64,000 nucleotides of DNA from Enhydrobacter aerosaccus (GTDB lineage: Bacteria; Pseudomonadota; Alphaproteobacteria; Reyranellales; Reyranellaceae): contig NZ_FUWJ01000001.1 of NCBI RefSeq assembly GCF_900167455.1, positions 682,001 to 746,000 on the forward strand. The letters are read 5' to 3'. The position numbers and the translations under genes were made by a program. Within the stretch, counting starts at the first letter, position 1. Each line of letters starts with the position of its first letter. The notes below the pieces were generated by a model that was not told the origin of the DNA, did no database searches, and was given only the letters and a program-made list of their open reading frames with translations. Below are positions 1-64,000 of this stretch, piece by piece.

Positions 1-585
1 GACCGAGGCGCCGGCGCCCTTCAGCATCAGGTCCATCTCGCGGCTGCCGCCGCGCACCTTCAGGCCCTTGACGTCGTCCGGCACCAGGATCGGCTTGCTG
101 CGGCTGGCGACGCCGCCGGCCTGCCACAGCCAGGTAACGAGGATAGCGCCCTTTTCGGCCAGCAGCGCCGTCAGCTTCTTGCCGATCTCGGCATTCTTCC
201 AGGCATAGCCCTGCTCGTAGGACGTCACGACGCCCGGCATGAAGCCGATATTGTATTCGCTGACCTCGCCGCCGGCGTAGTTCAGGGGATAGAGCGTCAT
301 GTCGAGGGCGCCGCGGCGGATCGCGGAATATTGCGCGAGCGTCTTCACCAGCGAGGAGTTGGGATAGACCTCGGCGGTCAGCGCGCCATTGGTGCGCTTG
401 GCGATCTCGGCGGCGAAGCGGCGGCACAGCTGGTCGCGGAAATCGCCGCTGTCGATCGTCCCGCCCGGGAACTGATGGGAGATCTTGAGCTGCTTGGCTT
501 CGGCGCGGGCCGTGCCGGCGATCCAGGGAGCGGCCAGCGGCGCGGCGGCCGCGCCGGCAAGAAGCCGGCGGCGAGAGATGGTCAT
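1..585 (-). CDS. TRAP transporter substrate-binding protein, DctP type (3' part missing)
   Basis: The frame opens with ATG at 585 and is still open at base 1, giving 195 codons of the N-terminal part. It begins with a twin-arginine style signal (SRRRLLAG, residues 4-11, then a hydrophobic Ala/Pro stretch ending TARA), so the mature protein should be periplasmic. The mature part (LKISHQFPGG, a region on tracking Ile-Arg-Arg-Gly, and LVPDDVKGLKVRG) matches the DctP family, which binds carboxylates and other organic acids for TRAP importers. A GGAGGAG ribosome site precedes the ATG. Its DctQ/DctM partners are not visible and may lie left of the window. The substrate is unknown. Confidence 0.85.
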   Translation of the reverse strand, partial: MTISRRRLLAGAAAAPLAAPWIAGTARAEAKQLKISHQFPGGTIDSGDFRDQLCRRFAAEIAKRTNGALTAEVYPNSSLVKTLAQYSAIRRGALDMTLYPLNYAGGEVSEYNIGFMPGVVTSYEQGYAWKNAEIGKKLTALLAEKGAILVTWLWQAGGVASRSKPILVPDDVKGLKVRGGSREMDLMLKGAGASV

Positions 586-656
586 CGAGCGTTCTCCTCC
601 GAATTCCATTTTGAGACGATTTTGTCGGGGCCGGATAGGCAATATCCGCCCGCTGA

Positions 657-662
657 TGTCAA
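657..662 (-). promoter_or_regulatory. Possible -35 element for the leftward TRAP gene
   Basis: On the minus strand this reads TTGACA, a perfect sigma-70 type -35 hexamer, about 70 bases upstream of the TRAP binding-protein ATG. The best matching -10 downstream (TATCCG-like, spacing about 19) is poor, so the assignment is tentative. Confidence 0.3.
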
Positions 663-696
663 CTCGAATGAAGTTTCCGCGCACCGGGCCTGCGAA

Positions 697-725
697 CAAG
701 TTTTGATCAATTGGCCAAGTTTTGA
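697..725 (+). promoter_or_regulatory. Paired direct repeats, candidate enhancer for the sigma-54 promoter
   Basis: CAAGTTTTGA occurs at 697-706 and again at 716-725, 19 bases apart. Between and overlapping them are two perfect 8-bp palindromes, TTGATCAA (703-710) and TTGGCCAA (711-718). The block lies roughly 85-110 bases upstream of the start site predicted from the sigma-54 element at 783-798, the usual distance for a sigma-54 activator site. It does not resemble the NtrC consensus (TGCACC-N4-TGGTGCA), so the activator is unknown. Confidence 0.4.
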
Positions 726-782
726 GCGTGTGCGCTGCAGCATGCCGAGCACTGCCGTCGCCGGGGTCCGCCGCGGCAGCAC

Positions 783-798
783 TGGCATACGCCTTGCA
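783..798 (+). promoter_or_regulatory. Sigma-54 (RpoN) -24/-12 promoter
   Basis: TGGCATACGCCTTGCA has GG and GC separated by exactly 10 bases and matches the consensus TGGCACG-N4-TTGCA at all but two defined positions. It is oriented towards the ABC-transporter/amidohydrolase operon and predicts a start site near 809 with a leader of about 155 bases. Sigma-54 control would fit nitrogen-responsive expression of a nitrogen-compound scavenging operon, although the specific activator is not visible. Confidence 0.6.
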
Positions 799-963
799 CC
801 ATTTCCGGTCAGCGCAGGCCGCTTCGCGGTCTCTTCGGTTGGCGTGCCGGGGTTTCGGGGGACCGCCGCTTGCGGTGGTCGGGGAAGGACTATCCGCGTT
901 CGACGAGCGTCATTCCGTTTCGATTCTTAACTTTCGCAATCGATGATCGAGGAGGCAGCACCC

Positions 964-2049
964 ATGTGTGAACGAATTGGCTGTACCCATTTTCCCAAGC
1001 TTCAGGGGCTGGACCTGTCCGGGGCTGCGATCCGTTCGCGCCGCGCCTTCCTGAAGGGAGCTGCGGCGGCGACCACGATCACCATGGCCGCCGGACCTGG
1101 CATGCTGCTGGGCGGGCCGGCCCATGCCGCCAGCGGCCAGATCAAGAGCACGCACGGCTCGGGCTTCTGCAATCTCAACATCTTCCTCGCGCACGCCCGG
1201 CAGTACGCCAAGAAGGACGGCGTCGAGCTCGACTTCATCAACACGCCGACCTCGGCCGAGATGGTGACCTTCCTCGGCATGGGACAGGTCGATGTCGGCC
1301 TGATGCCCTACACCAGCTTCATGGCCCTCTACGATGCCGGCGCGCCGGTGAAGATCGTCGCCGGCGGCGGCATCCAGGGCTGCGCGATCGTGGCCCAGCC
1401 CGGCCTCGATACGCCGGAGAAGCTCAAGGGCAAGACGCTCGGCACCTTCCAGCTCGATACGCTGGAAGTGATGCCCTACGACTATCTCAAGAAGAACGGC
1501 ATCTCGTTCAAGGACGTGAAGGTCCGCTACATGGGCAACACGCCGGAGGCGGTCGAGGCCTTCAAGGCCGGCGCGCTCGACTGGATCTGCACCATCGAGC
1601 CCTATGCGTCGGCGCTCGTGAACGACGTCAAGGGCGCCAAGATGCTGACCGACGGCACCGACCTCTACGGGCCGGGCTACACCGATTGCGTGCTGGCGGC
1701 GCGCGCCAGCATCACCAAGGACAATCCGGCTGGTCTCAAGGCCATCATCAAAGCGATGATGCAGGCGCAGTACGATGCCGAGACCGATCCCGACGGTGCG
1801 CTGAAGGAGCTGGTCGGCAAGTACTACAAGACCTCGATGGAGAACGCGAAGATCGCCAAGGGCAAGCAGCCCGCCGTGGTCGACGCGCGCAGCCAGACCA
1901 AGTTCATCCTCGAGCGCACCGACAGCGTGATGGAGATGGGCTACATCAAGAAGAAGCCGGGGCCCGACGCCATCGACTGGACGCTCCTCGAGGAAGTCAT
2001 CAAGGAGAACCCTGAGCTCTACGGCAAGCTCAAGTACAAGTCGGCCTGA
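964..2049 (+). CDS. ABC transporter substrate-binding protein, NitT/TauT (SsuA/THI5-like) type
   Basis: A 361-residue periplasmic binding protein. ATG 964 is preferred over an in-frame ATG at 943 because AGGAGG (950-955) sits 8 bases before it. The N-terminus has an unusually long n-region followed by a Tat motif (SRRAFLK, residues 25-31) and a hydrophobic stretch ending in AHA. The mature part has the two-lobe layout of SsuA/TauA/NMT1 proteins, which bind nitrate, sulfonates, pyrimidine precursors and similar small molecules. It is the first gene of a four-gene operon with permease, ATPase and amidohydrolase, so its ligand is probably the amidohydrolase substrate, likely an N-heterocycle or amide (inference). 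Confidence 0.88.
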   Translation: MCERIGCTHFPKLQGLDLSGAAIRSRRAFLKGAAAATTITMAAGPGMLLGGPAHAASGQIKSTHGSGFCNLNIFLAHARQYAKKDGVELDFINTPTSAEMVTFLGMGQVDVGLMPYTSFMALYDAGAPVKIVAGGGIQGCAIVAQPGLDTPEKLKGKTLGTFQLDTLEVMPYDYLKKNGISFKDVKVRYMGNTPEAVEAFKAGALDWICTIEPYASALVNDVKGAKMLTDGTDLYGPGYTDCVLAARASITKDNPAGLKAIIKAMMQAQYDAETDPDGALKELVGKYYKTSMENAKIAKGKQPAVVDARSQTKFILERTDSVMEMGYIKKKPGPDAIDWTLLEEVIKENPELYGKLKYKSA

Positions 2050-2987
2050 TGACTGTCGCGACGCCGCCCGACTATACCGATACCGCCTCTGCCGCCGGGC
2101 CAACCCGTCCGGCGGCGGTCGCGCGGTTGTTCGCGTCGATGGCGGGGGAGGGGCTGCTCGCCAAGATCGTCTGGACCTTCCTGTCCATCGGCTTGTTTGC
2201 TGGCCTGTGGGAGTTCTGCTGGGCTGCGGGCTGGGCCGACCCCAAGCTGTTGCCGCCGCCGCACATCTTCCTGGGCAGCATCGTCGAGCAGGCCAAGTTC
2301 TTCAACACGGCGACGCGCTGGCAGGTTGGCCAGTCCATGAATGCCGGTCCGAGCGCCTTCGAATCGGTCATGATCACCGTCGGCGCGACGACGATGCGCG
2401 TCTTCGTCGGCCTGCTGATCGCCTCGGTGCTGGGCATCGGCGTCGGCATCCTGATCCGCTACTCCAACCTGTTCGACAAGCTCGTGCTGCCGACCGTGAC
2501 GCTGCTGTCGCCGGTCTCGCCCATCGCCTGGCTGCCGGTGGCGATCTTCCTGTTCGGCATCGGCAATGGGCCCGCGATCTTCATGGTCGTGGTGGCGCTG
2601 TTCTTCCATATGGTGCTGGCCACGGTCACCCAGATCGACGGCGTCAGTCCCAACCTGATCAACGTTGCCCGCACGGTGGGCGCCACCAAGCGGCAGATTT
2701 ACGGGCGAGTGATCCTGCCCGCGATCCTGCCCGGCATGCTGGCGGTGCTGCGCATGAACCTGTTCGGCGCCTGGATGGTGGTGCTGGTGGCCGAATCGAC
2801 CGGCGTCGGCTACGGGCTGGGGCAGGTGATCATGTTGGCGCGCAACACCTTCAATCCGTCGCTGGTCTTCTTCACCATCGCGGTGATCGGGCTGCTGGGA
2901 TTCACCTTCGACTGGCTGCTGCGCCAGGCGCAGCGGCGCATCCTCTACTGGTTGCCGGATACAAAGGGGAAGCTGCGTGGCCTCTAG
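2049..2987 (+). CDS. ABC transporter permease, NitT/TauT (SsuC/TauC) family
   Basis: A 312-residue inner-membrane permease with an N-terminal cytoplasmic tail, a first helix near residues 35-55, and a BPD_transp_1 core of five further helices. The cytoplasmic loop VARTVGATKRQIYGRVILPA is the EAA-type motif that docks onto the ATPase. Its ATG shares one base with the TGA of the binding protein (TGATG), which indicates translational coupling. Together with its neighbours it forms the channel of an ATP-driven importer. The substrate cannot be read from the sequence. Confidence 0.9.
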   Translation: MTVATPPDYTDTASAAGPTRPAAVARLFASMAGEGLLAKIVWTFLSIGLFAGLWEFCWAAGWADPKLLPPPHIFLGSIVEQAKFFNTATRWQVGQSMNAGPSAFESVMITVGATTMRVFVGLLIASVLGIGVGILIRYSNLFDKLVLPTVTLLSPVSPIAWLPVAIFLFGIGNGPAIFMVVVALFFHMVLATVTQIDGVSPNLINVARTVGATKRQIYGRVILPAILPGMLAVLRMNLFGAWMVVLVAESTGVGYGLGQVIMLARNTFNPSLVFFTIAVIGLLGFTFDWLLRQAQRRILYWLPDTKGKLRGL

Positions 2988-3801
2988 CCCTCCGACCTTC
3001 TCGTCCAAGGACGCCGTGGTCTGCCGCAATGTCGGCAAGACCTGGTCCGCCGGCACTAGCCGCGCCCACGAGGCGCTGCGCGGCATCGATCTCGACGTGA
3101 AGCCCAACGAGTTCGTGGTCTTCCTGGGACCGTCCGGCTGCGGCAAGAGCACCTTGCTCTATCTCATCGCCGGACTGGAAGAGGCGACCGGCGGCAGCAT
3201 CTGGTCGTTCAGCGACAAGGTCGAGACGCCGTCGCCCGAGCGCAGCCTGATCTTCCAGGAAACGTCGCTCTTCCCGTGGCTGACCGTATGGGAGAATGTG
3301 AGTTTCGGCCTGTCGATCCGCGGCGCCTCCCGCGCCGAGCGGCGCGCCGTTGCCGAAGAAGCGCTGCAGCGGGTCGGGCTCAAGGCGGCGATGGAGAAGC
3401 GGCCCGACGAGCTGTCCGGCGGCATGCGCCAGCGCGTCGCCGTGGCCCGCGCGCTGGCCATGCGGCCCAAGGTGCTGCTGATGGACGAGCCCTTTGCCGC
3501 CCTCGATGTCCAGACGCGCGCGCGCATGCAGGATTTCCTGCTCGATGTCTGGCGCGATTCCGGCGCCTCGGTACTGTTCGTGACCCATCATATCGACGAA
3601 GCCGTGGCACTTGCCGATCGCGTGGTCGTCTTCACCGCCCGGCCTGGCCGCATCAAGACCATCGTGCCGGTCGACCTGCCACGCCCGCGCGATCTCTTCT
3701 CGCGCGAGGCCGAGGCACTGCGCATCGAGCTCACCGATCTGCTGCGGGACGAGGTCGATCGGGCTTTCGCGGAACAGGAAGGCCTCGCCTCCGTCGCCTA
3801 G
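2977..3801 (+). CDS. ABC transporter ATP-binding protein, NitT/TauT (SsuB/TauB) family
   Basis: A 274-residue ATPase with Walker A GPSGCGKST (residues 51-59), signature LSGGMRQR, Walker B VLLMDEPFAALD and the switch His in VTHHIDEA. These are all canonical, so it should be active. It starts at GTG 2977, which overlaps the permease end by 11 bases and has an AAGGGGA ribosome site 6 bases upstream. The sequence is closest to nitrate/sulfonate/taurine importer ATPases. It powers the importer made by the two preceding genes. A 44-base gap and a fresh ribosome site separate it from the amidohydrolase. Confidence 0.92.
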   Translation: MASSPPTFSSKDAVVCRNVGKTWSAGTSRAHEALRGIDLDVKPNEFVVFLGPSGCGKSTLLYLIAGLEEATGGSIWSFSDKVETPSPERSLIFQETSLFPWLTVWENVSFGLSIRGASRAERRAVAEEALQRVGLKAAMEKRPDELSGGMRQRVAVARALAMRPKVLLMDEPFAALDVQTRARMQDFLLDVWRDSGASVLFVTHHIDEAVALADRVVVFTARPGRIKTIVPVDLPRPRDLFSREAEALRIELTDLLRDEVDRAFAEQEGLASVA

Positions 3802-3845
3802 ACAAATCCCACGCACACAATCAAGGAAAGAGGGAGAAGCCTGAT

Positions 3846-5387
3846 ATGGCCACCAGTCTCATCCGCAGCCGCGCCACCATCACGGGAACGAAGGACCGCC
3901 TGTCCTGGAACGAGATCAAGGATGGCGCCGTGCTGCAAGAGGATGGCGTGATCGTCGCCGTCGGGACCTATGACGACTTGCACCGCAAGCATCCGACCGT
4001 GCCAGTCATCGGCAGCGGCAAGGAGATCCTGCTGCCGGGTTTCGTCAATGGCCATCACCATGTCGGCCTGACTCCGGTCCAGCTCGGCTCGCCCGACATG
4101 CCGCTCGAACTCTGGTTCATCACCCGCATGGTGATCCGTAACCTCGATCTCTATCTCGACACGCTCTATTCGGCGTTCGAGATGATCGGCTCGGGCATCA
4201 CCACGGTGCAGCATATCCATGGCTGGATGCCGGGGACGCTGCCGGAGGTCGAGAAGCGGTCAGGCGACGTCATCCGCGCCTATGAGGATGTCGGCATGCG
4301 CGTCAGCTACTGCTACGCCGTGCGCGACCAGAACCGGCTCGTCTACCAGGCCGACGAGGAATTCGTGGCCAGCCTGCCCGCCGAGCTGCAGGGACCGATG
4401 AAGAAGTGGTTCGACCGCTTCAAGATGAGCCTCGACGATGCGATGGATCTCTTCAAGTCGTTCCACTCCCAGCACCACAACAAGCGCCGGGTGAAGATCC
4501 AGCTCGCGCCGGCCAACCTGCACTGGTGCTCGGACACGGCGCTGACCAAGCTCTCCGACGCGTCGGCGTCCTACAACGTGCCGATGCACATGCATCTGGT
4601 CGAGACGGCCTACCAGAAGGAGTATGCCTGGCGTCGCGGCAACTGCACCGCGCTCGAATATATCGACCGCTTCGGCATGGTGAACGAGCGGCTGACGCTG
4701 GGTCACGGCGTGTGGTTGAACGAAAAGGACATCGACCGGCTCGCCGCCGCCAAGGGCTGCGTCTGCCACAACTGCTCCTCCAACTTCCGGCTGCGGTCCG
4801 GCGTGGCGGCGCTGAACTTCTTCGAAAAGAGGGGCATCAATACCGCCATCGGCCTCGACGAGGCCGGCATCAACGACGATCGCGACATGCTGCAGGAGCT
4901 GAAGCTGGTGCTGCGGGCGCATCGTGTCCCCGGCATGGTCGAGGAGGATGTGCCGACCATGTCCCAGGTGCTGCGCATGGCGACGGTGGGCGGCGCCCGC
5001 ACGACGCCCTATGGCGAAACGCTCGGGACGCTCGAGGTGGGCAAGGCGGCCGACATGGTGCTGCTCGACTGGGACAGCATCGCCTATCCCTATCTCGACG
5101 AACTGACTCCGACGCTCGATGCGGTGGTGCAGCGCGCGAAGCAACAGTCGGTCACCATGACCATGTGCGACGGCGAGGTGATCTACCAGGACGGCACGTT
5201 CACCAAGGTCGACCGCACGGCGGCGCTAAAGGCACTACACGACGATCTCACCAAGGCGCTCAGCGACGACGAAGTGGAGCGGCGCAAGCTCTCCAAGGCG
5301 CTGCTGCCGCACGCGCGGAAATTCTACGCCGACTACATCGACACCTCGAAGCACCAGCCGTTCTACCGGCCTAGCTCGATGGTGTGA
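3846..5387 (+). CDS. Amidohydrolase, ATZ/TRZ / 8-oxoguanine-deaminase-like
   Basis: A 513-residue cytoplasmic metal hydrolase of the amidohydrolase superfamily. Metal ligands are visible as GFVNGHHH (H70-72), a His in MHMHLVE, the His in LGHGVWL, and the Asp in GLDEAGIND (D338). This is the mononuclear Zn/Fe deaminase/hydrolase pattern of AtzB, TrzN and guanine-type deaminases. The frame stays open far upstream, but ATG 3846 has a purine-rich ribosome site and begins where family members begin. At 513 residues it is longer than the usual 450-480, with extra C-terminal sequence. It is the last gene of the sigma-54-linked ABC operon. It probably releases nitrogen from an imported N-heterocycle or amide. 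The exact substrate is unknown. Confidence 0.82.
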   Translation: MATSLIRSRATITGTKDRLSWNEIKDGAVLQEDGVIVAVGTYDDLHRKHPTVPVIGSGKEILLPGFVNGHHHVGLTPVQLGSPDMPLELWFITRMVIRNLDLYLDTLYSAFEMIGSGITTVQHIHGWMPGTLPEVEKRSGDVIRAYEDVGMRVSYCYAVRDQNRLVYQADEEFVASLPAELQGPMKKWFDRFKMSLDDAMDLFKSFHSQHHNKRRVKIQLAPANLHWCSDTALTKLSDASASYNVPMHMHLVETAYQKEYAWRRGNCTALEYIDRFGMVNERLTLGHGVWLNEKDIDRLAAAKGCVCHNCSSNFRLRSGVAALNFFEKRGINTAIGLDEAGINDDRDMLQELKLVLRAHRVPGMVEEDVPTMSQVLRMATVGGARTTPYGETLGTLEVGKAADMVLLDWDSIAYPYLDELTPTLDAVVQRAKQQSVTMTMCDGEVIYQDGTFTKVDRTAALKALHDDLTKALSDDEVERRKLSKALLPHARKFYADYIDTSKHQPFYRPSSMV

Positions 5388-5414
5388 GAGAGTCGGCGCG
5401 CCCGAGAGGCTCGG

Positions 5415-6077
5415 CTACAGGGCCGCTAGCCGTTGCAGGAGATGAGCCCGCACATTGTCGATATGTGCGTGCATTGCGTCGCGTGCTGCTTCGCCCTGGC
5501 CGCGCTCCAGCGCCTCGACGATAGCAAGATGCTCGGCGCATACCATATCGCGGTGCTCTGGCAAGCGACCTAGGCGAAACATCGCCGTTCGCTTGCGCAG
5601 ATCGGCTATTGCGTTCGCCAGTACGGGGTTTCCCGAAGCCTGCGCGATGGCATCATGGAAGTCGCGATCGTCCTGATGGGCGGCATCGGCTAGTCCTTCC
5701 CGGCGTAGCCGGTCAATACGCTCACGAGCCGCGGCGAGTAACTTTGGTGAGATCTTGCCTGCAGCGAGTCGTGCCGCCTCACCCTCCAACAGGCGGCGGA
5801 CCGCGAGAGCATGCAGGAACTCCTCCATAGAATAGGGCCTCACGACCAAGGCGCCGGTTCGTTGACGCTCCAGCGTGCCTTCGCCTTCAAGTCGCCTCAC
5901 AGCCTCGCGCACCGGGGTGCGCGACATGTCGAGTCGGGCTGCGATCTGACGCTCGGTTACGAGCTCGCCCGGGGCGATGGTGCCGCGCAGAATCATGTCG
6001 AGAAGCGCGCCATAAGCGATGGCCGAGAGGCTTCTGCTCTCACTGTTGACGTTATCGCGTTTCACTAAGCCGTCCAT
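5415..6077 (-). CDS. GntR-family transcriptional regulator, FadR/FCD subfamily
   Basis: A 220-residue regulator with an N-terminal winged helix (ERQIAARLDMSRTPVREAVRRLEGEG is split here as ERQIAARLDMSRT and PVREAVRRLEGEG) followed by an all-helical FCD ligand-binding domain. The latter shows the metal/ligand Asp and His positions DRDFHDAI and EHLAIVEAL. ATG 6077 was chosen. An in-frame ATG at 6116 would read through the palindrome at 6087-6096, and a GTG at 6065 is also possible. It is divergent from the AtuA/DUF4387/MFS genes and presumably represses them and itself until a catabolic acid ligand binds. Confidence 0.9.
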   Translation of the reverse strand: MDGLVKRDNVNSESRSLSAIAYGALLDMILRGTIAPGELVTERQIAARLDMSRTPVREAVRRLEGEGTLERQRTGALVVRPYSMEEFLHALAVRRLLEGEAARLAAGKISPKLLAAARERIDRLRREGLADAAHQDDRDFHDAIAQASGNPVLANAIADLRKRTAMFRLGRLPEHRDMVCAEHLAIVEALERGQGEAARDAMHAHIDNVRAHLLQRLAAL

Positions 6078-6086
6078 TATGTAAGT

Positions 6087-6096
6087 GGTATACCAG
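6087..6096. promoter_or_regulatory. Palindromic operator, probable GntR/FCD site
   Basis: TGGTATACCA is a perfect 10-bp palindrome located 9 bases before the regulator's ATG and about 50 bases before the AtuA-like gene. It fits the TGGT-n-ACCA type half-sites bound by FCD-type GntR regulators. Its position would let the regulator block both divergent genes. Confidence 0.6.
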
Positions 6097-6146
6097 TTGC
6101 ATCCCATCCAGGCCAATGCTAATTGGCGACCCCTGGAGGACGTAAA

Positions 6147-7523
6147 ATGATGGTCGCCGCGGGCAATGACGAGATTCGCATCCTCACACCTTCAGGGATG
6201 CTGGGCTACGGCTTCCCGGTCGAGCACCTCCGGCTCGGCCTCGCGCAAAAGCCCCATGCCATCACTATCGATTCCGGCTCGACGGACTCGGGCCCGCAGA
6301 AGCTCGGACTGGGCGAGATGACCTGCAGCCGCGAGGCCTACCTGAAGGACCTCGAGGTCCTGCTGGAGGCACAGAAAGAGGGGCGTGTGCCACTTCTGAT
6401 CTCCTCCGCCGGAGGCGACGGCAGCAATCTCCACGTCGATGTCTTTCGCGATATGATCGCTGACATCGCGCATAAGCGCGGCTGGCGGTTCAAGCTGGCT
6501 CGCATCTATGCCGATATTGACAAGGATCATATCCGCCGCGAACTGAAAGCGGGGCGAATCGAGCCGCTCGGTCCGGTGCCGCTGCTTGATCCGCGCGAGA
6601 TCGAGGCGGCGACGGTTGTCGTGGCGCAGATGGGCGCTGAGCCTTTCCAGAAGGCACTCGACGAGAGCGAAGGTGTCGACGTGATCGTCAGCGGCCGCGC
6701 CTATGATCCCTCGCCAACTGCCGCCATGGCGATCCGCGCCGGCTTCGATCCCGCGCTCGCTTGGCATATGGGCAAGATTATGGAGTGCGGCGCGCTATGT
6801 GCCGAACCGGTGGGACGTTGCGTCATCGGCTACCTGCGGCACGATCACTTCGAGATCGAGCCGCTCAATCCGGCCGAGCGCTGTACCACTGCCTCGGTTG
6901 CGGCTCATACACTCTACGAAAAATCCCATCCCTTTCTGCTCGCCGGTCCTGGCGGAACGTTAGATCTCTCGAATTGCAAGTACGAGCAGATGACCGACCG
7001 CCGTGTGCGTGTCTCGGGTAGCCGCTTCAATTCAGGGGCGCGCTACACAGTGAAGCTCGAGGGAGCAAAAACTGCGGGCTGGCGCAGCATCTTCATCGCC
7101 GGCGCCCGCGATCCGATCTTCATCGGCCAAATTGATTCGATTCTCGAGAGGGTGATCGCGCAGGCCCGCGCCTATTTCAGGGATGTGCCGGAGGAGACCT
7201 ACCGCATTGTCCCGCACATCTACGGCAAAAACGGAGTCATGGGCGACCTCGAGCCGGTGAAGGTGCCGGCACACGAGCTTTGCATCATCGTGGAGGTCGC
7301 GGCGGCGACGCAAGCTCTGGCGACCGCGATTTGCGGCAAACTGCGGACCGGCCTGATGCACGCACCCTATCCTGGCCGGATCGCCACCGCAGGCAACCTC
7401 GCTTCCCCATTTACCCCGCTCGAGATTCCGCTCGGCCAAGCGTGTGAATTCAACGTCTACCACCTGATGACGGTCGACAGCCCTACCGCCCTGTTTCCGA
7501 TCAGGTACGAGGAAATCGCGTGA
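6147..7523 (+). CDS. AtuA-like (DUF1446) protein
   Basis: A 458-residue cytoplasmic protein. ATG 6147 lies 6 bases after GGAGGA. An upstream in-frame TTG at 6123 lacks a ribosome site. Family landmarks are ISSAGGDGSNLHVD, VIVSGRAYDPSPTAAMA and LAWHMGKIMECGALCAEP. AtuA was named from a citronellol/geraniol cluster in Pseudomonas, but its reaction is not established and this copy lies far from the carboxylase genes. The next gene encodes DUF4387, often found beside or fused to DUF1446, so the two probably make one enzyme. Codon use here (more A/T-ending codons) looks less GC-rich than its flanks. Confidence 0.82.
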   Translation: MMVAAGNDEIRILTPSGMLGYGFPVEHLRLGLAQKPHAITIDSGSTDSGPQKLGLGEMTCSREAYLKDLEVLLEAQKEGRVPLLISSAGGDGSNLHVDVFRDMIADIAHKRGWRFKLARIYADIDKDHIRRELKAGRIEPLGPVPLLDPREIEAATVVVAQMGAEPFQKALDESEGVDVIVSGRAYDPSPTAAMAIRAGFDPALAWHMGKIMECGALCAEPVGRCVIGYLRHDHFEIEPLNPAERCTTASVAAHTLYEKSHPFLLAGPGGTLDLSNCKYEQMTDRRVRVSGSRFNSGARYTVKLEGAKTAGWRSIFIAGARDPIFIGQIDSILERVIAQARAYFRDVPEETYRIVPHIYGKNGVMGDLEPVKVPAHELCIIVEVAAATQALATAICGKLRTGLMHAPYPGRIATAGNLASPFTPLEIPLGQACEFNVYHLMTVDSPTALFPIRYEEIA

Positions 7524-7861
7524 CAACCATACCTACGCCATTGCGGAACATCGCCAAGGTCGTGCGCAGCAAGAACGCCGGCCCATTCGAAATCACGTTC
7601 GATATCATCTTCAAGTCGAGGGAAGACTACGAGGCAGTAAGGAAGAGCGGCATCATCACGAAGGAGCTGGTTTCCGAGCTCTACGGCGTGCCGAGCCAGG
7701 CGATCATCACATTCGGCTTCTTCGACCTCGTCAACGCCGTGAAGATCACGTTGCCGCGGCCGCGCGTGCAAGGCGGCGTCGGTGAGACCGACATGCACGC
7801 CGCCCAGCAACACGTGCCGCTGCAGGAAATCCGCATCCCGTGGCGAGAGTCGGCTGACTGA
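7520..7861 (+). CDS. DUF4387 domain protein, partner of the AtuA-like protein
   Basis: A 113-residue protein whose GTG start overlaps the AtuA-like stop by 4 bases (GTGA). It has the DUF4387 pattern: LRNIAKVVRSKNAGPFE, a central FDIIFKS strand, and FGFFDLVNAVKITLPRP. The family has no known activity but is persistently linked to DUF1446, and tight overlap implies equal expression. It is probably the small subunit of a two-component catabolic enzyme (inference). No signal peptide or membrane segment is present. Confidence 0.82.
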   Translation: MTTIPTPLRNIAKVVRSKNAGPFEITFDIIFKSREDYEAVRKSGIITKELVSELYGVPSQAIITFGFFDLVNAVKITLPRPRVQGGVGETDMHAAQQHVPLQEIRIPWRESAD

Positions 7862-7921
7862 TCGATGTAAGGCATCAGGCCGCCAAGGGCGGAAATCAAT
7901 GAAATTGAAAGGGAGCGAACA

Positions 7922-9367
7922 GTGGAGACGTCGTGCGAACAGGCGGAATCGATCTCGGCTCGCATCGATCGACTTCCCGAATGTCGCGCCGTCTGGGCTT
8001 TCCCTATCGTCGCCTCGTTTGCCGGCATCTTCGAGGTCTACGATCTCTACGAGACGGCATATCTTCCTCTTGGTCTTGCTCACGACGGCATCTTCACGGG
8101 TGGCCATAGCGGATTGCTCGGCATTACAGATCAGGCGACCTTCGCCGCCGCCACTTTTTTCGGGATGTTCCTCGGCTCCCTGATCTTCTCGTCCGTGTCG
8201 GATCGCTTCGGTCGTCGTCCGATTTTTCTGTGGGCTCTCGTTGGATACAGCGTCGCCTCCCTAGCTATGGCGGGGCAAACGACCGCAATCGGCGTCAATC
8301 TGTGTCGGCTGCTAGCCGGCGTGGGGCTCGGTGTGGAACTGGTGACGATCGACACCTACCTGGTCGAGATCGTCCCCAAGACTTTCCGCGGCAAGGTGTT
8401 TGCCATCTTCCATTTCGTGGCCTATCTCGGCATCCCGTTACTGGCGCTGCTCGCCTACTTCCTGATCCCGATCAGTCCATTCGGTGTCTCGGGCTGGCGA
8501 TGGATCGCGGTGATCGGCGGTTCCGGCGCGATGGTGGTATGGTGGCTTCGCCGAAAGTTGCCGGAGTCGCCGCGTTGGTTGGCCCAACAGGGCCGGATTG
8601 CGGAAGCCGAAGCCCTGCTCACAGCGCTCGAACGGCGTGTCGAGGCAGAGCTACGCCGTCCTCTTTCAATTCCGTTGCCGACAGCTTTCGTGCCGCCCCG
8701 CGATGGCGCGTTCACGGATATCTTCCGGCCCCCCTTGATGCGCTTCACAATCATGCTTCTGGTCTTCAACTTTTTTCAGACCATCGGCTTTTTCGGATTC
8801 ACGAATTGGCTGCCCACCTTGCTCGCGGCACAAGGACATTCGGTAACAAAAAGCCTGCTCTACTCGTTGGCCGTAGCCGTCTCATTCCCGATCTGGCCGC
8901 TGCTCTGGAGTTTTACCGTGGCCGATCGCTTCGAGCGCAAGTGGTTGATCGTGTTCTCGTCGGGCGTCACAGCTGGATTGGGACTCCTCTTCTCCATTCT
9001 CACGAGCGGTCCGCTCCTTGTTGCTTGTGGAGTCCTGATTGCGGGCGCCAACACCTTGCTGTCATTTTCCTATCATCCCTATCAAGCCGAGCTCTACCCG
9101 ACGCATATCCGCGCAAGAGCCGTCGGCTTTGTCTATTCGTTCAGCCGCCTTTCTACCGTGTTGACGAGTTACCTGATCGCGTTCTTCCTGACGAACACCG
9201 GTCCGACCGGCGTGTTCGTCTTCATCTCCATCAGTATGCTGCTCGTCATGTTGTCGATCGGTCTGTTCGGACCGCGTACGCGCGGCCGTGCCCTGGAGGA
9301 AATCGAGCAATCCCGGCGCAATGGACAAGCCGTCTATGCCGCCTGTCGCGATTCCGAAAAGCGGTAA
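7922..9367 (+). CDS. MFS transporter, metabolite:H+ symporter type
   Basis: A 481-residue inner-membrane carrier starting at GTG 7922, 7 bases after AAAGGGAG. It has about twelve hydrophobic helices. The loop-2 signature is SDRFGRRPIF, and an equivalent ADRFERKW loop follows the central cytoplasmic segment. The early segment AGIFEVYDLYETAYLP and the RARAVGF motif resemble the sugar-porter/aromatic-acid symporter branches. As the third gene after the AtuA/DUF4387 pair and under the same divergent GntR regulator, it probably imports the substrate that this pair consumes. Confidence 0.88.
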   Translation: METSCEQAESISARIDRLPECRAVWAFPIVASFAGIFEVYDLYETAYLPLGLAHDGIFTGGHSGLLGITDQATFAAATFFGMFLGSLIFSSVSDRFGRRPIFLWALVGYSVASLAMAGQTTAIGVNLCRLLAGVGLGVELVTIDTYLVEIVPKTFRGKVFAIFHFVAYLGIPLLALLAYFLIPISPFGVSGWRWIAVIGGSGAMVVWWLRRKLPESPRWLAQQGRIAEAEALLTALERRVEAELRRPLSIPLPTAFVPPRDGAFTDIFRPPLMRFTIMLLVFNFFQTIGFFGFTNWLPTLLAAQGHSVTKSLLYSLAVAVSFPIWPLLWSFTVADRFERKWLIVFSSGVTAGLGLLFSILTSGPLLVACGVLIAGANTLLSFSYHPYQAELYPTHIRARAVGFVYSFSRLSTVLTSYLIAFFLTNTGPTGVFVFISISMLLVMLSIGLFGPRTRGRALEEIEQSRRNGQAVYAACRDSEKR

Positions 9368-9391
9368 GGACCGGAATCGGTTGACCGGCCT

Positions 9392-9413
9392 TGGGCGCGG
9401 TAGATTGCGCCCA
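9392..9413. terminator. Possible hairpin between convergent genes
   Basis: TGGGCGC (9392-9398) and GCGCCCA (9407-9413) form a 7-bp stem with an 8-base loop, 25 bases after the MFS stop and before the end of the convergent rsmB. No run of T follows on either strand, so intrinsic termination is uncertain. Confidence 0.3.
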
Positions 9414-9499
9414 TGCTGGGCTCCGCGATCCTCGTCTTTCCTGCGTCGACATGGGCGTGCCCGAGCAGGCGCTCCATTTTATTTCCATTTATTAAAGCG

Positions 9500-10834
9500 T
9501 CACTTTTCGTAACTACGCCTCAGCCGGGCGATGTAGAAACCGTCGATGCCGCCGCGCTCGGTCCACATCGAGGGCAGGGTGCGGACGTCGCCTTTTGGCG
9601 TGATGGCTTCGGCAAGGCCGGGCAACTCGTCGGCCGCGATCAGCACGCGCTCGACGCGGCGGTCGCGTGCCAGCAGCGCTTCGATGCGGGCCGGGCCCTC
9701 GTCCTCCTGCAGCGAGCACACGGCATAGACCAAGGTGCCGCCCGGCTTCAGCAGATCGAGCGCATGGAGCAGCAACCGATCCTGGGTCACGGCGAGCCGG
9801 TCGACGTCGTATTCGTCCTTGAGCCAGGCGATGTCGGGATGACGGCGCAAGGTGCCCGTGCCGGAGCAGGGGGCGTCGAGCAGGATGGCGTCGAATTTCT
9901 CGGTCGGCAGCCATTTGGTGGCGTCGGCCGTCACCAGCTCTGCCTTCAGGCCGGCGCGCATGAGGTTGTCGCCAAGCCGGGCCATGCGCCGGGCCGAGAT
10001 ATCGACCGCGGTGACGGCCGCGCCAGCCGCGCAAAGCTGCAGCGTCTTGCCGCCCGGAGCGGCACAAAGGTCGGCCACGCGCTTGCCAGCAATGTCGCCC
10101 AACAGGCGCGCCGGCAGGGCGGCGGCGGCGTCCTGCACCCACCAGGCGCCCTCGGCAAAGCCTGGCAGCTCGGTGATGTTGCCGCCGGCACCCCGACGGA
10201 TCGTGCCGGTCGGCAATACCTCCGCCTCCAGTCGGCCGGCCCAGAATGCCGCATCGGTGCGCGGCGTCAGGTCGAGCGGCGCTTCGCTGAGATGGGCGGC
10301 GGCGATGGCGCGTGTGGCTGCCTCGCCATAGGCCTCCATCCAGCTCTCCCACAGCCACAGCGGCGTGTTCAAGCGCGCCGCATCGTGATCGCCGAGCGGG
10401 ACCGTCCCCTCGCGCGCGACGCGGCGCAGGACGGCATTCACCAGCCCCTTCAGGTGCGGCAGGTGGGCGCCTTCGACAAGGCGTACGGAGGTATCGACAG
10501 CGGCATGGGCTGGCGTGCCAAGGAACAGGAGTTGCACAGCTCCCAGCCTCAGCACCTGATGGCCCAGCGCATTCGCCCCTTCGAGAGGACGCGCGACCAG
10601 GCCCTTGAGCACGTCGTCGATCTCGCCCAGGCGGCGCAGGGTGGTGGCGAGCAGCAGGCGCACGAAAGCGCGATCACGCGGTTCGAGGCTGGCGAAACCC
10701 TGGTGCCGGGCGAGCGCGTCGTCGAGCGGTTGGCCCTTGTCCAGGCAGGCGATGAGAACCTCGAGCGCGGCGCGCCGGGAGGCGAGAGGAGTATCCATTG
10801 CCGGCGCTATAAACGCGGTTGGCGCGCTTGTCAT
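9500..10834 (-). CDS. rsmB: 16S rRNA m5C967 methyltransferase RsmB (Fmu/Sun)
   Basis: A 444-residue cytoplasmic enzyme that methylates a cytosine of 16S rRNA with SAM. An N-terminal NusB-like RNA-binding domain covers about residues 12-145 (SLEPRDRAFVRLLL, TLRRLGEID). The Rossmann methyltransferase domain has DLCAAPGGK (about residue 255), the motif IV Cys in DAPCSGTGTLRRHPDI, and the motif VI Cys in VYAVCSLQEDEG. The latter two are the paired cysteines of RNA m5C methylases. The start is ATG 10834 or ATG 10798, and neither has a strong ribosome site. The frame stays open antisense through the TRAP gene, which is taken as spurious. Confidence 0.93.
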   Translation of the reverse strand: MTSAPTAFIAPAMDTPLASRRAALEVLIACLDKGQPLDDALARHQGFASLEPRDRAFVRLLLATTLRRLGEIDDVLKGLVARPLEGANALGHQVLRLGAVQLLFLGTPAHAAVDTSVRLVEGAHLPHLKGLVNAVLRRVAREGTVPLGDHDAARLNTPLWLWESWMEAYGEAATRAIAAAHLSEAPLDLTPRTDAAFWAGRLEAEVLPTGTIRRGAGGNITELPGFAEGAWWVQDAAAALPARLLGDIAGKRVADLCAAPGGKTLQLCAAGAAVTAVDISARRMARLGDNLMRAGLKAELVTADATKWLPTEKFDAILLDAPCSGTGTLRRHPDIAWLKDEYDVDRLAVTQDRLLLHALDLLKPGGTLVYAVCSLQEDEGPARIEALLARDRRVERVLIAADELPGLAEAITPKGDVRTLPSMWTERGGIDGFYIARLRRSYEK

Positions 10835-10847
10835 GGGCCGGTATGTT
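10819..10847 (+). promoter_or_regulatory. Possible sigma-70 promoter for the dctPQM operon
   Basis: TTGGCG (10819-10824) and TATGTT (10842-10847) are separated by 17 bases. Each matches 4 of 6 consensus positions. The predicted start near 10854 leaves a short leader with the GGGAGGA ribosome site of the TRAP gene. Confidence 0.3.
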
Positions 10848-10876
10848 TGGACAACAAACAATCGGGAGGAACGGCC

Positions 10877-11911
10877 ATGAAAAAACAAGCAATGGCCTTG
10901 GCCATCGGCTTGCTGGGCGCGGCGATCGGCCTGCCAGCCTGGGCGCAGGACAAGGCGCAGGACAAGCCGGTCGACTTGAAAATCTCCATCTGGCTGCCAC
11001 CAGCCCATCCGCTGGTTCCGGCGACCAAGGCCTGGGCCGAGGACATCAAGAGCGCGTCGGGTGGCAGCATCCGGTACGCGATCTTCCCCTCGGAGCAGCT
11101 CGGCAAGGCCTTCGATCATTATGACATGGCGCGCGACGGCATTGCCGACGTCACCTATGTCAATCCGGGCTACCAGCCGGGCCGCTTTCCCATCATCGCC
11201 GCGGGCCAGCTTCCGTTCATCTTTGCCGACGGTAAGAGGGGTACGGTGGCCGTCGACACCTGGTATCGCAAGCATGCGGCCAAGGAGATGGCGGACACGC
11301 ATTTCTGCTTCGCCTTCATCCACGATCCCGGCGCCTATCACGGCCGCAAGAAGGTAGTGATGCCGGAAGACCTTAAGGGGATGAAGCTGCGGCCGGCCCA
11401 GAGCACGATCGGCCAGATGGTGACGGCGCTGGGCGGTACCAACGTGCAGGCCTCGGCGCCGGAGGCGCGTGACGTCCTGGAGCGCGGCGTCGCCGATGCG
11501 ATCTTCTTCCCCTGGGGCTCGATGTTCCTGTTCGGCCTCGACAAGGTGACCAAGTACGACATGGACGTGCCGCTCTACACGACCGTGTTCACCTACTCGA
11601 TGAACAAGGCCAAGTACGACGCCATGTCGCCGGCGCAGAAGAAGGTGATCGACGACCACTGCACCACCGAATGGGCGCTCAAGGTGTCGTCGCCGTGGAA
11701 CGACTTCGAGGCTGCCGGTCGCGAGAAGATGAAGGCCGACAAGGCGCACGAGGTCTATCAGCTCACGCCCGATCAGCTCAACGCGTGGAAAACGGCCACG
11801 GCACCGCTGCAGAAGCAGTGGGCGGAGGCCGTCACCAAGGCCGGCAGCGATGCCGACGCCTTATGGAAGGAGTTCAAGGCCGATGTGGAGAAGGCTGGCG
11901 CGGGGCTGTGA
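10877..11911 (+). CDS. dctP: TRAP transporter substrate-binding protein DctP
   Basis: A 344-residue periplasmic protein with a Sec signal peptide (MKKQAMALAIGLLGAAIG..., cleavage after AWA near residue 23). The start follows GGGAGGA by 6 bases. The DctP fold landmarks are LKISIWLPPAHPL, the conserved Arg in LKGMKLRPAQS that binds the carboxylate of ligands, and the Pro-Trp region FFPWGSMFLFG. It is the first gene of a complete TRAP operon. The ligand is probably an organic acid, but the subfamily is not one I can assign to a compound. Divergent from rsmB. Confidence 0.9.
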   Translation: MKKQAMALAIGLLGAAIGLPAWAQDKAQDKPVDLKISIWLPPAHPLVPATKAWAEDIKSASGGSIRYAIFPSEQLGKAFDHYDMARDGIADVTYVNPGYQPGRFPIIAAGQLPFIFADGKRGTVAVDTWYRKHAAKEMADTHFCFAFIHDPGAYHGRKKVVMPEDLKGMKLRPAQSTIGQMVTALGGTNVQASAPEARDVLERGVADAIFFPWGSMFLFGLDKVTKYDMDVPLYTTVFTYSMNKAKYDAMSPAQKKVIDDHCTTEWALKVSSPWNDFEAAGREKMKADKAHEVYQLTPDQLNAWKTATAPLQKQWAEAVTKAGSDADALWKEFKADVEKAGAGL

Positions 11912-12459
11912 GCGCGGAATCGCATCCGGCTCATAAAGTCGGCGCTTCGCGGCCGGTGCGAGGCATCATGGATCGCATCATCGACACGATCGAGGCGATC
12001 GCAGCGCTGTTCGTCGGGCTGGTGGCGGCCGATATCTTCCTCTCGGTCCTGCTGCGGCGTTTCTTCAGCATCCAGATCCCTGACAGCTATGACTTCGGCC
12101 GTATGCTGCTGGGCATCCTGATCTTCTGGGGCATCGCCGCCACCTCCTATCGCGGTACGCACATCACCGTCGATCTGGTGTGGGCGCAGGCCAACCGCCG
12201 ATGGAAGCGCGTGATCGATATCTTCGCCACGCTGGTCCTGCTGTTCGTGGTGACGGTGCAGACCTACACGCTGTTCGACAAGGTCCGCTCGACCTATGTC
12301 GACCATGTGCTGACCTTCGATCTCGGGCTGCCGACCTGGCCGTTCTTCGCCGTGGCCTGGATCGGGGACGTGTCGGCCGTGGTGCTGATCGCCATCCGGA
12401 CCTTCCGGCTGATCGTCCATCCCGAAGAGATGCGCGAGTCGAGACCGGTCTCCCGATGA
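11908..12459 (+). CDS. dctQ: TRAP transporter small permease DctQ
   Basis: A 183-residue inner-membrane protein with four predicted helices, typical of the small TRAP subunit (DAADIFLSVLLRRFF-type first helix, then WGIAATSYRGTHITVDLV, the usual loop). I chose GTG 11908 because it overlaps the dctP stop (GTGA) and gives a normal cytoplasmic N-tail. ATG 11968 is the alternative. It pairs with DctM to form the membrane part of a Na+-driven importer. Its 3' end overlaps dctM by 4 bases. Confidence 0.85.
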   Translation: MSAESHPAHKVGASRPVRGIMDRIIDTIEAIAALFVGLVAADIFLSVLLRRFFSIQIPDSYDFGRMLLGILIFWGIAATSYRGTHITVDLVWAQANRRWKRVIDIFATLVLLFVVTVQTYTLFDKVRSTYVDHVLTFDLGLPTWPFFAVAWIGDVSAVVLIAIRTFRLIVHPEEMRESRPVSR

Positions 12460-13754
12460 GTCCCGACACCGTCGCCATCATCGGCTTCCTGGTCCTGTTC
12501 GCGTTGATGCTGCTGCGGGTGCCTGTCGGCATGGCGATGGGATTGGTCGGCGTCAGCGGTTATGCCTACCTGTCCGGCGGCGCGCCGGCGCTCAAGCTGG
12601 TCGGCCTCACCTCCATGCGGACCGTGACGGACTACCAGTTCGGCGTCATCCCGATGTTCCTGCTGATGGGCGCCTTCGTATCGCACTCAGGCGTGAGCCG
12701 GGAGCTGTTCCGGGCGGCCAACACCTTCATCGGTCATCGCCGCGGCGGGCTCGGCCTGGCGACTATCCTGTCGTGTGGCGGGTTCGCCGCCATCTCCGGC
12801 TCCTCGGTGGCAACGGCGGCAACCTTCTCGACGGTCGCCTATCCCGAGATGCGCCGCTACGGCTATCCGCAGAGCTTCGCCACCGGAGTCATCGCTGCCG
12901 GCGGCACGCTCGGAGCCATGCTGCCGCCCTCGACCGTGCTTGCCGTCTACGGCCTCATCACCCAGCAGGATATCGGCAAGCTGTTCATGGCCGGCATCCT
13001 GCCCGGCATCCTCGCCATGTCGATGTACCTGACGACCATCGCGGTCATCTGCCGGGTGAAGCCCGATCTGCTGCCGATCGCCCCCAAGGCGCCATGGTCG
13101 GAGCGGCTGGCCGGACTGCGCGACGTCTGGGCGCCGCTGCTGCTCTTCGTGTTCGTGATCGGCGGTCTCTATGGCGGCATCTTCACCCCCACCGAGGCCG
13201 GTGGCGTCGGGGCAGGGGGCGCCTTCCTGCTCGGGGTGCTGCGGGGCCGACTGGGACGGTCCGAGATCCGGGCCTCGCTGTTGCAGGCCACCCGGACGGC
13301 CGCCGCTGTCTTCACCGTCCTGATCGGTGCCTTGCTGTTCGGGTATTTCCTGACAATCACCCAGGTGCCGCAGACGGTGACCGAGTTCCTGACCAGCCTC
13401 GGCATCGGCCGTTACGGCGTGCTGGCCCTGATCATGCTGATGTATCTGGTGCTGGGCTGCCTCATGGATGCCATGGCCATGATCATCCTGACCGTGCCCA
13501 TCATCTTCCCGGTGGTGACCCAGCTTGGCTTCGATCCGATCTGGTTCGGCGTCATCATCGTCATGACCGTGGAACTGGGGCTGATCCACCCGCCGGTGGG
13601 CATGAACGTGTTCGTGATCAAGAGCGTGGTGCAGGACGTCACGTTTTCGTCAATCTTCAAGGGCGTACTGCCTTTCATCGCGACCGATATCCTGCGACTC
13701 GTTATCCTGATCGCGTTCCCGGTCATCGCGCTCTGGCTGCCCGGCCGCATGTAA
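12456..13754 (+). CDS. dctM: TRAP transporter large permease DctM
   Basis: A 432-residue membrane protein with about twelve helices, starting at ATG in the ATGA overlap with dctQ. Family landmarks are FGVIPMFLLMGAFVSHSG, GGFAAISGSSVATAATF (the ion/substrate region), GTLGAMLPPSTVLAVYG and LIHPPVGMNVFVIKSV. These make it a canonical DctM, the transporting subunit using the Na+ gradient. With dctP and dctQ it completes the TRAP system. A GC-rich inverted repeat (13743-13748 with 13764-13769) around the stop may limit read-through into the next gene. Confidence 0.92.
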   Translation: MSPDTVAIIGFLVLFALMLLRVPVGMAMGLVGVSGYAYLSGGAPALKLVGLTSMRTVTDYQFGVIPMFLLMGAFVSHSGVSRELFRAANTFIGHRRGGLGLATILSCGGFAAISGSSVATAATFSTVAYPEMRRYGYPQSFATGVIAAGGTLGAMLPPSTVLAVYGLITQQDIGKLFMAGILPGILAMSMYLTTIAVICRVKPDLLPIAPKAPWSERLAGLRDVWAPLLLFVFVIGGLYGGIFTPTEAGGVGAGGAFLLGVLRGRLGRSEIRASLLQATRTAAAVFTVLIGALLFGYFLTITQVPQTVTEFLTSLGIGRYGVLALIMLMYLVLGCLMDAMAMIILTVPIIFPVVTQLGFDPIWFGVIIVMTVELGLIHPPVGMNVFVIKSVVQDVTFSSIFKGVLPFIATDILRLVILIAFPVIALWLPGRM

Positions 13755-13784
13755 CGCTATCGTGCGGCCCGAAAGGATTTTTGT

Positions 13785-15503
13785 ATGAAGAGAGTTGGTA
13801 GCTTCCTCGGCGACTGGTGGCGGCTGGTCATTCCCTATTTCCGGTCCGAGGACTGGCGGTGGGCGATCCCGCTCCTGATCGGAGCGATTGCGCTCACCTT
13901 TACCGGGGTTGGCCTCGAAGTCCTCTTCAACCAGTGGAACCGCCGCTTCTACGACGCGCTCCAGAACAAGAACGAGGCGGCATTCTGGCACGAGATCCTG
14001 GTCTTCTCGATCCTGGCGGCGTTCTTCATCCTGAACGCGATTTCGCGCGGACTGGTCAGCCCCTATCTGCGCCTGCGCTGGCGGCGATGGCTGACCGGCT
14101 ACTATCTCAAGCACTGGCTGGACGGGCGGGGCTACTACCGCATCGAGCTGCAGCGGACGATCGACAATGTCGACCAGCGCGTCGCCGAGGACCTCAACTA
14201 TCTCGGCCAATATACGATGCAGCTCCTGCTCGGCTTTCTGAGCGCCGTCGCCACGCTGTTCTCCTTCATCTTCATCCTTTGGACCCTTTCGGGGCCGCTT
14301 CACCTCGGCATCATCGGCCTCGACGTCAACGTTCCGGGCTACATGGCCGTGGCCGCCATCATCTACGCGGTCGCCGGCTCCTTCCTGGCGAACCTCGTCG
14401 GCCGCCGCCTGATCCCGTTGAACTTCATGCGCCAGCGCTACGAGGCGAACTTCCGCTTCGGCCTGGTGCGTGTCCGCGAGAACGCCGAGGGCATCGCCCT
14501 CTATCGCGGTGAGCCGGGCGAACGGCAGGCCTTGAACGAGCGGTTCAGCGACATCTTCCGCAACGGATGGCAGGTGCTGGTAACCCAGCTTCAGCTCAGC
14601 TTTTACCAGTCGGGCTATGCACAGCTAGCCATCATCTTCCCCTATCTCGTCACCGCTCCACGCTTCTTCACTGGGGCGATCACCTTGGGCGTCATGATGC
14701 AGACGGCGTCGGCATTCGGACAGGTGCAGGGCGCATTGTCCTTCTTCGTCGACAACTACACGAGCCTCGCCGAACTGCGGGCCGTGATGGACCGTCTCAA
14801 GGGCCTGCGGGCAGCCAGCGCCGAAAGACCGGCGACGGCCATCGAGATCGAGCCGAAGCCAGGCCTCTCCGACGTTACCGTCGACGATCTGACGCTTGCG
14901 CTGCCGACCGGTCAGGCGCTGCTCAAGCACCTGACGCTGCCGCTGAAGAAGGGGCGATCGGTCCTGGTGGAAGGCACGAGCGGTTCGGGCAAGAGCACGC
15001 TGTTCCGGGCCCTGGCCGGCATCTGGCCCTATGGCAGCGGCCATGTGCGCATTCCCGAGAATGCACGCGTGCTGTTCCTGCCGCAGAAGCCCTACATTCC
15101 GATCGGCTCGCTGCGCGATGCCGTGAAGTATCCCGACGAGCAATCGACTGCCACGGACGGCGAGATCGCCGAGGCGCTACGGGCCGTGCAACTCGGTCAT
15201 CTCACGGACCGCCTCGACGAAGTCACGCATTGGACCAACGTCCTGTCCGGCGGTGAGCAGCAGCGGTTGGCGGCCGCCCGAGCCATCGTCTTCAAGCCGG
15301 AATGGCTGTTCATGGACGAGGCGACGGCGTCGCTCGACGAGGCGGCGGAGGAGACCGTCTATGACGCGCTGAGGAAGCGGCTGCCCGATACGACCATGAT
15401 CTCGATCGGGCATCGTCCGGCACTGCGCAAATGGCACGACGCGCAACTCGAACTCCGGCGCGAGCCGGGCCAGGTCGGCACCCTGGTCGAGGTGCCGGCC
15501 TGA
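13785..15503 (+). CDS. ABC transporter with fused membrane and ATPase domains, SbmA/YddA (ABC_membrane_2) family
   Basis: A 572-residue half-transporter. An N-terminal membrane domain with about six helices carries the family motif QWNRRFYDALQ near residues 45-55. The C-terminal ATPase has Walker A VEGTSGSGKST, signature LSGGEQQRLAAARA and Walker B WLFMDEATASLDE. The family includes YddA and mycobacterial Rv1819c, and its SbmA/BacA relatives import peptides and cobalamin. A GAAAGGA ribosome site precedes ATG 13785. It lies 30 bases after dctM but is probably functionally separate. The transported compound and direction are unknown. Confidence 0.88.
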   Translation: MKRVGSFLGDWWRLVIPYFRSEDWRWAIPLLIGAIALTFTGVGLEVLFNQWNRRFYDALQNKNEAAFWHEILVFSILAAFFILNAISRGLVSPYLRLRWRRWLTGYYLKHWLDGRGYYRIELQRTIDNVDQRVAEDLNYLGQYTMQLLLGFLSAVATLFSFIFILWTLSGPLHLGIIGLDVNVPGYMAVAAIIYAVAGSFLANLVGRRLIPLNFMRQRYEANFRFGLVRVRENAEGIALYRGEPGERQALNERFSDIFRNGWQVLVTQLQLSFYQSGYAQLAIIFPYLVTAPRFFTGAITLGVMMQTASAFGQVQGALSFFVDNYTSLAELRAVMDRLKGLRAASAERPATAIEIEPKPGLSDVTVDDLTLALPTGQALLKHLTLPLKKGRSVLVEGTSGSGKSTLFRALAGIWPYGSGHVRIPENARVLFLPQKPYIPIGSLRDAVKYPDEQSTATDGEIAEALRAVQLGHLTDRLDEVTHWTNVLSGGEQQRLAAARAIVFKPEWLFMDEATASLDEAAEETVYDALRKRLPDTTMISIGHRPALRKWHDAQLELRREPGQVGTLVEVPA

Positions 15504-15510
15504 GGTCGCT

Positions 15511-15804
15511 CTACTGGGTCACGACCCAGGCGAGCGAAAGAAGGACGATGAAGACGCCGACCCACAGCCAGGCCACGGTCGGACCGGCCCGGCTGCCTTC
15601 ATCGCGTAGGACGAGCAAGACCCCGCCGAGCAGGCCCAGGACAAGGCCGACCGCGCCGCCGATCACGCCGATGTTCATGTAGACGGCACTTTCGAGGGGG
15701 CCGAATACTTCGCGGGCGACGGCTGTCGATGCCAGCGCCGCGAGGGGAGCGAGGATGAGCGCTCCCCCTATGCCCCCAAGGGCGGCGAAGATCGACTTGG
15801 TCAG
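15511..15804 (-). CDS. Small three-helix membrane protein at the end of the kor operon
   Basis: An open frame of about 97 residues ends at TAG (15511-15513) and contains three strongly hydrophobic segments: FAALGGIGGALILAPLAAL, NIGVIGGAVGLVLGLLGG and AWLWVGVFIVLLSLAWVV, split by short polar loops (VAREVFGP, LRDEGSRAGP). It lacks an obvious ATG before residue 42. The likely start is the CTG at 15804, overlapping the korB stop, or a site inside korB. An ATG near 15680 would lose the first helix. The pattern is too coherent to be chance. I do not recognise a family. It may anchor the preceding oxidoreductase to the membrane (speculative). Confidence 0.55.
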   Translation of the reverse strand: MTKSIFAALGGIGGALILAPLAALASTAVAREVFGPLESAVYMNIGVIGGAVGLVLGLLGGVLLVLRDEGSRAGPTVAWLWVGVFIVLLSLAWVVTQ

Positions 15805-16856
15805 CGCAGGCTCGCGTTGATGCGTTCGAGCGCTGCGGTTCCGGGGCAGAGGTCGGCCGTCTGCAGGCTATTGAGTGGCGCCTCGACCGTGTTGAGGTTG
15901 GCGTGCAGGTCCCGCGAGCTGGGATCGACATAGAGCAGGCCGGTCACGACCTCGCCGGCCGCCAGGCCTTCCTGCACCCGCTTCATGGCAGCGATCTTGT
16001 CGGAAGGATCGTAGTCCTCGCCGAGCTTGCGCAGGCGCAGGATCGACCCGTCGTGCTGCTCGACCGTTGTCGCGGTGCCGGGCTCGTACTCGGTGGTGAT
16101 CTCGTCGCGGCCCTCGATGAAGTCGAGCCGATTCAGCGCCTCGTTGTGCTCGCGCACATACTCGTAGCTCTTGGTCGAGCCGGCGTGGTTGTTGAAGGCG
16201 ACGCAGGGGCTGATGACGTCGAGGAAGGCGGCGCCCTTGTGCGACAGCGCGGCCTTGATCAGCGGGACGAGCTGATGCTTGTCGCCGGAGAAGGAGCGGC
16301 CCACGAACGTGGCGCCCATCAGGATCGCCATCGACACCATGTCGATCGAGGAGTCGGGGTTGCTGACGCCCTTCTTGCTGATCGAGCCCTTGTCGGCGGT
16401 CGCCGAGAACTGGCCCTTGGTGAGGCCATAGACGCCGTTGTTCATGACGATGTAGGTCATGTTGACGCCGCGGCGCATGATGTGCGCGAACTGGCCGAGA
16501 CCGATCGAGGCCGAATCGCCGTCGCCCGACACGCCGAGATAGATCAGGTCACGGTTGGCGAGGTTGGCGCCGGTCATCACCGACGGCATACGCCCGTGCA
16601 CGGTGTTGAAGCCATGGCTGGCGCCGATGAAGTAGGTCGGCGCCTTGGACGAGCAGCCGATGCCCGACAGCTTGGCGACCTGGTGTGGCAGGATGTCGAG
16701 CTCGAAGCAGGCCTGGATGATGGCGGCGCTGATCGAGTCGTGGCCGCAGCCGGCGCACAGCGTCGACACCGCGCCCTCGTAGTCGCGACGGGTGAAGCCG
16801 GCCTTGTTCTTGACCAGCGACGGATGGTGCAGCTTGGGCTTGGCGATGAAGGTCAT
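15801..16856 (-). CDS. korB: 2-oxoacid:acceptor oxidoreductase beta subunit (KorB)
   Basis: A 351-residue thiamine-diphosphate subunit of a 2-oxoglutarate (or 2-oxoacid) oxidoreductase that makes acyl-CoA, CO2 and reducing equivalents. Visible features are four cysteines placed as in one [4Fe-4S] cluster (C34 and C37 in CAGCG, C68 in GIGCSS, C218 in ISPC) and the ThDP/Mg motif GDGDSASIG (111-119) with NN at 139-140. Its ATG overlaps the korA stop by 4 bases (ATGA). The C-terminal 80 residues extend past the core, as is usual for KorB of Proteobacteria. Substrate preference is inferred from the operon. Confidence 0.9.
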   Translation of the reverse strand: MTFIAKPKLHHPSLVKNKAGFTRRDYEGAVSTLCAGCGHDSISAAIIQACFELDILPHQVAKLSGIGCSSKAPTYFIGASHGFNTVHGRMPSVMTGANLANRDLIYLGVSGDGDSASIGLGQFAHIMRRGVNMTYIVMNNGVYGLTKGQFSATADKGSISKKGVSNPDSSIDMVSMAILMGATFVGRSFSGDKHQLVPLIKAALSHKGAAFLDVISPCVAFNNHAGSTKSYEYVREHNEALNRLDFIEGRDEITTEYEPGTATTVEQHDGSILRLRKLGEDYDPSDKIAAMKRVQEGLAAGEVVTGLLYVDPSSRDLHANLNTVEAPLNSLQTADLCPGTAALERINASLR

Positions 16857-18697
16857 GACGCAGCCTTGTCGAACGAAACCACCTTGGACTGGCCGATCTT
16901 CTGGGCGATATCGGCCGCGATGAAGCGCGCCGTGATCGGCGTGCCGTCATAGTGGAGGACGGGAACGAGCTTGCGCGCGTCGAGCGTGAACTCGTTCATG
17001 ATCATGGAGCGGAGCTGGCCGTCGCGGTTCTGCTCTACCACGAACACCTTGTCGTGCTCGTGGATGAAGTCCTCGACCGCCTGACTGAAGGGGAAGGACC
17101 GCACGCGCAGCGCGTTGACGTGGTTGCCGTCGGCCTCGAGATGGTCGAGCGCCTCTGCCATGGCCGGGCTGGTCGAGCCGAAATAGATCACGCCGTAGCG
17201 CGTCGGCTTGGGCGAAGAGTAGCGCAACGGCTGTGGCGCGATCTTCGCCGCGGTCGCGAACTTCTTCTGCAACCGCTCCATGTTGCGCACATAGACCGGG
17301 CCTTCCTCGGAATAGCGCGCGTACTCATCCTTGGTCGTGCCGCGGGTAAAGTACGAACCCTTGGTGGGATGCGTGCCGGGATAGGTGCGGTAGGGGATGC
17401 CGTCGCCGTCGACGTCGAGATAGCGGCCGAAGTTCTTGCCGGCCTCCAGTTCCGCCGCGGTCATCACCTTGCCACGGTCGTGGACGCGCTTGTCGTCCCA
17501 TTCGAACGGCTTGCAGAGGCGATGGTTCATGCCGATGTCGAGATCGGTCATGACGAAGATCGGCGTCTGCAGCCGGTCGGCGAGATCGAGTGCCTCGGCG
17601 GTGAACTCGAAGCATTCCCGCGGATCTTCCGGGAACAGCAGCACGTGCTTGGTGTCGCCGTTGGAGGCGTAGGCGCAGGACAGCAGGTCAGACTGCTGCG
17701 TGCGTGTCGGCATGCCGGTCGAGGGACCGCCGCGCTGCACGTTCACGATCACTGCCGGCACTTCGGCGAAGTAAGCGAGGCCGATGAACTCGGTCATCAG
17801 CGAGATGCCCGGGCCCGAGGTCGCGGTGAAGGCGCGCGCGCCGTTCCAGCCGGCGCCGATCACCATGCCGATCGAGGCCAGCTCGTCCTCGGCCTGCACG
17901 ATGGCGTACCTGGCCTTGCCCGTCTCCTTGTCGTGGCGCAGCCGCTTGCAATGGGCCGCGAAGGCTTCGGCCAGCGAGGAGGAGGGCGTGATCGGGTACC
18001 AGGCGCAGACCGTGGCGCCACCATAGACCGCGCCCAGCGCCGCCGCGCTGTTGCCCTCGACGAAGATGCGGTTGCCGACATTGTCGGCACGGCGGACCTT
18101 GAGCTTCACCGACGCCGGATCGAGATGCTGCTTAGCCCAGTCGCGGCCGAGATGCAGCGCCTTGACGTTGGAATCGAGCAGCTTCTCCTTGCCCTTGTAC
18201 TGCTCGCCGAACAGCCGTTCGATCTCGGCCGGATCGATATCCAGCAGCACCGACAGCGCGCCGACATAGATGATGTTCTTGAACAGCTGCCGCTGGCGGG
18301 CGTCGGTGTAGGTGGCGTTGCAGATCGCCGTCAGCGGCACACCGATGACGTTGATGTCCTCGCGAAAGGCGGAGGAGGGCATCGGCTTGGTCGAATCGTA
18401 GAACAGGTATCCGCCCGGCTCGATCTCCTTGACGTCCTGCGCCCAGGTCTGCGGGTTCATGGCCACCATGAGATCGACGCCACCGCGCCGGCCGAGATAG
18501 CCCTTCTCGGTGACCCGGACCTCGTACCAGGTCGGCAGGCCCTGGATGTTCGACGGGAAGATGTTGCGCGGGCTGACGGGGACGCCCATGCGCAGGATCG
18601 AGCGGGCGAATAGCTCGTTGGCCGAGGCCGATCCGGATCCGTTGACGTTCGCGAACTTGACGACGAAATCGTTAACGGCAGTCAGTGCTTGCGGCAT
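16853..18697 (-). CDS. korA: 2-oxoacid:acceptor oxidoreductase alpha subunit (KorA, gamma-alpha fusion)
   Basis: A 614-residue subunit fusing the gamma domain (residues about 10-190, GSGSASANELFARSILRMG and GYLGRRGGVDLMVAMN) to the pyrimidine-binding alpha domain (ATVCAWYPITPSSSLAE, GPGISLMTEFIG, NVQRGGPSTGMPTRT). ATG 18697 overlaps the end of the upstream flavoprotein gene by 16 bases, with a weak CGGAG ribosome site. An in-frame upstream ATG (18781) lies deep inside that gene and is rejected. KorA and KorB form the catalytic core. No CoA- or ferredoxin-domain is fused to it. Confidence 0.9.
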   Translation of the reverse strand: MPQALTAVNDFVVKFANVNGSGSASANELFARSILRMGVPVSPRNIFPSNIQGLPTWYEVRVTEKGYLGRRGGVDLMVAMNPQTWAQDVKEIEPGGYLFYDSTKPMPSSAFREDINVIGVPLTAICNATYTDARQRQLFKNIIYVGALSVLLDIDPAEIERLFGEQYKGKEKLLDSNVKALHLGRDWAKQHLDPASVKLKVRRADNVGNRIFVEGNSAAALGAVYGGATVCAWYPITPSSSLAEAFAAHCKRLRHDKETGKARYAIVQAEDELASIGMVIGAGWNGARAFTATSGPGISLMTEFIGLAYFAEVPAVIVNVQRGGPSTGMPTRTQQSDLLSCAYASNGDTKHVLLFPEDPRECFEFTAEALDLADRLQTPIFVMTDLDIGMNHRLCKPFEWDDKRVHDRGKVMTAAELEAGKNFGRYLDVDGDGIPYRTYPGTHPTKGSYFTRGTTKDEYARYSEEGPVYVRNMERLQKKFATAAKIAPQPLRYSSPKPTRYGVIYFGSTSPAMAEALDHLEADGNHVNALRVRSFPFSQAVEDFIHEHDKVFVVEQNRDGQLRSMIMNEFTLDARKLVPVLHYDGTPITARFIAADIAQKIGQSKVVSFDKAAS

Positions 18698-20505
18698 GCA
18701 TGCTCCGCGTGAGTCATTTCCATGTAGTACTTGCGCATGTCCCACGCACCGGTCGGGCAGCGCTCGGCGCACAATCCGCAATGCAGGCAGACATCCTCGT
18801 CCTTGACCATGACGCGGCCGGTCTTGAGGCCGTCGCCGACATACAGATCCTGCGTCGGATTGGGCGCCGGCGCATTGAGCCGGCCGCGCAGGTCCTTCTC
18901 GTCACCGTTCTCGGTGAAGGTGATGCAATCCATCGGACAGATATCGACGCAGGCGTCGCACTCGATGCAGAGCTTGCCCGTGAACACGGTCTGCACGTCG
19001 CAGTTCAGGCAGCGCTGCGCTTCCTTGAAGGCAAGCTCGGGATCGAAGCCGAGCTCGACCTCGGCCATGATGTCCTTCAGCGCATCGAGCTTCGGCCGAT
19101 GCGGAACCTTGAAGCGATGGTCGACAGTCGGAGCGTTGTCGTAGCTCCACTCGTGGATGCCCATCTTCTGGCTGACGATGTTGACGCCCGGAGCGGGGCG
19201 CTCCTCGACATTCTCGCCGGACAGCAGCTTGTGGATCGAGGTCGCGGCCTCGTGCCCGTGCGCGGCGGCCCAGATGATGTTCTTGGGGCCGAATGCGGCG
19301 TCGCCGCCGAAGAACACGTTCTTCACCGTGCTCTGCAGGGTCTTCTCGTCGAGCTGGGGCAGACCCCAGCGGTCGAACTCGATGCCGGCGTCCTTCTCGA
19401 TCCAGGGGAAGGCATTTTCCTGGCCGATCGCGACAAGGACGTCGTCGCACTCGTGGAACTCGTCGGGTTCGCCCGACGGTACCAGCGAGCGGCGGCCCTT
19501 GGCGTCGTATTCGGCCTTCACCTTCTCGAACAGCACGCCTTTGATCTTGCCGTTGTCGTGCTTCACTTCCTTGGGCACCAGGAAGTTCAGGATGGGGATG
19601 TCCTCGCCCATCGCGTCTTCCTTCTCCCATGGCGAGGCCTTCATCTCCTCGAAGCCGGAACGGACGATCACCTTCACGTCCTCGCCGCCGAGCCGGCGCG
19701 CGGTGCGGCAGCAATCCATCGCGGTGTTGCCGCCACCCAGCACGATCACGCGCTTGCCGACTTTGGTCGTGTGGCCGAACGATACTGACGACAGCCAGTC
19801 GATGCCGATATGGATATTGGCCGCCGCTTCCTTGCGGCCGGGAACGTCCAGCTCGCGGCCGCGCGGTGCGCCGCAACCGACGAACACCGCGTCGTAGCCC
19901 TCGGCCGTCAGCTTCTTCAGCGAGTCGACGCGCTGGTGACGGAACTCGATGTTGCCGATGCCAGTGATGAAGCCGACTTCCTGATCAATCACCGACTCGG
20001 GCAGGCGGAAGTGGGGGATCTGGGTGCGGATGAAGCCGCCCAGCTTGGGATCCTGATCGTAGATCACGATCTCATAACCCAGCACGGCAAGATCCCGCGC
20101 CACGGTCAGCGAGGAGGGGCCACCGCCGACGCAGGCCACACGCTTGCCGTTCTTGGCCGGCGCCTTGGGCATGCGCGTGCCGATGTCGTCATCCTTGTAA
20201 TCGGCGGCGACGCGCTTCAGGCGGCAGATCGCCACCGGCTCCTTCTTGCCTTTGACCAGCGTCTCGTCCTCGACGCGGCTGCGGCGGCAAGCCGGTTCGC
20301 AGGGGCGATCACAGGTCCGGCCCAGGATTCCGGGGAAGACGTTCGACTTCCAGTTGATCATGTAGGCATCGGAATACCGGCCATGGGCGATGAGCCTTAT
20401 GTATTCCGGAACCGGCGTGTGCGCCGGGCAGGCCCACTGGCAGTCGACGACCTTGTGGAAATAGTCGGGATTCGAGATGTCTGTCGGCTTCAAAACTGAA
20501 CTCAC
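18682..20505 (-). CDS. korC: GltD-like FAD/NAD(P) oxidoreductase with C-terminal 2[4Fe-4S] ferredoxin domain (KorC-like)
   Basis: A 607-residue electron-transfer subunit starting at GTG 20505. The N-terminal cysteine region (CQWACPAHTPV, CDRPCEPACRR) resembles glutamate synthase small subunit. Next come an FAD site (VGGGPSSLTVARDLA), an NAD(P) site (VLGGGNTAMDCCRTARRLG) and a second flavin motif (FFGGDAAFGPK). The C-terminus adds two ferredoxin motifs, CIECDACVDICPMD and CLHCGLCAERCPTGAW. The same layout is known from the KorC subunit of the Azoarcus evansii 2-oxoglutarate:NADP+ oxidoreductase. It is first in the operon and overlaps korA, so it should pass electrons between KorAB and NAD(P). 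Confidence 0.88.
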   Translation of the reverse strand: MSSVLKPTDISNPDYFHKVVDCQWACPAHTPVPEYIRLIAHGRYSDAYMINWKSNVFPGILGRTCDRPCEPACRRSRVEDETLVKGKKEPVAICRLKRVAADYKDDDIGTRMPKAPAKNGKRVACVGGGPSSLTVARDLAVLGYEIVIYDQDPKLGGFIRTQIPHFRLPESVIDQEVGFITGIGNIEFRHQRVDSLKKLTAEGYDAVFVGCGAPRGRELDVPGRKEAAANIHIGIDWLSSVSFGHTTKVGKRVIVLGGGNTAMDCCRTARRLGGEDVKVIVRSGFEEMKASPWEKEDAMGEDIPILNFLVPKEVKHDNGKIKGVLFEKVKAEYDAKGRRSLVPSGEPDEFHECDDVLVAIGQENAFPWIEKDAGIEFDRWGLPQLDEKTLQSTVKNVFFGGDAAFGPKNIIWAAAHGHEAATSIHKLLSGENVEERPAPGVNIVSQKMGIHEWSYDNAPTVDHRFKVPHRPKLDALKDIMAEVELGFDPELAFKEAQRCLNCDVQTVFTGKLCIECDACVDICPMDCITFTENGDEKDLRGRLNAPAPNPTQDLYVGDGLKTGRVMVKDEDVCLHCGLCAERCPTGAWDMRKYYMEMTHAEHACRKH

Positions 20506-20511
20506 TTCGGG

Positions 20512-20526
20512 GCTGCGGACCGCAGC
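20512..20526. promoter_or_regulatory. 15-bp palindrome just upstream of korC
   Basis: GCTGCGG-A-CCGCAGC is a perfect 7-1-7 palindrome ending 6 bases before the GTG start of the flavoprotein gene. No Shine-Dalgarno sequence is visible there. It could be a repressor operator or, in the mRNA, a hairpin at the ribosome site. Confidence 0.45.
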
Positions 20527-20645
20527 GGCCGAGCTGGAATAAACGACGATTCACACTAACGCAAACAGGGTGCGCATTGGGGAGACTCGTACCCGTCACG
20601 TCAAGGATTCTATGTGCGATATGGTTGCTGCAGGACGGCAATTCC

Positions 20646-21476
20646 TTATGCGACAAAAGGTTTATCCCCAATCGATGGACGCGAACGATAGCGGCTGGGC
20701 GCGGTACCAGCCGCCCGTCGAAACATGGCGCTGAAGGCACTCACGCTTTCGTAGCCGAGTTCGAGCGCGACGCGGGTGACGGGCTCGCCACTACCGAGCC
20801 GACCCATCGCCTCCAGCACCCGTGCCTGTTGCCGCCAGGCGCCGAAGCTCAGCCCCGTCTGGCTCTGAAATTGTCTGGCGAGGGTGCGGGTGCTCAGATT
20901 CGCCGTGCCAGCCCATGCCTCGAGCGGCCGCGCGTCGCCCGGTGTTTCGAGCAGGGCCTGGCAGATCGCCCGCAGTCTGGCATCTCGCGGCATCGGTAAT
21001 TGCAGCGGCAAAGATTGCAGCCCACTCAATTCGGCAAGGATGAGGGCGACGACATGCCCGGCCGGTCCGGCCTCGTCGTAGTGCAGAGGCAATTCTGTGG
21101 CGCGCACGATGAGCTCACGCAACAGGCCCGACACCGGCAGAACGCGGCACTCCCGAGGCATGAAGGCTGCCGCGTCATTGCGCAGGTAAAGCGTCCGCAT
21201 CCGCACCTCGCCGAGCATGGCGATGCTGTGGGTCACGCCGGCGGGCATCCACAGCGCCCGCTGCGGCGGCACCACCCAGACGCTGTCGTCCGTGGCGACC
21301 CGCATGGTGCCCGCGGTCGCGTGGATCAGCTGGGCACGCTCATGGCGGTGCGGAAGGATCTCGGACCCGGGCGCGAAATCCTTGGGCATCGCGGCCAGCG
21401 CGCGCGGGACACACTGGTAATCGTCGGCATTCGTCGACCGCGTACCGGTGGCCTGTGCTTGTCCTTTTCGCGACAT
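20646..21476 (-). CDS. AraC-family transcriptional regulator with N-terminal cupin domain
   Basis: A 276-residue regulator. The N-terminal cupin-like domain (EILPHRHERAQLIHA, WVVPPQRALWMPAGVTHSI) and the C-terminal double helix-turn-helix (NLSTRTLARQFQSQTGLSF; VTRVALELGYESVSAFSAMFRR) follow the AraC layout of short effector-binding regulators such as NimR. ATG 21476 was chosen. The frame is open further upstream to 21578, but that would enter the promoter region of the divergent gene. Only 67 bases separate it from the MFS transporter on the other strand, so it most likely controls that gene and itself. Confidence 0.9.
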   Translation of the reverse strand: MSRKGQAQATGTRSTNADDYQCVPRALAAMPKDFAPGSEILPHRHERAQLIHATAGTMRVATDDSVWVVPPQRALWMPAGVTHSIAMLGEVRMRTLYLRNDAAAFMPRECRVLPVSGLLRELIVRATELPLHYDEAGPAGHVVALILAELSGLQSLPLQLPMPRDARLRAICQALLETPGDARPLEAWAGTANLSTRTLARQFQSQTGLSFGAWRQQARVLEAMGRLGSGEPVTRVALELGYESVSAFSAMFRRAAGTAPSRYRSRPSIGDKPFVA

Positions 21477-21543
21477 AAGTTGGCATTCTAGCGTAAGACA
21501 GCCAAGGGCGTCCCGCTTATTCTTGTGGACGAGGAGACGCCCA

Positions 21544-22731
21544 ATGAAGTTCAGCAGCCCGACCTCTCTCCTGCTCAACCTTGGCCATGCGCTCGATCAC
21601 TGGGTGCTGGCGATCTTTCTCTATACCGTCAGCGTGATTGCCGGCGTGTGGGTCGCCGACTGGAAGGAGCTGACGCCCTATGCCTTCGGCGCCTCGTTCA
21701 TGTTCGGCGCCGGCTCGATCGTGTCGGGCAAGCTCGGCGACCAGTGGGGCCGACGGGCGATGATGATCCTGTTCTTCGCCGGCATGGGCCTGTCTTGTCT
21801 CGTCATCGCCCTGTGCCAGAACAAGTGGCAGATCGGCGTGGCGCTGACGGTGATGGGCGCGTTCGCCTCGGTCTATCATCCGGTCGGCATCCCCATGCTG
21901 GTGCAGCGCGCCGAGAGGCCGGGCCTCGTGATCGGCGTCAATGGACTGATCGGCAATCTCGGCATCGCCATTGGCTCCAGCGTCTCGGTCCTGCTGGCGA
22001 CGCGCTTCGGCTGGCAGATGGCTTACATCGTTCCGGGCATGATCTGTCTCGTGGGCGCCGTGCTGTTCGCCGTGCTCGTGCCGCGGGAGCAGGAAGCGCC
22101 GGCCAAGCGGAAATCCCGCACGCTCGACCTGCCTCCTGGCGTGATGGCGCGCATCTTCTTCATCATGACCTGCGCGGCCGTCTCGGGAAGCATCGTGTTC
22201 AACTTCACGACCAACTCCAACGGCGAAATGTTGAAGGCGCGATTGACCGAACTCGCGGCCGATCCATGGCTGCTCAGCCTGGTCCTGCTGGGCGTCTTCA
22301 CGGTCGCGTCTCTTGCCCAGATCGGCGTCGGGATGCTGATCGATCGCTTCCCATTGAAGGCAGTGTATTTGCCGATCGTCGTGGCCCAGATTCCCCTGTT
22401 CATGCTCGCTGCCTATGCCGACGGCTGGGGACTCGTGGCGGTCACGACCTTGTTCATGGTGTTCGTGTTCGGCGCCATTCCCTTCACCGACGCGATGATC
22501 GTCCGCTATGTCGACGATCGCCTCCGCAGTCGTGTGACGGGCATGCGGCTTGCGATCGGCTTCGGTGTGAGTTCGCTCGTCGTCGCCGCAATCGGTCCGT
22601 CGGTGAAGGCTGCGGGCTTTCCCACGCTTCTGATGATGCTGGCCGGCGTCGCGGCCTGCACCGTAATCGCAATCGCCTTTTTGCCAAGCGAACGCGAGCA
22701 TCCAGTGGCAGCGCTCAAGCCGGCAGAGTAA
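21544..22731 (+). CDS. MFS transporter, fosmidomycin-resistance-like
   Basis: A 395-residue carrier with about twelve helices. ATG 21544 follows GAGGAG. LGHALDHWVLAIFLYTVS at the start, GKLGDQWGRRAMMI in loop 2 and ASVYHPVGIPML in helix 5 are typical of the FSR-like branch, several members of which export drugs or small acids. The divergent AraC-type regulator next door is a common arrangement for an inducible exporter. The substrate is not identifiable. It is followed 25 bases later by an unrelated binding-protein gene with its own ribosome site. Confidence 0.87.
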   Translation: MKFSSPTSLLLNLGHALDHWVLAIFLYTVSVIAGVWVADWKELTPYAFGASFMFGAGSIVSGKLGDQWGRRAMMILFFAGMGLSCLVIALCQNKWQIGVALTVMGAFASVYHPVGIPMLVQRAERPGLVIGVNGLIGNLGIAIGSSVSVLLATRFGWQMAYIVPGMICLVGAVLFAVLVPREQEAPAKRKSRTLDLPPGVMARIFFIMTCAAVSGSIVFNFTTNSNGEMLKARLTELAADPWLLSLVLLGVFTVASLAQIGVGMLIDRFPLKAVYLPIVVAQIPLFMLAAYADGWGLVAVTTLFMVFVFGAIPFTDAMIVRYVDDRLRSRVTGMRLAIGFGVSSLVVAAIGPSVKAAGFPTLLMMLAGVAACTVIAIAFLPSEREHPVAALKPAE

Positions 22732-22756
22732 GACTCCTCCCCAATAGGGAGGAAGA

Positions 22757-23731
22757 ATGCTGAAAAGACGGGCTGTGCTGGCCGGCGCCAGCGGTTGGAC
22801 GATCGTGGCTGCAAGTGCGGTGCGCGCTCAGTCCTGGCCAAGCCAGCAGGTGAAGATCGTCGTGCCGTATCCTGCCGGCGGAGCGACCGACACGGCCGGG
22901 CGCGTCGTCGCCGAGAAGATGAGCCAACAGCTCGGCCAGCAGGTCATCGTCGAGAATCGCGGCGGCGGCAACACCATCATCGGCATGGAGGTCGTCGCCA
23001 AGGCCAAGCCCGATGGTCATACCTTGCTTCTGGGCACGACAACGTTGGCGACCAACGCCGCTCTCGGCCTCAAGCAGCCGTTCGAACCGCTCAAGGATTT
23101 CCAGCCGGTGTCCATGATCGCCGACATCCCGGATCTTATTGCCATCAACAAGGACGTGCCGGCCCGAAACTACGCGGAGTTCGCCGAATGGGTGAACAAG
23201 CAGCCGCAGCGCGTGCGCTACAGCTGCTCGGGCGTCGGCAACCAGCCTCATCTCTGGGCGGAGCTCTTCCGCACCCGCAACAAGCTCAATCTCGAAGTCG
23301 TGGGCTACAAGGGTGCCGCCGACGCCATCCGCGATGCAATGGCGGGTCACGTGCCCGCCGTCGTCGACGTGGTACTGCCGAGTGGAAATCATGTGAAGGC
23401 CGGTCGCCTGACAGGCCTCGTCGTGGCATCGGCGCAACGCTCCCCGGTCTGCCCCGATGTGCCGACCGTGGGCGAGCTCGGCATGAAGGATATGGAGGGA
23501 GCCGTCTATTACGGCATCGTGGCGCCGGCTGGCATTCCGCAGCCCGTGCTCGAGCGGCTCAATGCCTTGTGCCTCGACGTCGTCAGGGATGCCGAGGTGA
23601 AGAAGAAATTCGCCGAGCTGGGCTTCTTCACCACCGGCAGCTCGCCCCAAGCCTATCTGGACAAGCTCAAGGCCGAAACGGCGCGCTGGACCCAGGTGGT
23701 GAAGGACAACAACATCAAGATCGAGAGCTAG
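22757..23731 (+). CDS. Tripartite tricarboxylate transporter binding protein, TctC/Bug family (orphan)
   Basis: A 324-residue periplasmic protein with a signal peptide (MLKRRAVLAGASGWTIVAAS..., cleavage near VRA, residue 23) and a GGGAGGAAGA ribosome site. The Bug motifs are plain: VKIVVPYPAGGATD, the IVENRGGGNTIIG loop, RYSCSGVGNQPHL, and DVPTVGELGMKDMEG. Bug proteins bind carboxylates and amides for TctAB permeases. No tctA or tctB is in the window, so it is one of the orphan receptors common in these genomes. It may serve the alkyl sulfatase gene 43 bases downstream (inference). Confidence 0.9.
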   Translation: MLKRRAVLAGASGWTIVAASAVRAQSWPSQQVKIVVPYPAGGATDTAGRVVAEKMSQQLGQQVIVENRGGGNTIIGMEVVAKAKPDGHTLLLGTTTLATNAALGLKQPFEPLKDFQPVSMIADIPDLIAINKDVPARNYAEFAEWVNKQPQRVRYSCSGVGNQPHLWAELFRTRNKLNLEVVGYKGAADAIRDAMAGHVPAVVDVVLPSGNHVKAGRLTGLVVASAQRSPVCPDVPTVGELGMKDMEGAVYYGIVAPAGIPQPVLERLNALCLDVVRDAEVKKKFAELGFFTTGSSPQAYLDKLKAETARWTQVVKDNNIKIES

Positions 23732-23774
23732 GGTTCGACCTGGTCCTGGGCGAGTCACGGAAGGAAAGTTCGGA

Positions 23775-25730
23775 ATGTCTGCAGGCTCCGCGGTGCCGGT
23801 ACCGTCAACCCATCTCGATGCGGCACGGGATGCCGATCCAGCAACACGCGCAGCCAACAAGGCAATGGCCGCCAAGCTGCCCTTCGGGGACACGCGCGAC
23901 TTCGAAGCGGCCAAGCGTGGACTGATCGCGCCGGTACCGGATGGCATGGTGCGTACGGAGAGCGGCACCGTGCTCTGGAACCTGTCGGAGTATGCCTTCA
24001 TCGATGGCGATCTTGCGCCGGCGACCGTGAATCCGAGCCTTTGGCGCATGGCGCGGCTCAATCTCGCCAACGGCCTGTTCAAGGTCGCGGACCGCGTCTA
24101 TCAGCTGCGCGGCTTCGACATCTCCAACATGACGGTGCTGGAAGGGGAGTCGGGCCTGATCCTGATCGATCCGCTGACGACCGCCGAGGTCGCGCGTGCG
24201 GCCCTGGCGCTCTATTTCGGGCATAGGCCGAGGAAGCCTGTCGTCGCCGTCATCTATACCCATAGCCATATCGATCATTACGGTGGCGTTCGCGGCGTCG
24301 TCGACGAGGCCGACGTCAAGGCCGGGAAGGTGGCCATTATCGCACCGTCCGGCTTCATGGAGGCGATCTCCGGCGAGAATGTCCTGGCCGGCCTGCCGAT
24401 GATCCGTCGTGCCCAGTTCCAGTTCGGCCATCTGCTGCCGCGGGGCCCACGGGGACAGGTCGATGCCGGCCTCGGCAAAGGAGTGGCTCGCGGCACACCA
24501 GGCCTGATCGCGCCGACGATGACGATCGAGAAGCCGGTCGAGGAGCACACGATCGACGGGATCCGGATCATCTTCCAGCTGGCGCCCGAGACAGAGGCAC
24601 CGGCTGAGATGCACATGTTCTATCCGCAGCTCGGCGTGCTCAACATGGCCGAGAATGCCTGCCCGGTGCTGCACAACTTCATACCGCTGCGCGGCGCCGT
24701 GGCGCGTGATCCGCGCATCTGGGCCAAGTACATCAACGACGCCATCGAGTTTTATGGTCCGCACACGGAGGTGCTGATCGGGCAGCATCACTGGCCGACC
24801 TGGGGACGCGCCGCGGTAATCGATTATCTCGAGGCCCAGCGCGATCTCTACAAGCACATCCACGACCAGACCCTGCGCCTGATGAACAAGGGATGGCGGC
24901 CGGCCGAGATCGCGGAGGCGATCGATCTGCCGCCCGGGTTGGCCGAACGCTGGTCGGTTCGCGGTTACTACGGCACGGTCAGCCACAATGTGAAGGCCGT
25001 CTATCAGCGATATCTGTCGTGGTACGATGGCAATCCCTGCAATCTCCATCCGCTGCCGCCGGCGCCGGCGGCGCGCAAGTTCGTCGAATACATGGGCGGC
25101 GCGGCAGCGGTCGTCGAGCGGGCCCGCGCCGACTTCGCCAAAGGCGAGTTCCGATGGGTGGCGCAGGTGATGAAGGAAGTCGTCTACGCCGAGCCCGACA
25201 ACCAGGAAGCGCGTGCCCTCTGTGCGGATGCGCTGGAGCAGATGGGCTATCAGGCCGAGTCGGCAACCTGGCGCAACGCCTTCCTCTATGGGGCGCAGGA
25301 ACTGCGCCACGGTGTATTCCAGTTGCCGAATCGGGTCACCATGGCGGCCGACACGATCGCGGGCCTCAGCACCGACATCTTCTTCGACATGCTGGAAATC
25401 CGCTTGGATCCGCAGAAGGCCGCCGGCCAGTCGATGGTGGTGAACTGGCACTTCACCGATCGTTCGGAGAAGCTGGTTCTGACCCTCAGCAACTGCACGC
25501 TGACGCATCGGCTGGGGGCATGGTCGGATCGCGCCACCGTTTCCATCACGACGACGCGAGCCACACTCGACTCGATCGTCCTGGGAAAGATCAAGGTCCC
25601 TGAGGCCCTGATGTCCGGCGCTCTCCGGATAGAGGGGGAGGCGCCGAGACTGGCTGCCTTGTTCGCCATGCTCGATCCGGCTGCCGGGATGATGTTCGAT
25701 ATCCTGACGCCGGGCGAGGGTCGCGGCTGA
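23775..25730 (+). CDS. Linear primary alkyl sulfatase, SdsA1/BDS1-like
   Basis: A 651-residue class III (metallo-beta-lactamase fold) sulfatase, close to the length of Pseudomonas SdsA1. Zn ligands appear in THSHIDHYGG (H163, H165, D167, H168) and downstream in the MAENACPVLHN and IGQHHWPTWG segments. The alkyl-sulfatase dimerisation domain follows (GTVSHNVKAVYQRYLSWYD), then a C-terminal SCP2-like lipid-binding domain (about residues 530-650). It should release sulfate and an alcohol from alkyl sulfates such as SDS. It has no signal peptide, unlike SdsA1, so it probably acts in the cytoplasm. Converges on the cyclase gene. Confidence 0.9.
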   Translation: MSAGSAVPVPSTHLDAARDADPATRAANKAMAAKLPFGDTRDFEAAKRGLIAPVPDGMVRTESGTVLWNLSEYAFIDGDLAPATVNPSLWRMARLNLANGLFKVADRVYQLRGFDISNMTVLEGESGLILIDPLTTAEVARAALALYFGHRPRKPVVAVIYTHSHIDHYGGVRGVVDEADVKAGKVAIIAPSGFMEAISGENVLAGLPMIRRAQFQFGHLLPRGPRGQVDAGLGKGVARGTPGLIAPTMTIEKPVEEHTIDGIRIIFQLAPETEAPAEMHMFYPQLGVLNMAENACPVLHNFIPLRGAVARDPRIWAKYINDAIEFYGPHTEVLIGQHHWPTWGRAAVIDYLEAQRDLYKHIHDQTLRLMNKGWRPAEIAEAIDLPPGLAERWSVRGYYGTVSHNVKAVYQRYLSWYDGNPCNLHPLPPAPAARKFVEYMGGAAAVVERARADFAKGEFRWVAQVMKEVVYAEPDNQEARALCADALEQMGYQAESATWRNAFLYGAQELRHGVFQLPNRVTMAADTIAGLSTDIFFDMLEIRLDPQKAAGQSMVVNWHFTDRSEKLVLTLSNCTLTHRLGAWSDRATVSITTTRATLDSIVLGKIKVPEALMSGALRIEGEAPRLAALFAMLDPAAGMMFDILTPGEGRG

Positions 25731-25736
25731 TCCGCG

Positions 25737-26759
25737 TCAGGCCTGGGACAGGGCTGCGATGGCGAGAGGGGCGGAACGCCCGCGTACGCTGATCATGGGC
25801 AGTGTCTGGACGGTCACGCCGTCCGGCGCCGATGTGTGAGCAAGGGTATCGGCCGATACCAGTACGTCGTGGCCCAGGGCCCTGCATGCATCCAGCAGTC
25901 GCGCTGCGACGTTGAGGGTGTCGCCCACGAAGGCAATCTCGCGACGCACGTCGCCGATTTCGCCGGCGACGATCTCGCCGTAGTGAATGGCGGCGCGGAA
26001 CTCCGGCATCAGTCCGAAGCGCTCTAGATAGACTTCGCGGTCGGCGGTGATGCGCTCCCGGATCAGGAACGGGCAGGCGAGGCATTCACCATTCGCCAGG
26101 GCGCGTGTCTTCGACCAGGTGAGGATGGCTTCATCTCCAACATATTTGTGTATTTCGGCCCGGCAATCGAGGGCGGCATCGGAAACGTTGCGGAAGAATT
26201 CGTTCAGGAACTGGTGAAAGGCGATCGACCCGAGCTTTTCCGCGATACCGGTGGAATTCTTCATGTCGACCAGCAGGAAGACCCTGTGCTCTGTTCGAGG
26301 CTTGACATAGCGTCCGGTCAGCAGGTTGCGCAGCGTGGCGAAGCCCACGAGACCGCCAAACTCGAAGACGATGTTGGCGCTCACCGACATGGCGATCGCG
26401 AAGACGACCGAGTTCCGGAAGATGTCGTCGAGCTTGAAGCCGTTGGTGCTGGCGATCACCCGCGCGAGAACCAGGCCGGTGACGATGACCACGACATAGA
26501 ACAGGATGCGCAGGACGAAGTACCACAGCAGCGGCAGGCGCAGCAGGCGCTTCACCAGCCCGAACCGGCGTCCTTCGATCTCGAACAGGAGGATGGGGGT
26601 GGCGATCAGGATGGAGTTGACGACACCCGCCCAAGCCGAATGCCACGGCGTGTCCTGGTCGCCGACCGAATAACCGAAATAGGCGCTGACGAGCGCGGAA
26701 CCCACGCTCAACCACAGGAAGATGCGCCAGCTTCGGCGTTTGCGCGTCGCAAGGGACAT
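25737..26759 (-). CDS. Membrane-bound class III adenylate/guanylate cyclase
   Basis: A 340-residue protein with about four N-terminal membrane helices (residues 12-135) and a C-terminal class III nucleotidyl cyclase domain. Metal-binding aspartates lie in VFLLVDMKNSTG (D165) and HKYVGDEA (D209). The catalytic strand region is FRAAIHYGEIVAGEIGD and is followed by FVGDTLNVAARL, with the conserved Asn and Arg. It should make cAMP (or cGMP) in response to a membrane signal. Its ATG follows a purine-rich AAGGGAC stretch. It overlaps no neighbour and ends 6 bases from the convergent sulfatase, so function is probably independent. Confidence 0.88.
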   Translation of the reverse strand: MSLATRKRRSWRIFLWLSVGSALVSAYFGYSVGDQDTPWHSAWAGVVNSILIATPILLFEIEGRRFGLVKRLLRLPLLWYFVLRILFYVVVIVTGLVLARVIASTNGFKLDDIFRNSVVFAIAMSVSANIVFEFGGLVGFATLRNLLTGRYVKPRTEHRVFLLVDMKNSTGIAEKLGSIAFHQFLNEFFRNVSDAALDCRAEIHKYVGDEAILTWSKTRALANGECLACPFLIRERITADREVYLERFGLMPEFRAAIHYGEIVAGEIGDVRREIAFVGDTLNVAARLLDACRALGHDVLVSADTLAHTSAPDGVTVQTLPMISVRGRSAPLAIAALSQA

Positions 26760-26888
26760 TGGTTTACGGAAAGGTAGTTCGCAAGGAACGCGGCCGTCTG
26801 CGGCGCTTGGAGGGGAAGTGGCGCCGAGTTCTCAGCCTTTCGTCGGGGTTGACCATCTGCTCGCCCTTTGACTTGCTTGTCCTGCTGC

Positions 26889-26909
26889 GATTTGGTTGTG
26901 TACCCAATC
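26889..26909. promoter_or_regulatory. Imperfect inverted repeat upstream of the ribose-type ABC operon
   Basis: GATTTGG (26889-26895) and CCCAATC (26903-26909) form arms matching at 6 of 7 positions around a 7-base centre, about 75 bases before the operon's first ATG. It may be an operator for a sugar-responsive repressor. The evidence is only symmetry and position. Confidence 0.22.
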
Positions 26910-26985
26910 TAGAACAACTCAACAATCGCGCGGCTTCGGATCGCTGGATTCGACACGCAGCGTCGGCCGGGCGAGGGAGGAAATC

Positions 26986-27939
26986 ATGAAAAAGTTGCTG
27001 CTGACGGGAATCGCTTGCGCAGTGCTGACCACGCTCGGTGCGGCATCCCAGGGCGCCGACAAGAAGACGCTGGCCTTCGTGGTCAATGGTTCGTCCGATT
27101 TCTGGAAGGCTGCCGAGGCCGGCGTCAAGAAGGCCCAGTCGGAATTGCCGAACTACAATCTCGTCTTCAAGTATCCCGAGCAATCGTCCGCCGCCATCCA
27201 GACCCGAATGATGGACGATCTCGTCGCATCGGGGGTGGCCGGCATCATGGTGAGCGCCGTCGATCCCAAGACCATGGGCGACGCCTTGAACCGGGTGGGC
27301 TCGCAGGTGGCGCTGTTCACGACCGACAGCGATGCCCCGAACAGCAAGCGCATCGCCTATATCGGATCGAGCAATACCGACGCCGGCAAGCAGGCGGGTC
27401 AGCTTCTGCTCAAGGCGCTGCCGAACGGCGGCAAGTGCATGGGCTTCGTCGGTTTGCCGGGTGCCGACAATGCCCGGGAACGCATCGATGGCGTGAAAGA
27501 GACCATCAAGGGTTCGAAGATCGAGCTCATCGACGTGCGGGCCGATGACATCGATCAGACCCGGGCCAAGCGCAATGTCGAGGACATGCTGACGGCGCAT
27601 CCCGAGGTCAATTGCATGATCGGCTTCTATTCCTACAACACGCCCAGCATCTACAGCGTGCTGAAGGATGCCGGCAAGCTCGGCCAGATCACGATTGTCG
27701 GCTTCGATGAGGATCCGATCACGCTGGGCGGCGTGAAGGAGGGCACCATTGTCGGCACCGTCGTGCAGCAGCCCTACGAATGGGGCTACCAGGGCATGAA
27801 GGACATGGCGAAGTATCTCGAGGGCGACAAGTCCTTCATTCCTGCCAATCACCTGATCATCGTGCCGACCAAGATCATCGACAAAACCAACGTCGATGCG
27901 TTCTGGACCGAGCTGAAGGCGCGTCAGGGCAAGAAGTGA
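26986..27939 (+). CDS. Sugar ABC transporter substrate-binding protein, ribose/D-allose (PBP type 1) family
   Basis: A 317-residue periplasmic protein with a Sec signal (MKKLLLTGIACAVLTTLGAAS..., cleavage near residue 22). ATG 26986 follows GGGAGGAAA. The LacI-like periplasmic fold shows TLAFVVNGSSDFWKAAEAG, the hinge segment IMVSAVDPKTM, FVGLPGADNARERIDG and VGFDEDPITLGGVKEG. These match the RbsB/XylF family of sugar or polyol receptors. It leads a three-gene importer operon with the ATPase and permease that follow. The sugar is unknown. Confidence 0.9.
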   Translation: MKKLLLTGIACAVLTTLGAASQGADKKTLAFVVNGSSDFWKAAEAGVKKAQSELPNYNLVFKYPEQSSAAIQTRMMDDLVASGVAGIMVSAVDPKTMGDALNRVGSQVALFTTDSDAPNSKRIAYIGSSNTDAGKQAGQLLLKALPNGGKCMGFVGLPGADNARERIDGVKETIKGSKIELIDVRADDIDQTRAKRNVEDMLTAHPEVNCMIGFYSYNTPSIYSVLKDAGKLGQITIVGFDEDPITLGGVKEGTIVGTVVQQPYEWGYQGMKDMAKYLEGDKSFIPANHLIIVPTKIIDKTNVDAFWTELKARQGKK

Positions 27940-27985
27940 AGGGGCCGCTGGCGGACGATCGGCTTCTGGCTGTCGTGCATCGCTG

Positions 27986-29499
<1,514 letters not shown>

Positions 29500-29506
<7 letters not shown>

Positions 29507-30453
29507 AGAAGGATCTCGGGCTGCTCGTCCTTATCCTGGTCGTGGGTACGGTCGTGGATATCCTCAATCCACGGTTCCTGTCGCCGATCAATCTCTCCAA
29601 TACCGCCAACCTGATCGGGCTGTTCGGCCTGTTTTCGATCGGCGAGGGTTTCGTGATCATCACCGGCGGCGTCGACCTTTCGATCGGATCGATCTTCGCG
29701 CTGCTGGGAGTGGTCTTCGTCGACCTGCTCGTGACGTGGCAAATGCCATGGGAACTGGCGGTCCTGGTGATCGTGGCTTGCGGCATCGTGCTCGGGTCGA
29801 TCCATGGCTTTCTGGTTACGCGCCTGCGTTTGCAGCCCTTCATCGTCACGCTGTGCGGCCTGCTGATCTATCGCGGCATCGCGCGCTACTACACCAACGA
29901 TGGCACGGCGGGATTCGAGTTCGGACAGAGCTTTCCGACGCTGGAGTGGCTGACCACCGGCCGCTCCTTCGGCGTGCCGCATTCGTTCATCGTGTTCGTG
30001 GTGGTGGCGATCGTCATGGCGGTGGTCCTGCATCGGTCCGTCTTCGGGCGCTATCTTTTCGCCGTGGGCAAGAACGAGGAGGCCGCGCGGCATTCGGGCA
30101 TCCGGACCAACCGGGTGATCGCGGCGGCCTACATCATCAGCGGCGGTCTGGCCGGCCTCGCCTCGATCTATCTGGCCATGTACACGCGCTCGATCTCGCC
30201 GGCCTCGCACGGCAACTTCTATGAGCTCTACGGCATCGCCGCCGCGGTCCTTGGCGGCTGCTCCCTGCGCGGCGGTGAGGGCTCGATCCTGGGTATCGTG
30301 CTGGGCACGATCCTGCTGCAGGTGCTGCAGAACCTGGTGAACCTGCTGGGTATCCCGAGTTCCCTCAACTTTGCCGTGATGGGGACGGTGATCCTGATCG
30401 GCGTGCTGGCCGACCAGCAGCTCGCCTGGCTCAGGAACCGTCGCGCACGCTGA
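29500..30453 (+). CDS. Sugar ABC transporter permease, RbsC type
   Basis: A 317-residue inner-membrane protein with eight to ten helices. GTG 29500 lies inside the end of the ATPase gene, preceded by AGGAAG. The BPD_transp_2 family motifs are GGVDLSIGSIFAL, TLCGLLIYRGIARYY, AVGKNEEAARHSGI (the EAA-like docking loop) and GIAAAVLGGCSLRGGEGS. It forms the channel for the importer made with the two genes upstream. It converges on the PLP dehydratase gene, leaving 17 bases between them. Confidence 0.92.
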
Positions 30454-30470
30454 CCGGGTGCCGTGGGCGT

Positions 30471-31457
30471 CTACGACTTGTAGCGGGACAGGGCGCGGAC
30501 AAAGGTGGCGTGATCGACATTGCCGCCGGAACAGACGACGGCAACGTTGCGGTCCTTGACCGGCAGCTTGCCGGTCAGGGCCGCGGCAAGCGCCACGGCG
30601 CCGCCCGGCTCTACGACGATCTTGTACTCGCGGAACGCCACTTCCATGGCGTCGAGCACCTCCTCGTCGCTGACGACCACACCCGGCCCCAGCACCTTCT
30701 GGGCCAACGGGAAGGTGACATCGCCGGGCTCGGGAGCCAACAACGCGTCGCAGATGGAGCCCGACAGCTTCTCGTTGCGTCGCTTGGCGCCGGCGGCGAG
30801 CGAGTGGGTCATGTCGTCGAAACCGGCCGGCTCTCCGGCGTGCACTGTCGTCGACGGGCTGACGCCGTGCACGCCCAGCGCCACGCCGGTCGCAAGGCCG
30901 CCGCCGGAGCAGGGAGCGGCGACGGCGTCGAGCGTGACGCCGAGGGCCTTGGCCTGTTCCGCCAGTTCCAGACCCGCCGTTCCCTGGCCAGTCAGGATCC
31001 AGGGATGATCGTAAGGCGGCACGACCGTGGCGCCGGTTTGTTGGGCAATGCCGAGGCCGATCTTCTCGCGGCTATCCTTGACGCGGTCATAGAGCACCAC
31101 TTCGGCGCCGGAGGCGCGCGTATTGGCGACCTTGAGCGCCGGTGCGTCCGCCGGCATGACGATGGTGGCCTTGATGCCCATCAGCCGCGCCGCTTCGGCA
31201 AGACCCTGGGCATGGTTGCCGGACGACCATCCGACCACGCCCTTCTGACGATCCACGTCGCTCATGCTGGCCAGGAAATTGTAGGCGCCGCGCAGCTTGA
31301 AGGAGCCGGTCCGCTGCAGGCATTCCGCCTTGATGAACAGGCGCCCGCCGAGCCTGGCATTGACGCGGTCGTTCTCAAGCAGCGGAGTCTTGATGGTAAT
31401 GCCCTCGAGGCGACGAGCGGCAGCTTGAACATCGGCAAAGCTTGGCAGTGAAGACAT
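30471..31457 (-). CDS. PLP-dependent threonine/serine dehydratase family enzyme
   Basis: A 328-residue fold-type II PLP enzyme. The Schiff-base lysine is K54 in RTGSFKLRGAYN. SSGNHAQGLA is the substrate carboxylate loop, and SGGGLATGVALG (residues about 190) and CSGGNVD bind the PLP phosphate and ring. It lacks the C-terminal ACT domain of biosynthetic IlvA, so it is probably catabolic (serine/threonine deaminase, serine racemase or threo-hydroxyaspartate lyase type). ATG 31457 shares a base with the stop of the upstream HAD gene (TGATG), so both are translated together. An upstream in-frame start at 31604 is rejected. Confidence 0.85.
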   Translation of the reverse strand: MSSLPSFADVQAAARRLEGITIKTPLLENDRVNARLGGRLFIKAECLQRTGSFKLRGAYNFLASMSDVDRQKGVVGWSSGNHAQGLAEAARLMGIKATIVMPADAPALKVANTRASGAEVVLYDRVKDSREKIGLGIAQQTGATVVPPYDHPWILTGQGTAGLELAEQAKALGVTLDAVAAPCSGGGLATGVALGVHGVSPSTTVHAGEPAGFDDMTHSLAAGAKRRNEKLSGSICDALLAPEPGDVTFPLAQKVLGPGVVVSDEEVLDAMEVAFREYKIVVEPGGAVALAAALTGKLPVKDRNVAVVCSGGNVDHATFVRALSRYKS

Positions 31458-32134
31458 CAGGACACACCTAGCAGGGAAGGAAGTTGCGACAGGTCTTTCA
31501 CTTGGGCGGCGAGCGTTCCGGGCAATCCATCGTCGGGGGCGCCCCCACGATTGACCCAGACGGTCGGGAAGCCGAAATGCGCCGCACCGTGCGCATCCCA
31601 GCAATTCGATGAGAGGAAGCAGACCTTGCCCGGCTTCACGCCGCAGCGCGCCTCGACCAGGCGATAGACCTTGGCATCGGGCTTGAAGACGCCCACCGAC
31701 TCGACGCTGAGGATCGCCTCGAAGGCATCAGACACCGGCGATGCCGCCACCATCGGTTCGAGCATCTCCGGATTGCCGTTCGACAGGATGGCAAGGCGCA
31801 TGCCCGAACGCTTCAATGCGGCGAGTGTGGCCGGTACTTCAGGAAACGGCTCGAGCGCGAGATAGGCGGTCATCAGTGCTTCGCGGATCGACCTGTCCGA
31901 AAGACCATGCGCGGCGAGGCAGTAATCGAGCGCCTCGCCGGTGACCTGCCAGAACTTGGCATAGGCACCCATGCTGTTGCGCAGCCATGTGTACTGGATT
32001 TGCTTGCTCCGCCACATCTCGGTCAGCGATTCGGCGCTGCTGCCGATGGCGCTGCGATGGCGGGCGACCGCCGAGCCAAAGTCGTAAAGCGTACCGTAGG
32101 CGTCGAAGACGCAGATCTCGGTATCGGCAAGCAT
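31457..32134 (-). CDS. Haloacid dehalogenase type II (L-2-haloacid dehalogenase family)
   Basis: A 225-residue HAD hydrolase. The nucleophile is D11 in CVFDAYGTLYD. Other landmarks are LSNGNPEML (motif II), SVESVGVFKPDAKVY (motif III Lys) and LSSNCWDAHGAAHFGF, the SSNxWD signature of type II haloacid dehalogenases. It should hydrolyse 2-haloalkanoates to 2-hydroxyacids, although some members act on other substrates. It is the first gene of a two-gene minus-strand operon with the PLP dehydratase. Confidence 0.9.
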   Translation of the reverse strand: MLADTEICVFDAYGTLYDFGSAVARHRSAIGSSAESLTEMWRSKQIQYTWLRNSMGAYAKFWQVTGEALDYCLAAHGLSDRSIREALMTAYLALEPFPEVPATLAALKRSGMRLAILSNGNPEMLEPMVAASPVSDAFEAILSVESVGVFKPDAKVYRLVEARCGVKPGKVCFLSSNCWDAHGAAHFGFPTVWVNRGGAPDDGLPGTLAAQVKDLSQLPSLLGVS

Positions 32135-32161
32135 GGTTTTCGTCAGTCGATCCTGGCTGAT

Positions 32162-32190
32162 TTGCCGTGGACCGGCGATGACCTTAGGCT
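32162..32190 (+). promoter_or_regulatory. Possible promoter giving a leaderless transcript
   Basis: TTGCCG (32162-32167) and TAGGCT (32185-32190) are 17 bases apart. The predicted start falls at about 32196-32198, right at the ATG of the next gene, which has no ribosome site. The hexamer matches are modest. Confidence 0.25.
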
Positions 32191-32197
32191 ATCCCAC

Positions 32198-32515
32198 ATG
32201 TTCGTCGCCATCGTGCAGATCCCCATGAGCAAGCGCCCGCGCGACGCCGCGATAGAGGCGGCACGCAAGTCGGCCCCGACCTATAGCGCGCTTGGCGCCA
32301 AAGGGCTGCTGAGAAAATACTATCTCAATGGCGAAGAAGGTGGCGGCGGGGTGTATCTCTGGGAATCCGAGGCTGCCGCCCGTGCCTGGTACACGCCCGA
32401 TTGGGAGAGGCAGATGGAGGCGCGGTTCGGCGCCAAGCCCCGAGTCACCTATTACGACAGTCACGTCGTCGTCGATAACGAAGCGGGCACGGTTCGGGTC
32501 GAAGGAGAGGGCTGA
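32198..32515 (+). CDS. Small YdhR/ABM-like protein
   Basis: A 105-residue protein resembling dimeric alpha/beta barrel (antibiotic biosynthesis monooxygenase or YdhR-like) proteins. MFVAIVQIPMSK is the first strand, LGAKGLLRKYYLNGEEGGGGVYLWESEA is the central region (given in parts: LLRKYYLNG, GGVYLWES), and AARAWYTPDW is a helix. Such proteins are often monooxygenases or accessory enzymes. ATG 32198 is the first in-frame start. No Shine-Dalgarno is seen. Its stop overlaps the ATG of the aldo/keto reductase (TGATG), so the pair is coupled. Confidence 0.75.
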   Translation: MFVAIVQIPMSKRPRDAAIEAARKSAPTYSALGAKGLLRKYYLNGEEGGGGVYLWESEAAARAWYTPDWERQMEARFGAKPRVTYYDSHVVVDNEAGTVRVEGEG

Positions 32516-33483
32516 TGCAGAAGCGGCGTCTCGGACGAACCAATCTCGACATCTCGGTGCTCGGCTTCGGGGCCGGCGCCGTGGGCGGGCTCATGACCAA
32601 GGGCACGCCGGGCGATCAGGAACGCGCCCTGGCACGCGCCCTCGAACTCGGTATCAACTATATCGACACCGCGCCGCTCTATGGCAACGGCGAGTCGGAG
32701 CGTAATCTTGGCCGCATCCTGAAGGTGTTGAAGCCGGACGTCGTCATCGGCACCAAGGTCAGGCTCAAGGCGGCGGATCGGGGGCGGATCGGCGACTTCG
32801 TCGCGCAATCTTTGGACGAAAGCCTGCATCGGCTCGGCCGCGACCATGTCGATCTTTTCCAACTGCACAATCCCCTGGTCGCGCGCGATGCCGACGATCA
32901 CCTGGCCATCGACATCGCCCTGAACGAAGTCGTGCCGGCGATGCAACGCTTGCAGAAGGCTGGCAAGACGCGCTTCATCGGTTTCAGCGGCGTCGGCGAA
33001 ACCGATGCCCTGCTGAAGGCGATCGCATCGGGCGCGTTCGACACCATGCAGGTGGTGTACAACCTCCTCAATCCCAGCGCCGGCCAGCCGATGCCGAAAG
33101 GGGCGCCGGGACAGGATTACAACCGGTTGCTCGAACGCACCAAGGCCATGGACATGGGCACGATCGTCATCCGCGCCCTCGCCGGCGGCGCGCTTGCCGG
33201 TACGACCGAACGTCATCCCCTGGCCATGCAGCAGGTGGCGCCGATCGGCTCGGCGGCCAACTTCGTGGAGGATGTCGCGCGAGCCAAGGCGCTCGAACCG
33301 CTGGTCAAGCAGGGCCTTGCGGAAAGCCTCACCGAGCTCGCCCAGCGGTTCGTCATCGCCAACCCGACGGTGACCACGATGCTTGTGGGTTATTCCACGC
33401 TCGAGCAGCTCGAGCAGGCCGCTGCCGCGGTCGAGAAGGGTCCGTTACCGGCTGAAGTCCTGAAACGGATCAATCACGCCTAG
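32515..33483 (+). CDS. Aldo/keto reductase
   Basis: A 322-residue NADPH-dependent oxidoreductase with a TIM barrel. The catalytic tetrad is visible as D51 and Y56 (INYIDTAPLYGNGESE), K81 (VVIGTKV) and the His of LFQLHNP. The C-terminal cofactor-binding part contains PTVTTMLVGYSTLEQLEQA. It is translationally coupled to the small ABM-like protein upstream. The substrate is probably an aldehyde or ketone. It cannot be narrowed further. Confidence 0.9.
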   Translation: MQKRRLGRTNLDISVLGFGAGAVGGLMTKGTPGDQERALARALELGINYIDTAPLYGNGESERNLGRILKVLKPDVVIGTKVRLKAADRGRIGDFVAQSLDESLHRLGRDHVDLFQLHNPLVARDADDHLAIDIALNEVVPAMQRLQKAGKTRFIGFSGVGETDALLKAIASGAFDTMQVVYNLLNPSAGQPMPKGAPGQDYNRLLERTKAMDMGTIVIRALAGGALAGTTERHPLAMQQVAPIGSAANFVEDVARAKALEPLVKQGLAESLTELAQRFVIANPTVTTMLVGYSTLEQLEQAAAAVEKGPLPAEVLKRINHA

Positions 33484-33521
33484 GCGGTCGATCGGCGCCC
33501 ACCGGACAGTGGCGGAGGCCG

Positions 33522-34439
33522 TCAGTAGATCGTGGGCACGTGCATTTCCTTCGGCACCGGCGTCCGCGCATAGTTCGGCTTGTGCTCGCGCGGCGGCAAG
33601 ATGACCGGGTCGTGCGGGACCTCCTGGTAGGGGACCTGCTGCAGGAAATGATGGATGCAGTTGAGCCGCGCTCTTTTTTTGTCCACCCCCTCGATAACCC
33701 ACCAGGGCGCCTCAGGGATATGCGTGCGCGCCAGCATCTCCTCTTTGGCGGCGGTATAGTCCTCCCAACGCCGGCGCGATTCGAGATCCATCGGTGACAG
33801 CTTCCATTGCTTGAGCGGATCGTGGATCCGCATCAGGAAGCGCTGGTGCTGTTCGGAATCGGTGATCGAGAACCAGTATTTGATGAGAGTGATCCCCGAG
33901 CGGACCAGCATGCGCTCGAACTCGGGCACGGTGCGGAAGAACTCCTCCGCCTCGGCATCGCTGCAGAAGCCCATGACGCGCTCGACGCCGGCGCGGTTGT
34001 ACCAGCTGCGATCGAACAGGACGATCTCGCCCGCCGCGGGAAGGTGCGCGACATAGCGCTGGAAATACCACTGTGTACGCTCGCGTTCCGTCGGTGCCGA
34101 GAGGGCGACGGTGCGGCAGACGCGGGGATTGAGGCGCTGGGTGATGCGCTTGATGACGCCCCCCTTGCCGGCGGCATCGCGGCCCTCGAACAGGACCATG
34201 ATCTTGAGCTTGCTGTGCACCACCCAGTCCTGCAGCTTGACCAGCTCGCGCTGGAGCCGCAGCAACTCGGTGAAGTATTGCTTGCGAGCGAGCGTCTCCG
34301 ACTCGGGATCCGTCGCCTGATCCACCAGGCCGGCAAGCCGCTCGTCGTCGAGCTCCATCTCGATCTCTTCGTCGAGATTGTCGATCATTTCGGCGTGCAG
34401 CCGATCCTGAAGGCTGCCTTGGTCGTTCGATATGCTCAT
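33522..34439 (-). CDS. ppk2: Polyphosphate kinase 2
   Basis: A 305-residue PPK2 enzyme, which transfers phosphate between polyphosphate and nucleotides, mainly toward making (d)NTP or NDP. Walker A GRDAAGKG spans residues 86-93, the Walker B region reads LFDRSWYNRAGVERVMGF, and the lid region reads APTERERTQWYFQRYV. An N-terminal acidic helix (EEIEMELDDERL) precedes the P-loop core. ATG 34439 follows an AGAGGG ribosome site. An upstream in-frame start (34469) lacks one. It is transcribed downstream of the acetoacetate decarboxylase gene but separated from it by 63 bases with a hairpin. Confidence 0.93.
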   Translation of the reverse strand: MSISNDQGSLQDRLHAEMIDNLDEEIEMELDDERLAGLVDQATDPESETLARKQYFTELLRLQRELVKLQDWVVHSKLKIMVLFEGRDAAGKGGVIKRITQRLNPRVCRTVALSAPTERERTQWYFQRYVAHLPAAGEIVLFDRSWYNRAGVERVMGFCSDAEAEEFFRTVPEFERMLVRSGITLIKYWFSITDSEQHQRFLMRIHDPLKQWKLSPMDLESRRRWEDYTAAKEEMLARTHIPEAPWWVIEGVDKKRARLNCIHHFLQQVPYQEVPHDPVILPPREHKPNYARTPVPKEMHVPTIY

Positions 34440-34448
34440 GACTACCCT

Positions 34449-34466
34449 CTGCCGTCCCGTCGGCAG
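34449..34466 (-). terminator. Small GC hairpin between adc and ppk2
   Basis: CTGCCG and CGGCAG arms (6 bp) flank a 6-base loop on the minus strand, 37 bases after the decarboxylase stop and just before the ppk2 ribosome site. It has no T-run, so it may be a weak terminator or a translational element. Confidence 0.25.
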
Positions 34467-34502
34467 CATCGTAAGACGGTTAAGTAACAGGGAAGCTACA
34501 CG

Positions 34503-35261
34503 TCAGGAGGCCCACTCCCGGCGATTGTAGTCGTAGACCACCCGGCCATAGGGCAACGTCAGGTCGGCCAGGAAGTGGTGCGCCGCGACCACGCGGCGGA
34601 CCGGCAAATCCGCCACCGGGGCATTGACGTGGGGTACGAGATGCAGGCGCCCGGGGCCGATCCACGAGCCCTTGATGGCGATGTTGGTGAGGTTGATGGC
34701 CACCAGCTGGCAGATCTCGGGCCGGCCATCGACGCCGGGGATGAGCTTCAGGTTGATCTGGGTCTTGGACAGAATGGCGGTGGTCCGCTCGCCGTTCCCG
34801 GCCATGCTCTCGTGCTTGTAGCCCATGGTGCCCATGGCGACGAGCTGGCCCGCATAGTCGAGCGTGCCGGTCAGCGTATCCTTGACGACCTCGAGCTTGG
34901 GATGGGCGTATTTCTTGGGAAAGCCCCAGATCTCGCGGCCGGCGGCGATCGGCGGGTCGTCGTCGAGATACATCTGCATCACGAAGTTGACCTCCTCGCC
35001 GCGCAGGCGCGCGGGGATGACCAGACCGGACTCGGTATAGCTGCCGAAGCCCGAACTGTCGGGCATCTTGATCCACTCGCAGTGGACCAGCGGCTGGTCG
35101 ATCGGTTCCAACGGTTCCGGTAGCTGCTCGCGGATCAGCGCGGCATCGGTTTCGTAGGTGATGACCAGAAACTCGCGATCGACGAAGCGATAGGGACCGG
35201 CCGGATAGCTCGGACCGGCGGCCGGCATTGACGGTAGCTTCAGGACGTCTTGCTCGCGCAT
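34503..35261 (-). CDS. adc: Acetoacetate decarboxylase family protein
   Basis: A 252-residue enzyme. The catalytic lysine pair appears in IWGFPKKYAHP (K116, K117), matching Lys115/Lys116 of the clostridial enzyme. FGSYTESGLVIPA and VNFVMQMYLDDDPPIAAGRE are family segments. It should decarboxylate acetoacetate to acetone, or act on a related 3-oxoacid. ATG 35261 follows GAGGAGG by 7 bases. It is divergent from a patatin-like gene across 183 bases, a pairing that hints at ketone-body or polyhydroxybutyrate metabolism. Acetoacetate could come from the HMG-CoA lyase encoded at 52.6 kb. Confidence 0.9.
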   Translation of the reverse strand: MREQDVLKLPSMPAAGPSYPAGPYRFVDREFLVITYETDAALIREQLPEPLEPIDQPLVHCEWIKMPDSSGFGSYTESGLVIPARLRGEEVNFVMQMYLDDDPPIAAGREIWGFPKKYAHPKLEVVKDTLTGTLDYAGQLVAMGTMGYKHESMAGNGERTTAILSKTQINLKLIPGVDGRPEICQLVAINLTNIAIKGSWIGPGRLHLVPHVNAPVADLPVRRVVAAHHFLADLTLPYGRVVYDYNRREWAS

Positions 35262-35338
35262 CGCCAGCCTCCTCGGCGTGGAAGAGGGCCACGCTCACCC
35301 CGCCGTTCATAGGAATACCCTCTGACACCGCCGTGACG

Positions 35339-35352
35339 GATTTCCTGAAATC
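35339..35352. promoter_or_regulatory. Perfect palindrome between adc and the patatin gene
   Basis: GATTTC-CT-GAAATC is a perfect 6-2-6 palindrome, AT-rich against the local GC-rich background, in the divergent 183-bp promoter region. It may bind a regulator shared by both genes. A TGGCACG sequence at 35397-35403 resembles a sigma-54 -24 element, but its -12 part (ATACA) is poor. Confidence 0.4.
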
Positions 35353-35444
35353 GCGCGACGGCCGCGGATCGGGAGCGGTTCGTCATGATGCAGTCATGGC
35401 ACGCCTGATACAGGGAACCGGAAGCGCTGCTGGAGAGACCCGTC

Positions 35445-36620
35445 ATGGATGCTGCTGTCAGTGAGCAATATGGTCGAGAGCTGGTGCCTTCATCACCGCG
35501 TGGTTGGCGTCCCCCGGGATGCGACCGGATCGCTCTCGTGTTGCAAGGCGGCGGTGCTCTTGGCGCCTATCAGGCGGGCGTCTATCAGGCCTTGCACGAG
35601 GCCGGCATCGAACCGGACTGGGTGTCGGGCGTTTCGATCGGCGCCATAAATGCCGCCATCATCGCGGGAAATTCCCCGGAGCATCGTCTCGAACGCCTGC
35701 AGACCTTCTGGCAGCGCATCACTGAACGCAAGATCTGGCACTACACGCCGGATGGCGATGTTTTCCGCATGGCGCGCAACGCGATCAGCTCCTGGATAAC
35801 CATGGCCCACGGGCAGCCCGGCTTCTTCACGCCGCGCCTTCCGGGCCCCTGGCTCAGCTTCGCCGGTTCTCAGGGAGCGACCAGCTATTACGACTCGGCG
35901 CCCTTGATCGAGACGTTGCGGGAACTGGTCGATTTCTCGTTGATCAACAGCCGACTGGTGCGCTTCTCGGTGGGCGCCGTGAACGTCCTGAGCGGCAACT
36001 TCGTGTATTTCGACAACGCCAACGAAGAGATTGGACCCGAGCACGTCATGGCCAGCGGCGCGCTGCCGCCGGCGCTTCCGATGGTCAAGATCGGCACCGA
36101 TCACTTCTGGGATGGCGGCATCGTATCGAACACGCCGCTGCAGCATCTGCTGGATCAGGAGGACAAGCTGAGTTCGCTGATCTTCCAGATCGATCTGTTC
36201 TCGGCCCGCGGCGTGCTGCCGCGCGATCTGCCGGATGTGCTGGGGCGCCAGAAGGACATCATGTACTCCTCGCGCACCCGCTATAACACCGACGTCTATC
36301 GGCGCATGCACACCTGGAAGAAGCGGCTGCATCTCGCTCTGGAGAAGGTTCCCGAGGATCGGTTGGCCGACGACGAACTCACCCTGCGCAACGAGCTGCG
36401 GAACCTGCCCGACCTGACCATCCTGCATCTGATCTACCAGCAGAAGGCCTACGAAGGGCATGCCAAGGATTACGAGTTCTCGGGCACGTCCATGCGCGAA
36501 CACTGGCAAAGCGGCTACGAGGACACCAAGCGCACGTTGCGGCGAAAGGAGTGGATCGCCATGCCTCCCGAAGGAACCGGCATCGTCGTCCATGACGTGC
36601 ACCGCGCCGACGATCGCTGA
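35445..36620 (+). CDS. Patatin-like phospholipase with DUF3734
   Basis: A 391-residue lipid hydrolase. The oxyanion loop is LVLQGGGALGAYQAG, the nucleophile is S64 in GVSIGA, and the dyad Asp is D223 in FWDGGIVSN. The C-terminal DUF3734 region (about residues 265-380, ending in helices such as HLIYQQKAYEGHAKDYEFS) is typical of proteobacterial proteins often found near 3-hydroxybutyrate dehydrogenase. It probably hydrolyses membrane lipid or polyester-associated acyl esters. ATG 35445 follows GGAGAG. No signal peptide is present. Confidence 0.9.
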   Translation: MDAAVSEQYGRELVPSSPRGWRPPGCDRIALVLQGGGALGAYQAGVYQALHEAGIEPDWVSGVSIGAINAAIIAGNSPEHRLERLQTFWQRITERKIWHYTPDGDVFRMARNAISSWITMAHGQPGFFTPRLPGPWLSFAGSQGATSYYDSAPLIETLRELVDFSLINSRLVRFSVGAVNVLSGNFVYFDNANEEIGPEHVMASGALPPALPMVKIGTDHFWDGGIVSNTPLQHLLDQEDKLSSLIFQIDLFSARGVLPRDLPDVLGRQKDIMYSSRTRYNTDVYRRMHTWKKRLHLALEKVPEDRLADDELTLRNELRNLPDLTILHLIYQQKAYEGHAKDYEFSGTSMREHWQSGYEDTKRTLRRKEWIAMPPEGTGIVVHDVHRADDR

Positions 36621-36647
36621 CGTGGTTCAGCGATCCGACGAGCGAGG

Positions 36648-38831
36648 CTAGGATCGACCCATTGCCGGCGACATCATGGTGAAGGGGCCGCTCAGGCGGT
36701 CGCGATAGACGCCGACCCCTTCCATGATGCGCTGGACGTAGTTGCGGGTCTCGCGCAGCGGGATCATCTCGATCCAGTCGACCATATCGATCTTCCCGCC
36801 CCGCGGATCGCCGATCGTCTCCAGCCAGCGCGCGACGCGGTTGGGGCCGGCATTGTAGGCGGCGAGGGCGAGTTCGTACGAGCCGCCGAAACGTTGAAGC
36901 ATCTCGGCAAGATATTGGCTGCCGAGCGCAACGTTGTAGCCCGGATCGCGGGTGAGCTTGTCCTGGATGAAGGGCAGGCCCAATCGGCCGGCGACATCGC
37001 GCGCCGTGCCCGGCATGAGCTGCATCAGCCCGAGCGCTCCCGAAGGCGACACCGCCGCCGCGTTGAAGGCGCTCTCCTGGCGCGTCACCGCCAAGGCCAG
37101 CGCGCGCTCGATCGAGCCTGTCGCGCCAAGATCGACGACGGGGAAGGATGCGTTGAACAGCGTGACACCATTTTCGGTCGCGCGGCGGGCGATGACCAAT
37201 GCCACATCCGGCCGCCGGAGTTCGACGGCAAGCTGCGAGAGCAGCAACGTCTCGCCCGGTCCCTTGACCAGGCGCGCGAGCCGCAACAGGAAGGGGCGCG
37301 TTCGTTCCGAATCGCCGGCCTGGCCGATATAGCGCGCGATGTTCACCAGCTCGCGGCTGGACAGGGACTGCTGGTCGGCATCGGAAGCGACAGGATCGCT
37401 TGGCAGCCGCGACGCGCCACCGGGCAGCTTGCGGGCCGCCAACTGCCCATAGAAGGTCTGGCCGAAGGCGGCGGCGCGCCCGTACCACTCCTTGGCTTCC
37501 TTGCTATGGCCGGAAGCTTCGTAGCCGCGGCCGAGCCAGTAGGCGGCGCGGCTCCGCGAGATGTCGGTCGAGACGCCGTCGTAGAGCGTCTGGAAGTGCT
37601 TCAGCCCTTCTGCCGGCTTCTTCAGGTGACGCAGGGCGATCCAGCCGGCCAGGAACTCGGCCTCGGCGAAAGCCACGCCCTTGCTTTGGCCGTGTTGGGC
37701 GGCGACCGCATAGGCATCGGCTGCCTTGCCGGCGGCGAGAAGGTCCCGGGCGAGTTGCTGGCGCTCGTTCCACCAGCTTTCTCCCTGGTCGGCTCCGGAG
37801 CCCGACAGCAGGGTCTTGGCATCCTCGAGCTTGCCGGTGCGACGCAGCCAGGAGATGCGCTCCAACCGGATAGTGGGATCGTTGAGCTTCGCCGCCGGGA
37901 CGCCCCTGAGAATGGTCACGGCGTCGGCCGCTCGCGTGGCCATCGCGAGACGGGCTTCGGCCAGCGGCTGATAGTCGGGCGGCAGCTTGGAGAGAAGATC
38001 GCGCGCCGCCTGGGCGCGTCCTTCCTTCAGGATCCGGTCGAAGCGCGCGACCTGATCCTCACCCGAAAGATATTGGCTGTAGCGGTTGAGAAAATCGTCC
38101 TCGTCGGCGCGGCGGAACGTTGCGGTGCGCCAGCTCTCGCCCGCAAGGCGCGGCACGTCCTTTGGACTGACCGCACTCGCCGCCTCCAACCGATGGAGAT
38201 GGCCTTGGCTGGTCAGGGGCGGGAAGGCGACGAAGTACCGCCAGACGTCGCGAGGAGGCGTATCCGGCGTGATGCGGTCTTCCGCCTGCCGGCGCAGCAG
38301 CTCGGGCTCGGGCCAATCCGGGTGTTCGCGCAGGAAGCGCCAGGTCGAGGCGAAATCCGCGTCGGTCTTGGGGGCCACGCGCAATACGTGCCAGCCGACG
38401 ATCTGGGTCAGCAGCGGATTGTTGAAATTGGCCACGGCGGCATGGGCATCGGAATAGCGACCGTCATCGATCGCCTTGAAAGCCGCGCTGAGGGCCGCTG
38501 CCTCGGCTGGGGAAAGCGGCTGCTTGCTGGAGCTCATCGCCTGCGCCAGATCGCTGGAGGCATCGGCCGGCGCCAGCCCCTGTCCAGGCTGGCTGGCGAT
38601 GGGGATCTCCGCCGTCCGGGGCGCTGCAGGCGGCAGACCCGACGACGGTCCTGCCGCACTGCTCCCGCTGTTGGTGGACGGAATGCGGCGCACACCCGTG
38701 TCCGGTACGCCCGGCCGCGGTTGATTTGCGCTGTCGCCGCGCAAAATGGTGACGCCGCCCTGCTGGGCGTAGGCCGAGCCGGCGCCGAGAGCCGCCAACA
38801 GAAGAATTAGAGAGGAACGAGGGGTTTTCAC
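36648..38831 (-). CDS. slt: Soluble lytic murein transglycosylase, Slt70-like
   Basis: A 727-residue periplasmic enzyme starting at GTG 38831. A signal peptide (MKTPRSSLILLLAALGAGSA..., cleavage after AYA, near residue 22) precedes a Pro/Ser-rich linker. A long superhelical domain of TPR-like helices covers about residues 90-540, and the C-terminal SLT lysozyme-like domain follows. The catalytic Glu is E586 in VTRQESAFN, with GALGLMQLMPGTA and LALAAYNAGPNRVARW as further SLT motifs. It cleaves peptidoglycan glycan strands to 1,6-anhydro products. Divergent from dapA. Confidence 0.92.
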   Translation of the reverse strand: MKTPRSSLILLLAALGAGSAYAQQGGVTILRGDSANQPRPGVPDTGVRRIPSTNSGSSAAGPSSGLPPAAPRTAEIPIASQPGQGLAPADASSDLAQAMSSSKQPLSPAEAAALSAAFKAIDDGRYSDAHAAVANFNNPLLTQIVGWHVLRVAPKTDADFASTWRFLREHPDWPEPELLRRQAEDRITPDTPPRDVWRYFVAFPPLTSQGHLHRLEAASAVSPKDVPRLAGESWRTATFRRADEDDFLNRYSQYLSGEDQVARFDRILKEGRAQAARDLLSKLPPDYQPLAEARLAMATRAADAVTILRGVPAAKLNDPTIRLERISWLRRTGKLEDAKTLLSGSGADQGESWWNERQQLARDLLAAGKAADAYAVAAQHGQSKGVAFAEAEFLAGWIALRHLKKPAEGLKHFQTLYDGVSTDISRSRAAYWLGRGYEASGHSKEAKEWYGRAAAFGQTFYGQLAARKLPGGASRLPSDPVASDADQQSLSSRELVNIARYIGQAGDSERTRPFLLRLARLVKGPGETLLLSQLAVELRRPDVALVIARRATENGVTLFNASFPVVDLGATGSIERALALAVTRQESAFNAAAVSPSGALGLMQLMPGTARDVAGRLGLPFIQDKLTRDPGYNVALGSQYLAEMLQRFGGSYELALAAYNAGPNRVARWLETIGDPRGGKIDMVDWIEMIPLRETRNYVQRIMEGVGVYRDRLSGPFTMMSPAMGRS

Positions 38832-38883
38832 GCTAGGAATCGTAGGCAGGTCCTTAAGGCATCACAATGGCAAGTTGCTCGCC

Positions 38884-38912
38884 TTGCTCGTGCGAGGTCC
38901 GGCGCTTAAACT
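38884..38912 (+). promoter_or_regulatory. Possible dapA promoter
   Basis: TTGCTC (38884-38889) and TAAACT (38907-38912) are spaced by 17 bases, 30 bases before the dapA ATG. The -10 matches 4 of 6 positions and lies in a short AT-rich patch. Confidence 0.3.
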
Positions 38913-38941
38913 AAAAGTTTGCCGAAAATTGGAGGAAAGCC

Positions 38942-39820
38942 ATGTTCGCCGGATCGCTCGTCGCGTTGATCACCCCGTTCAAGGACGGGTCGGTCGACGA
39001 AAAGGGATTCGAGAAGTTCGTGGCCTGGCAGATCAAGGAGGGTACCGACGGTCTCGTACCGTGCGGCACCACCGGTGAATCGCCGACACTCTCCATGGAC
39101 GAGCACAAGCGGGTCATCGACATCTGCATCCAGGCTGCCAAAGGCTCGGGCGTCCCGGTAATCGCCGGCACCGGCTCGAACTCGACCGACGAGGCGATCG
39201 AACTGACGAAGCACGCCAAGAAGGCGGGCGCCGATGCCGCCATGCTGGTCGTGCCCTACTACAATAAGCCGACCCAGGAAGGCATGTTCCAGCATTTCAA
39301 GACGGTGGCGGAAGCGGTCGATATTCCGATCCTTCTCTACAACGTGCCGCCGCGGACGGGCTGCGACCTGCAGGTCGACACCGTCGTGCGCCTGTCGCAG
39401 GTGAAGAACATCGTCGGCATCAAGGATGCGAGCTACGACATGGCGCGCCCGACGCTTACCAAGATGCGGGTCAAGAAGGGGTTCATCCAGCTGTCGGGCG
39501 AGGATGCGAGCGCGATGGGCTTCATGGCTCAGGGAGGCGACGGCTGCATTTCCGTCACCGCCAACGTGGCACCCCGCCTGTGCGCCGACATGCATGACGC
39601 CTGGAAGGCCCGGAACCTCGACAAGGTGTTCGAGATCCAGGACCGGCTGATGCCGCTGCACAAGGCGCTGTTCGTCGAGACCAGCCCGGCTCCCGTCAAG
39701 TACGCCTGCGAGCTGGTCGGTCAGGGCAGCGCCAAGCTCCGTCTGCCGCTCGTCGAATGCACCGAAGCCACCAAGAAGCAGGTGCGCGACGCGATGGTGC
39801 ATGCCGGCCTGATCAACTAG
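38942..39820 (+). CDS. dapA: 4-hydroxy-tetrahydrodipicolinate synthase
   Basis: A 292-residue TIM-barrel aldolase condensing pyruvate with aspartate semialdehyde, the first committed step to lysine and meso-diaminopimelate. The catalytic lysine is K161 (VGIKDAS). T44, Y133 and R138 sit in CGTTGES and YNVPPRTG at the same numbers as in the E. coli enzyme, so function is assigned with high confidence. The start follows GGAGGAAAG. smpB follows after 11 bases. This dapA-smpB order is common in Alphaproteobacteria. Confidence 0.96.
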
Positions 39821-39831
39821 GGGCGGCACTC

Positions 39832-40302
39832 TTGGCGAAAAAACCGGAGCTGGGCCGCACCGTCGTGGCCCAGAACCGCAAGGCGCGGTACAACTACTTC
39901 ATCGAAGAGACGTTCGAAGCGGGCCTCGCATTGACGGGCACCGAAGTGAAGTCGTTGCGTGGCGGCCGCAGCTCGATTGCCGAATCCTATGTCACCGAAT
40001 CGGGCGGCGAAGCCTGGCTGGTCAACGCCGACATCCCGGAATATGCCTCGGGCAATCGTTTCAATCACGAGCGCAAGCGGCCGCGCAAGCTGCTGTTGCA
40101 CCGCAAGCAGATCAACACATTGATCGGCGCCATCCAGCGCGAGGGCCGCACCGTCGTGCCGTTGCAGGTCTATTTCAATCCGCGCGGCCGGGCCAAGATC
40201 GAGATCGCCCTGGTGACCGGCAAGCAGGCGCATGACAAGCGTCAGGCCATCAAGGAGCGCGACTGGAAGCGCCAGAAGGCGCGGCTGCTGAGTCGCGGCT
40301 GA
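39832..40302 (+). CDS. smpB: tmRNA-binding protein SmpB
   Basis: A 156-residue trans-translation factor that brings tmRNA to stalled ribosomes. Core motifs are [21 protein letters not shown], read here as [13 protein letters not shown] and EETFEAGL, followed by [26 protein letters not shown] and [10 protein letters not shown]. The C-terminal tail [18 protein letters not shown] is basic and helical, as needed for insertion into the mRNA channel. The start is TTG 39832, since no ATG or GTG fits the conserved N-terminus. The ribosome site is weak (GGGGCGG). Cotranscribed with dapA. Confidence 0.95.
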
Positions 40303-40328
40303 TCGATCCATCGATAAGGAGAAGCGTG

Positions 40329-41009
40329 ATGAGTACCGTGCTGATCACCGGCGCCGCCCGCGGCCTGGGCCTCGACTTCACGAAACAATATGCGGCCAAG
40401 GGCTGGAAGGTCTTGGCCTGCGCCCGCAAGCCCGATGCGCTCAAGGGTATCGCAGGCGATGTCCATCACTATCCGCTCGAAGTCACCGACTACGGTGCCG
40501 TGAAGGCGCTGGCCGCGAAGCTGGCGGACGAACCGATCGATGTACTGATCTGCAATGCGGGCGTGGGCGGCGAAGGGGGCGCGGACGCCCAGACCCTCGG
40601 TACGTTGCGGCCGGACGTATGGCGCACCGTGTTCGAGGTCAACACGCTCGCGCCGCTGATGATGGCCGAGGCATTCGCCGATCACGTCGCGCGTTCGAGC
40701 CAGCGCAAGCTCATCGCCATCAGCTCGACCTTGGGCAGCATCGCCAACAACACTGGCGGCCGCTATTTTTATCGCGCCAGCAAGACGGCGCTGAATATGG
40801 AATGGAGCTGCCTGGCCAAGGACCTCGAGAGCAAGGGCGTGATCTGCGTCGCCCTGCATCCGGGCTGGGTCCAGACCGACATGGGCGGCCCGACCGCGAC
40901 GCTGACGATCGAGCAGAGCGTTCCGGCGATGGTCAAGGTGATCGACGGATTGAAGCCGTCCGACAACGGCCGTTTCCTGCAATATGACGGCGCCGAGCTT
41001 CCCTGGTAA
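40329..41009 (+). CDS. Short-chain dehydrogenase/reductase, C-factor-like
   Basis: A 226-residue classical SDR. The cofactor motif TGAARGLG spans residues 7-14, NAG lies at 76-78, catalytic Ser is in ISSTLGS and Tyr/Lys in YFYRASK (Y148, K152). LHPGWVQTDMGG is the usual post-catalytic segment. ATG 40329 lies 7 bases after AAGGAG. The gene ends 3 bases before the acyl-CoA dehydrogenase ATG, so the two are cotranscribed. The physiological substrate is unknown. Confidence 0.88.
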   Translation: MSTVLITGAARGLGLDFTKQYAAKGWKVLACARKPDALKGIAGDVHHYPLEVTDYGAVKALAAKLADEPIDVLICNAGVGGEGGADAQTLGTLRPDVWRTVFEVNTLAPLMMAEAFADHVARSSQRKLIAISSTLGSIANNTGGRYFYRASKTALNMEWSCLAKDLESKGVICVALHPGWVQTDMGGPTATLTIEQSVPAMVKVIDGLKPSDNGRFLQYDGAELPW

Positions 41010-41012
41010 GCC

Positions 41013-42149
41013 ATGCTGCTGAGCGAAGAACAGACGCTGATCCGCGACACCGCCCGTGCCTTTGCACAGGAGCAGGTCCTGCCCAACGTCCGGGCCTGGG
41101 AGACCGCGGGCGAGATACCGCGCGACCTGCGCCTGGAGATGGGGCGCCTCGGTTTCATGGGCATGTGCGTTTCTCCCGAGTGGGGCGGCGCCGGCGCAGG
41201 CATGGTCGCTTACGTACTGGCATTGGAGGAGATCGCGGCCGCCGACGGCGGGCTTTCCACCGTCATGAGCGTCAACAACTCGCCGGTGTGCGCCGCCTTG
41301 TCGGCCTACGGCTCGCCGGAGCAGAAGGAGAAGTGGCTCAAGCCGCTGGCGGCCGGCGAGATGCTGGGAGCATTCTGCCTGACCGAACCCCAGGCCGGTT
41401 CGGATGCCTCCAATCTTCGGACCCGGGCAGAACAGCGGGGCAATGGCTGGATCATCAACGGGGTGAAGCAGTTCATCACTTCCGGCCGCACCGGGGATGT
41501 CGCTCTGGTCTTCGCGGTCACCGATCCGGCCAATCCCAAGCGGGGCATTTCCTGCTTCATCGTTCCGACCGACAATCCGGGCTATCGCGTCGCTTCCACC
41601 GAGAAGAAGCTGGGACAGAAGTCCTCCGATACCTGCCAGATCGCCTTCGAGAACTGCCAGGTCGGCGCCGATGCCTTGCTCGGAACTGAAGGGCAGGGGT
41701 ATCGCATTGCGCTGGCCAATCTGGAGGTCGGGCGCATCGGCATCGCGGCCCAGTCCGTCGGCATGGCTCGCGCCGCCTTCGAACTGGCCCGCGCCTATGC
41801 CGGGGAGCGAGAGGCGTTCGGCACCCAGATCATCAACCACCAGGCCGTGCAATTCCGACTGGCCGACATGGCGACCAAGGTCGCGGTTGCCCGGCAGATG
41901 GTCCTGCATGCGGCATCCCTGCGCGAAGCCGGTCAGCCCTGCCTTACCGAGGCCGCAATGGCGAAGTTGTATGCCTCCGAGATGGCAGAGGAAGTGTGCT
42001 CGGCCGCCATCCAGATCCACGGCGGCTACGGCTATGTCGCCGACTATCTGGCCGAGAAGATCTGGCGCGACGTCCGCGTTTGCCAAATCTACGAAGGCAC
42101 CAGCGACGTGCAAAGGATTCTCATCGGCCGCGGCTTGGCTGCGCTTTGA
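41013..42149 (+). CDS. Acyl-CoA dehydrogenase
   Basis: A 378-residue flavoenzyme that forms 2,3-enoyl-CoA thioesters. It shows FCLTEPQAGSDAS and KQFITSGRTGDVALVF (FAD and substrate contacts), the C-terminal four-helix domain with AYAGEREAFGTQI, and the catalytic base E361 in CQIYEGTSDVQR, the position used by short-chain enzymes rather than isovaleryl-CoA dehydrogenase, whose base lies elsewhere in the chain. A short/branched-chain substrate is likely, but isovaleryl-CoA is not assured. It may feed the carboxylase pathway encoded at 43.4-47.8 kb (inference). Confidence 0.88.
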   Translation: MLLSEEQTLIRDTARAFAQEQVLPNVRAWETAGEIPRDLRLEMGRLGFMGMCVSPEWGGAGAGMVAYVLALEEIAAADGGLSTVMSVNNSPVCAALSAYGSPEQKEKWLKPLAAGEMLGAFCLTEPQAGSDASNLRTRAEQRGNGWIINGVKQFITSGRTGDVALVFAVTDPANPKRGISCFIVPTDNPGYRVASTEKKLGQKSSDTCQIAFENCQVGADALLGTEGQGYRIALANLEVGRIGIAAQSVGMARAAFELARAYAGEREAFGTQIINHQAVQFRLADMATKVAVARQMVLHAASLREAGQPCLTEAAMAKLYASEMAEEVCSAAIQIHGGYGYVADYLAEKIWRDVRVCQIYEGTSDVQRILIGRGLAAL

Positions 42150-42186
42150 CGTCGCCATCGCTTGTGAACAGCGCCTGCACGTGCGA

Positions 42187-42221
42187 GGCTCAGCCCCTAT
42201 GAAGTGAGCCGTTTTCGGCTC
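42187..42221 (+). repeat. Overlapping hairpin-forming repeats downstream of the acyl-CoA dehydrogenase
   Basis: GGCTCA (42187-42192) can pair with TGAGCC (42205-42210), while GAGCCG (42206-42211) can instead pair with CGGCTC (42216-42221) across a TTTT loop. A surrounding CCCC/GGGG pair could extend the second form. The two stems exclude each other. It could be a terminator or attenuator before the next gene, but no T-tail follows. Confidence 0.35.
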
Positions 42222-42258
42222 CTTGGGGACTGGGGCAAGAAGGGAGTCGTGGCGGCGG

Positions 42259-43344
42259 ATGTCAACCGTGCGCCCAAATGTTCGAATTGCCGCGATCGCT
42301 GCCGTCGCCATTCTGGCGGCTTGGCTGGGCGCGCGGGCGGGCGAGCCGGCGCCGGAAGCGCCGAAGCCGGCCGGATCGAACCGCGTTCTGCAGATGCAGA
42401 CGGCCTTCAACCCCAACCTGCCCGGTGCCGGGGAAGGGGTGCGCACCTTCGTCAAGACACTGAAGCACATCTCCGACGGCGGGTTGGTCATCAAGATCAT
42501 CGAGCCGGGGCGAGTCGCGCCGACCCGCGACATGCTCGACGCGGTCGTGAACGGTGATCTGGAAGCCGCTTTCACCTGGTCCGGCTATGCGGCGGAAAAG
42601 GCGCCTGTCCTGGCGTTGTTTGCGACCGTTCCCTTCGGCCCCGGTCCGGAGGAGATGACCTCCTGGATCCTGGAAGGTGATGGCGGCCGGCTGCATCGCG
42701 AGGCCTACGCCAAGCTAGGCGTCGCCGGCATTCCCTGCGGCATGCAGGGACCGAAGGGCGGCGGCTGGTTCCGCGGCGATCTCGACACGGTGCAGGATTT
42801 CAAGGGCGAGCGGTTGCGCTACGGCAGCATCGCCGCTCCGGTGATCGAGCGCATGGGAGCCACGGTCGTGCCGCTGCCGGCCGGCGAGTTCTTCTATCAG
42901 CTCCAGCAAGGCAAGGTCGATGGCGGCGAGATGTCGACGCCGGCCATGGACGCGGCGCTGGGCTTCGACAAGCTGGGCCTGCCCTATTACATGCCGGGAT
43001 GGCAGCAGCCTTCGTCGGTGCTCGATTTCCTCATGCGCAAGGACAAATGGCAGGCTCTGCCGCCGGCTCAGCGGGCGCAGATCCAAACGGCCTGTCGCGC
43101 AAACATCACCTGGATGCTGAGTCGCTCGACGCATACGCAGGCGCTTGCCCTCGAGAAGCTGCGGGCCGCCGGGGTGACCATCAAGCAATGGTCGCCGGAA
43201 CTGCTTGATGCCCTGCGGCGCAATACCGAGGTCGTCCTGAAGGAGCGTGCGGACGCCGATCCTGAATTCGCCGCGGCCTGGGAAAACCAGAAGAAGTTCG
43301 TGGCCCAGAGCACGGATTGGCGGTCGCTGTCGCGGCTGCCGTAG
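42259..43344 (+). CDS. TRAP transporter substrate-binding protein, DctP family (orphan)
   Basis: A 361-residue periplasmic protein with an N-terminal membrane-type signal ([19 protein letters not shown]). Landmarks of the mannitol/chloroaromatic type TRAP receptors are [55 protein letters not shown] (carboxylate-binding Arg) and [19 protein letters not shown]. The start at ATG 42259 has only a distant ribosome site. A TTG at 42223 is the alternative. No dctQ/dctM partner is adjacent. It lies just upstream of the carboxylase operon, so an organic acid related to that pathway may be its ligand (speculative). Confidence 0.87.
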
Positions 43345-43377
43345 AACGGCATACGGCGCTCTTGCACGGGCGCCTGG

Positions 43378-43399
43378 GTCCGGGCAGGTTCACCCGGAC
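43378..43399 (+). promoter_or_regulatory. Inverted repeat ending at the carboxylase start codon
   Basis: GTCCGGG (43378-43384) and CCCGGAC (43393-43399) are perfect 7-bp arms around an 8-base loop containing the only AGG-like ribosome-site sequence. The repeat ends at the base before ATG 43400. Either a translational hairpin or a DNA operator is possible. Confidence 0.45.
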
Positions 43400-45007
<1,608 letters not shown>

Positions 45008-45015
45008 CGCAGACG

Positions 45016-45792
45016 ATGACTGTCCAGTGTTCTATCGAAGACGGCATCGCCACCTTGCTCCTGCAGCGCGGCCAGGAGATGAACTCGCTCGATGCGCCGA
45101 CGTCGCAGGCGGTGCAGGACGCCGTGAAGGCGTTCACGGTCGATCCGGCCGTTCGGGTTCTTGTGCTGGCGGGCGAGGGCCGGTCCTTCTCGGCCGGCGG
45201 TGATTTCAACTGGGTGCTGCAGTGGCCGCAGCTCGATGCCGAGGCACGGCAGGCTGGCGCGCAGGCGATGATGGGCGCGGTGCAGGCGATCTATGATTTT
45301 CCCAAGCCCTCGATCGCTCGCGTGCACGGCGCCGCGGTCGGCGGCGGCATCGGCCTGATGCTGGCGTGCGACTTCGCCGTGGCCTCGAAGACGGCGCGGT
45401 TCGGGCTGACCTCGGCGCGCAACGGCTTGCTGGCGGCGATCGCCATTCCGGTCCTGATCGAGGCGGTCGGACCGCGCCGGGCACGGCAACTGCTGATGCA
45501 TGGCGGACTTTTCGAGGCCGGCGAAGCGGAGCGGATCGGTCTGGTCGATCGCGTCGTCGAGCCCGAGGCGCTCGACGAGGCCGTGGCGACGCTCGCCCGT
45601 GAACTCAAGCTTGGCGCGCCATCGGTTCAGACCCTGGTGAAGAAACTGGTCCCGCAGATCGACGCCCTGCCGCACGATTCGGTCACTGCCGCCATGCTGG
45701 CGTCGCACGTTGCCGAGCAGTGTGTCACCGACGACGCCCTCGAAGGCATGCGGGCCTTCCTGGACAAGCGCAAGCCGAGGTGGGCTGTTTGA
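45016..45792 (+). CDS. Enoyl-CoA hydratase/isomerase family protein, LiuC-like position, catalytic Glu absent
   Basis: A 258-residue crotonase between the two carboxylase subunit genes, the position of methylglutaconyl-CoA hydratase (LiuC). The oxyanion strand-loops SFSAGGDF and VHGAAVGGGIGLML are present. The two hydratase glutamates are not. The position after GGGI is G113 and the FGxxE position is S133 (FGLTSARNG). As far as I recall, some LiuC proteins also have Gly at the first position but keep Glu at the second. It may therefore use other residues, be an isomerase or thioester-binding protein, or have lost activity. It ends in a TGATG overlap with mccA. Confidence 0.83.
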   Translation: MTVQCSIEDGIATLLLQRGQEMNSLDAPTSQAVQDAVKAFTVDPAVRVLVLAGEGRSFSAGGDFNWVLQWPQLDAEARQAGAQAMMGAVQAIYDFPKPSIARVHGAAVGGGIGLMLACDFAVASKTARFGLTSARNGLLAAIAIPVLIEAVGPRRARQLLMHGGLFEAGEAERIGLVDRVVEPEALDEAVATLARELKLGAPSVQTLVKKLVPQIDALPHDSVTAAMLASHVAEQCVTDDALEGMRAFLDKRKPRWAV

Positions 45793-47804
45793 TGTTCTCC
45801 AAGATCCTGATCGCCAATCGAGGCGAGATCGCGTGTCGCGTGATGAAGACGGCGCGGCGGCTCGGCATCAAGACGGTCGCCGTCTATTCCGATGCCGATG
45901 CGGGCGCGCGGCATGTCGCGCTGGCGGACGAGGCCGTCCATATCGGGCCGTCGGCGGCGCGTGAGAGCTATCTGGTGGCGGACAAGATCATTGCCGCGGC
46001 CAGGCGCACCGGCGCCCAGGCCATCCATCCCGGCTACGGCTTCCTGTCGGAGAATGCCGCCTTTGCCGAAGCCTGTGCCAAGGCCGGCATCGTCTTCATC
46101 GGTCCGCCGCCGGCGGCGATACGGGCGATGGGCTCCAAGAGCGAAGCCAAGAAGATCATGGAAAAGGCCAGGGTGCCGTTGGTGCCGGGCTATCACGGCG
46201 ACGACCAGGCGGCGGACCTGCTGGCGCGAGAGGCAGGGCGCATCGGCTATCCCGTCCTGATCAAGGCCTCCGCCGGCGGTGGCGGCAAGGGCATGCGCGT
46301 CGTCGAGAGCGCGCCCAAGTTTTCCGAGGCGCTTGCCGGCGCCAAGCGCGAGGCCAAGGCAGCGTTCGGCGACGATCATGTCCTGATCGAGAAGTATCTG
46401 ACGCGGCCGCGCCATATCGAGATCCAGGTCTTCGCCGATACGCACGGCAACTGCCTGTATCTCTTCGAGCGCGACTGCTCGATCCAGCGCCGGCATCAGA
46501 AAGTGATCGAAGAGGCGCCGGCGCCGAACATGGATCCGGCGCGCCGCGAGGCGATGGGCGAGGCGGCGGTCGCTGCTGCCAAGGCGATCGGCTATGTCGG
46601 CGCGGGAACGGTCGAGTTCATCGCCGATCAGGATGGCACCTTCTTCTTCATGGAGATGAACACCCGCCTGCAGGTCGAGCATCCCGTGACCGAGGCGATC
46701 ACCGGCCAGGACCTGGTCGAATGGCAGCTTGTCGTGGCCGCCGGCGGGAAGATGCCCCTGCGGCAGGATCAACTCCACATCGATGGCCACGCCGTCGAGG
46801 TCCGGCTGTACGCGGAAGACCCGGCACGCAATTTCCTGCCTTCGACCGGGGCGCTCATCCATCTGCGCCTGCCGGATGAAGGGCCGCATGTGCGTGTCGA
46901 CACCGGCGTGCGCGAAGGCGATACGGTGACGCCGTACTACGATCCCATGATCGCCAAGGTGATCGTGCATGACCGCGACCGCACCTCGGCGCTACGGCGC
47001 ATGGCGACCCTGATGGGCGAGACCGAGGTTGTCGGGGTCGCGACCAATGCGACGCTTCTCAAGGCGCTGTGCTCGCACCCGGCCTTCATCGCTGGCGATG
47101 TCGACACCGGCTTCATCGAGCGCCATCGGGCTGAGCTTTTTGGCCAGCCGGGGCCGGCCGACGACCGGGTGTTTGCCATCGCGACCCTGGCCCGATTGAT
47201 CGAATGGCGGGAATCAGCCGCGGCTCAGCCTGGCGACCCGCATTCACCGTGGGGGCTGCAGAACGGCTTTCGCCTGCTCGGCGAAGGCCATGATGAGGTG
47301 CGCTGGAAGGATGGCGACCGCGAGATCGCCGTCAAGGCGCATCGCCGTCGAAGCGGCGGCATCGGTCTCGATCTTCCCGGGGGCACTCTCGAAGCGCGGG
47401 TACAGCGCGCCGACGATGGCCGGCTTGCCATCTGGCTGGATGGCGAGACCTTCACCGCGGCGGTCGTACGTCGGCCCGCCAATGACGGAAGCGTCGACTA
47501 CACGCTGTTCGCCGACGGTGGCCTGCGCCGGTTGCGGCTGGTCGATCCGCTCGACGTGACGCAATACGAAGCCGTCGCAGCGGGTGAGGGGACCGTCCGT
47601 TCGCCGCTTCCCGGCAAGATCATCGATGTGCGGGTGAAGCCCGGCGATAGCGTGAGCAAGGGCCAGCCGTTGCTCGTGCTCGAAGCCATGAAGATGGAGC
47701 ACACGCTGACTGCGCCCGGCGACGGCCGGGTGAAGAGTGTCCGCTATGCCGTTGGCGAGCAGGTGAGCGAAGGTGCCGAGCTGATGGAGTTCGAGCAGGA
47801 CTGA
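45792..47804 (+). CDS. mccA: Biotin-dependent acyl-CoA carboxylase alpha subunit, methylcrotonyl-CoA carboxylase type
   Basis: A 670-residue protein. A biotin carboxylase domain covers about residues 1-450, with the ATP-grasp glycine loop KASAGGGGKGMR, EKYLTRPRHIEIQV, and EMNTRLQVEHPVTE for Mg-ATP and bicarbonate. The BT linker domain lies around 490-590. The C-terminal biotinyl domain has the target K634 in EAMKME. It carboxylates biotin and passes it to MccB. The one-base TGATG overlap with the crotonase couples them. The substrate is assigned by analogy with the beta subunit. Confidence 0.92.
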   Translation: MFSKILIANRGEIACRVMKTARRLGIKTVAVYSDADAGARHVALADEAVHIGPSAARESYLVADKIIAAARRTGAQAIHPGYGFLSENAAFAEACAKAGIVFIGPPPAAIRAMGSKSEAKKIMEKARVPLVPGYHGDDQAADLLAREAGRIGYPVLIKASAGGGGKGMRVVESAPKFSEALAGAKREAKAAFGDDHVLIEKYLTRPRHIEIQVFADTHGNCLYLFERDCSIQRRHQKVIEEAPAPNMDPARREAMGEAAVAAAKAIGYVGAGTVEFIADQDGTFFFMEMNTRLQVEHPVTEAITGQDLVEWQLVVAAGGKMPLRQDQLHIDGHAVEVRLYAEDPARNFLPSTGALIHLRLPDEGPHVRVDTGVREGDTVTPYYDPMIAKVIVHDRDRTSALRRMATLMGETEVVGVATNATLLKALCSHPAFIAGDVDTGFIERHRAELFGQPGPADDRVFAIATLARLIEWRESAAAQPGDPHSPWGLQNGFRLLGEGHDEVRWKDGDREIAVKAHRRRSGGIGLDLPGGTLEARVQRADDGRLAIWLDGETFTAAVVRRPANDGSVDYTLFADGGLRRLRLVDPLDVTQYEAVAAGEGTVRSPLPGKIIDVRVKPGDSVSKGQPLLVLEAMKMEHTLTAPGDGRVKSVRYAVGEQVSEGAELMEFEQD

Positions 47805-47889
47805 ACGGGCGCGGCTCGGCGACCGCGACAGCGCGGAAATCCGCCTGTTCGCAGGGAATCTCGAAACCATGGACGCCGAAGTCGCAGGA

Positions 47890-49803
47890 TTATTGTGACA
47901 TGCGGCGAAGGGTCAGGCGGAAAGGAGCCTTGCCCAATCCTGTCAGCTCGAGAGCGAGGTGCTGGTCTTGGAGTCGGCCCGTGACGACGAACTTGTCGTG
48001 CACGCCGTTGGGGCCGATGGTGTCGCCGTTGCCGGTCACTTTGCCATCGGCCGAAACATCCAGCGAGATCGTTCCGCCGCCCGAGCCGATGCTGCCGCCA
48101 AAGGTGAGAGGGGCAGAGCCGTGTCCATTCGTAAGCTTGATGTTCGTCCGCGCCACAATGGTGGCCGCCGAGTTGTTGGAATAGATGACGAACGAGCCCT
48201 CATAGGTTCCGTCGAAGGCTGCGGCGGACGTCGCTGCAGCAGGTGGCGGCGGGGACGGAGCAAGAGCGCCCGCCGGAAGGGCAGGCGACGGCATTGCCAC
48301 GGCGGCGACGGCTTGGCTCGTCCCCGGCAGGTCACGATTCTCCTCGGCACTTCTCTTCACTGTCGCGTCATACCGTCCGACGGCCGAAGCCGCCTCCGTC
48401 AGAAGCGTCTGGCGCTGCGCGTCGTCGAGAAAGCCTGTGGGCGGTCGATTGCGTGCCCGCTGCCAGTTCGCGATCATTTCACGGGAGCGCTGGCCGAAGG
48501 TGCCGTCGTTGCCGTAGGTATCGAAACCAAGCGCGGTAAGGGCAACCTGCAGCCGGCGGCGATCCGCCATCGTCAATTTGAGCTTGGCCTCCACCGCCTC
48601 GGCCGCTCTGGCGTCCATCGCGGCATCGCTGGTTCGAGGCGCCGGTGTCGGCGCTGGTTCGCTGACGGTCGCCGTCCGGAGTGATGCGGTCGGCAAAAGC
48701 GATCTGTTGAAATAGGCACCGAAGGCGAGAAGGACGATCACAGCCGCGAGCGCCATTCTTGTCACCCTCTGCCTGTAGCCGAGCCGCAGCGACACGTTCT
48801 GCGGCTCGTGGACGGCAGTGCGAGTGCGGCCTGGGTAGCCGATAGGTTCGCTGGTGAGGAGGGTCGTCACTTCGTTGTCTGCAACGCCGAAGTGTCGCTG
48901 CCGCAGCAGGCTTCGCCACTCGGCAACGCTCTGCGGTCGATCTACGGTGCGAACCGCAAGCCCCGCATCGATGCCGCGCAGCAGCGACAGCGAAAAGCCG
49001 GGTGGCAGAAGCCTCCCAAGCGGCTCGTAGGTGTCGTCCTGAAGGCGTTCCACGGCGTTCGGCGGGGCCTTGCCGATGATGGCGCTGTAGACCGTGGCGG
49101 CCAGGCCATAGATGTCGGTCGATGGTCCTTGCCGGGAGGCCGTGAACTGCTCCGGGGCGGCATAGCCCGGTGTGAAGATCGCCGTCAGCGCCGCCGTGCG
49201 ATCGGCCATTGCCATCCGAGCCGCGCCGAAGTCGATCAGGGTCGGATCGCCCCTGGTATCAAGAACGACGTTGGCTGGTTTGATGTCGCGGTGCAGGTAG
49301 CCGGCCGTGTGGACCTGCTCGAGTCCATCGAGCAGGCGATCGAGCACGCGCCCAGCCGTTTCAGGATCGAGACGATCGCCGCGCTGCAGCCGCTGACTCA
49401 GCGTTTCCCCTTCGGCCAGCGACATGACCATGTAGGCGGTCCCATTGGCCTCGAGAAAATCGTGCACACGGACAACTGCCGGCGCCTGGCCGAGCCTGGC
49501 GAGGGTGCGGGCCTCTTCGAGAAATCGATCCCGGCCCCAGATGAACTCGTCCGCGAGCCTCGCCGAGCGAGGCACGACCATCCCGTCCTTTTCGCGGACC
49601 GCGAGCGTAACGGGAAGATATTCCTTGATCGCGACGCGGCGCTCCAAGGCCGTATCATGGGCACGGTAGGTGATGCCGAAGGTGCCCTGGCCAAGGACGG
49701 ACAGTACTTCGTAGCTGCGTAGTCGAGTGCCGGGAGGCAATGTCCCGCGCAATTCCCCGCTCGCTGCTACGCCTGACTGTGCGTCGACGTTCGGCACAGG
49801 CAC
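47890..49803 (-). CDS. Hanks-type Ser/Thr protein kinase with transmembrane and peptidoglycan-binding-like regions
   Basis: A 637-residue membrane kinase. The kinase domain (about residues 30-300) has GQGTFG (39-44), VAIK (K60), HRDIKPAN (D173), DFGAAR (D191) and the APE-type segment PGYAAPEQF. One transmembrane helix follows (ALAAVIVLLAFGAYF, about 352-366), then a Pro/Ala linker. A peptidoglycan-binding-like helical module (LGFDTYGNDGTFGQRSREMI, then WQRARNRPPTGFLDD) and a C-terminal beta-rich domain (from FDGTYEGSFVIYSNN) would be periplasmic. It starts with GTG 49803, or two codons later with better spacing from AGGGGA. The phosphorylation targets are unknown. Confidence 0.87.
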   Translation of the reverse strand: MPVPNVDAQSGVAASGELRGTLPPGTRLRSYEVLSVLGQGTFGITYRAHDTALERRVAIKEYLPVTLAVREKDGMVVPRSARLADEFIWGRDRFLEEARTLARLGQAPAVVRVHDFLEANGTAYMVMSLAEGETLSQRLQRGDRLDPETAGRVLDRLLDGLEQVHTAGYLHRDIKPANVVLDTRGDPTLIDFGAARMAMADRTAALTAIFTPGYAAPEQFTASRQGPSTDIYGLAATVYSAIIGKAPPNAVERLQDDTYEPLGRLLPPGFSLSLLRGIDAGLAVRTVDRPQSVAEWRSLLRQRHFGVADNEVTTLLTSEPIGYPGRTRTAVHEPQNVSLRLGYRQRVTRMALAAVIVLLAFGAYFNRSLLPTASLRTATVSEPAPTPAPRTSDAAMDARAAEAVEAKLKLTMADRRRLQVALTALGFDTYGNDGTFGQRSREMIANWQRARNRPPTGFLDDAQRQTLLTEAASAVGRYDATVKRSAEENRDLPGTSQAVAAVAMPSPALPAGALAPSPPPPAAATSAAAFDGTYEGSFVIYSNNSAATIVARTNIKLTNGHGSAPLTFGGSIGSGGGTISLDVSADGKVTGNGDTIGPNGVHDKFVVTGRLQDQHLALELTGLGKAPFRLTLRRMSQ

Positions 49804-49806
49804 TCC

Positions 49807-49839
49807 CCTGGGCGTCGGACCGTCCTGTTGTCGCCCAGG
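49807..49839 (-). promoter_or_regulatory. Long-stem inverted repeat beside the kinase ribosome site
   Basis: CCTGGGCG and CGCCCAGG are perfect 8-bp arms with a 17-base centre. On the kinase mRNA the 3' arm runs directly into the ribosome site, so folding could limit translation. Alternatively it terminates transcripts from the aminotransferase gene upstream. No T-run is present. Confidence 0.35.
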
Positions 49840-49893
49840 AACTCAATAGCACAGCCAGCCCTAGCGGGCACGTTTCGCCGCAGATCGCCGCCC

Positions 49894-50823
49894 TTACTGC
49901 AGGAATTTCAGATACTGAGCGACGAAATCGCAACCCACGTCCTTGGAGTAGGCATCGATCAGCTTCTTCGTGACGGCGCCCGGTACCTTGCCATCGCCCA
50001 CCGGCGTGCCGTTGAAGCTTCGGACGGGCAGGATGCACAGGCTGGTCGAGGTCAGGAACATCTCGTCGGCGTTGGCTGCGTCGAACAGATCGATGTCGCC
50101 TTGCGTGCAGGCGATGCCGAGCCGGTTGGCCATGTCGATCGTCATCTGCCGGCTCACGCCCGGCAGGACGTAGCGCTCCGATGGCGTGAAGAGCTGGCCA
50201 TCGCGCACGAGGAAGATATTGCTGCCGAGGCCTTCCGCGAGATTGCCGTTCTCGTCGAGCAGCACTGCCCAGGCATCGGGGTTGAGCGCCTTCACCGGAC
50301 GCTCGGCCACGATCATGTTGAGATAGTTGTGCGTCTTGGCGCGCGGCGACAGCATCGACGGTGCTGTCCGGCGGGCGGTGGTCGTGATGACGTCGGCGCC
50401 GTCGCGGAACAGCTTGGCCCGCTTGGCTAACGGCAACGGCAGCACCTCGATCACGACATTCGGTCCCGTATGATCCCACCCTTCGTCGCCGACTGCGTCG
50501 ACGCCGCGGCTGACCCGCTGGCCGAGCCACCAGTCGCCGACCGCCGGCCGCAGATGCTCGTTGCGGGCCACCACTTCCTCGCTGTAGGCGATCATCTCCT
50601 TGGGCGACAGGCCGGGATCGATCTGCAGGTAGCGCAGCGAGCGGTAGAAGCGATCGATATGCTCCTTCAGGCGGAACGGATGGCCCTCGAAGGTGCGCGT
50701 CATGTCGAAGGCGCCATCGCCATACTTCCAGCTCCGGTCCCGGAACGGGATCATGATCTGGCCTTCGGGCATGAACTTGCCGTTGAACCAGGCGACACGT
50801 TGATTGCTGAGCGATTGGGCCAT
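49894..50823 (-). CDS. Class IV PLP aminotransferase, branched-chain aminotransferase family
   Basis: A 309-residue enzyme. The PLP lysine is K163 in LSPRAKTHNYLNM. EGLGSNIFLV binds the cofactor phosphate side, and GDGAFDMTRTFEG is the early substrate-site region. ATG 50823 lies 6 bases after AGGAG. An ATG at 50838 would include that ribosome site and is rejected. It resembles IlvE and also D-amino acid transaminases, so the exact substrate (Val/Leu/Ile or other) is not fixed. It could supply or consume branched-chain oxo acids upstream of leucine breakdown. Confidence 0.86.
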   Translation of the reverse strand: MAQSLSNQRVAWFNGKFMPEGQIMIPFRDRSWKYGDGAFDMTRTFEGHPFRLKEHIDRFYRSLRYLQIDPGLSPKEMIAYSEEVVARNEHLRPAVGDWWLGQRVSRGVDAVGDEGWDHTGPNVVIEVLPLPLAKRAKLFRDGADVITTTARRTAPSMLSPRAKTHNYLNMIVAERPVKALNPDAWAVLLDENGNLAEGLGSNIFLVRDGQLFTPSERYVLPGVSRQMTIDMANRLGIACTQGDIDLFDAANADEMFLTSTSLCILPVRSFNGTPVGDGKVPGAVTKKLIDAYSKDVGCDFVAQYLKFLQ

Positions 50824-50881
50824 GACATTCTCCTGCACCGGGATGGCAAGCTGAGCGGCGCACGATCGAGCGTTGCTGCTT

Positions 50882-51775
50882 CTAGTTAATCCCGGCCCGC
50901 AAGTGAGTCAGCAGCAATTGTGCCATCGGCGACAGCGCGCTTTGGGCTTTCACACACAGTCGCAGGTGACGCAGCGCCCAGGCATCGCTAAGCGGCACTG
51001 CGCGGATATCCATTGATCGACGGCAACGATCGGCTGCCCGATGGGAGACGATGGCAACGCCGATGCCGCTTTCGACGACGCGGCAAATGGCGTCGAAACT
51101 CGGCAGCCGAACGCGCAGCCTCATCCGGTGGCCCATCCGTCCGGCATGTTCCTCGATACGCTCCTGCAGGGCACTCCCGGACGGCAGGCCGACGAAGTCA
51201 TTGGCGAGGATGTCGCGGAAGGCGAGGTGTCGGCGTCTCGCCGAGGGATGCTTCGACGGAACGACGAGGACCAGGCGATCGATTGCGAAGGGATAGGTTT
51301 CCAGCTCCGCCGCAGGATCGACGGCGTCGGCGATGATGCCGATGTCGGCATCGTCTTGGGCGATGCCGCGTACGATCTGCGGGCTCGGCTTCTCCTCGAC
51401 CTCGACATCGATACGAGGATGGGCGGCGAGGAACGGCCCGAGGACCGGCGGCAGGAACTCGAGCGTCGCCGCGGTATTCGACAAGAGCCGGACGCGTCCT
51501 CGTATTCCCGTGGCGAAGCCGTGCAGTTCGCCGCGCATGGCCTCCAGTTGTTGCAGAACCATGCGGGCATGATGGAGCAGAGCGAGGCCGGCGGGCGTCG
51601 GTCTCACGCCGCGGCGCTGGCGCTCGAAAAGCGACACGCTCAGCGTCTGCTCCAGAGCGCGCAGTCGTTCGCTTGCCGACGCCAACGCCAGGCCGCTTCT
51701 GTTCGCGCCATGGGTGATGCTCGCGGCCTCCGCGATGTCGAGGACGAGCCTCAAATCCACCAGGTCGATGCGCAT
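50882..51775 (-). CDS. LysR-family transcriptional regulator
   Basis: A 297-residue LTTR. The N-terminal winged helix (residues about 1-60, ITHGANRSGLALASASERLRALEQ, in pieces ITHGANRSGLALA and SASERLRALEQ) is followed by the linker helix and a type 2 periplasmic-binding-like effector domain (VRLLSNTAATLEFLPPVL onward). It diverges from a TauE/SafE exporter gene, with a 25-bp inverted repeat in the 92-base gap, and probably controls it and itself. The effector is unknown. Confidence 0.91.
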   Translation of the reverse strand: MRIDLVDLRLVLDIAEAASITHGANRSGLALASASERLRALEQTLSVSLFERQRRGVRPTPAGLALLHHARMVLQQLEAMRGELHGFATGIRGRVRLLSNTAATLEFLPPVLGPFLAAHPRIDVEVEEKPSPQIVRGIAQDDADIGIIADAVDPAAELETYPFAIDRLVLVVPSKHPSARRRHLAFRDILANDFVGLPSGSALQERIEEHAGRMGHRMRLRVRLPSFDAICRVVESGIGVAIVSHRAADRCRRSMDIRAVPLSDAWALRHLRLCVKAQSALSPMAQLLLTHLRAGIN

Positions 51776-51789
51776 GTCCGAAGCATAGC

Positions 51790-51814
51790 CCAGCCTTCGG
51801 ACTGGCCGAAGGCT
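51790..51814. promoter_or_regulatory. 25-bp perfect inverted repeat, probable LysR operator
   Basis: CAGCCTTCGG (51790-51799) and CCGAAGGCTG (51805-51814) are perfect 10-bp arms with a 5-base centre, in the short divergent promoter between the LysR gene and the TauE-like gene. The inner TTCGG-N5-CCGAA resembles LysR boxes. The repeat lies only 15 bases from the LysR ATG. It is the strongest palindrome seen in the window. Confidence 0.62.
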
Positions 51815-51867
51815 GAGTTCAGACCTTCCGCATTGTGGTGCCTGGGCCTGCCGTCGATGGTGCGCGC

Positions 51868-52608
51868 ATGAACACGAACTTCGTGATCCTTGTGGCCGTG
51901 ACCTTTGTCCTGGCCGGGCTGATAAAGGGCGTGATCGGCATGGGATTGCCGACCGTTGCCATGGGGCTGCTCGCTCTCACCTTGCCACCGGCCGAGGCAG
52001 CCACCCTGCTGGTCGTGCCCTCTTTCGTCACCAACGTCTGGCAGCTGATGGCCGGCCCCAGTTTCGCCGCCCTGGCGCGGCGGCTCTGGCCGATGATGGC
52101 AGGTGTCCTGGTCGGGACAGTCTCTGGCGCGGGAATTCTGGCAGCCGATACGGCCGGCCTGGCCAGCGTCGGGCTCGGCATCGCCCTGCTGCTCTACGCC
52201 GTGACCGGCCTGGCAGGTCTCAAGCTGCACGTCACGGCACGACACGAAGGGTGGCTGGCACCGCTGATGGGCGTGACGACCGGGGTGGTGACGGGCGCAA
52301 CCGGCGTGTTCGTGCTGCCGGCCGTGCCGTACCTGCAGGCGATCGGCCTCGAGAAGGACGACCTGATCCAGGCGCTGGGCCTGTCCTTCACCGTATCGAC
52401 GATCGCGCTGGCGCTGGGCCTGTTGCGGGTGGATGCCTGGCACGCGGGCTCGCTCTGGATGTCCCTCCTGGCGCTCGTTCCCGCCCTTGCCGGCATGCAG
52501 GCGGGGCAGGCGTTGCGGCGGCGCATCTCAGGACCGCTGTTTCGCACTGTATTCTTTCTCGGCCTGCTCCTGCTCGGACTGTACCTGGCGGTGCGCGGAT
52601 TGGCATAG
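51868..52608 (+). CDS. Sulfite/organosulfonate exporter TauE/SafE family protein
   Basis: A 246-residue membrane protein with about eight hydrophobic helices. Family segments include LAGLIKGVIGMGLPTVAMGLL near the N-terminus and its repeat-half counterpart VTTGVVTGATGVFVLPAVPYLQ, given as TTGVVTGATGVFVLP. Members export sulfite, sulfoacetate or similar anions. ATG 51868 was chosen over GTG 51835. Neither has a good ribosome site. The divergent LysR gene suggests induction by the exported compound or its precursor. Confidence 0.88.
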   Translation: MNTNFVILVAVTFVLAGLIKGVIGMGLPTVAMGLLALTLPPAEAATLLVVPSFVTNVWQLMAGPSFAALARRLWPMMAGVLVGTVSGAGILAADTAGLASVGLGIALLLYAVTGLAGLKLHVTARHEGWLAPLMGVTTGVVTGATGVFVLPAVPYLQAIGLEKDDLIQALGLSFTVSTIALALGLLRVDAWHAGSLWMSLLALVPALAGMQAGQALRRRISGPLFRTVFFLGLLLLGLYLAVRGLA

Positions 52609-52635
52609 AATGCGCCCATCCCTCAGGAGACAGGA

Positions 52636-53541
52636 ATGAACTATCCGAAGAAGGTGCGCCTGGTCGAAGTCGGGCCGCGCGACGGCCTGCAGAACGAAGC
52701 CAAGCCGGTATCCGTCGAGGCCAAGGTGGCCTTGATTGACGCCTTGACCGCCGCCGGCCACAGCGCGGTGGAAGCCGGAAGTTTCGTCTCGCCCAAGTGG
52801 GTGCCGCAGATGGCCAACACCGATCGCGTCATGGCCGAGATCAAACGCAAGCCCGGTGTCGGCTATCCGGTGCTGGTGCCCAACAAGCAGGGCATGAACG
52901 GCGCTGTCGAAGCACACTGCGAGGAGATCGCCATCTTCACGGCGGCCTCGGAGGCCTTCTGCCGCAAGAACACGAACTGCTCCATCGACGAAAGCTTCGA
53001 GCGTTTCGCTCCCGTGCTGGAGGCGGCGCAAAAGCACGGCATGAAGGTGCGGGGCTATGTGTCGACCGTCATTGCCTGCCCCTATGATGGCAAGGTGGCG
53101 CCGGCGAAGGTGGCCGAGGTATCCGAGCGGCTGTTCCGCATGGGGTGCTACGAGGTCTCGCTCGGCGACACGACCGGCGTCGGGACGCCCGCCGAATGCG
53201 TGACGATGATCGACGCGGTGGCGGCCCGGGTGCCGCGTGAAAAGCTGGCCGCGCACTTCCACGACACGTACGGCCAGTCGCTCGCCAACATCATGGCGGT
53301 CATGGAACGGGGCATCGCCGTATTCGATACTTCCGTAGCCGGTCTCGGCGGCTGCCCCTATGCCAAGGGCGCCTCCGGCAATGTCGGCACGGAGGATGTT
53401 CTCTATCTGCTGAACGGCCTGGGTATCGACCATGGTGTCGATATCGACGCCGTGGCCAGAGCGGGCCGCGCGATCTGCGCCGAACTCGGCCGCGAGCCGG
53501 CGTCGAAGGTGGCGCAGGCGCTGAAGGCAAAGGCGGCCTGA
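52636..53541 (+). CDS. liuE: Hydroxymethylglutaryl-CoA lyase
   Basis: A 301-residue TIM-barrel lyase cleaving HMG-CoA to acetyl-CoA and acetoacetate, the last step of leucine degradation. VGPRDGLQNE (R15, D16), AHFHDTYG (H207, H209) and the signature AGLGGCPYAKGASGN with the catalytic-loop C240 are all intact. Relatives include AtuD/LiuE and MvaB. It starts at ATG 52636 after AGGAGACAGG. It is separated from the mcc operon by about 5 kb of unrelated genes. Its acetoacetate could be used by the decarboxylase at 34.5 kb. Confidence 0.93.
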   Translation: MNYPKKVRLVEVGPRDGLQNEAKPVSVEAKVALIDALTAAGHSAVEAGSFVSPKWVPQMANTDRVMAEIKRKPGVGYPVLVPNKQGMNGAVEAHCEEIAIFTAASEAFCRKNTNCSIDESFERFAPVLEAAQKHGMKVRGYVSTVIACPYDGKVAPAKVAEVSERLFRMGCYEVSLGDTTGVGTPAECVTMIDAVAARVPREKLAAHFHDTYGQSLANIMAVMERGIAVFDTSVAGLGGCPYAKGASGNVGTEDVLYLLNGLGIDHGVDIDAVARAGRAICAELGREPASKVAQALKAKAA

Positions 53542-53612
53542 CACCGCGTCTGACGGCATCGCCGCGCACGATCGTTCAAGACGCCGAGGCCCGCGCCTGT
53601 CACATCGCGGGC

Positions 53613-54203
53613 ATGGAAGGCCTGTCGGGATTTCTTCTGGCGGCGGTGGCGCTCGCGGGCAGCCCCGGTCCGGCAACGCTTAGCCTGGCGGCGGCCAGCG
53701 CCGCGTTCGGGGCGCATCAGACGCGTGGCTATCTCGTCGGCATCGTGCTCGGCATGGTGGCCGTGATGGCCATCACCGCCGGCGGTCTCGTCGGCCTGTT
53801 GCTGGCGCTGCCCGGCATGACATCCGTCGTGACCGTCGCGGCGGCGATCTATTTCCTGTGGCTCGCCTATCGCATCGCCTCGGCGCCGCCTCTGGTGGAG
53901 GGGAGCTCACCTGGACGGCCGCCGACTTTCCTGGGCGGTCTCGGCCTGTCGTTGATCAATCCCAAGGGATACGCCGCCATGGCGGCCCTGTTCTCGAGCT
54001 TTGTGCTGGTGCGGGAGCGACTGGCCGTCGACGTCGGGCTCAAGATCGCGGTGCTGACCATTGTCATCACTGCCGTGAATGTCCTGTGGCTGCTGTCGGG
54101 CACGGCCCTGACGCGGTTCTTCCGCGAGCCACGCAGCAACCGCATCGTCAACATCCTGTTCGCGTTGCTGCTGCTGGCATCGGTTGCCGTTGCCATGCTC
54201 TGA
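53613..54203 (+). CDS. LysE/RhtB family amino acid exporter
   Basis: A 196-residue membrane protein with about six helices. The N-terminal signature GSPGPATLSLAAASAAFGAHQTRG, in parts SPGPATLSLAAAS and FGAHQTRG, and FLGGLGLSLINPKGYAAM are typical of the LysE superfamily (the NPK motif is visible). Such proteins export amino acids or homoserine lactones. It starts at ATG 53613. A convergent PBP1C gene ends 2 bases after it. The substrate is unknown. Confidence 0.88.
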   Translation: MEGLSGFLLAAVALAGSPGPATLSLAAASAAFGAHQTRGYLVGIVLGMVAVMAITAGGLVGLLLALPGMTSVVTVAAAIYFLWLAYRIASAPPLVEGSSPGRPPTFLGGLGLSLINPKGYAAMAALFSSFVLVRERLAVDVGLKIAVLTIVITAVNVLWLLSGTALTRFFREPRSNRIVNILFALLLLASVAVAML

Positions 54204-54204
54204 A

Positions 54205-56247
54205 CTAAGGTCGCCGCACGATCTGCACGGTGACGGCGCTGGAGCGGCCGGCCTCATCGACGACAGCCACTCGGGCCTGGCCGGAGGCATCGGGCGTCCA
54301 TCTGGTGCCGTCGAGCGGCCGGCCATCGATCAACCAGCGCAGCCGGCCGTCGCCGCCAAGCGCGGCCAGCGATATCGCCTCATGCGGGCGCAATTCGAGC
54401 CGGGCATCGGCGGGCGGATAGGCAATGCGCGGGCCGCCCGCCATGTCGGCCACCGGAGCAAGAACGCGCATGCGTGGCGGCAAGTCGCGCCAGTTCGCAA
54501 CGCGCAGCACATCGGAGGGCGGCGGAGCGGCGCGATTGTCCTCGGCCGGAAGCCGGTCGAAGGCCTTGAGGACGATCGGCAGGGCGGCCGCACGCCCCAG
54601 TTCTCCCGGTCGCGTCGTGCCATCGGCATGGCCGACCCACACCACGACGGTCCAGTTGGTACTGAAGGCGGCGGCCCAGGCATCCTTGAAGCCCGCCGAC
54701 GTGCCGGTCTTGAAGGCGATGCGGCGCTCGCGCAGCGCAACCGGCAGCGACGCGAATCCTTCGGGCAAGGGCGCATCGGCCAAGACGTCTGCGACGTACC
54801 AGGCGGCCGCTGGCCCGACCAGCCGGACCGGTGTCGGCCGTGGCCGATCGCGGCGTATTTGCGGGGGAGCGAACAGGCCACCGTTCGCCAGCCCGGAATA
54901 GAGGCCGGCCAGTTCCAGGGGCGAGACGGAGGCGCTGCCGAGCGCCATGCCAAGGGATGCACCATTGTCGCTGGGTGGTAGGACCGGCGCGGCTCCTGCC
55001 GCGCGCAAGGTCGCCAGGAAGCGCTGTGGCCCGACGCGCTCCAGCGCCAGGACGGCCGGGACGTTCAGCGACTGCTGCAGAGCCCGTCGTGCTGTCACCA
55101 TGCCCTGATGACCACGATCGAAGTTGCGCGGCAGCCAGTCCTTGAAGCGCACCGGCACATCCTCGACCAGCGACTCGGGATGCAGCGTGCGGTCATCGAA
55201 GGCGAGGGCGTAGATCAGCGGCTTCAGCGCCGAGCCCGGGGAGCGATGAGCCCGCACCAGATCGACCTGTCCGGCGCGGCCGAAGTAATCCGAGCCGCTC
55301 ACCCAGGCCACGACTCCGCCGGTTCGATTGTCGATCGCGACCAGAGCGATGTCCGGCTTGTCGGCCATCTGGCCGCGCTCATCGCGCAGGAGATCGGCAA
55401 GACTGGATTGCAAGCCGAGGCGCAACGTCGTCGGCACGACCTGACCCGGTGACTGGGCCGCGAGCCACGCCGCCAGATGCGGGGCGTTCATCGGCAGGGC
55501 GAGGCGGCGATACGGCACGGCCTCGCTTTCGGCACGCTGGAAGAGCGCGCGGTCGATCACGCCATGCTCGAGACCACGCTCCAGAACGCGGTCGCGACCC
55601 ATCTCCGCTCCTCTATGGGTGCGGTCGGGCCGTCGCCGTTCCGGCGATTGGGGGATCGCGACCAGGAGGGCGGCCTGCGCCGCGCTGAGCTGCTTCGGCT
55701 CCTTGCCGAAATAGGCGAGGGAGGCGGCACGCACGCCCTCGAGATTGCCGCCCATGGGGGCGAGCGTCAGGTAGATCGCGAGGATGTCCTGTTTCGAATA
55801 GCGCCATTCGAGTTGCAGGGCGCGTGCCGACTGGATCATCTTGCTCACGAGGCTGCGCCGGCGCGGCTCCAGGAGACGGGCGGCCTGCATGGACAGGGTG
55901 GAGGCGCCCGAGACGATGTGGCCGCGGAACAGCCATTGGCCTGCCGCACGCGTTGCTGCAAGCGGGTCGACGCCCCAGTGTGAATCGAAGCGCCGGTCTT
56001 CGTAGATCTTGAGCAGCGCAAGATAAAGCGGATCGACATCCTCGATCGTCGTGCCCAGACGCCACTTGCCATCGGTGGTCGTGAAGGCACGCAACAGGCG
56101 GCCATTGGCATCGACGATCTCGGTAGAGCGCGCCTGATAGCGGGAGAGATCAGGCGGAAACAGCCGGTCGAGCGCGAGGGCCACCGTCGTCAGAACGGCA
56201 ATCGCAAGAGCCGCGCTGACGACGAGTCGCTTCACGGTTGGTCCCAT
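54205..56247 (-). CDS. pbpC: Penicillin-binding protein 1C
   Basis: A 680-residue bifunctional class A PBP anchored by an N-terminal helix (about residues 8-27). The glycosyltransferase domain shows EDRRFDSHWGVDP (E83) and SGASTLSMQAARLLEP. The transpeptidase domain has the active-site S339 and K342 in SPGSALKP, an SLN motif and KTGTSAG. A C-terminal BiPBP_C domain (about residues 590-680) is typical of PBP1C. It lies 4 bases downstream of the alpha-2-macroglobulin gene, the conserved yfhM-pbpC pairing. The start is ATG 56247, although a GTG at 56235 is possible. Confidence 0.93.
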   Translation of the reverse strand: MGPTVKRLVVSAALAIAVLTTVALALDRLFPPDLSRYQARSTEIVDANGRLLRAFTTTDGKWRLGTTIEDVDPLYLALLKIYEDRRFDSHWGVDPLAATRAAGQWLFRGHIVSGASTLSMQAARLLEPRRRSLVSKMIQSARALQLEWRYSKQDILAIYLTLAPMGGNLEGVRAASLAYFGKEPKQLSAAQAALLVAIPQSPERRRPDRTHRGAEMGRDRVLERGLEHGVIDRALFQRAESEAVPYRRLALPMNAPHLAAWLAAQSPGQVVPTTLRLGLQSSLADLLRDERGQMADKPDIALVAIDNRTGGVVAWVSGSDYFGRAGQVDLVRAHRSPGSALKPLIYALAFDDRTLHPESLVEDVPVRFKDWLPRNFDRGHQGMVTARRALQQSLNVPAVLALERVGPQRFLATLRAAGAAPVLPPSDNGASLGMALGSASVSPLELAGLYSGLANGGLFAPPQIRRDRPRPTPVRLVGPAAAWYVADVLADAPLPEGFASLPVALRERRIAFKTGTSAGFKDAWAAAFSTNWTVVVWVGHADGTTRPGELGRAAALPIVLKAFDRLPAEDNRAAPPPSDVLRVANWRDLPPRMRVLAPVADMAGGPRIAYPPADARLELRPHEAISLAALGGDGRLRWLIDGRPLDGTRWTPDASGQARVAVVDEAGRSSAVTVQIVRRP

Positions 56248-56251
56248 TGCC

Positions 56252-59200
56252 TCATCGCGGAGCGATGGTCACGCGGCCCATGTCCGTGCGGCCATAAATG
56301 CGCGGCGCATACATGTCCGACACCTGAGCGGCCGGTAGGGCAAAGCTGCCGGCGGTCACGGCGCGGGCGATATAGGCGACGTGGAAGGTGTAGCCGTTCT
56401 GTGCCTCCTCGTCCCACCAGACGCTGTAGGGACGCGTGCCGAGATTGAAAGCGGCGAAGAAGCGGTCGTCGCGAGCCTCTGTGATGCGCGTGGCGCCAAG
56501 CGCCGGCAGGAACGGGAATGCCTTGGCCGTATCCTCGTTCACCACCGACTCGATCTCGAGTCCGGCCGGCAGCAGGTCGAGCAGGGCCACCTCGTGATAG
56601 CCGCCCTCGATGTCGCGTCCCGAGAGCGACACGACCACGCGATCGTTCTGTCGGAGCTTCGACAGGTCGGCGGGCTGACCGTCGAGCGTGTAGTACGTTC
56701 GTTCGATGCTCAGCCCCTGGGTCGCGGCGGGTTGCGGATCCTTCGGCACGCCGCGGGCCGTGACCTGCAGCCAGATCGGCTTGTCGCTGTCGTTCTTGAT
56801 ATGAACGCCCTTGGCGAGAGACGCGGCGTCCGGGTTGATGACGACCGGATCGGTGGAGGAGCGCTTGGCTTCGCCATCGACCGAGTAGGCCAGCTCGCCG
56901 CTGCCGCCGACGGCCTTGGCCGCCAGCACCAGCCAGGCTTGCTCCTGGGTCGTCGTATCCTCGACGCGCGCGGTCAGCCGATCTCGCACTGAACCGACGA
57001 CGGCGGCGAGCCCGTCCCGGCCGGCCGCTTCGGTCGCGAGCGCCAGCAACGCCGCGCGGTCGCGCAGGGCCGAGCCGTAATAGTCGTGCGGATCGCGATC
57101 ATCGAGGTGGCTCTGCGCCATGCTGAAGGCGAGCCGGGCGCGACCCGGTTCGCCGACGAGATTGAGGGCCGCCGCCAACTGTACCCAGGCCAACCCACCG
57201 CGCAGGTCCTTGCCTTGCGTATCCTGGAAGTAACGCACACGACCGGGATCGGCGAGGCCGGCTTTGGCCAGCACGTACCAGCCATAGGCCTGCGCATTGG
57301 GCGACAGCTTGTCGACCGTGCGGTTGAGCCAGGTCAGGCCGCGCTGCAGCGACGCCGCCGGCACCGCCATCTGGTGATCGCGGGCGCGGACCAGGAAGTC
57401 GAGCGCATAGGCCTGCAGCCACTCCGCGGCCGGCGTGGAGAACGGCCCCCACATGCCGAAGGAACCGTCGGTCATCTGCATGTCGGCGATGCGATAGACC
57501 GCGTCCTGCACGCGATCGGTGATCTTGGGATCGGCCGGGCCATAACCCAGCAGCGCGACGTCGTTGTAGTAAAGCAATGGCAGCGCGCGGCTGGTAGTCT
57601 GCTCGATGCAGCCATAGGGGTACTTGTCGAGCGCGCGCAGCAGCGCGGCCACGTCGATGCCGGGCACGCGCGACAGCGCCACGCTCACCACCGGCGTGCC
57701 GGCGGTGAAGCCGGAGGTCACTTCGCGGTCGACGGTCAGCTCCTTCGACGGGTCGAGGCGCGTCACGGTGTCAACGGCACTCGGAGTCTGGGCGGCGCGG
57801 ACCTGGATGTCCCATTCGTGGCGGACCGAAAAGCCGTTCGGTCCCGAGACAGCGACAGTGACCTTGCCGAATCCGACATCACCGGCGCGCAGGGGCCACG
57901 CCATGAGGTCACGTTGGTTGGCGTCGAGATGGCGGGTCTCCGCCACTGACTGCTGCAGGGAGACGGCGCCGGTCGCCTCGACGGCGACCTTGTAGTCGCC
58001 CGAGGCCCCTTCGACGTTGTGCAGCGACAGGGCCATGCGGCCCTGATCGCCCGGCGCCAGGAAACGCGGCAGGACCAGATCGGCGGTCACGGGGTCGCGC
58101 ACGATCAGCTTGGCGTCGCCGGAGCCCACCTTGTCCTTGTCGTAAGCGACCGCCATCAAGCGGAGCTGTCCGACGAAATCGGGGATATCGAGGGCGATCT
58201 TGGCTTCACCCTTGTCGTCGAGCTTCACCGGTCCGCTGAACAGCGCGACCGTCCGGGTCGGCACGACGTCGAGACCGCCTATGTCGCCGGTGTCGCCGCC
58301 GGAGCGGATGCGGCCAAGATCGTCGGCCCGCGTATCCAGCAGTCGACCGTAATCGTCGCGCACATCGAGGCCCAACCGCCTCTTGCCGAAATAGAAGTCG
58401 GCTGGGTTGGGAGTGCGATAGCGGGTGAGCTGCAGGATGCCTTCATCCACTGCCGCCAGCGTGACGAAGGCGTCGGCCCCGCTGGCGTTGGCGACATGGA
58501 TCGGAACCTCGATCTTCTGGCGCGGCGTGACCTTCTCCGGCGCCGCCATCTGGACGGCGAGGGTACGCGGCGCGGGGTCGATGCCCAGCCAGACCGCGCC
58601 GATGGCCCGCGTGGGGGTGCGGTCGGCAGGCGCTGACAACGGCCGCCAGGCGGTGACGAGCGCGTAGGCGCCCGCGCCCCATTCGGCCTTCACCGGCACG
58701 TCGACGGTCGTGCCACCAGGCGCAACTTTCACCGTGAACGTCTCGAGGACGCGATCGGTGGCGATCGCCACCAGCGCATCGCCGGCGAAGGGCGGCTCCA
58801 GGCGAACCTTCGCCGTGTCCCCCGACTTGTAGTTCTTGCGGTCGGTGGCGACCTTCAGCGTGTCGGGTGCATCCTCGCTGCCTTCACCGCCATACCAGCC
58901 GACATAGAAGCTCGTGCTGGTCGCGGCCTTGGTGTCGCGATCGGTGACGGTCAGCTTGTAGGGCCCCCAGGTCAGGCGCTTGGACAGGCGCGTGGGCTTG
59001 TCGGCACTGAAGGCCAGCGTATCGGCGGCGACGATACGGTCGTTGGTCACGCTCTGCCAACGCCAGCGGCCATCACTCAGGTACCATTGGTAGGAATAGG
59101 TGATGCGCTCGATCTTGTAGTCGACCGACGGCCGCGCGATCTGCTTGCCGTCGGCGTCCACGGCGATCAGGTCGAAGTCGGTATCGGCGCCCTCGGCGGC

Positions 59201-61216
59201 ATAGCGGCCGTCGAAGGTCGGACGGATGCCGATATAGGCGTCCCGGGTGCGCAGGGGCAGCGTCTTGTCCGTCTTGGTCGCCCGCCCGTTGCCGGGTTCG
59301 AAGACACGCACCTCGATCTGGGCCTTGAGGGGCAGGGCCGTGTCCGGGACCTTTTCGCCGGACCATTCGAGCTTCGACTTGCCGGCGTTGTCGGTGTCGG
59401 GCGGGTTGAGCGTGATCAGCGGGGCATTGAACTTGTCCTTCGCGTTCTCGAGACCGAACGTGTAGCTGGCGAAGGCGGGGAAGGGCTGCTCATCCACCGT
59501 CACGCGCAGATCGCTTTCCACCGTCAGGCCTGCGGCAGGCGCGCCGTAGAGGAAGTCGGCGGAGATCGCGAGCGTGTTCATCTTGTTCGTGCGCAGCATC
59601 GGCGCGTCCGGTGTCAGCTCGACCTTGAGCTTCTCCGGCACGAAATCCTCGACCGAGAATTCGACGCGACCGACTGGGGGAGCCTTGGGGTCGATCTTCG
59701 CCGTGACCGACCACCGGCCCCGGCGTGAGGACTTCGGCAGCGCGATCGGCTGATACAGCGCCCCCGAAGCGCCGAGTGCCAGCGTGTACTTGGTGAACTC
59801 CGTCCCATCCGGTCGCTTCACGGTCAGGGTTACCGGCAGGTCCTTGAGCGCGTTGGCGGCATCGTCGCGCAGCATGGCCATCAGCTGGACAGTCTCGCCG
59901 GGCCGGTAGACGCCGCGCTCGGTATAGAGGAAGGCATCGACCGGCCCGGGTTGGGCACGACCGTCGATGCCGCGATCGGAAAGATCGAAGGCCGACTTGG
60001 TGAGCTCGAGACGCGAGAATTCCTGCTTGGCCGAATCGGTGACCATGACGGCGACCGCTTCGGTGGCGCCGCGCCCCTGCAGAAGGCTGGCCGGGAAGCT
60101 GGCGCGCCCATCGGCCGCCGTGATCGCCTTGCCGAGCGGCTCGTTGCCGCGCGACAGCAGCGTGACATCGAGGCCGGCGAGCGGCGTGGCGTCCTGCAGC
60201 GAACGGGCGAAGACGTTCAGGCCATCGCGGCCCGTGAAGCTGGTGATGCCGATATCGGTGTCGACCACCCACATGCCGGCCATGCCGCCGTCGGGCATTT
60301 CGACATCCTCGTCGTCGCCCTTGCCCGGCGGTTTGGCGGCGTTCCAGACCACGACGAAATAGGCACCGGGCTTCCAGTCCTTGATGGTTTCGCGAATCGG
60401 GAAGGCGGTGACCGACGCCTGATTGAGGACGTTGCGCACCTCCATAGTGCCGCGCCATTGCAGGCTGCCATTGTATCCGCTGAGCCACGAGCGCAAGGAC
60501 CAGGACTCGGTCTGCGGCTTGCCGCCGGGGAACTCCGATTCGTTGTAGTCCGAGATGAAGCGATCGAGACCGCGTTCATTGACGCGGTAGACGGCGATAC
60601 CGACCTTGGCGACGTTGACCGTCGTTACCGGCAGTCCGACGGCGGCATTGCGCGGCAGGATGAAGCCCTTGCCCGGCAACGACACGACGGCCGGACGCGC
60701 GCCGAGGGAGATATCGACCGTCTGGTCGGCATCGAGCTTGGACCCGTCCTTGCTTGCGAGGCCCGCGAGCAGCCGCACGGAATAGTCCTGCCCATAGGCG
60801 AGGCCGCCGATGCACAGCTTGTCGTCGACGACATGGAACGCCGTCTTCACGTCCGGCGCGATGCGCACATAGTCCTGGTATTTGACGGAGCCGTCGCCGG
60901 CGAGGGACTTGTTGAAGTACAGGCAGGCCTCGCCTTCGGCCTGGGAACCATCGATGCTAGTCCGTCTGTAGGCGAACGGATCGGTTGGCGCTGCAGCCGG
61001 CTTCGGCAGGGCGACAGGCGCGGTGGCGTTGCTGTTCGCCTGGGTTGAGGCCGGCGGCGCCGATGGCGTCTGTGTCTTCGGCGGCGTCGATGCCGTTGTC
61101 GGCGGCGGAGGCGCTATGTGTTCGACCGACTCGTGAGGTTTTCCGACCAGGTAGCCAGCAATGCCTGAGCCCAGCATGAGGGCCACGACCAAAGCGGCCA
61201 GCGTCGATCGAGACAT
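56252..61216 (-). CDS. Bacterial alpha-2-macroglobulin, YfhM type
   Basis: A 1654-residue periplasmic protease trap. ATG 61216 follows GGGGGAGG by 6 bases. An upstream in-frame ATG (61345) is rejected. An N-terminal hydrophobic anchor (LAALVVALMLGSGIAGYLVG) lacks a lipobox Cys, so unlike E. coli YfhM it is probably an inner-membrane-anchored protein, not a lipoprotein. After a Pro/Ala linker come MG domains, the bait region and the thioester motif CIEQ (C1203-Q1206, in YPYGCIEQTTS) with its surrounding alpha-helical TED domain. It is thought to act with PBP1C as an envelope defence and repair pair. Confidence 0.92.
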   Translation of the reverse strand: MSRSTLAALVVALMLGSGIAGYLVGKPHESVEHIAPPPPTTASTPPKTQTPSAPPASTQANSNATAPVALPKPAAAPTDPFAYRRTSIDGSQAEGEACLYFNKSLAGDGSVKYQDYVRIAPDVKTAFHVVDDKLCIGGLAYGQDYSVRLLAGLASKDGSKLDADQTVDISLGARPAVVSLPGKGFILPRNAAVGLPVTTVNVAKVGIAVYRVNERGLDRFISDYNESEFPGGKPQTESWSLRSWLSGYNGSLQWRGTMEVRNVLNQASVTAFPIRETIKDWKPGAYFVVVWNAAKPPGKGDDEDVEMPDGGMAGMWVVDTDIGITSFTGRDGLNVFARSLQDATPLAGLDVTLLSRGNEPLGKAITAADGRASFPASLLQGRGATEAVAVMVTDSAKQEFSRLELTKSAFDLSDRGIDGRAQPGPVDAFLYTERGVYRPGETVQLMAMLRDDAANALKDLPVTLTVKRPDGTEFTKYTLALGASGALYQPIALPKSSRRGRWSVTAKIDPKAPPVGRVEFSVEDFVPEKLKVELTPDAPMLRTNKMNTLAISADFLYGAPAAGLTVESDLRVTVDEQPFPAFASYTFGLENAKDKFNAPLITLNPPDTDNAGKSKLEWSGEKVPDTALPLKAQIEVRVFEPGNGRATKTDKTLPLRTRDAYIGIRPTFDGRYAAEGADTDFDLIAVDADGKQIARPSVDYKIERITYSYQWYLSDGRWRWQSVTNDRIVAADTLAFSADKPTRLSKRLTWGPYKLTVTDRDTKAATSTSFYVGWYGGEGSEDAPDTLKVATDRKNYKSGDTAKVRLEPPFAGDALVAIATDRVLETFTVKVAPGGTTVDVPVKAEWGAGAYALVTAWRPLSAPADRTPTRAIGAVWLGIDPAPRTLAVQMAAPEKVTPRQKIEVPIHVANASGADAFVTLAAVDEGILQLTRYRTPNPADFYFGKRRLGLDVRDDYGRLLDTRADDLGRIRSGGDTGDIGGLDVVPTRTVALFSGPVKLDDKGEAKIALDIPDFVGQLRLMAVAYDKDKVGSGDAKLIVRDPVTADLVLPRFLAPGDQGRMALSLHNVEGASGDYKVAVEATGAVSLQQSVAETRHLDANQRDLMAWPLRAGDVGFGKVTVAVSGPNGFSVRHEWDIQVRAAQTPSAVDTVTRLDPSKELTVDREVTSGFTAGTPVVSVALSRVPGIDVAALLRALDKYPYGCIEQTTSRALPLLYYNDVALLGYGPADPKITDRVQDAVYRIADMQMTDGSFGMWGPFSTPAAEWLQAYALDFLVRARDHQMAVPAASLQRGLTWLNRTVDKLSPNAQAYGWYVLAKAGLADPGRVRYFQDTQGKDLRGGLAWVQLAAALNLVGEPGRARLAFSMAQSHLDDRDPHDYYGSALRDRAALLALATEAAGRDGLAAVVGSVRDRLTARVEDTTTQEQAWLVLAAKAVGGSGELAYSVDGEAKRSSTDPVVINPDAASLAKGVHIKNDSDKPIWLQVTARGVPKDPQPAATQGLSIERTYYTLDGQPADLSKLRQNDRVVVSLSGRDIEGGYHEVALLDLLPAGLEIESVVNEDTAKAFPFLPALGATRITEARDDRFFAAFNLGTRPYSVWWDEEAQNGYTFHVAYIARAVTAGSFALPAAQVSDMYAPRIYGRTDMGRVTIAPR

Positions 61217-61325
61217 GGACAGCCTCCCCCGCGAGTATCGTTCGAACTCTACGACCGAAATGTGGAGAGACTGTAGAGGGGAGCAAGGCCGCTGTGAATA
61301 AACTCCCGCTGTGGCCGTGGCGACA

Positions 61326-61342
61326 CGCCTGCTAATCAGGCG
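61326..61342 (+). promoter_or_regulatory. Hairpin immediately upstream of the DUF1489 start codon
   Basis: CGCCTG and CAGGCG (6-bp arms, loop CTAAT) end one base before ATG 61344. No Shine-Dalgarno is otherwise present, since the only AGG lies in the 3' arm. It may regulate translation or be part of the divergent promoter. Confidence 0.35.
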
Positions 61343-61343
61343 C

Positions 61344-61775
61344 ATGACGCTTCATCTGATCAAGCTCGCGGTCGGCGTCGACTCGCTCGCCCATATGAAG
61401 AAACTTCAGAGCGAGCGAAGGAAGCAGCGCCGGCAGGGACCGCGTTCGCCGCATTGGGTATATACGCGCAACACGCCGCGCCGCGTCGAGGAGCTGCTGC
61501 CAGGCGGATCGCTCTACTGGGTCGTGCGCGGCGTCATCCGCTGCCGTCAGGAACTGGTCGGCTTCGACGAGGACTTCGACAAGGAAGAAGCCCACAAATA
61601 CTGTCGGATCAAAGTCAAGCGGACGCTGATCCCGACCGCGCCTCAGGCCTGCAAGGCGTTCCAGGGCTGGCGCTATCTGGAGCCGAAGAACGCGCCGCCC
61701 GATCTGGCCGAAGGCGATTCCGGCGACATGCCACCGGAAATGGCAGCGGAACTGAAGCGACTCGGGCTGCTGTAG
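61344..61775 (+). CDS. DUF1489 family protein
   Basis: A 143-residue soluble protein of a family largely confined to Alphaproteobacteria. MTLHLIKLAVGVDSLAHM at the start, TRNTPRRVEELLPGGSLYWVV in the middle, read as TRNTPRRVEELL and GGSLYWVVRG, and the C-terminal IPTAPQACKAFQGWRYLEP are the recognised family features. The function is unknown. It is divergent from the alpha-2-macroglobulin gene. It supports the alphaproteobacterial assignment. An in-frame start at 61311 is less likely. Confidence 0.88.
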   Translation: MTLHLIKLAVGVDSLAHMKKLQSERRKQRRQGPRSPHWVYTRNTPRRVEELLPGGSLYWVVRGVIRCRQELVGFDEDFDKEEAHKYCRIKVKRTLIPTAPQACKAFQGWRYLEPKNAPPDLAEGDSGDMPPEMAAELKRLGLL

Positions 61776-61879
61776 GAGGGCAGACGCTGGCCTGCGGCTT
61801 GCTTGACGGAGCGATGACGGCTTGCGCGGAGGGAATGATGACCACCAGGACGGCGGACGAGATCGGCAAGGAAGCCCAC

Positions 61880-62830
61880 ATGGGCACCTTGGGGACGGAG
61901 ACCCACGACCGCCCGATCCCGCGAATCGATCTCGGTGACTTCGACCGTCGCAAGGCGGAGATCACCGAGGCGCTGTGGGCTGCTTCGACCGACATCGGCT
62001 TCTTCCAGGTGGTGAACCACGGAATCCCGATCGATCACATCCGCCGCGCCTTTGCCGAGACCGAGGCATTCTTCGCTCTGCCCGACTCGGAGAAGGCCAG
62101 ACACCCGCTGGTCAAGAAGCTGAATGCCGGCTGGGAATGCCGGGCGCAGGTGCGGCCCTCCACCGGTACGGCCGACCAGAAGGAGTCGTATCAGATCACA
62201 CGGCCGCACATGGAGCCGCTCGCCTTGTGGCCGGCGCCGCAGCTCCTGCCGACCTTCAGGACGACCATGCTGGCCTTCGAGGCGGAGGCCTGGGCGGTCG
62301 GCATGAAGATCCTTTCCTGCTTTGCCGATCGGCTGGGTTTTCCCAGCGCGTTCTTCACGCACGCCCACGATCCTGCGGCGCCCACTTACCAGAGCACGCT
62401 GCGTCTCCTGCATTACTTCGCGATCGATCCGGCGCAGCGCCAAAGTCTCGATCTGTGGCGCGCTGGAGCCCACACGGACTTCGACTGCCTCACGCTCCTG
62501 TTCCAGCAGCCGGGCCAGGGCGGGTTGCAGGTCTGTCCGGGCAAGGATCGCGAGGCGCGGTTGTGGACGCCGGTCGATCCGGTCGAAGGCGTCATCACCT
62601 GCAACATCGGCGACATGCTGATGCGTTGGAGCGACGACCAGCTGCAATCGACCTTCCACCGCGTGAAGACGCCAGGACCGGACGAGTACCAGGGCTCACG
62701 CTACAGCCTGGCATTCTTCTGCCAGGCTAACCGCGATGCGGTGATCGAGGGGCCAGGCAGGAAGTACGCGCCGATGACCGCCGAGGATTATCTGACCTGG
62801 CGCATCAACGCCAACTACGCGACCTACTGA
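61880..62830 (+). CDS. Isopenicillin N synthase family Fe(II)/2-oxoglutarate dioxygenase
   Basis: A 316-residue non-haem iron oxygenase. The DIOX_N domain (IPRIDLGDF, FFQVVNHGIP) is followed by a jelly-roll with Fe ligands H198 and D200 (HTDFDCLTLL) and H260 (STFHRV), and the 2-oxoglutarate-binding R274/S276 (RYSLAFF). ATG 61880 has AAGGA at good spacing. In-frame ATGs at 61814 and 61835/61838 would add up to 22 residues not typical of the family. It oxidises an unknown small molecule. It follows DUF1489 by about 100 bases and may be cotranscribed. Confidence 0.86.
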   Translation: MGTLGTETHDRPIPRIDLGDFDRRKAEITEALWAASTDIGFFQVVNHGIPIDHIRRAFAETEAFFALPDSEKARHPLVKKLNAGWECRAQVRPSTGTADQKESYQITRPHMEPLALWPAPQLLPTFRTTMLAFEAEAWAVGMKILSCFADRLGFPSAFFTHAHDPAAPTYQSTLRLLHYFAIDPAQRQSLDLWRAGAHTDFDCLTLLFQQPGQGGLQVCPGKDREARLWTPVDPVEGVITCNIGDMLMRWSDDQLQSTFHRVKTPGPDEYQGSRYSLAFFCQANRDAVIEGPGRKYAPMTAEDYLTWRINANYATY

Positions 62831-62851
62831 CGGTCGATCGCCGGGGCGGGA

Positions 62852-63973
62852 TCAGCGGTTGGTGAGCTTGAGCTCGATGCGCCGGTTGCGCGCCGTGTCG
62901 GTCGCCGACAGGGGCTGGAACTCGCCATAGCCCGCGGCGACCAGATGGTCGAATGGGATGCCCTGCTTGTTCAGGAACTTCACGACGGCGATGGCGCGTG
63001 CCGCCGACAGCTCCCAGTTGGAGGGGAAGGCCGTCGTGTTGATCGGCTTCTTGTCGGTGTGGCCGTCGACCTGCAGCACCCAGGGAATGTCCTTGGGAAT
63101 CTTGGCGCTGATCTCGAGCAGGCGTTGCGCCACGCTGGCCAGTTGCTTCTCGCCGCCGGGCTGCAGCTGAGCCGAGCCGGAGGGGAAGAGCACTTCGGAC
63201 TGGAACACGAAGCGGTCGCCTACGATCTGCACGTCGCGCTGGCCGGCCAGTGCCTCGCGCAGCTTGCCGAAGAATTCTGAGCGATATCGCGCCAGTTCCT
63301 CGACCTTGCTGGCCAGCGCGCGATTGAGCTTCTGGCCGAGATCGACGATCTGCGCCTGCTGGTCCTTGGCTTTGGCGTCGGCAGCATCGAGCGCCGCATT
63401 CAGTCGCGCCAGCTCATCCTTCACGCTGGCGAGCTCGGCCGCCAGCCGCACGATGTTGGCCTTCTGCTCGGCCGACAGCTTTTGCTCGTCACTCAGGTCG
63501 GAGAACAGCTTGCCCTTTTCGTCGTTGGCGGCGGCCAGCGCGGCGGCGAGGCGGGTCATTTCGAGCTTCTGGCGCTCGGACTCCTTCTGGAGATCGAGGT
63601 TCTTGTCCTCGGCCGCCTTGGCCGACTGCTGCAGCGCCGCGTTGGCCTGACGCTGTGCCGCGACGTCGTTGGTGAGCCGGTCGCGCTCGGCCCGCAGCTG
63701 GCCAAGCTGCAGGGTGAGATTGTCGACATCGCGCTGCAGGGCCTCGGCCGACCGCTTCTGGAACGAAAGCTGGTCGGCCAGTGTGCCCACTTGTCGGTTC
63801 AGCGCATCGATCGCGGAGTCGCGGTTGGAAACGGCATTCGAGAGCGTGAACTGCGCGACGCTGAAGACGGAGATGAGGAAGATCATCACCATCAGGAGCG
63901 TCGTCAGCGCATCGACATAGCCCGGCCAGGTATAGTCGGCGGCACCAGAGCGACGGCGGGAGATGGCCGCCAT
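62852..63973 (-). CDS. MotB/OmpA-like peptidoglycan-binding protein with long coiled coil
   Basis: A 373-residue envelope protein. One N-terminal helix (about residues 20-42) carries an Asp at its start (D21 in PGYVDALTT), the position of the proton-binding Asp of MotB/TolR/ExbD-type stators. A coiled coil of about 180 residues (residues 45-225, rich in heptad Leu/Ala and Gln/Glu/Lys) leads to a C-terminal OmpA domain (LFPSGSAQLQPGGE, VDGHTDKKPI, RNRRIELKL) that binds peptidoglycan. It is probably the B-type subunit of an ion-driven stator or force generator with the channel gene at the window edge, not a flagellar MotB. Confidence 0.82.
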   Translation of the reverse strand: MAAISRRRSGAADYTWPGYVDALTTLLMVMIFLISVFSVAQFTLSNAVSNRDSAIDALNRQVGTLADQLSFQKRSAEALQRDVDNLTLQLGQLRAERDRLTNDVAAQRQANAALQQSAKAAEDKNLDLQKESERQKLEMTRLAAALAAANDEKGKLFSDLSDEQKLSAEQKANIVRLAAELASVKDELARLNAALDAADAKAKDQQAQIVDLGQKLNRALASKVEELARYRSEFFGKLREALAGQRDVQIVGDRFVFQSEVLFPSGSAQLQPGGEKQLASVAQRLLEISAKIPKDIPWVLQVDGHTDKKPINTTAFPSNWELSAARAIAVVKFLNKQGIPFDHLVAAGYGEFQPLSATDTARNRRIELKLTNR

Positions 63974-63976
63974 CGA

Positions 63977-64000
63977 TCAGTCCTCGCCGGCGCGGCGATC
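63977..64000 (-). CDS. 3' end of an upstream gene, probably a MotA/ExbB-like channel subunit
   Basis: The last eight codons, ending ...DRRAGED and TGA (63977-63979), lie just before the MotB-like ATG. Too little is visible to identify it. The family context suggests a MotA/TolQ/ExbB-type proton channel. Confidence 0.35.
   Translation of the reverse strand, partial: DRRAGED

Follow-up and report, generated by a model that had tools for sequence, protein, structure and literature searches.

Gene pairs on the same strand are most often spaced by overlaps of -4 (ATGA, GTGA) and -1 (TAATG, TGATG), and both are typical of coupled termination-reinitiation, according to the accessible portions of PMC10666635 and PMC6728339. 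Heteromeric complexes are furthermore over-represented among close or overlapping pairs, by 4.5-fold in E. coli and 8.1-fold in H. volcanii, in the part of PMC10666635 available to us. CUG makes up 0.024% of bacterial starts and is 0.86% as efficient as AUG (PMC11497404, as far as its accessible text goes), so that low expression is expected where it is used. Other rare non-AUG starts, described in the available part of PMC13009471, include AUU, used by E. coli pcnB and S. aureus cvfC1, and AUA, used by S. aureus infC. The literature that we found on non-AUG or CUG termination-reinitiation consists, in its accessible portions, mostly of work on viruses and eukaryotes and of reviews.

We propose an explanation for a short frame behind korB in the window, by which we mean the whole 64,000-nucleotide stretch of DNA analysed here, that most reasonably fits our observations and to which we give a probability of roughly 70%. 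The frame would be a real operon-terminal gene for a small inner-membrane protein, made by low-level re-initiation coupled to korB at CTG or ATT/ATC. The small gene would be the last of the korC-korA-korB operon (Table 1). The overlap with korB is -4 in the window (CTGA) and -1 in a sister clade (TAATT, TGATT or TGATC); a ribosome ending korB at TGA would re-initiate on the overlapping CTG, and in the sister clade at the ATT or ATC directly after korB. Such a weak start would, as we propose, limit output and couple it to the translation of korB. Where the overlap has been lost, most copies would use ATG or TTG, in the main with a stronger Shine-Dalgarno-like stretch ahead of the start. The unusual starts are the main finding.

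Table 1. Coordinates, within the window, of the small gene, its predicted parts and the genes upstream of it.
Feature	Position	Strand	Remark
Small membrane protein gene, 97 codons + TAG, proposed CTG start	15511..15804	-	ORF translation and homologues
CTGA, 4-nt overlap of proposed CTG start and korB TGA stop	15801..15804	-	also GTG here in G068
55-aa ORF from first canonical start (ATG), without helix 1	15511..15678	-	
Predicted membrane helix 1, residues 2-34	15703..15801	-	AlphaFold2 and hydropathy
Predicted membrane helix 2, residues 39-67	15604..15690	-	G49, G53, G57 kept at >=90%
Predicted membrane helix 3, residues 73-96	15517..15588	-	missing from short two-helix members
GCGAG: korB Ala GCG + AG, giving weak Shine-Dalgarno-like GAG, 6 nt before CTG	15811..15815	-	
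korB, 2-oxoacid:acceptor oxidoreductase beta subunit, 351 aa	15801..16856	-	
korA, fused gamma-alpha subunit, start taken as ATG of MPQALTAV	16853..18697	-	
korC-like FAD/NAD(P)-binding oxidoreductase with 4Fe-4S domains	18682..20505	-	

From stop to stop the frame covers 118 codons (15511-15867, minus strand), and its proposed first codon shares CTGA with the stop of korB. Upstream of this CTG the window has no ATG, GTG or TTG before the in-frame stop is reached, and the earliest canonical start is the ATG at codon 43 (15678), so that a standard caller yields at most 55 residues with helix 1 missing. The initial annotation had described, on the same strand as korB and behind it, a small membrane protein that lacks an ATG at its natural start and is hidden from ATG-based calling. 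This description holds: the frame has 97 residues, three predicted helices and homologues, a CTG stands where the ATG is absent, and even calling with ATG, GTG and TTG gives no more than the shortened product. Since most copies apparently open with CTG or ATT/ATC, the small gene would be missed or truncated by standard gene finders. The korA/korB junction is itself an ATGA, the korB ATG overlapping the korA stop, and the korA ORF extends to a TTG at 18781 by the longest reading. Convergent with the small gene is an SbmA/BacA-like ABC transporter gene (13785-15503, plus strand) that ends 7 nt from its stop, and on the same strand as the transporter, at about 11671-13754, are frames whose translations resemble TRAP-type transporter membrane subunits.

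The frame behind korB is real and conserved. It goes beyond chance because homologues stand behind korB in 32 of the 65 Reyranella genomes (34 copies) and because pN/pS over codons 2-20 is low. In five groups, which hold 22 of the 31 aligned copies, pN/pS for these codons is 0.27-0.58 in the proposed frame and 0.48 to 12.9 in the other two, higher than the proposed frame in each group; the sums reuse sequences across pairs and are descriptive. These values show codons 2-20 to be under apparent purifying selection in the proposed frame. The nearest relative, G072, has a KorB 97% identical to that of the window and a small protein of equal 97-codon length that is 64% identical, and over codons 2-42 the two genes differ at 8, 10 and 21 sites in codon positions 1, 2 and 3.

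A profile of nine small proteins, run on six-frame ORFs behind the fetched KorB loci, returned 37 strong rows (E<=2e-12), the next match being at E 0.12; removal of six duplicate loci left 31 homologues from 30 Reyranella loci (alignment A1). KorB is present in 58 of the 65 genus genomes (E<=1e-100), and the korB loci that could be assessed number 56, namely 54 plus G064 and G082, with G010 and G069 ending inside korB; for L025 and L037 about 266 bases were available after korB. Among these 56 the small gene is present in 32 and absent from 24, one of the latter (G081, L141) carrying a truncated relic. By the initial annotation's own criterion, a frame that relatives do not conserve would speak against the gene; the frame is kept where the gene is present, but 24 loci do without it. 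All 34 copies are located behind korB, including the copy of G082, which follows a korB 3' end at the end of a contig, and the two of G064, behind a gapped korB 3' end; a second copy, L134b, lies 1,230 nt downstream.

Searched genome-wide with A1, 36 of the 65 genus genomes match at E<=0.001, four of them weakly (E 4e-8 to 3e-4) and away from korB. Those in G011, G013 and G004 were rejected as copies, as they are the N-terminal part of a longer protein; the fourth is in G002 (E 3e-4). A single-sequence search gave several further weak matches (E 5e-4 to 0.008), which the A1 search did not support as copies except for that in G029, behind korB. The longer protein, of about 240 aa, is found in L168 (1495-2208), L169 and L170; its N-terminal membrane part resembles the small protein and is weakly similar to its profile (E 4e-8 to 1e-6), but it is encoded elsewhere and has a C-terminal soluble-looking part, and the two scanned (L168, L169) reach no Pfam family at cut-off. 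Outside the genus, all ten other Reyranellaceae genomes have KorB and none of the ten has the small protein (E<=1e-5), and the KorB loci examined outside Reyranella gave no strong match to the profile in six-frame ORFs. The seven genomes without KorB, several of them incomplete, have no match at E<=0.001. Across the class, two of 385 genomes match at E<=1e-7, both Reyranella; at most 13 candidates were scored per genome, so that weak relatives could be missed in this sample. Within the genomes searched, the small protein was thus found only in Reyranella. Four loci titled as Bordetella parapertussis or Klebsiella pneumoniae MAGs (L058, L074, L093, L098) carry a KorB about 75% identical to that of the window, and their titles look mislabelled. 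Two further loci hold damaged copies: L140 (G083, 1053-1232) has a 60-aa copy with an internal deletion, and in L144 the first copy (about 1053-1152) is degenerate, with 30 aa, and is followed by an intact one. They show repeated decay of the small gene.

Read from the ungapped N-terminal alignment of the 34 copies, the first codon is CTG in 13, ATT or ATC in nine, ATG in five, TTG in three and GTG in two; the two unclear copies, L146 (CTA-ATT) and L046 (CTT-ATC), fit neither start rule cleanly. Six of the nine ATT/ATC copies are preceded by CTA, leaving only the ATT as start, and three by CTG, which could instead be the start in these. CTA, not a known start, stands at the overlap in L146, L041, L045, L142, L143, L147 and G082. 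Codon 2 reads ACC or AAC in the window gene and in that of its nearest relative, which leaves the CTG as the sole candidate there. Three sets of copies argue that the aligned position is probably the real start: G068 (L136) has GTG where its sister species have CTG, the position is ATG or TTG in seven of the ten copies that stand apart from korB, and the remaining three (L032, L034, L150) have a CTG clear of the korB stop. No canonical start lies within 30 codons upstream in 25 of 31 copies; in-frame, a GTG is found at the sixth codon in L143 and L145 and a TTG at the fifth in L040. At L046/L006 (G029) the korB stop is lost exactly at the overlap, with TTA in its position, either as a real change or as an assembly error. 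In the window's own genome, an initiator-like tRNA-Met (L223, 1465-1541, minus strand) has the anticodon stem CAGG-CTCATAA-CCTG, in which an A-U pair replaces one of the three customary G-C pairs. Variants of the initiator tRNA stem are known in alphaproteobacteria, and this one is possibly relevant to start-codon stringency.

A canonical start is rare in copies that overlap korB and common in separate ones. Of 30 small-protein loci, 20 are classed as overlapping, and a canonical start occurs in 1/20 of these versus 7/10 separate loci (Fisher p 4e-4, a value that ignores shared ancestry), or in 2/22 overlapping once G064 (TGATG) and G082 (TAATT) are added. The first copy in G064 has an ATG start in a regular TGATG overlap, with a CTG ahead at the usual place, and G068, with its GTG, is the only -4 copy with a canonical start. 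KorB ends in an Arg codon CGN, for which CTG, ATG, GTG and TTG would all be silent, so the weak CTG is not forced by KorB. Nevertheless, CTG may have arisen by drift, since CGC is the commonest CGN codon, at 78% in these korB genes.

Termination-reinitiation pairs often, though not always, have a Shine-Dalgarno motif near the end of the upstream gene. The korB Ala codon that supplies the weak Shine-Dalgarno-like stretch is GCG in 17/20 overlapping loci versus 6/35 others (p 1.5e-6, again ignoring shared ancestry), and the groups are alike at the other korB Ala codons (29.5%, 30.5%, 29.6%). This count has 55 rows, the last being L057, a KorB record of 83% identity outside the genus set. Left out before counting were L048, L050 and L051, six early partial loci, seven duplicate loci and, in addition, all loci with a KorB identity of 82% or less. 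On the korC-korA-korB tree (54 rows, without L057, G064 and G082) the overlap state changes at least eight times, and GCG and overlap can be compared in seven pairs, of which on average 2.9 change the same way, 0.1 the opposite way and 4.0 show no difference; with ancestry considered the link is not significant (median p 0.25, seven pairs). The tree of korB only is poorly resolved, with three pairs on supported branches. That GCG tracks overlap beyond shared ancestry is suggestive only. Pairing with the anti-Shine-Dalgarno, which we took to be the standard sequence because the 16S 3' end pattern was unmatched in the genome's own assembly, is about -2.2 kcal/mol in most overlapping loci; among eleven separate copies it is -4.3 to -8.4 in eight and -1.7 to -3.0 in three. 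Ahead of the second copy of G064 stands a minicistron of 14 codons whose last part repeats the korB 3' end, GCGAGCCTGCGCTGATC; this tandem copy lies in L165 (reverse complement, about 1297-1640), where the minicistron repeats the korB 3' end through CTGATC. The 83-nt gap between korB and the small gene in L032 (G023) holds, by eye, hairpin-like repeats ATTCCGTTCGGC...GCCGAACGGAAT and GGGC-GAAA-GCCC before the CTG.

The product is predicted to be a small inner-membrane protein with two or three helices and a glycine-zipper-like character. Hydropathy gives three hydrophobic stretches in the window protein, and the AlphaFold2 model places the helices of Table 1 with modest confidence (mean pLDDT 69.8, pTM 0.50, from a seven-row alignment), too weak for conclusions. 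Columns conserved at >=90% in the homologue alignment are G14, A15, G18, G49, G53, G57, W63, L64 and L66, although the window protein itself carries Leu at 18 and 63; residue 3 is mostly basic across the family. The positive-inside rule is used to orient membrane helices, and by it the N-terminus and the loop after helix 2 would be cytoplasmic. No described family fits the small protein. In Pfam and NCBIfam the window protein stays below every cut-off, its scores for T4SS_pilin, DUF7548 and DUF6069 being 14.2-16.4 bits versus Pfam gathering cut-offs of 26.6-27.2. Family scans of the 31 aligned homologues gave best E-values of 0.002 (Pfam), 0.0051 (NCBIfam) and 0.02 (PHROGs), the weak matches being scattered over unrelated families. 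A known 2-oxoacid oxidoreductase subunit family was matched neither by the window protein nor, at E<=0.1, by the other 30 members. A fold search of the model against the PDB found nothing at E<=0.001, and an Rfam scan of the window no match at gathering score. The literature searched, which mostly excludes subscription papers, yielded no description of this family or of its CTGA/TAATT coupling, and none of Reyranella together with ferredoxin oxidoreductase.

Other ways in which the frame might be expressed account for less of this evidence. Translation from the canonical internal start only would give a 55-aa two-helix protein from the ATG at 15678, a codon shared at this place by several relatives; this is improbable, as helix 1 is conserved and apparently under purifying selection and the homologues with ATG, TTG or GTG begin at the full-length position. 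It is likewise improbable that a -1 frameshift near the korB stop appends the membrane part to KorB as a C-terminal tail, creating a membrane-anchored fraction of KorB. Relative to korB the membrane frame is indeed -1, it is also open upstream of the korB stop, and a frameshift would accommodate the seven copies with CTA at the overlap, but inspection finds no slippery heptamer at CTG CGC TGA, and in 10 loci the membrane part forms its own cistron, 10-110 nt beyond korB, and seven of these have ATG or TTG. An apparent KorB-membrane fusion in G064 was rejected, as an N gap in the korB 3' end joins the frames. The truncated relic in G081 (L141), the internally deleted L140 and the degenerate first copy in L144 are what a decaying or non-functional frame would leave; that the frame as a whole is of this kind is highly improbable given pN/pS below 0.6 in codons 2-20 in five of five groups and a nearest relative that keeps the 97-codon length at 64% identity.

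What the protein does for its operon is a separate matter. As 24 of 56 korB loci lack the small gene, KorCAB does not need its product, and this patchy presence makes the small protein accessory. Strict korB linkage and the complex-partner bias of overlapping pairs point to a low-abundance accessory membrane partner of KorCAB, to which we would give only just less than an even chance. Alternatively, the protein may be made as proposed and have no functional tie to KorCAB, riding the operon for expression, which we regard as a serious though somewhat less than even prospect. Absence from those 24 loci and from ten of ten other Reyranellaceae genomes, together with the repeated changes of overlap state on the operon tree, is in keeping with such a passenger; 34 of 34 copies behind korB, genus matches elsewhere no better than E 4e-8 (the three examined being parts of longer proteins) and no match at E<=0.001 in any of the seven KorB-less genomes, several incomplete, speak against it. 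It is plausible that the protein may serve KorCAB in an accessory or anchoring capacity; that it anchors KorCAB or passes its electrons to quinone, as the initial annotation had suggested, we consider less likely than not. Operon position and the enrichment of close or overlapping pairs for complexes, in the accessible part of PMC10666635, favour it. However, the protein has very little soluble sequence, so that only short polar segments could face the enzyme, and the same 24 loci and ten genomes lack any such anchor. The quinone part of the suggestion is unsupported: the columns conserved at >=90% include no His, Cys or charged residue, and the pyridine-nucleotide oxidoreductase and 4Fe-4S domains of KorC suggest NAD(P)/ferredoxin.

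Coupled low-level re-initiation, our preferred reading, has a more general form, namely that Reyranella ribosomes finishing korB re-initiate nearly regardless of the codon, so that CTG, ATT and ATC would be stable, selected, low-output starts throughout the gene family and uncoupled copies would mostly have switched to ATG or TTG. We offer this form tentatively, at rather less than even odds. If true, nature would here supply a graded set of starts, some coupled and some uncoupled, and gene finders would systematically overlook coupled non-AUG cistrons. Common gene finders accept ATG, GTG and TTG only, and for this reason, if coupled re-initiation tolerates CTG and ATT/ATC, operon-terminal genes of this kind would be absent from annotations. 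With 34 naturally varying copies of a single start region, some overlapping korB and others not, the weight of start-codon identity after termination becomes directly testable. Furthermore, an unnamed membrane protein is added to a central-carbon redox operon.

In its setting the locus resembles the KorCAB-type 2-oxoacid:acceptor oxidoreductases, as the host operon has korC-, korA- and korB-like genes; the small protein is extra to these systems and matches no described subunit family. Like the termination-reinitiation pairs treated in the available portions of PMC6728339 and PMC10666635, the small gene and korB lie on the same strand with -4 and -1 geometry. The usual overlaps start with ATG or GTG, whereas nearly all overlapping copies of the small gene have CTG or ATT/ATC, and their coupling is putative. 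With the starts of pcnB, cvfC1 and infC, as presented in the accessible text of PMC13009471, the small gene shares a near-cognate codon that is conserved in a clade and probably limits output. Those in S. aureus have extended Shine-Dalgarno motifs, by the same portion of PMC13009471, where the small gene has a weak GAG and the overlap with korB. Finally, unlike pcnB, cvfC1 and infC, the family has CTG in one set of copies, ATT/ATC in another, and ATG or TTG in most of its uncoupled members.
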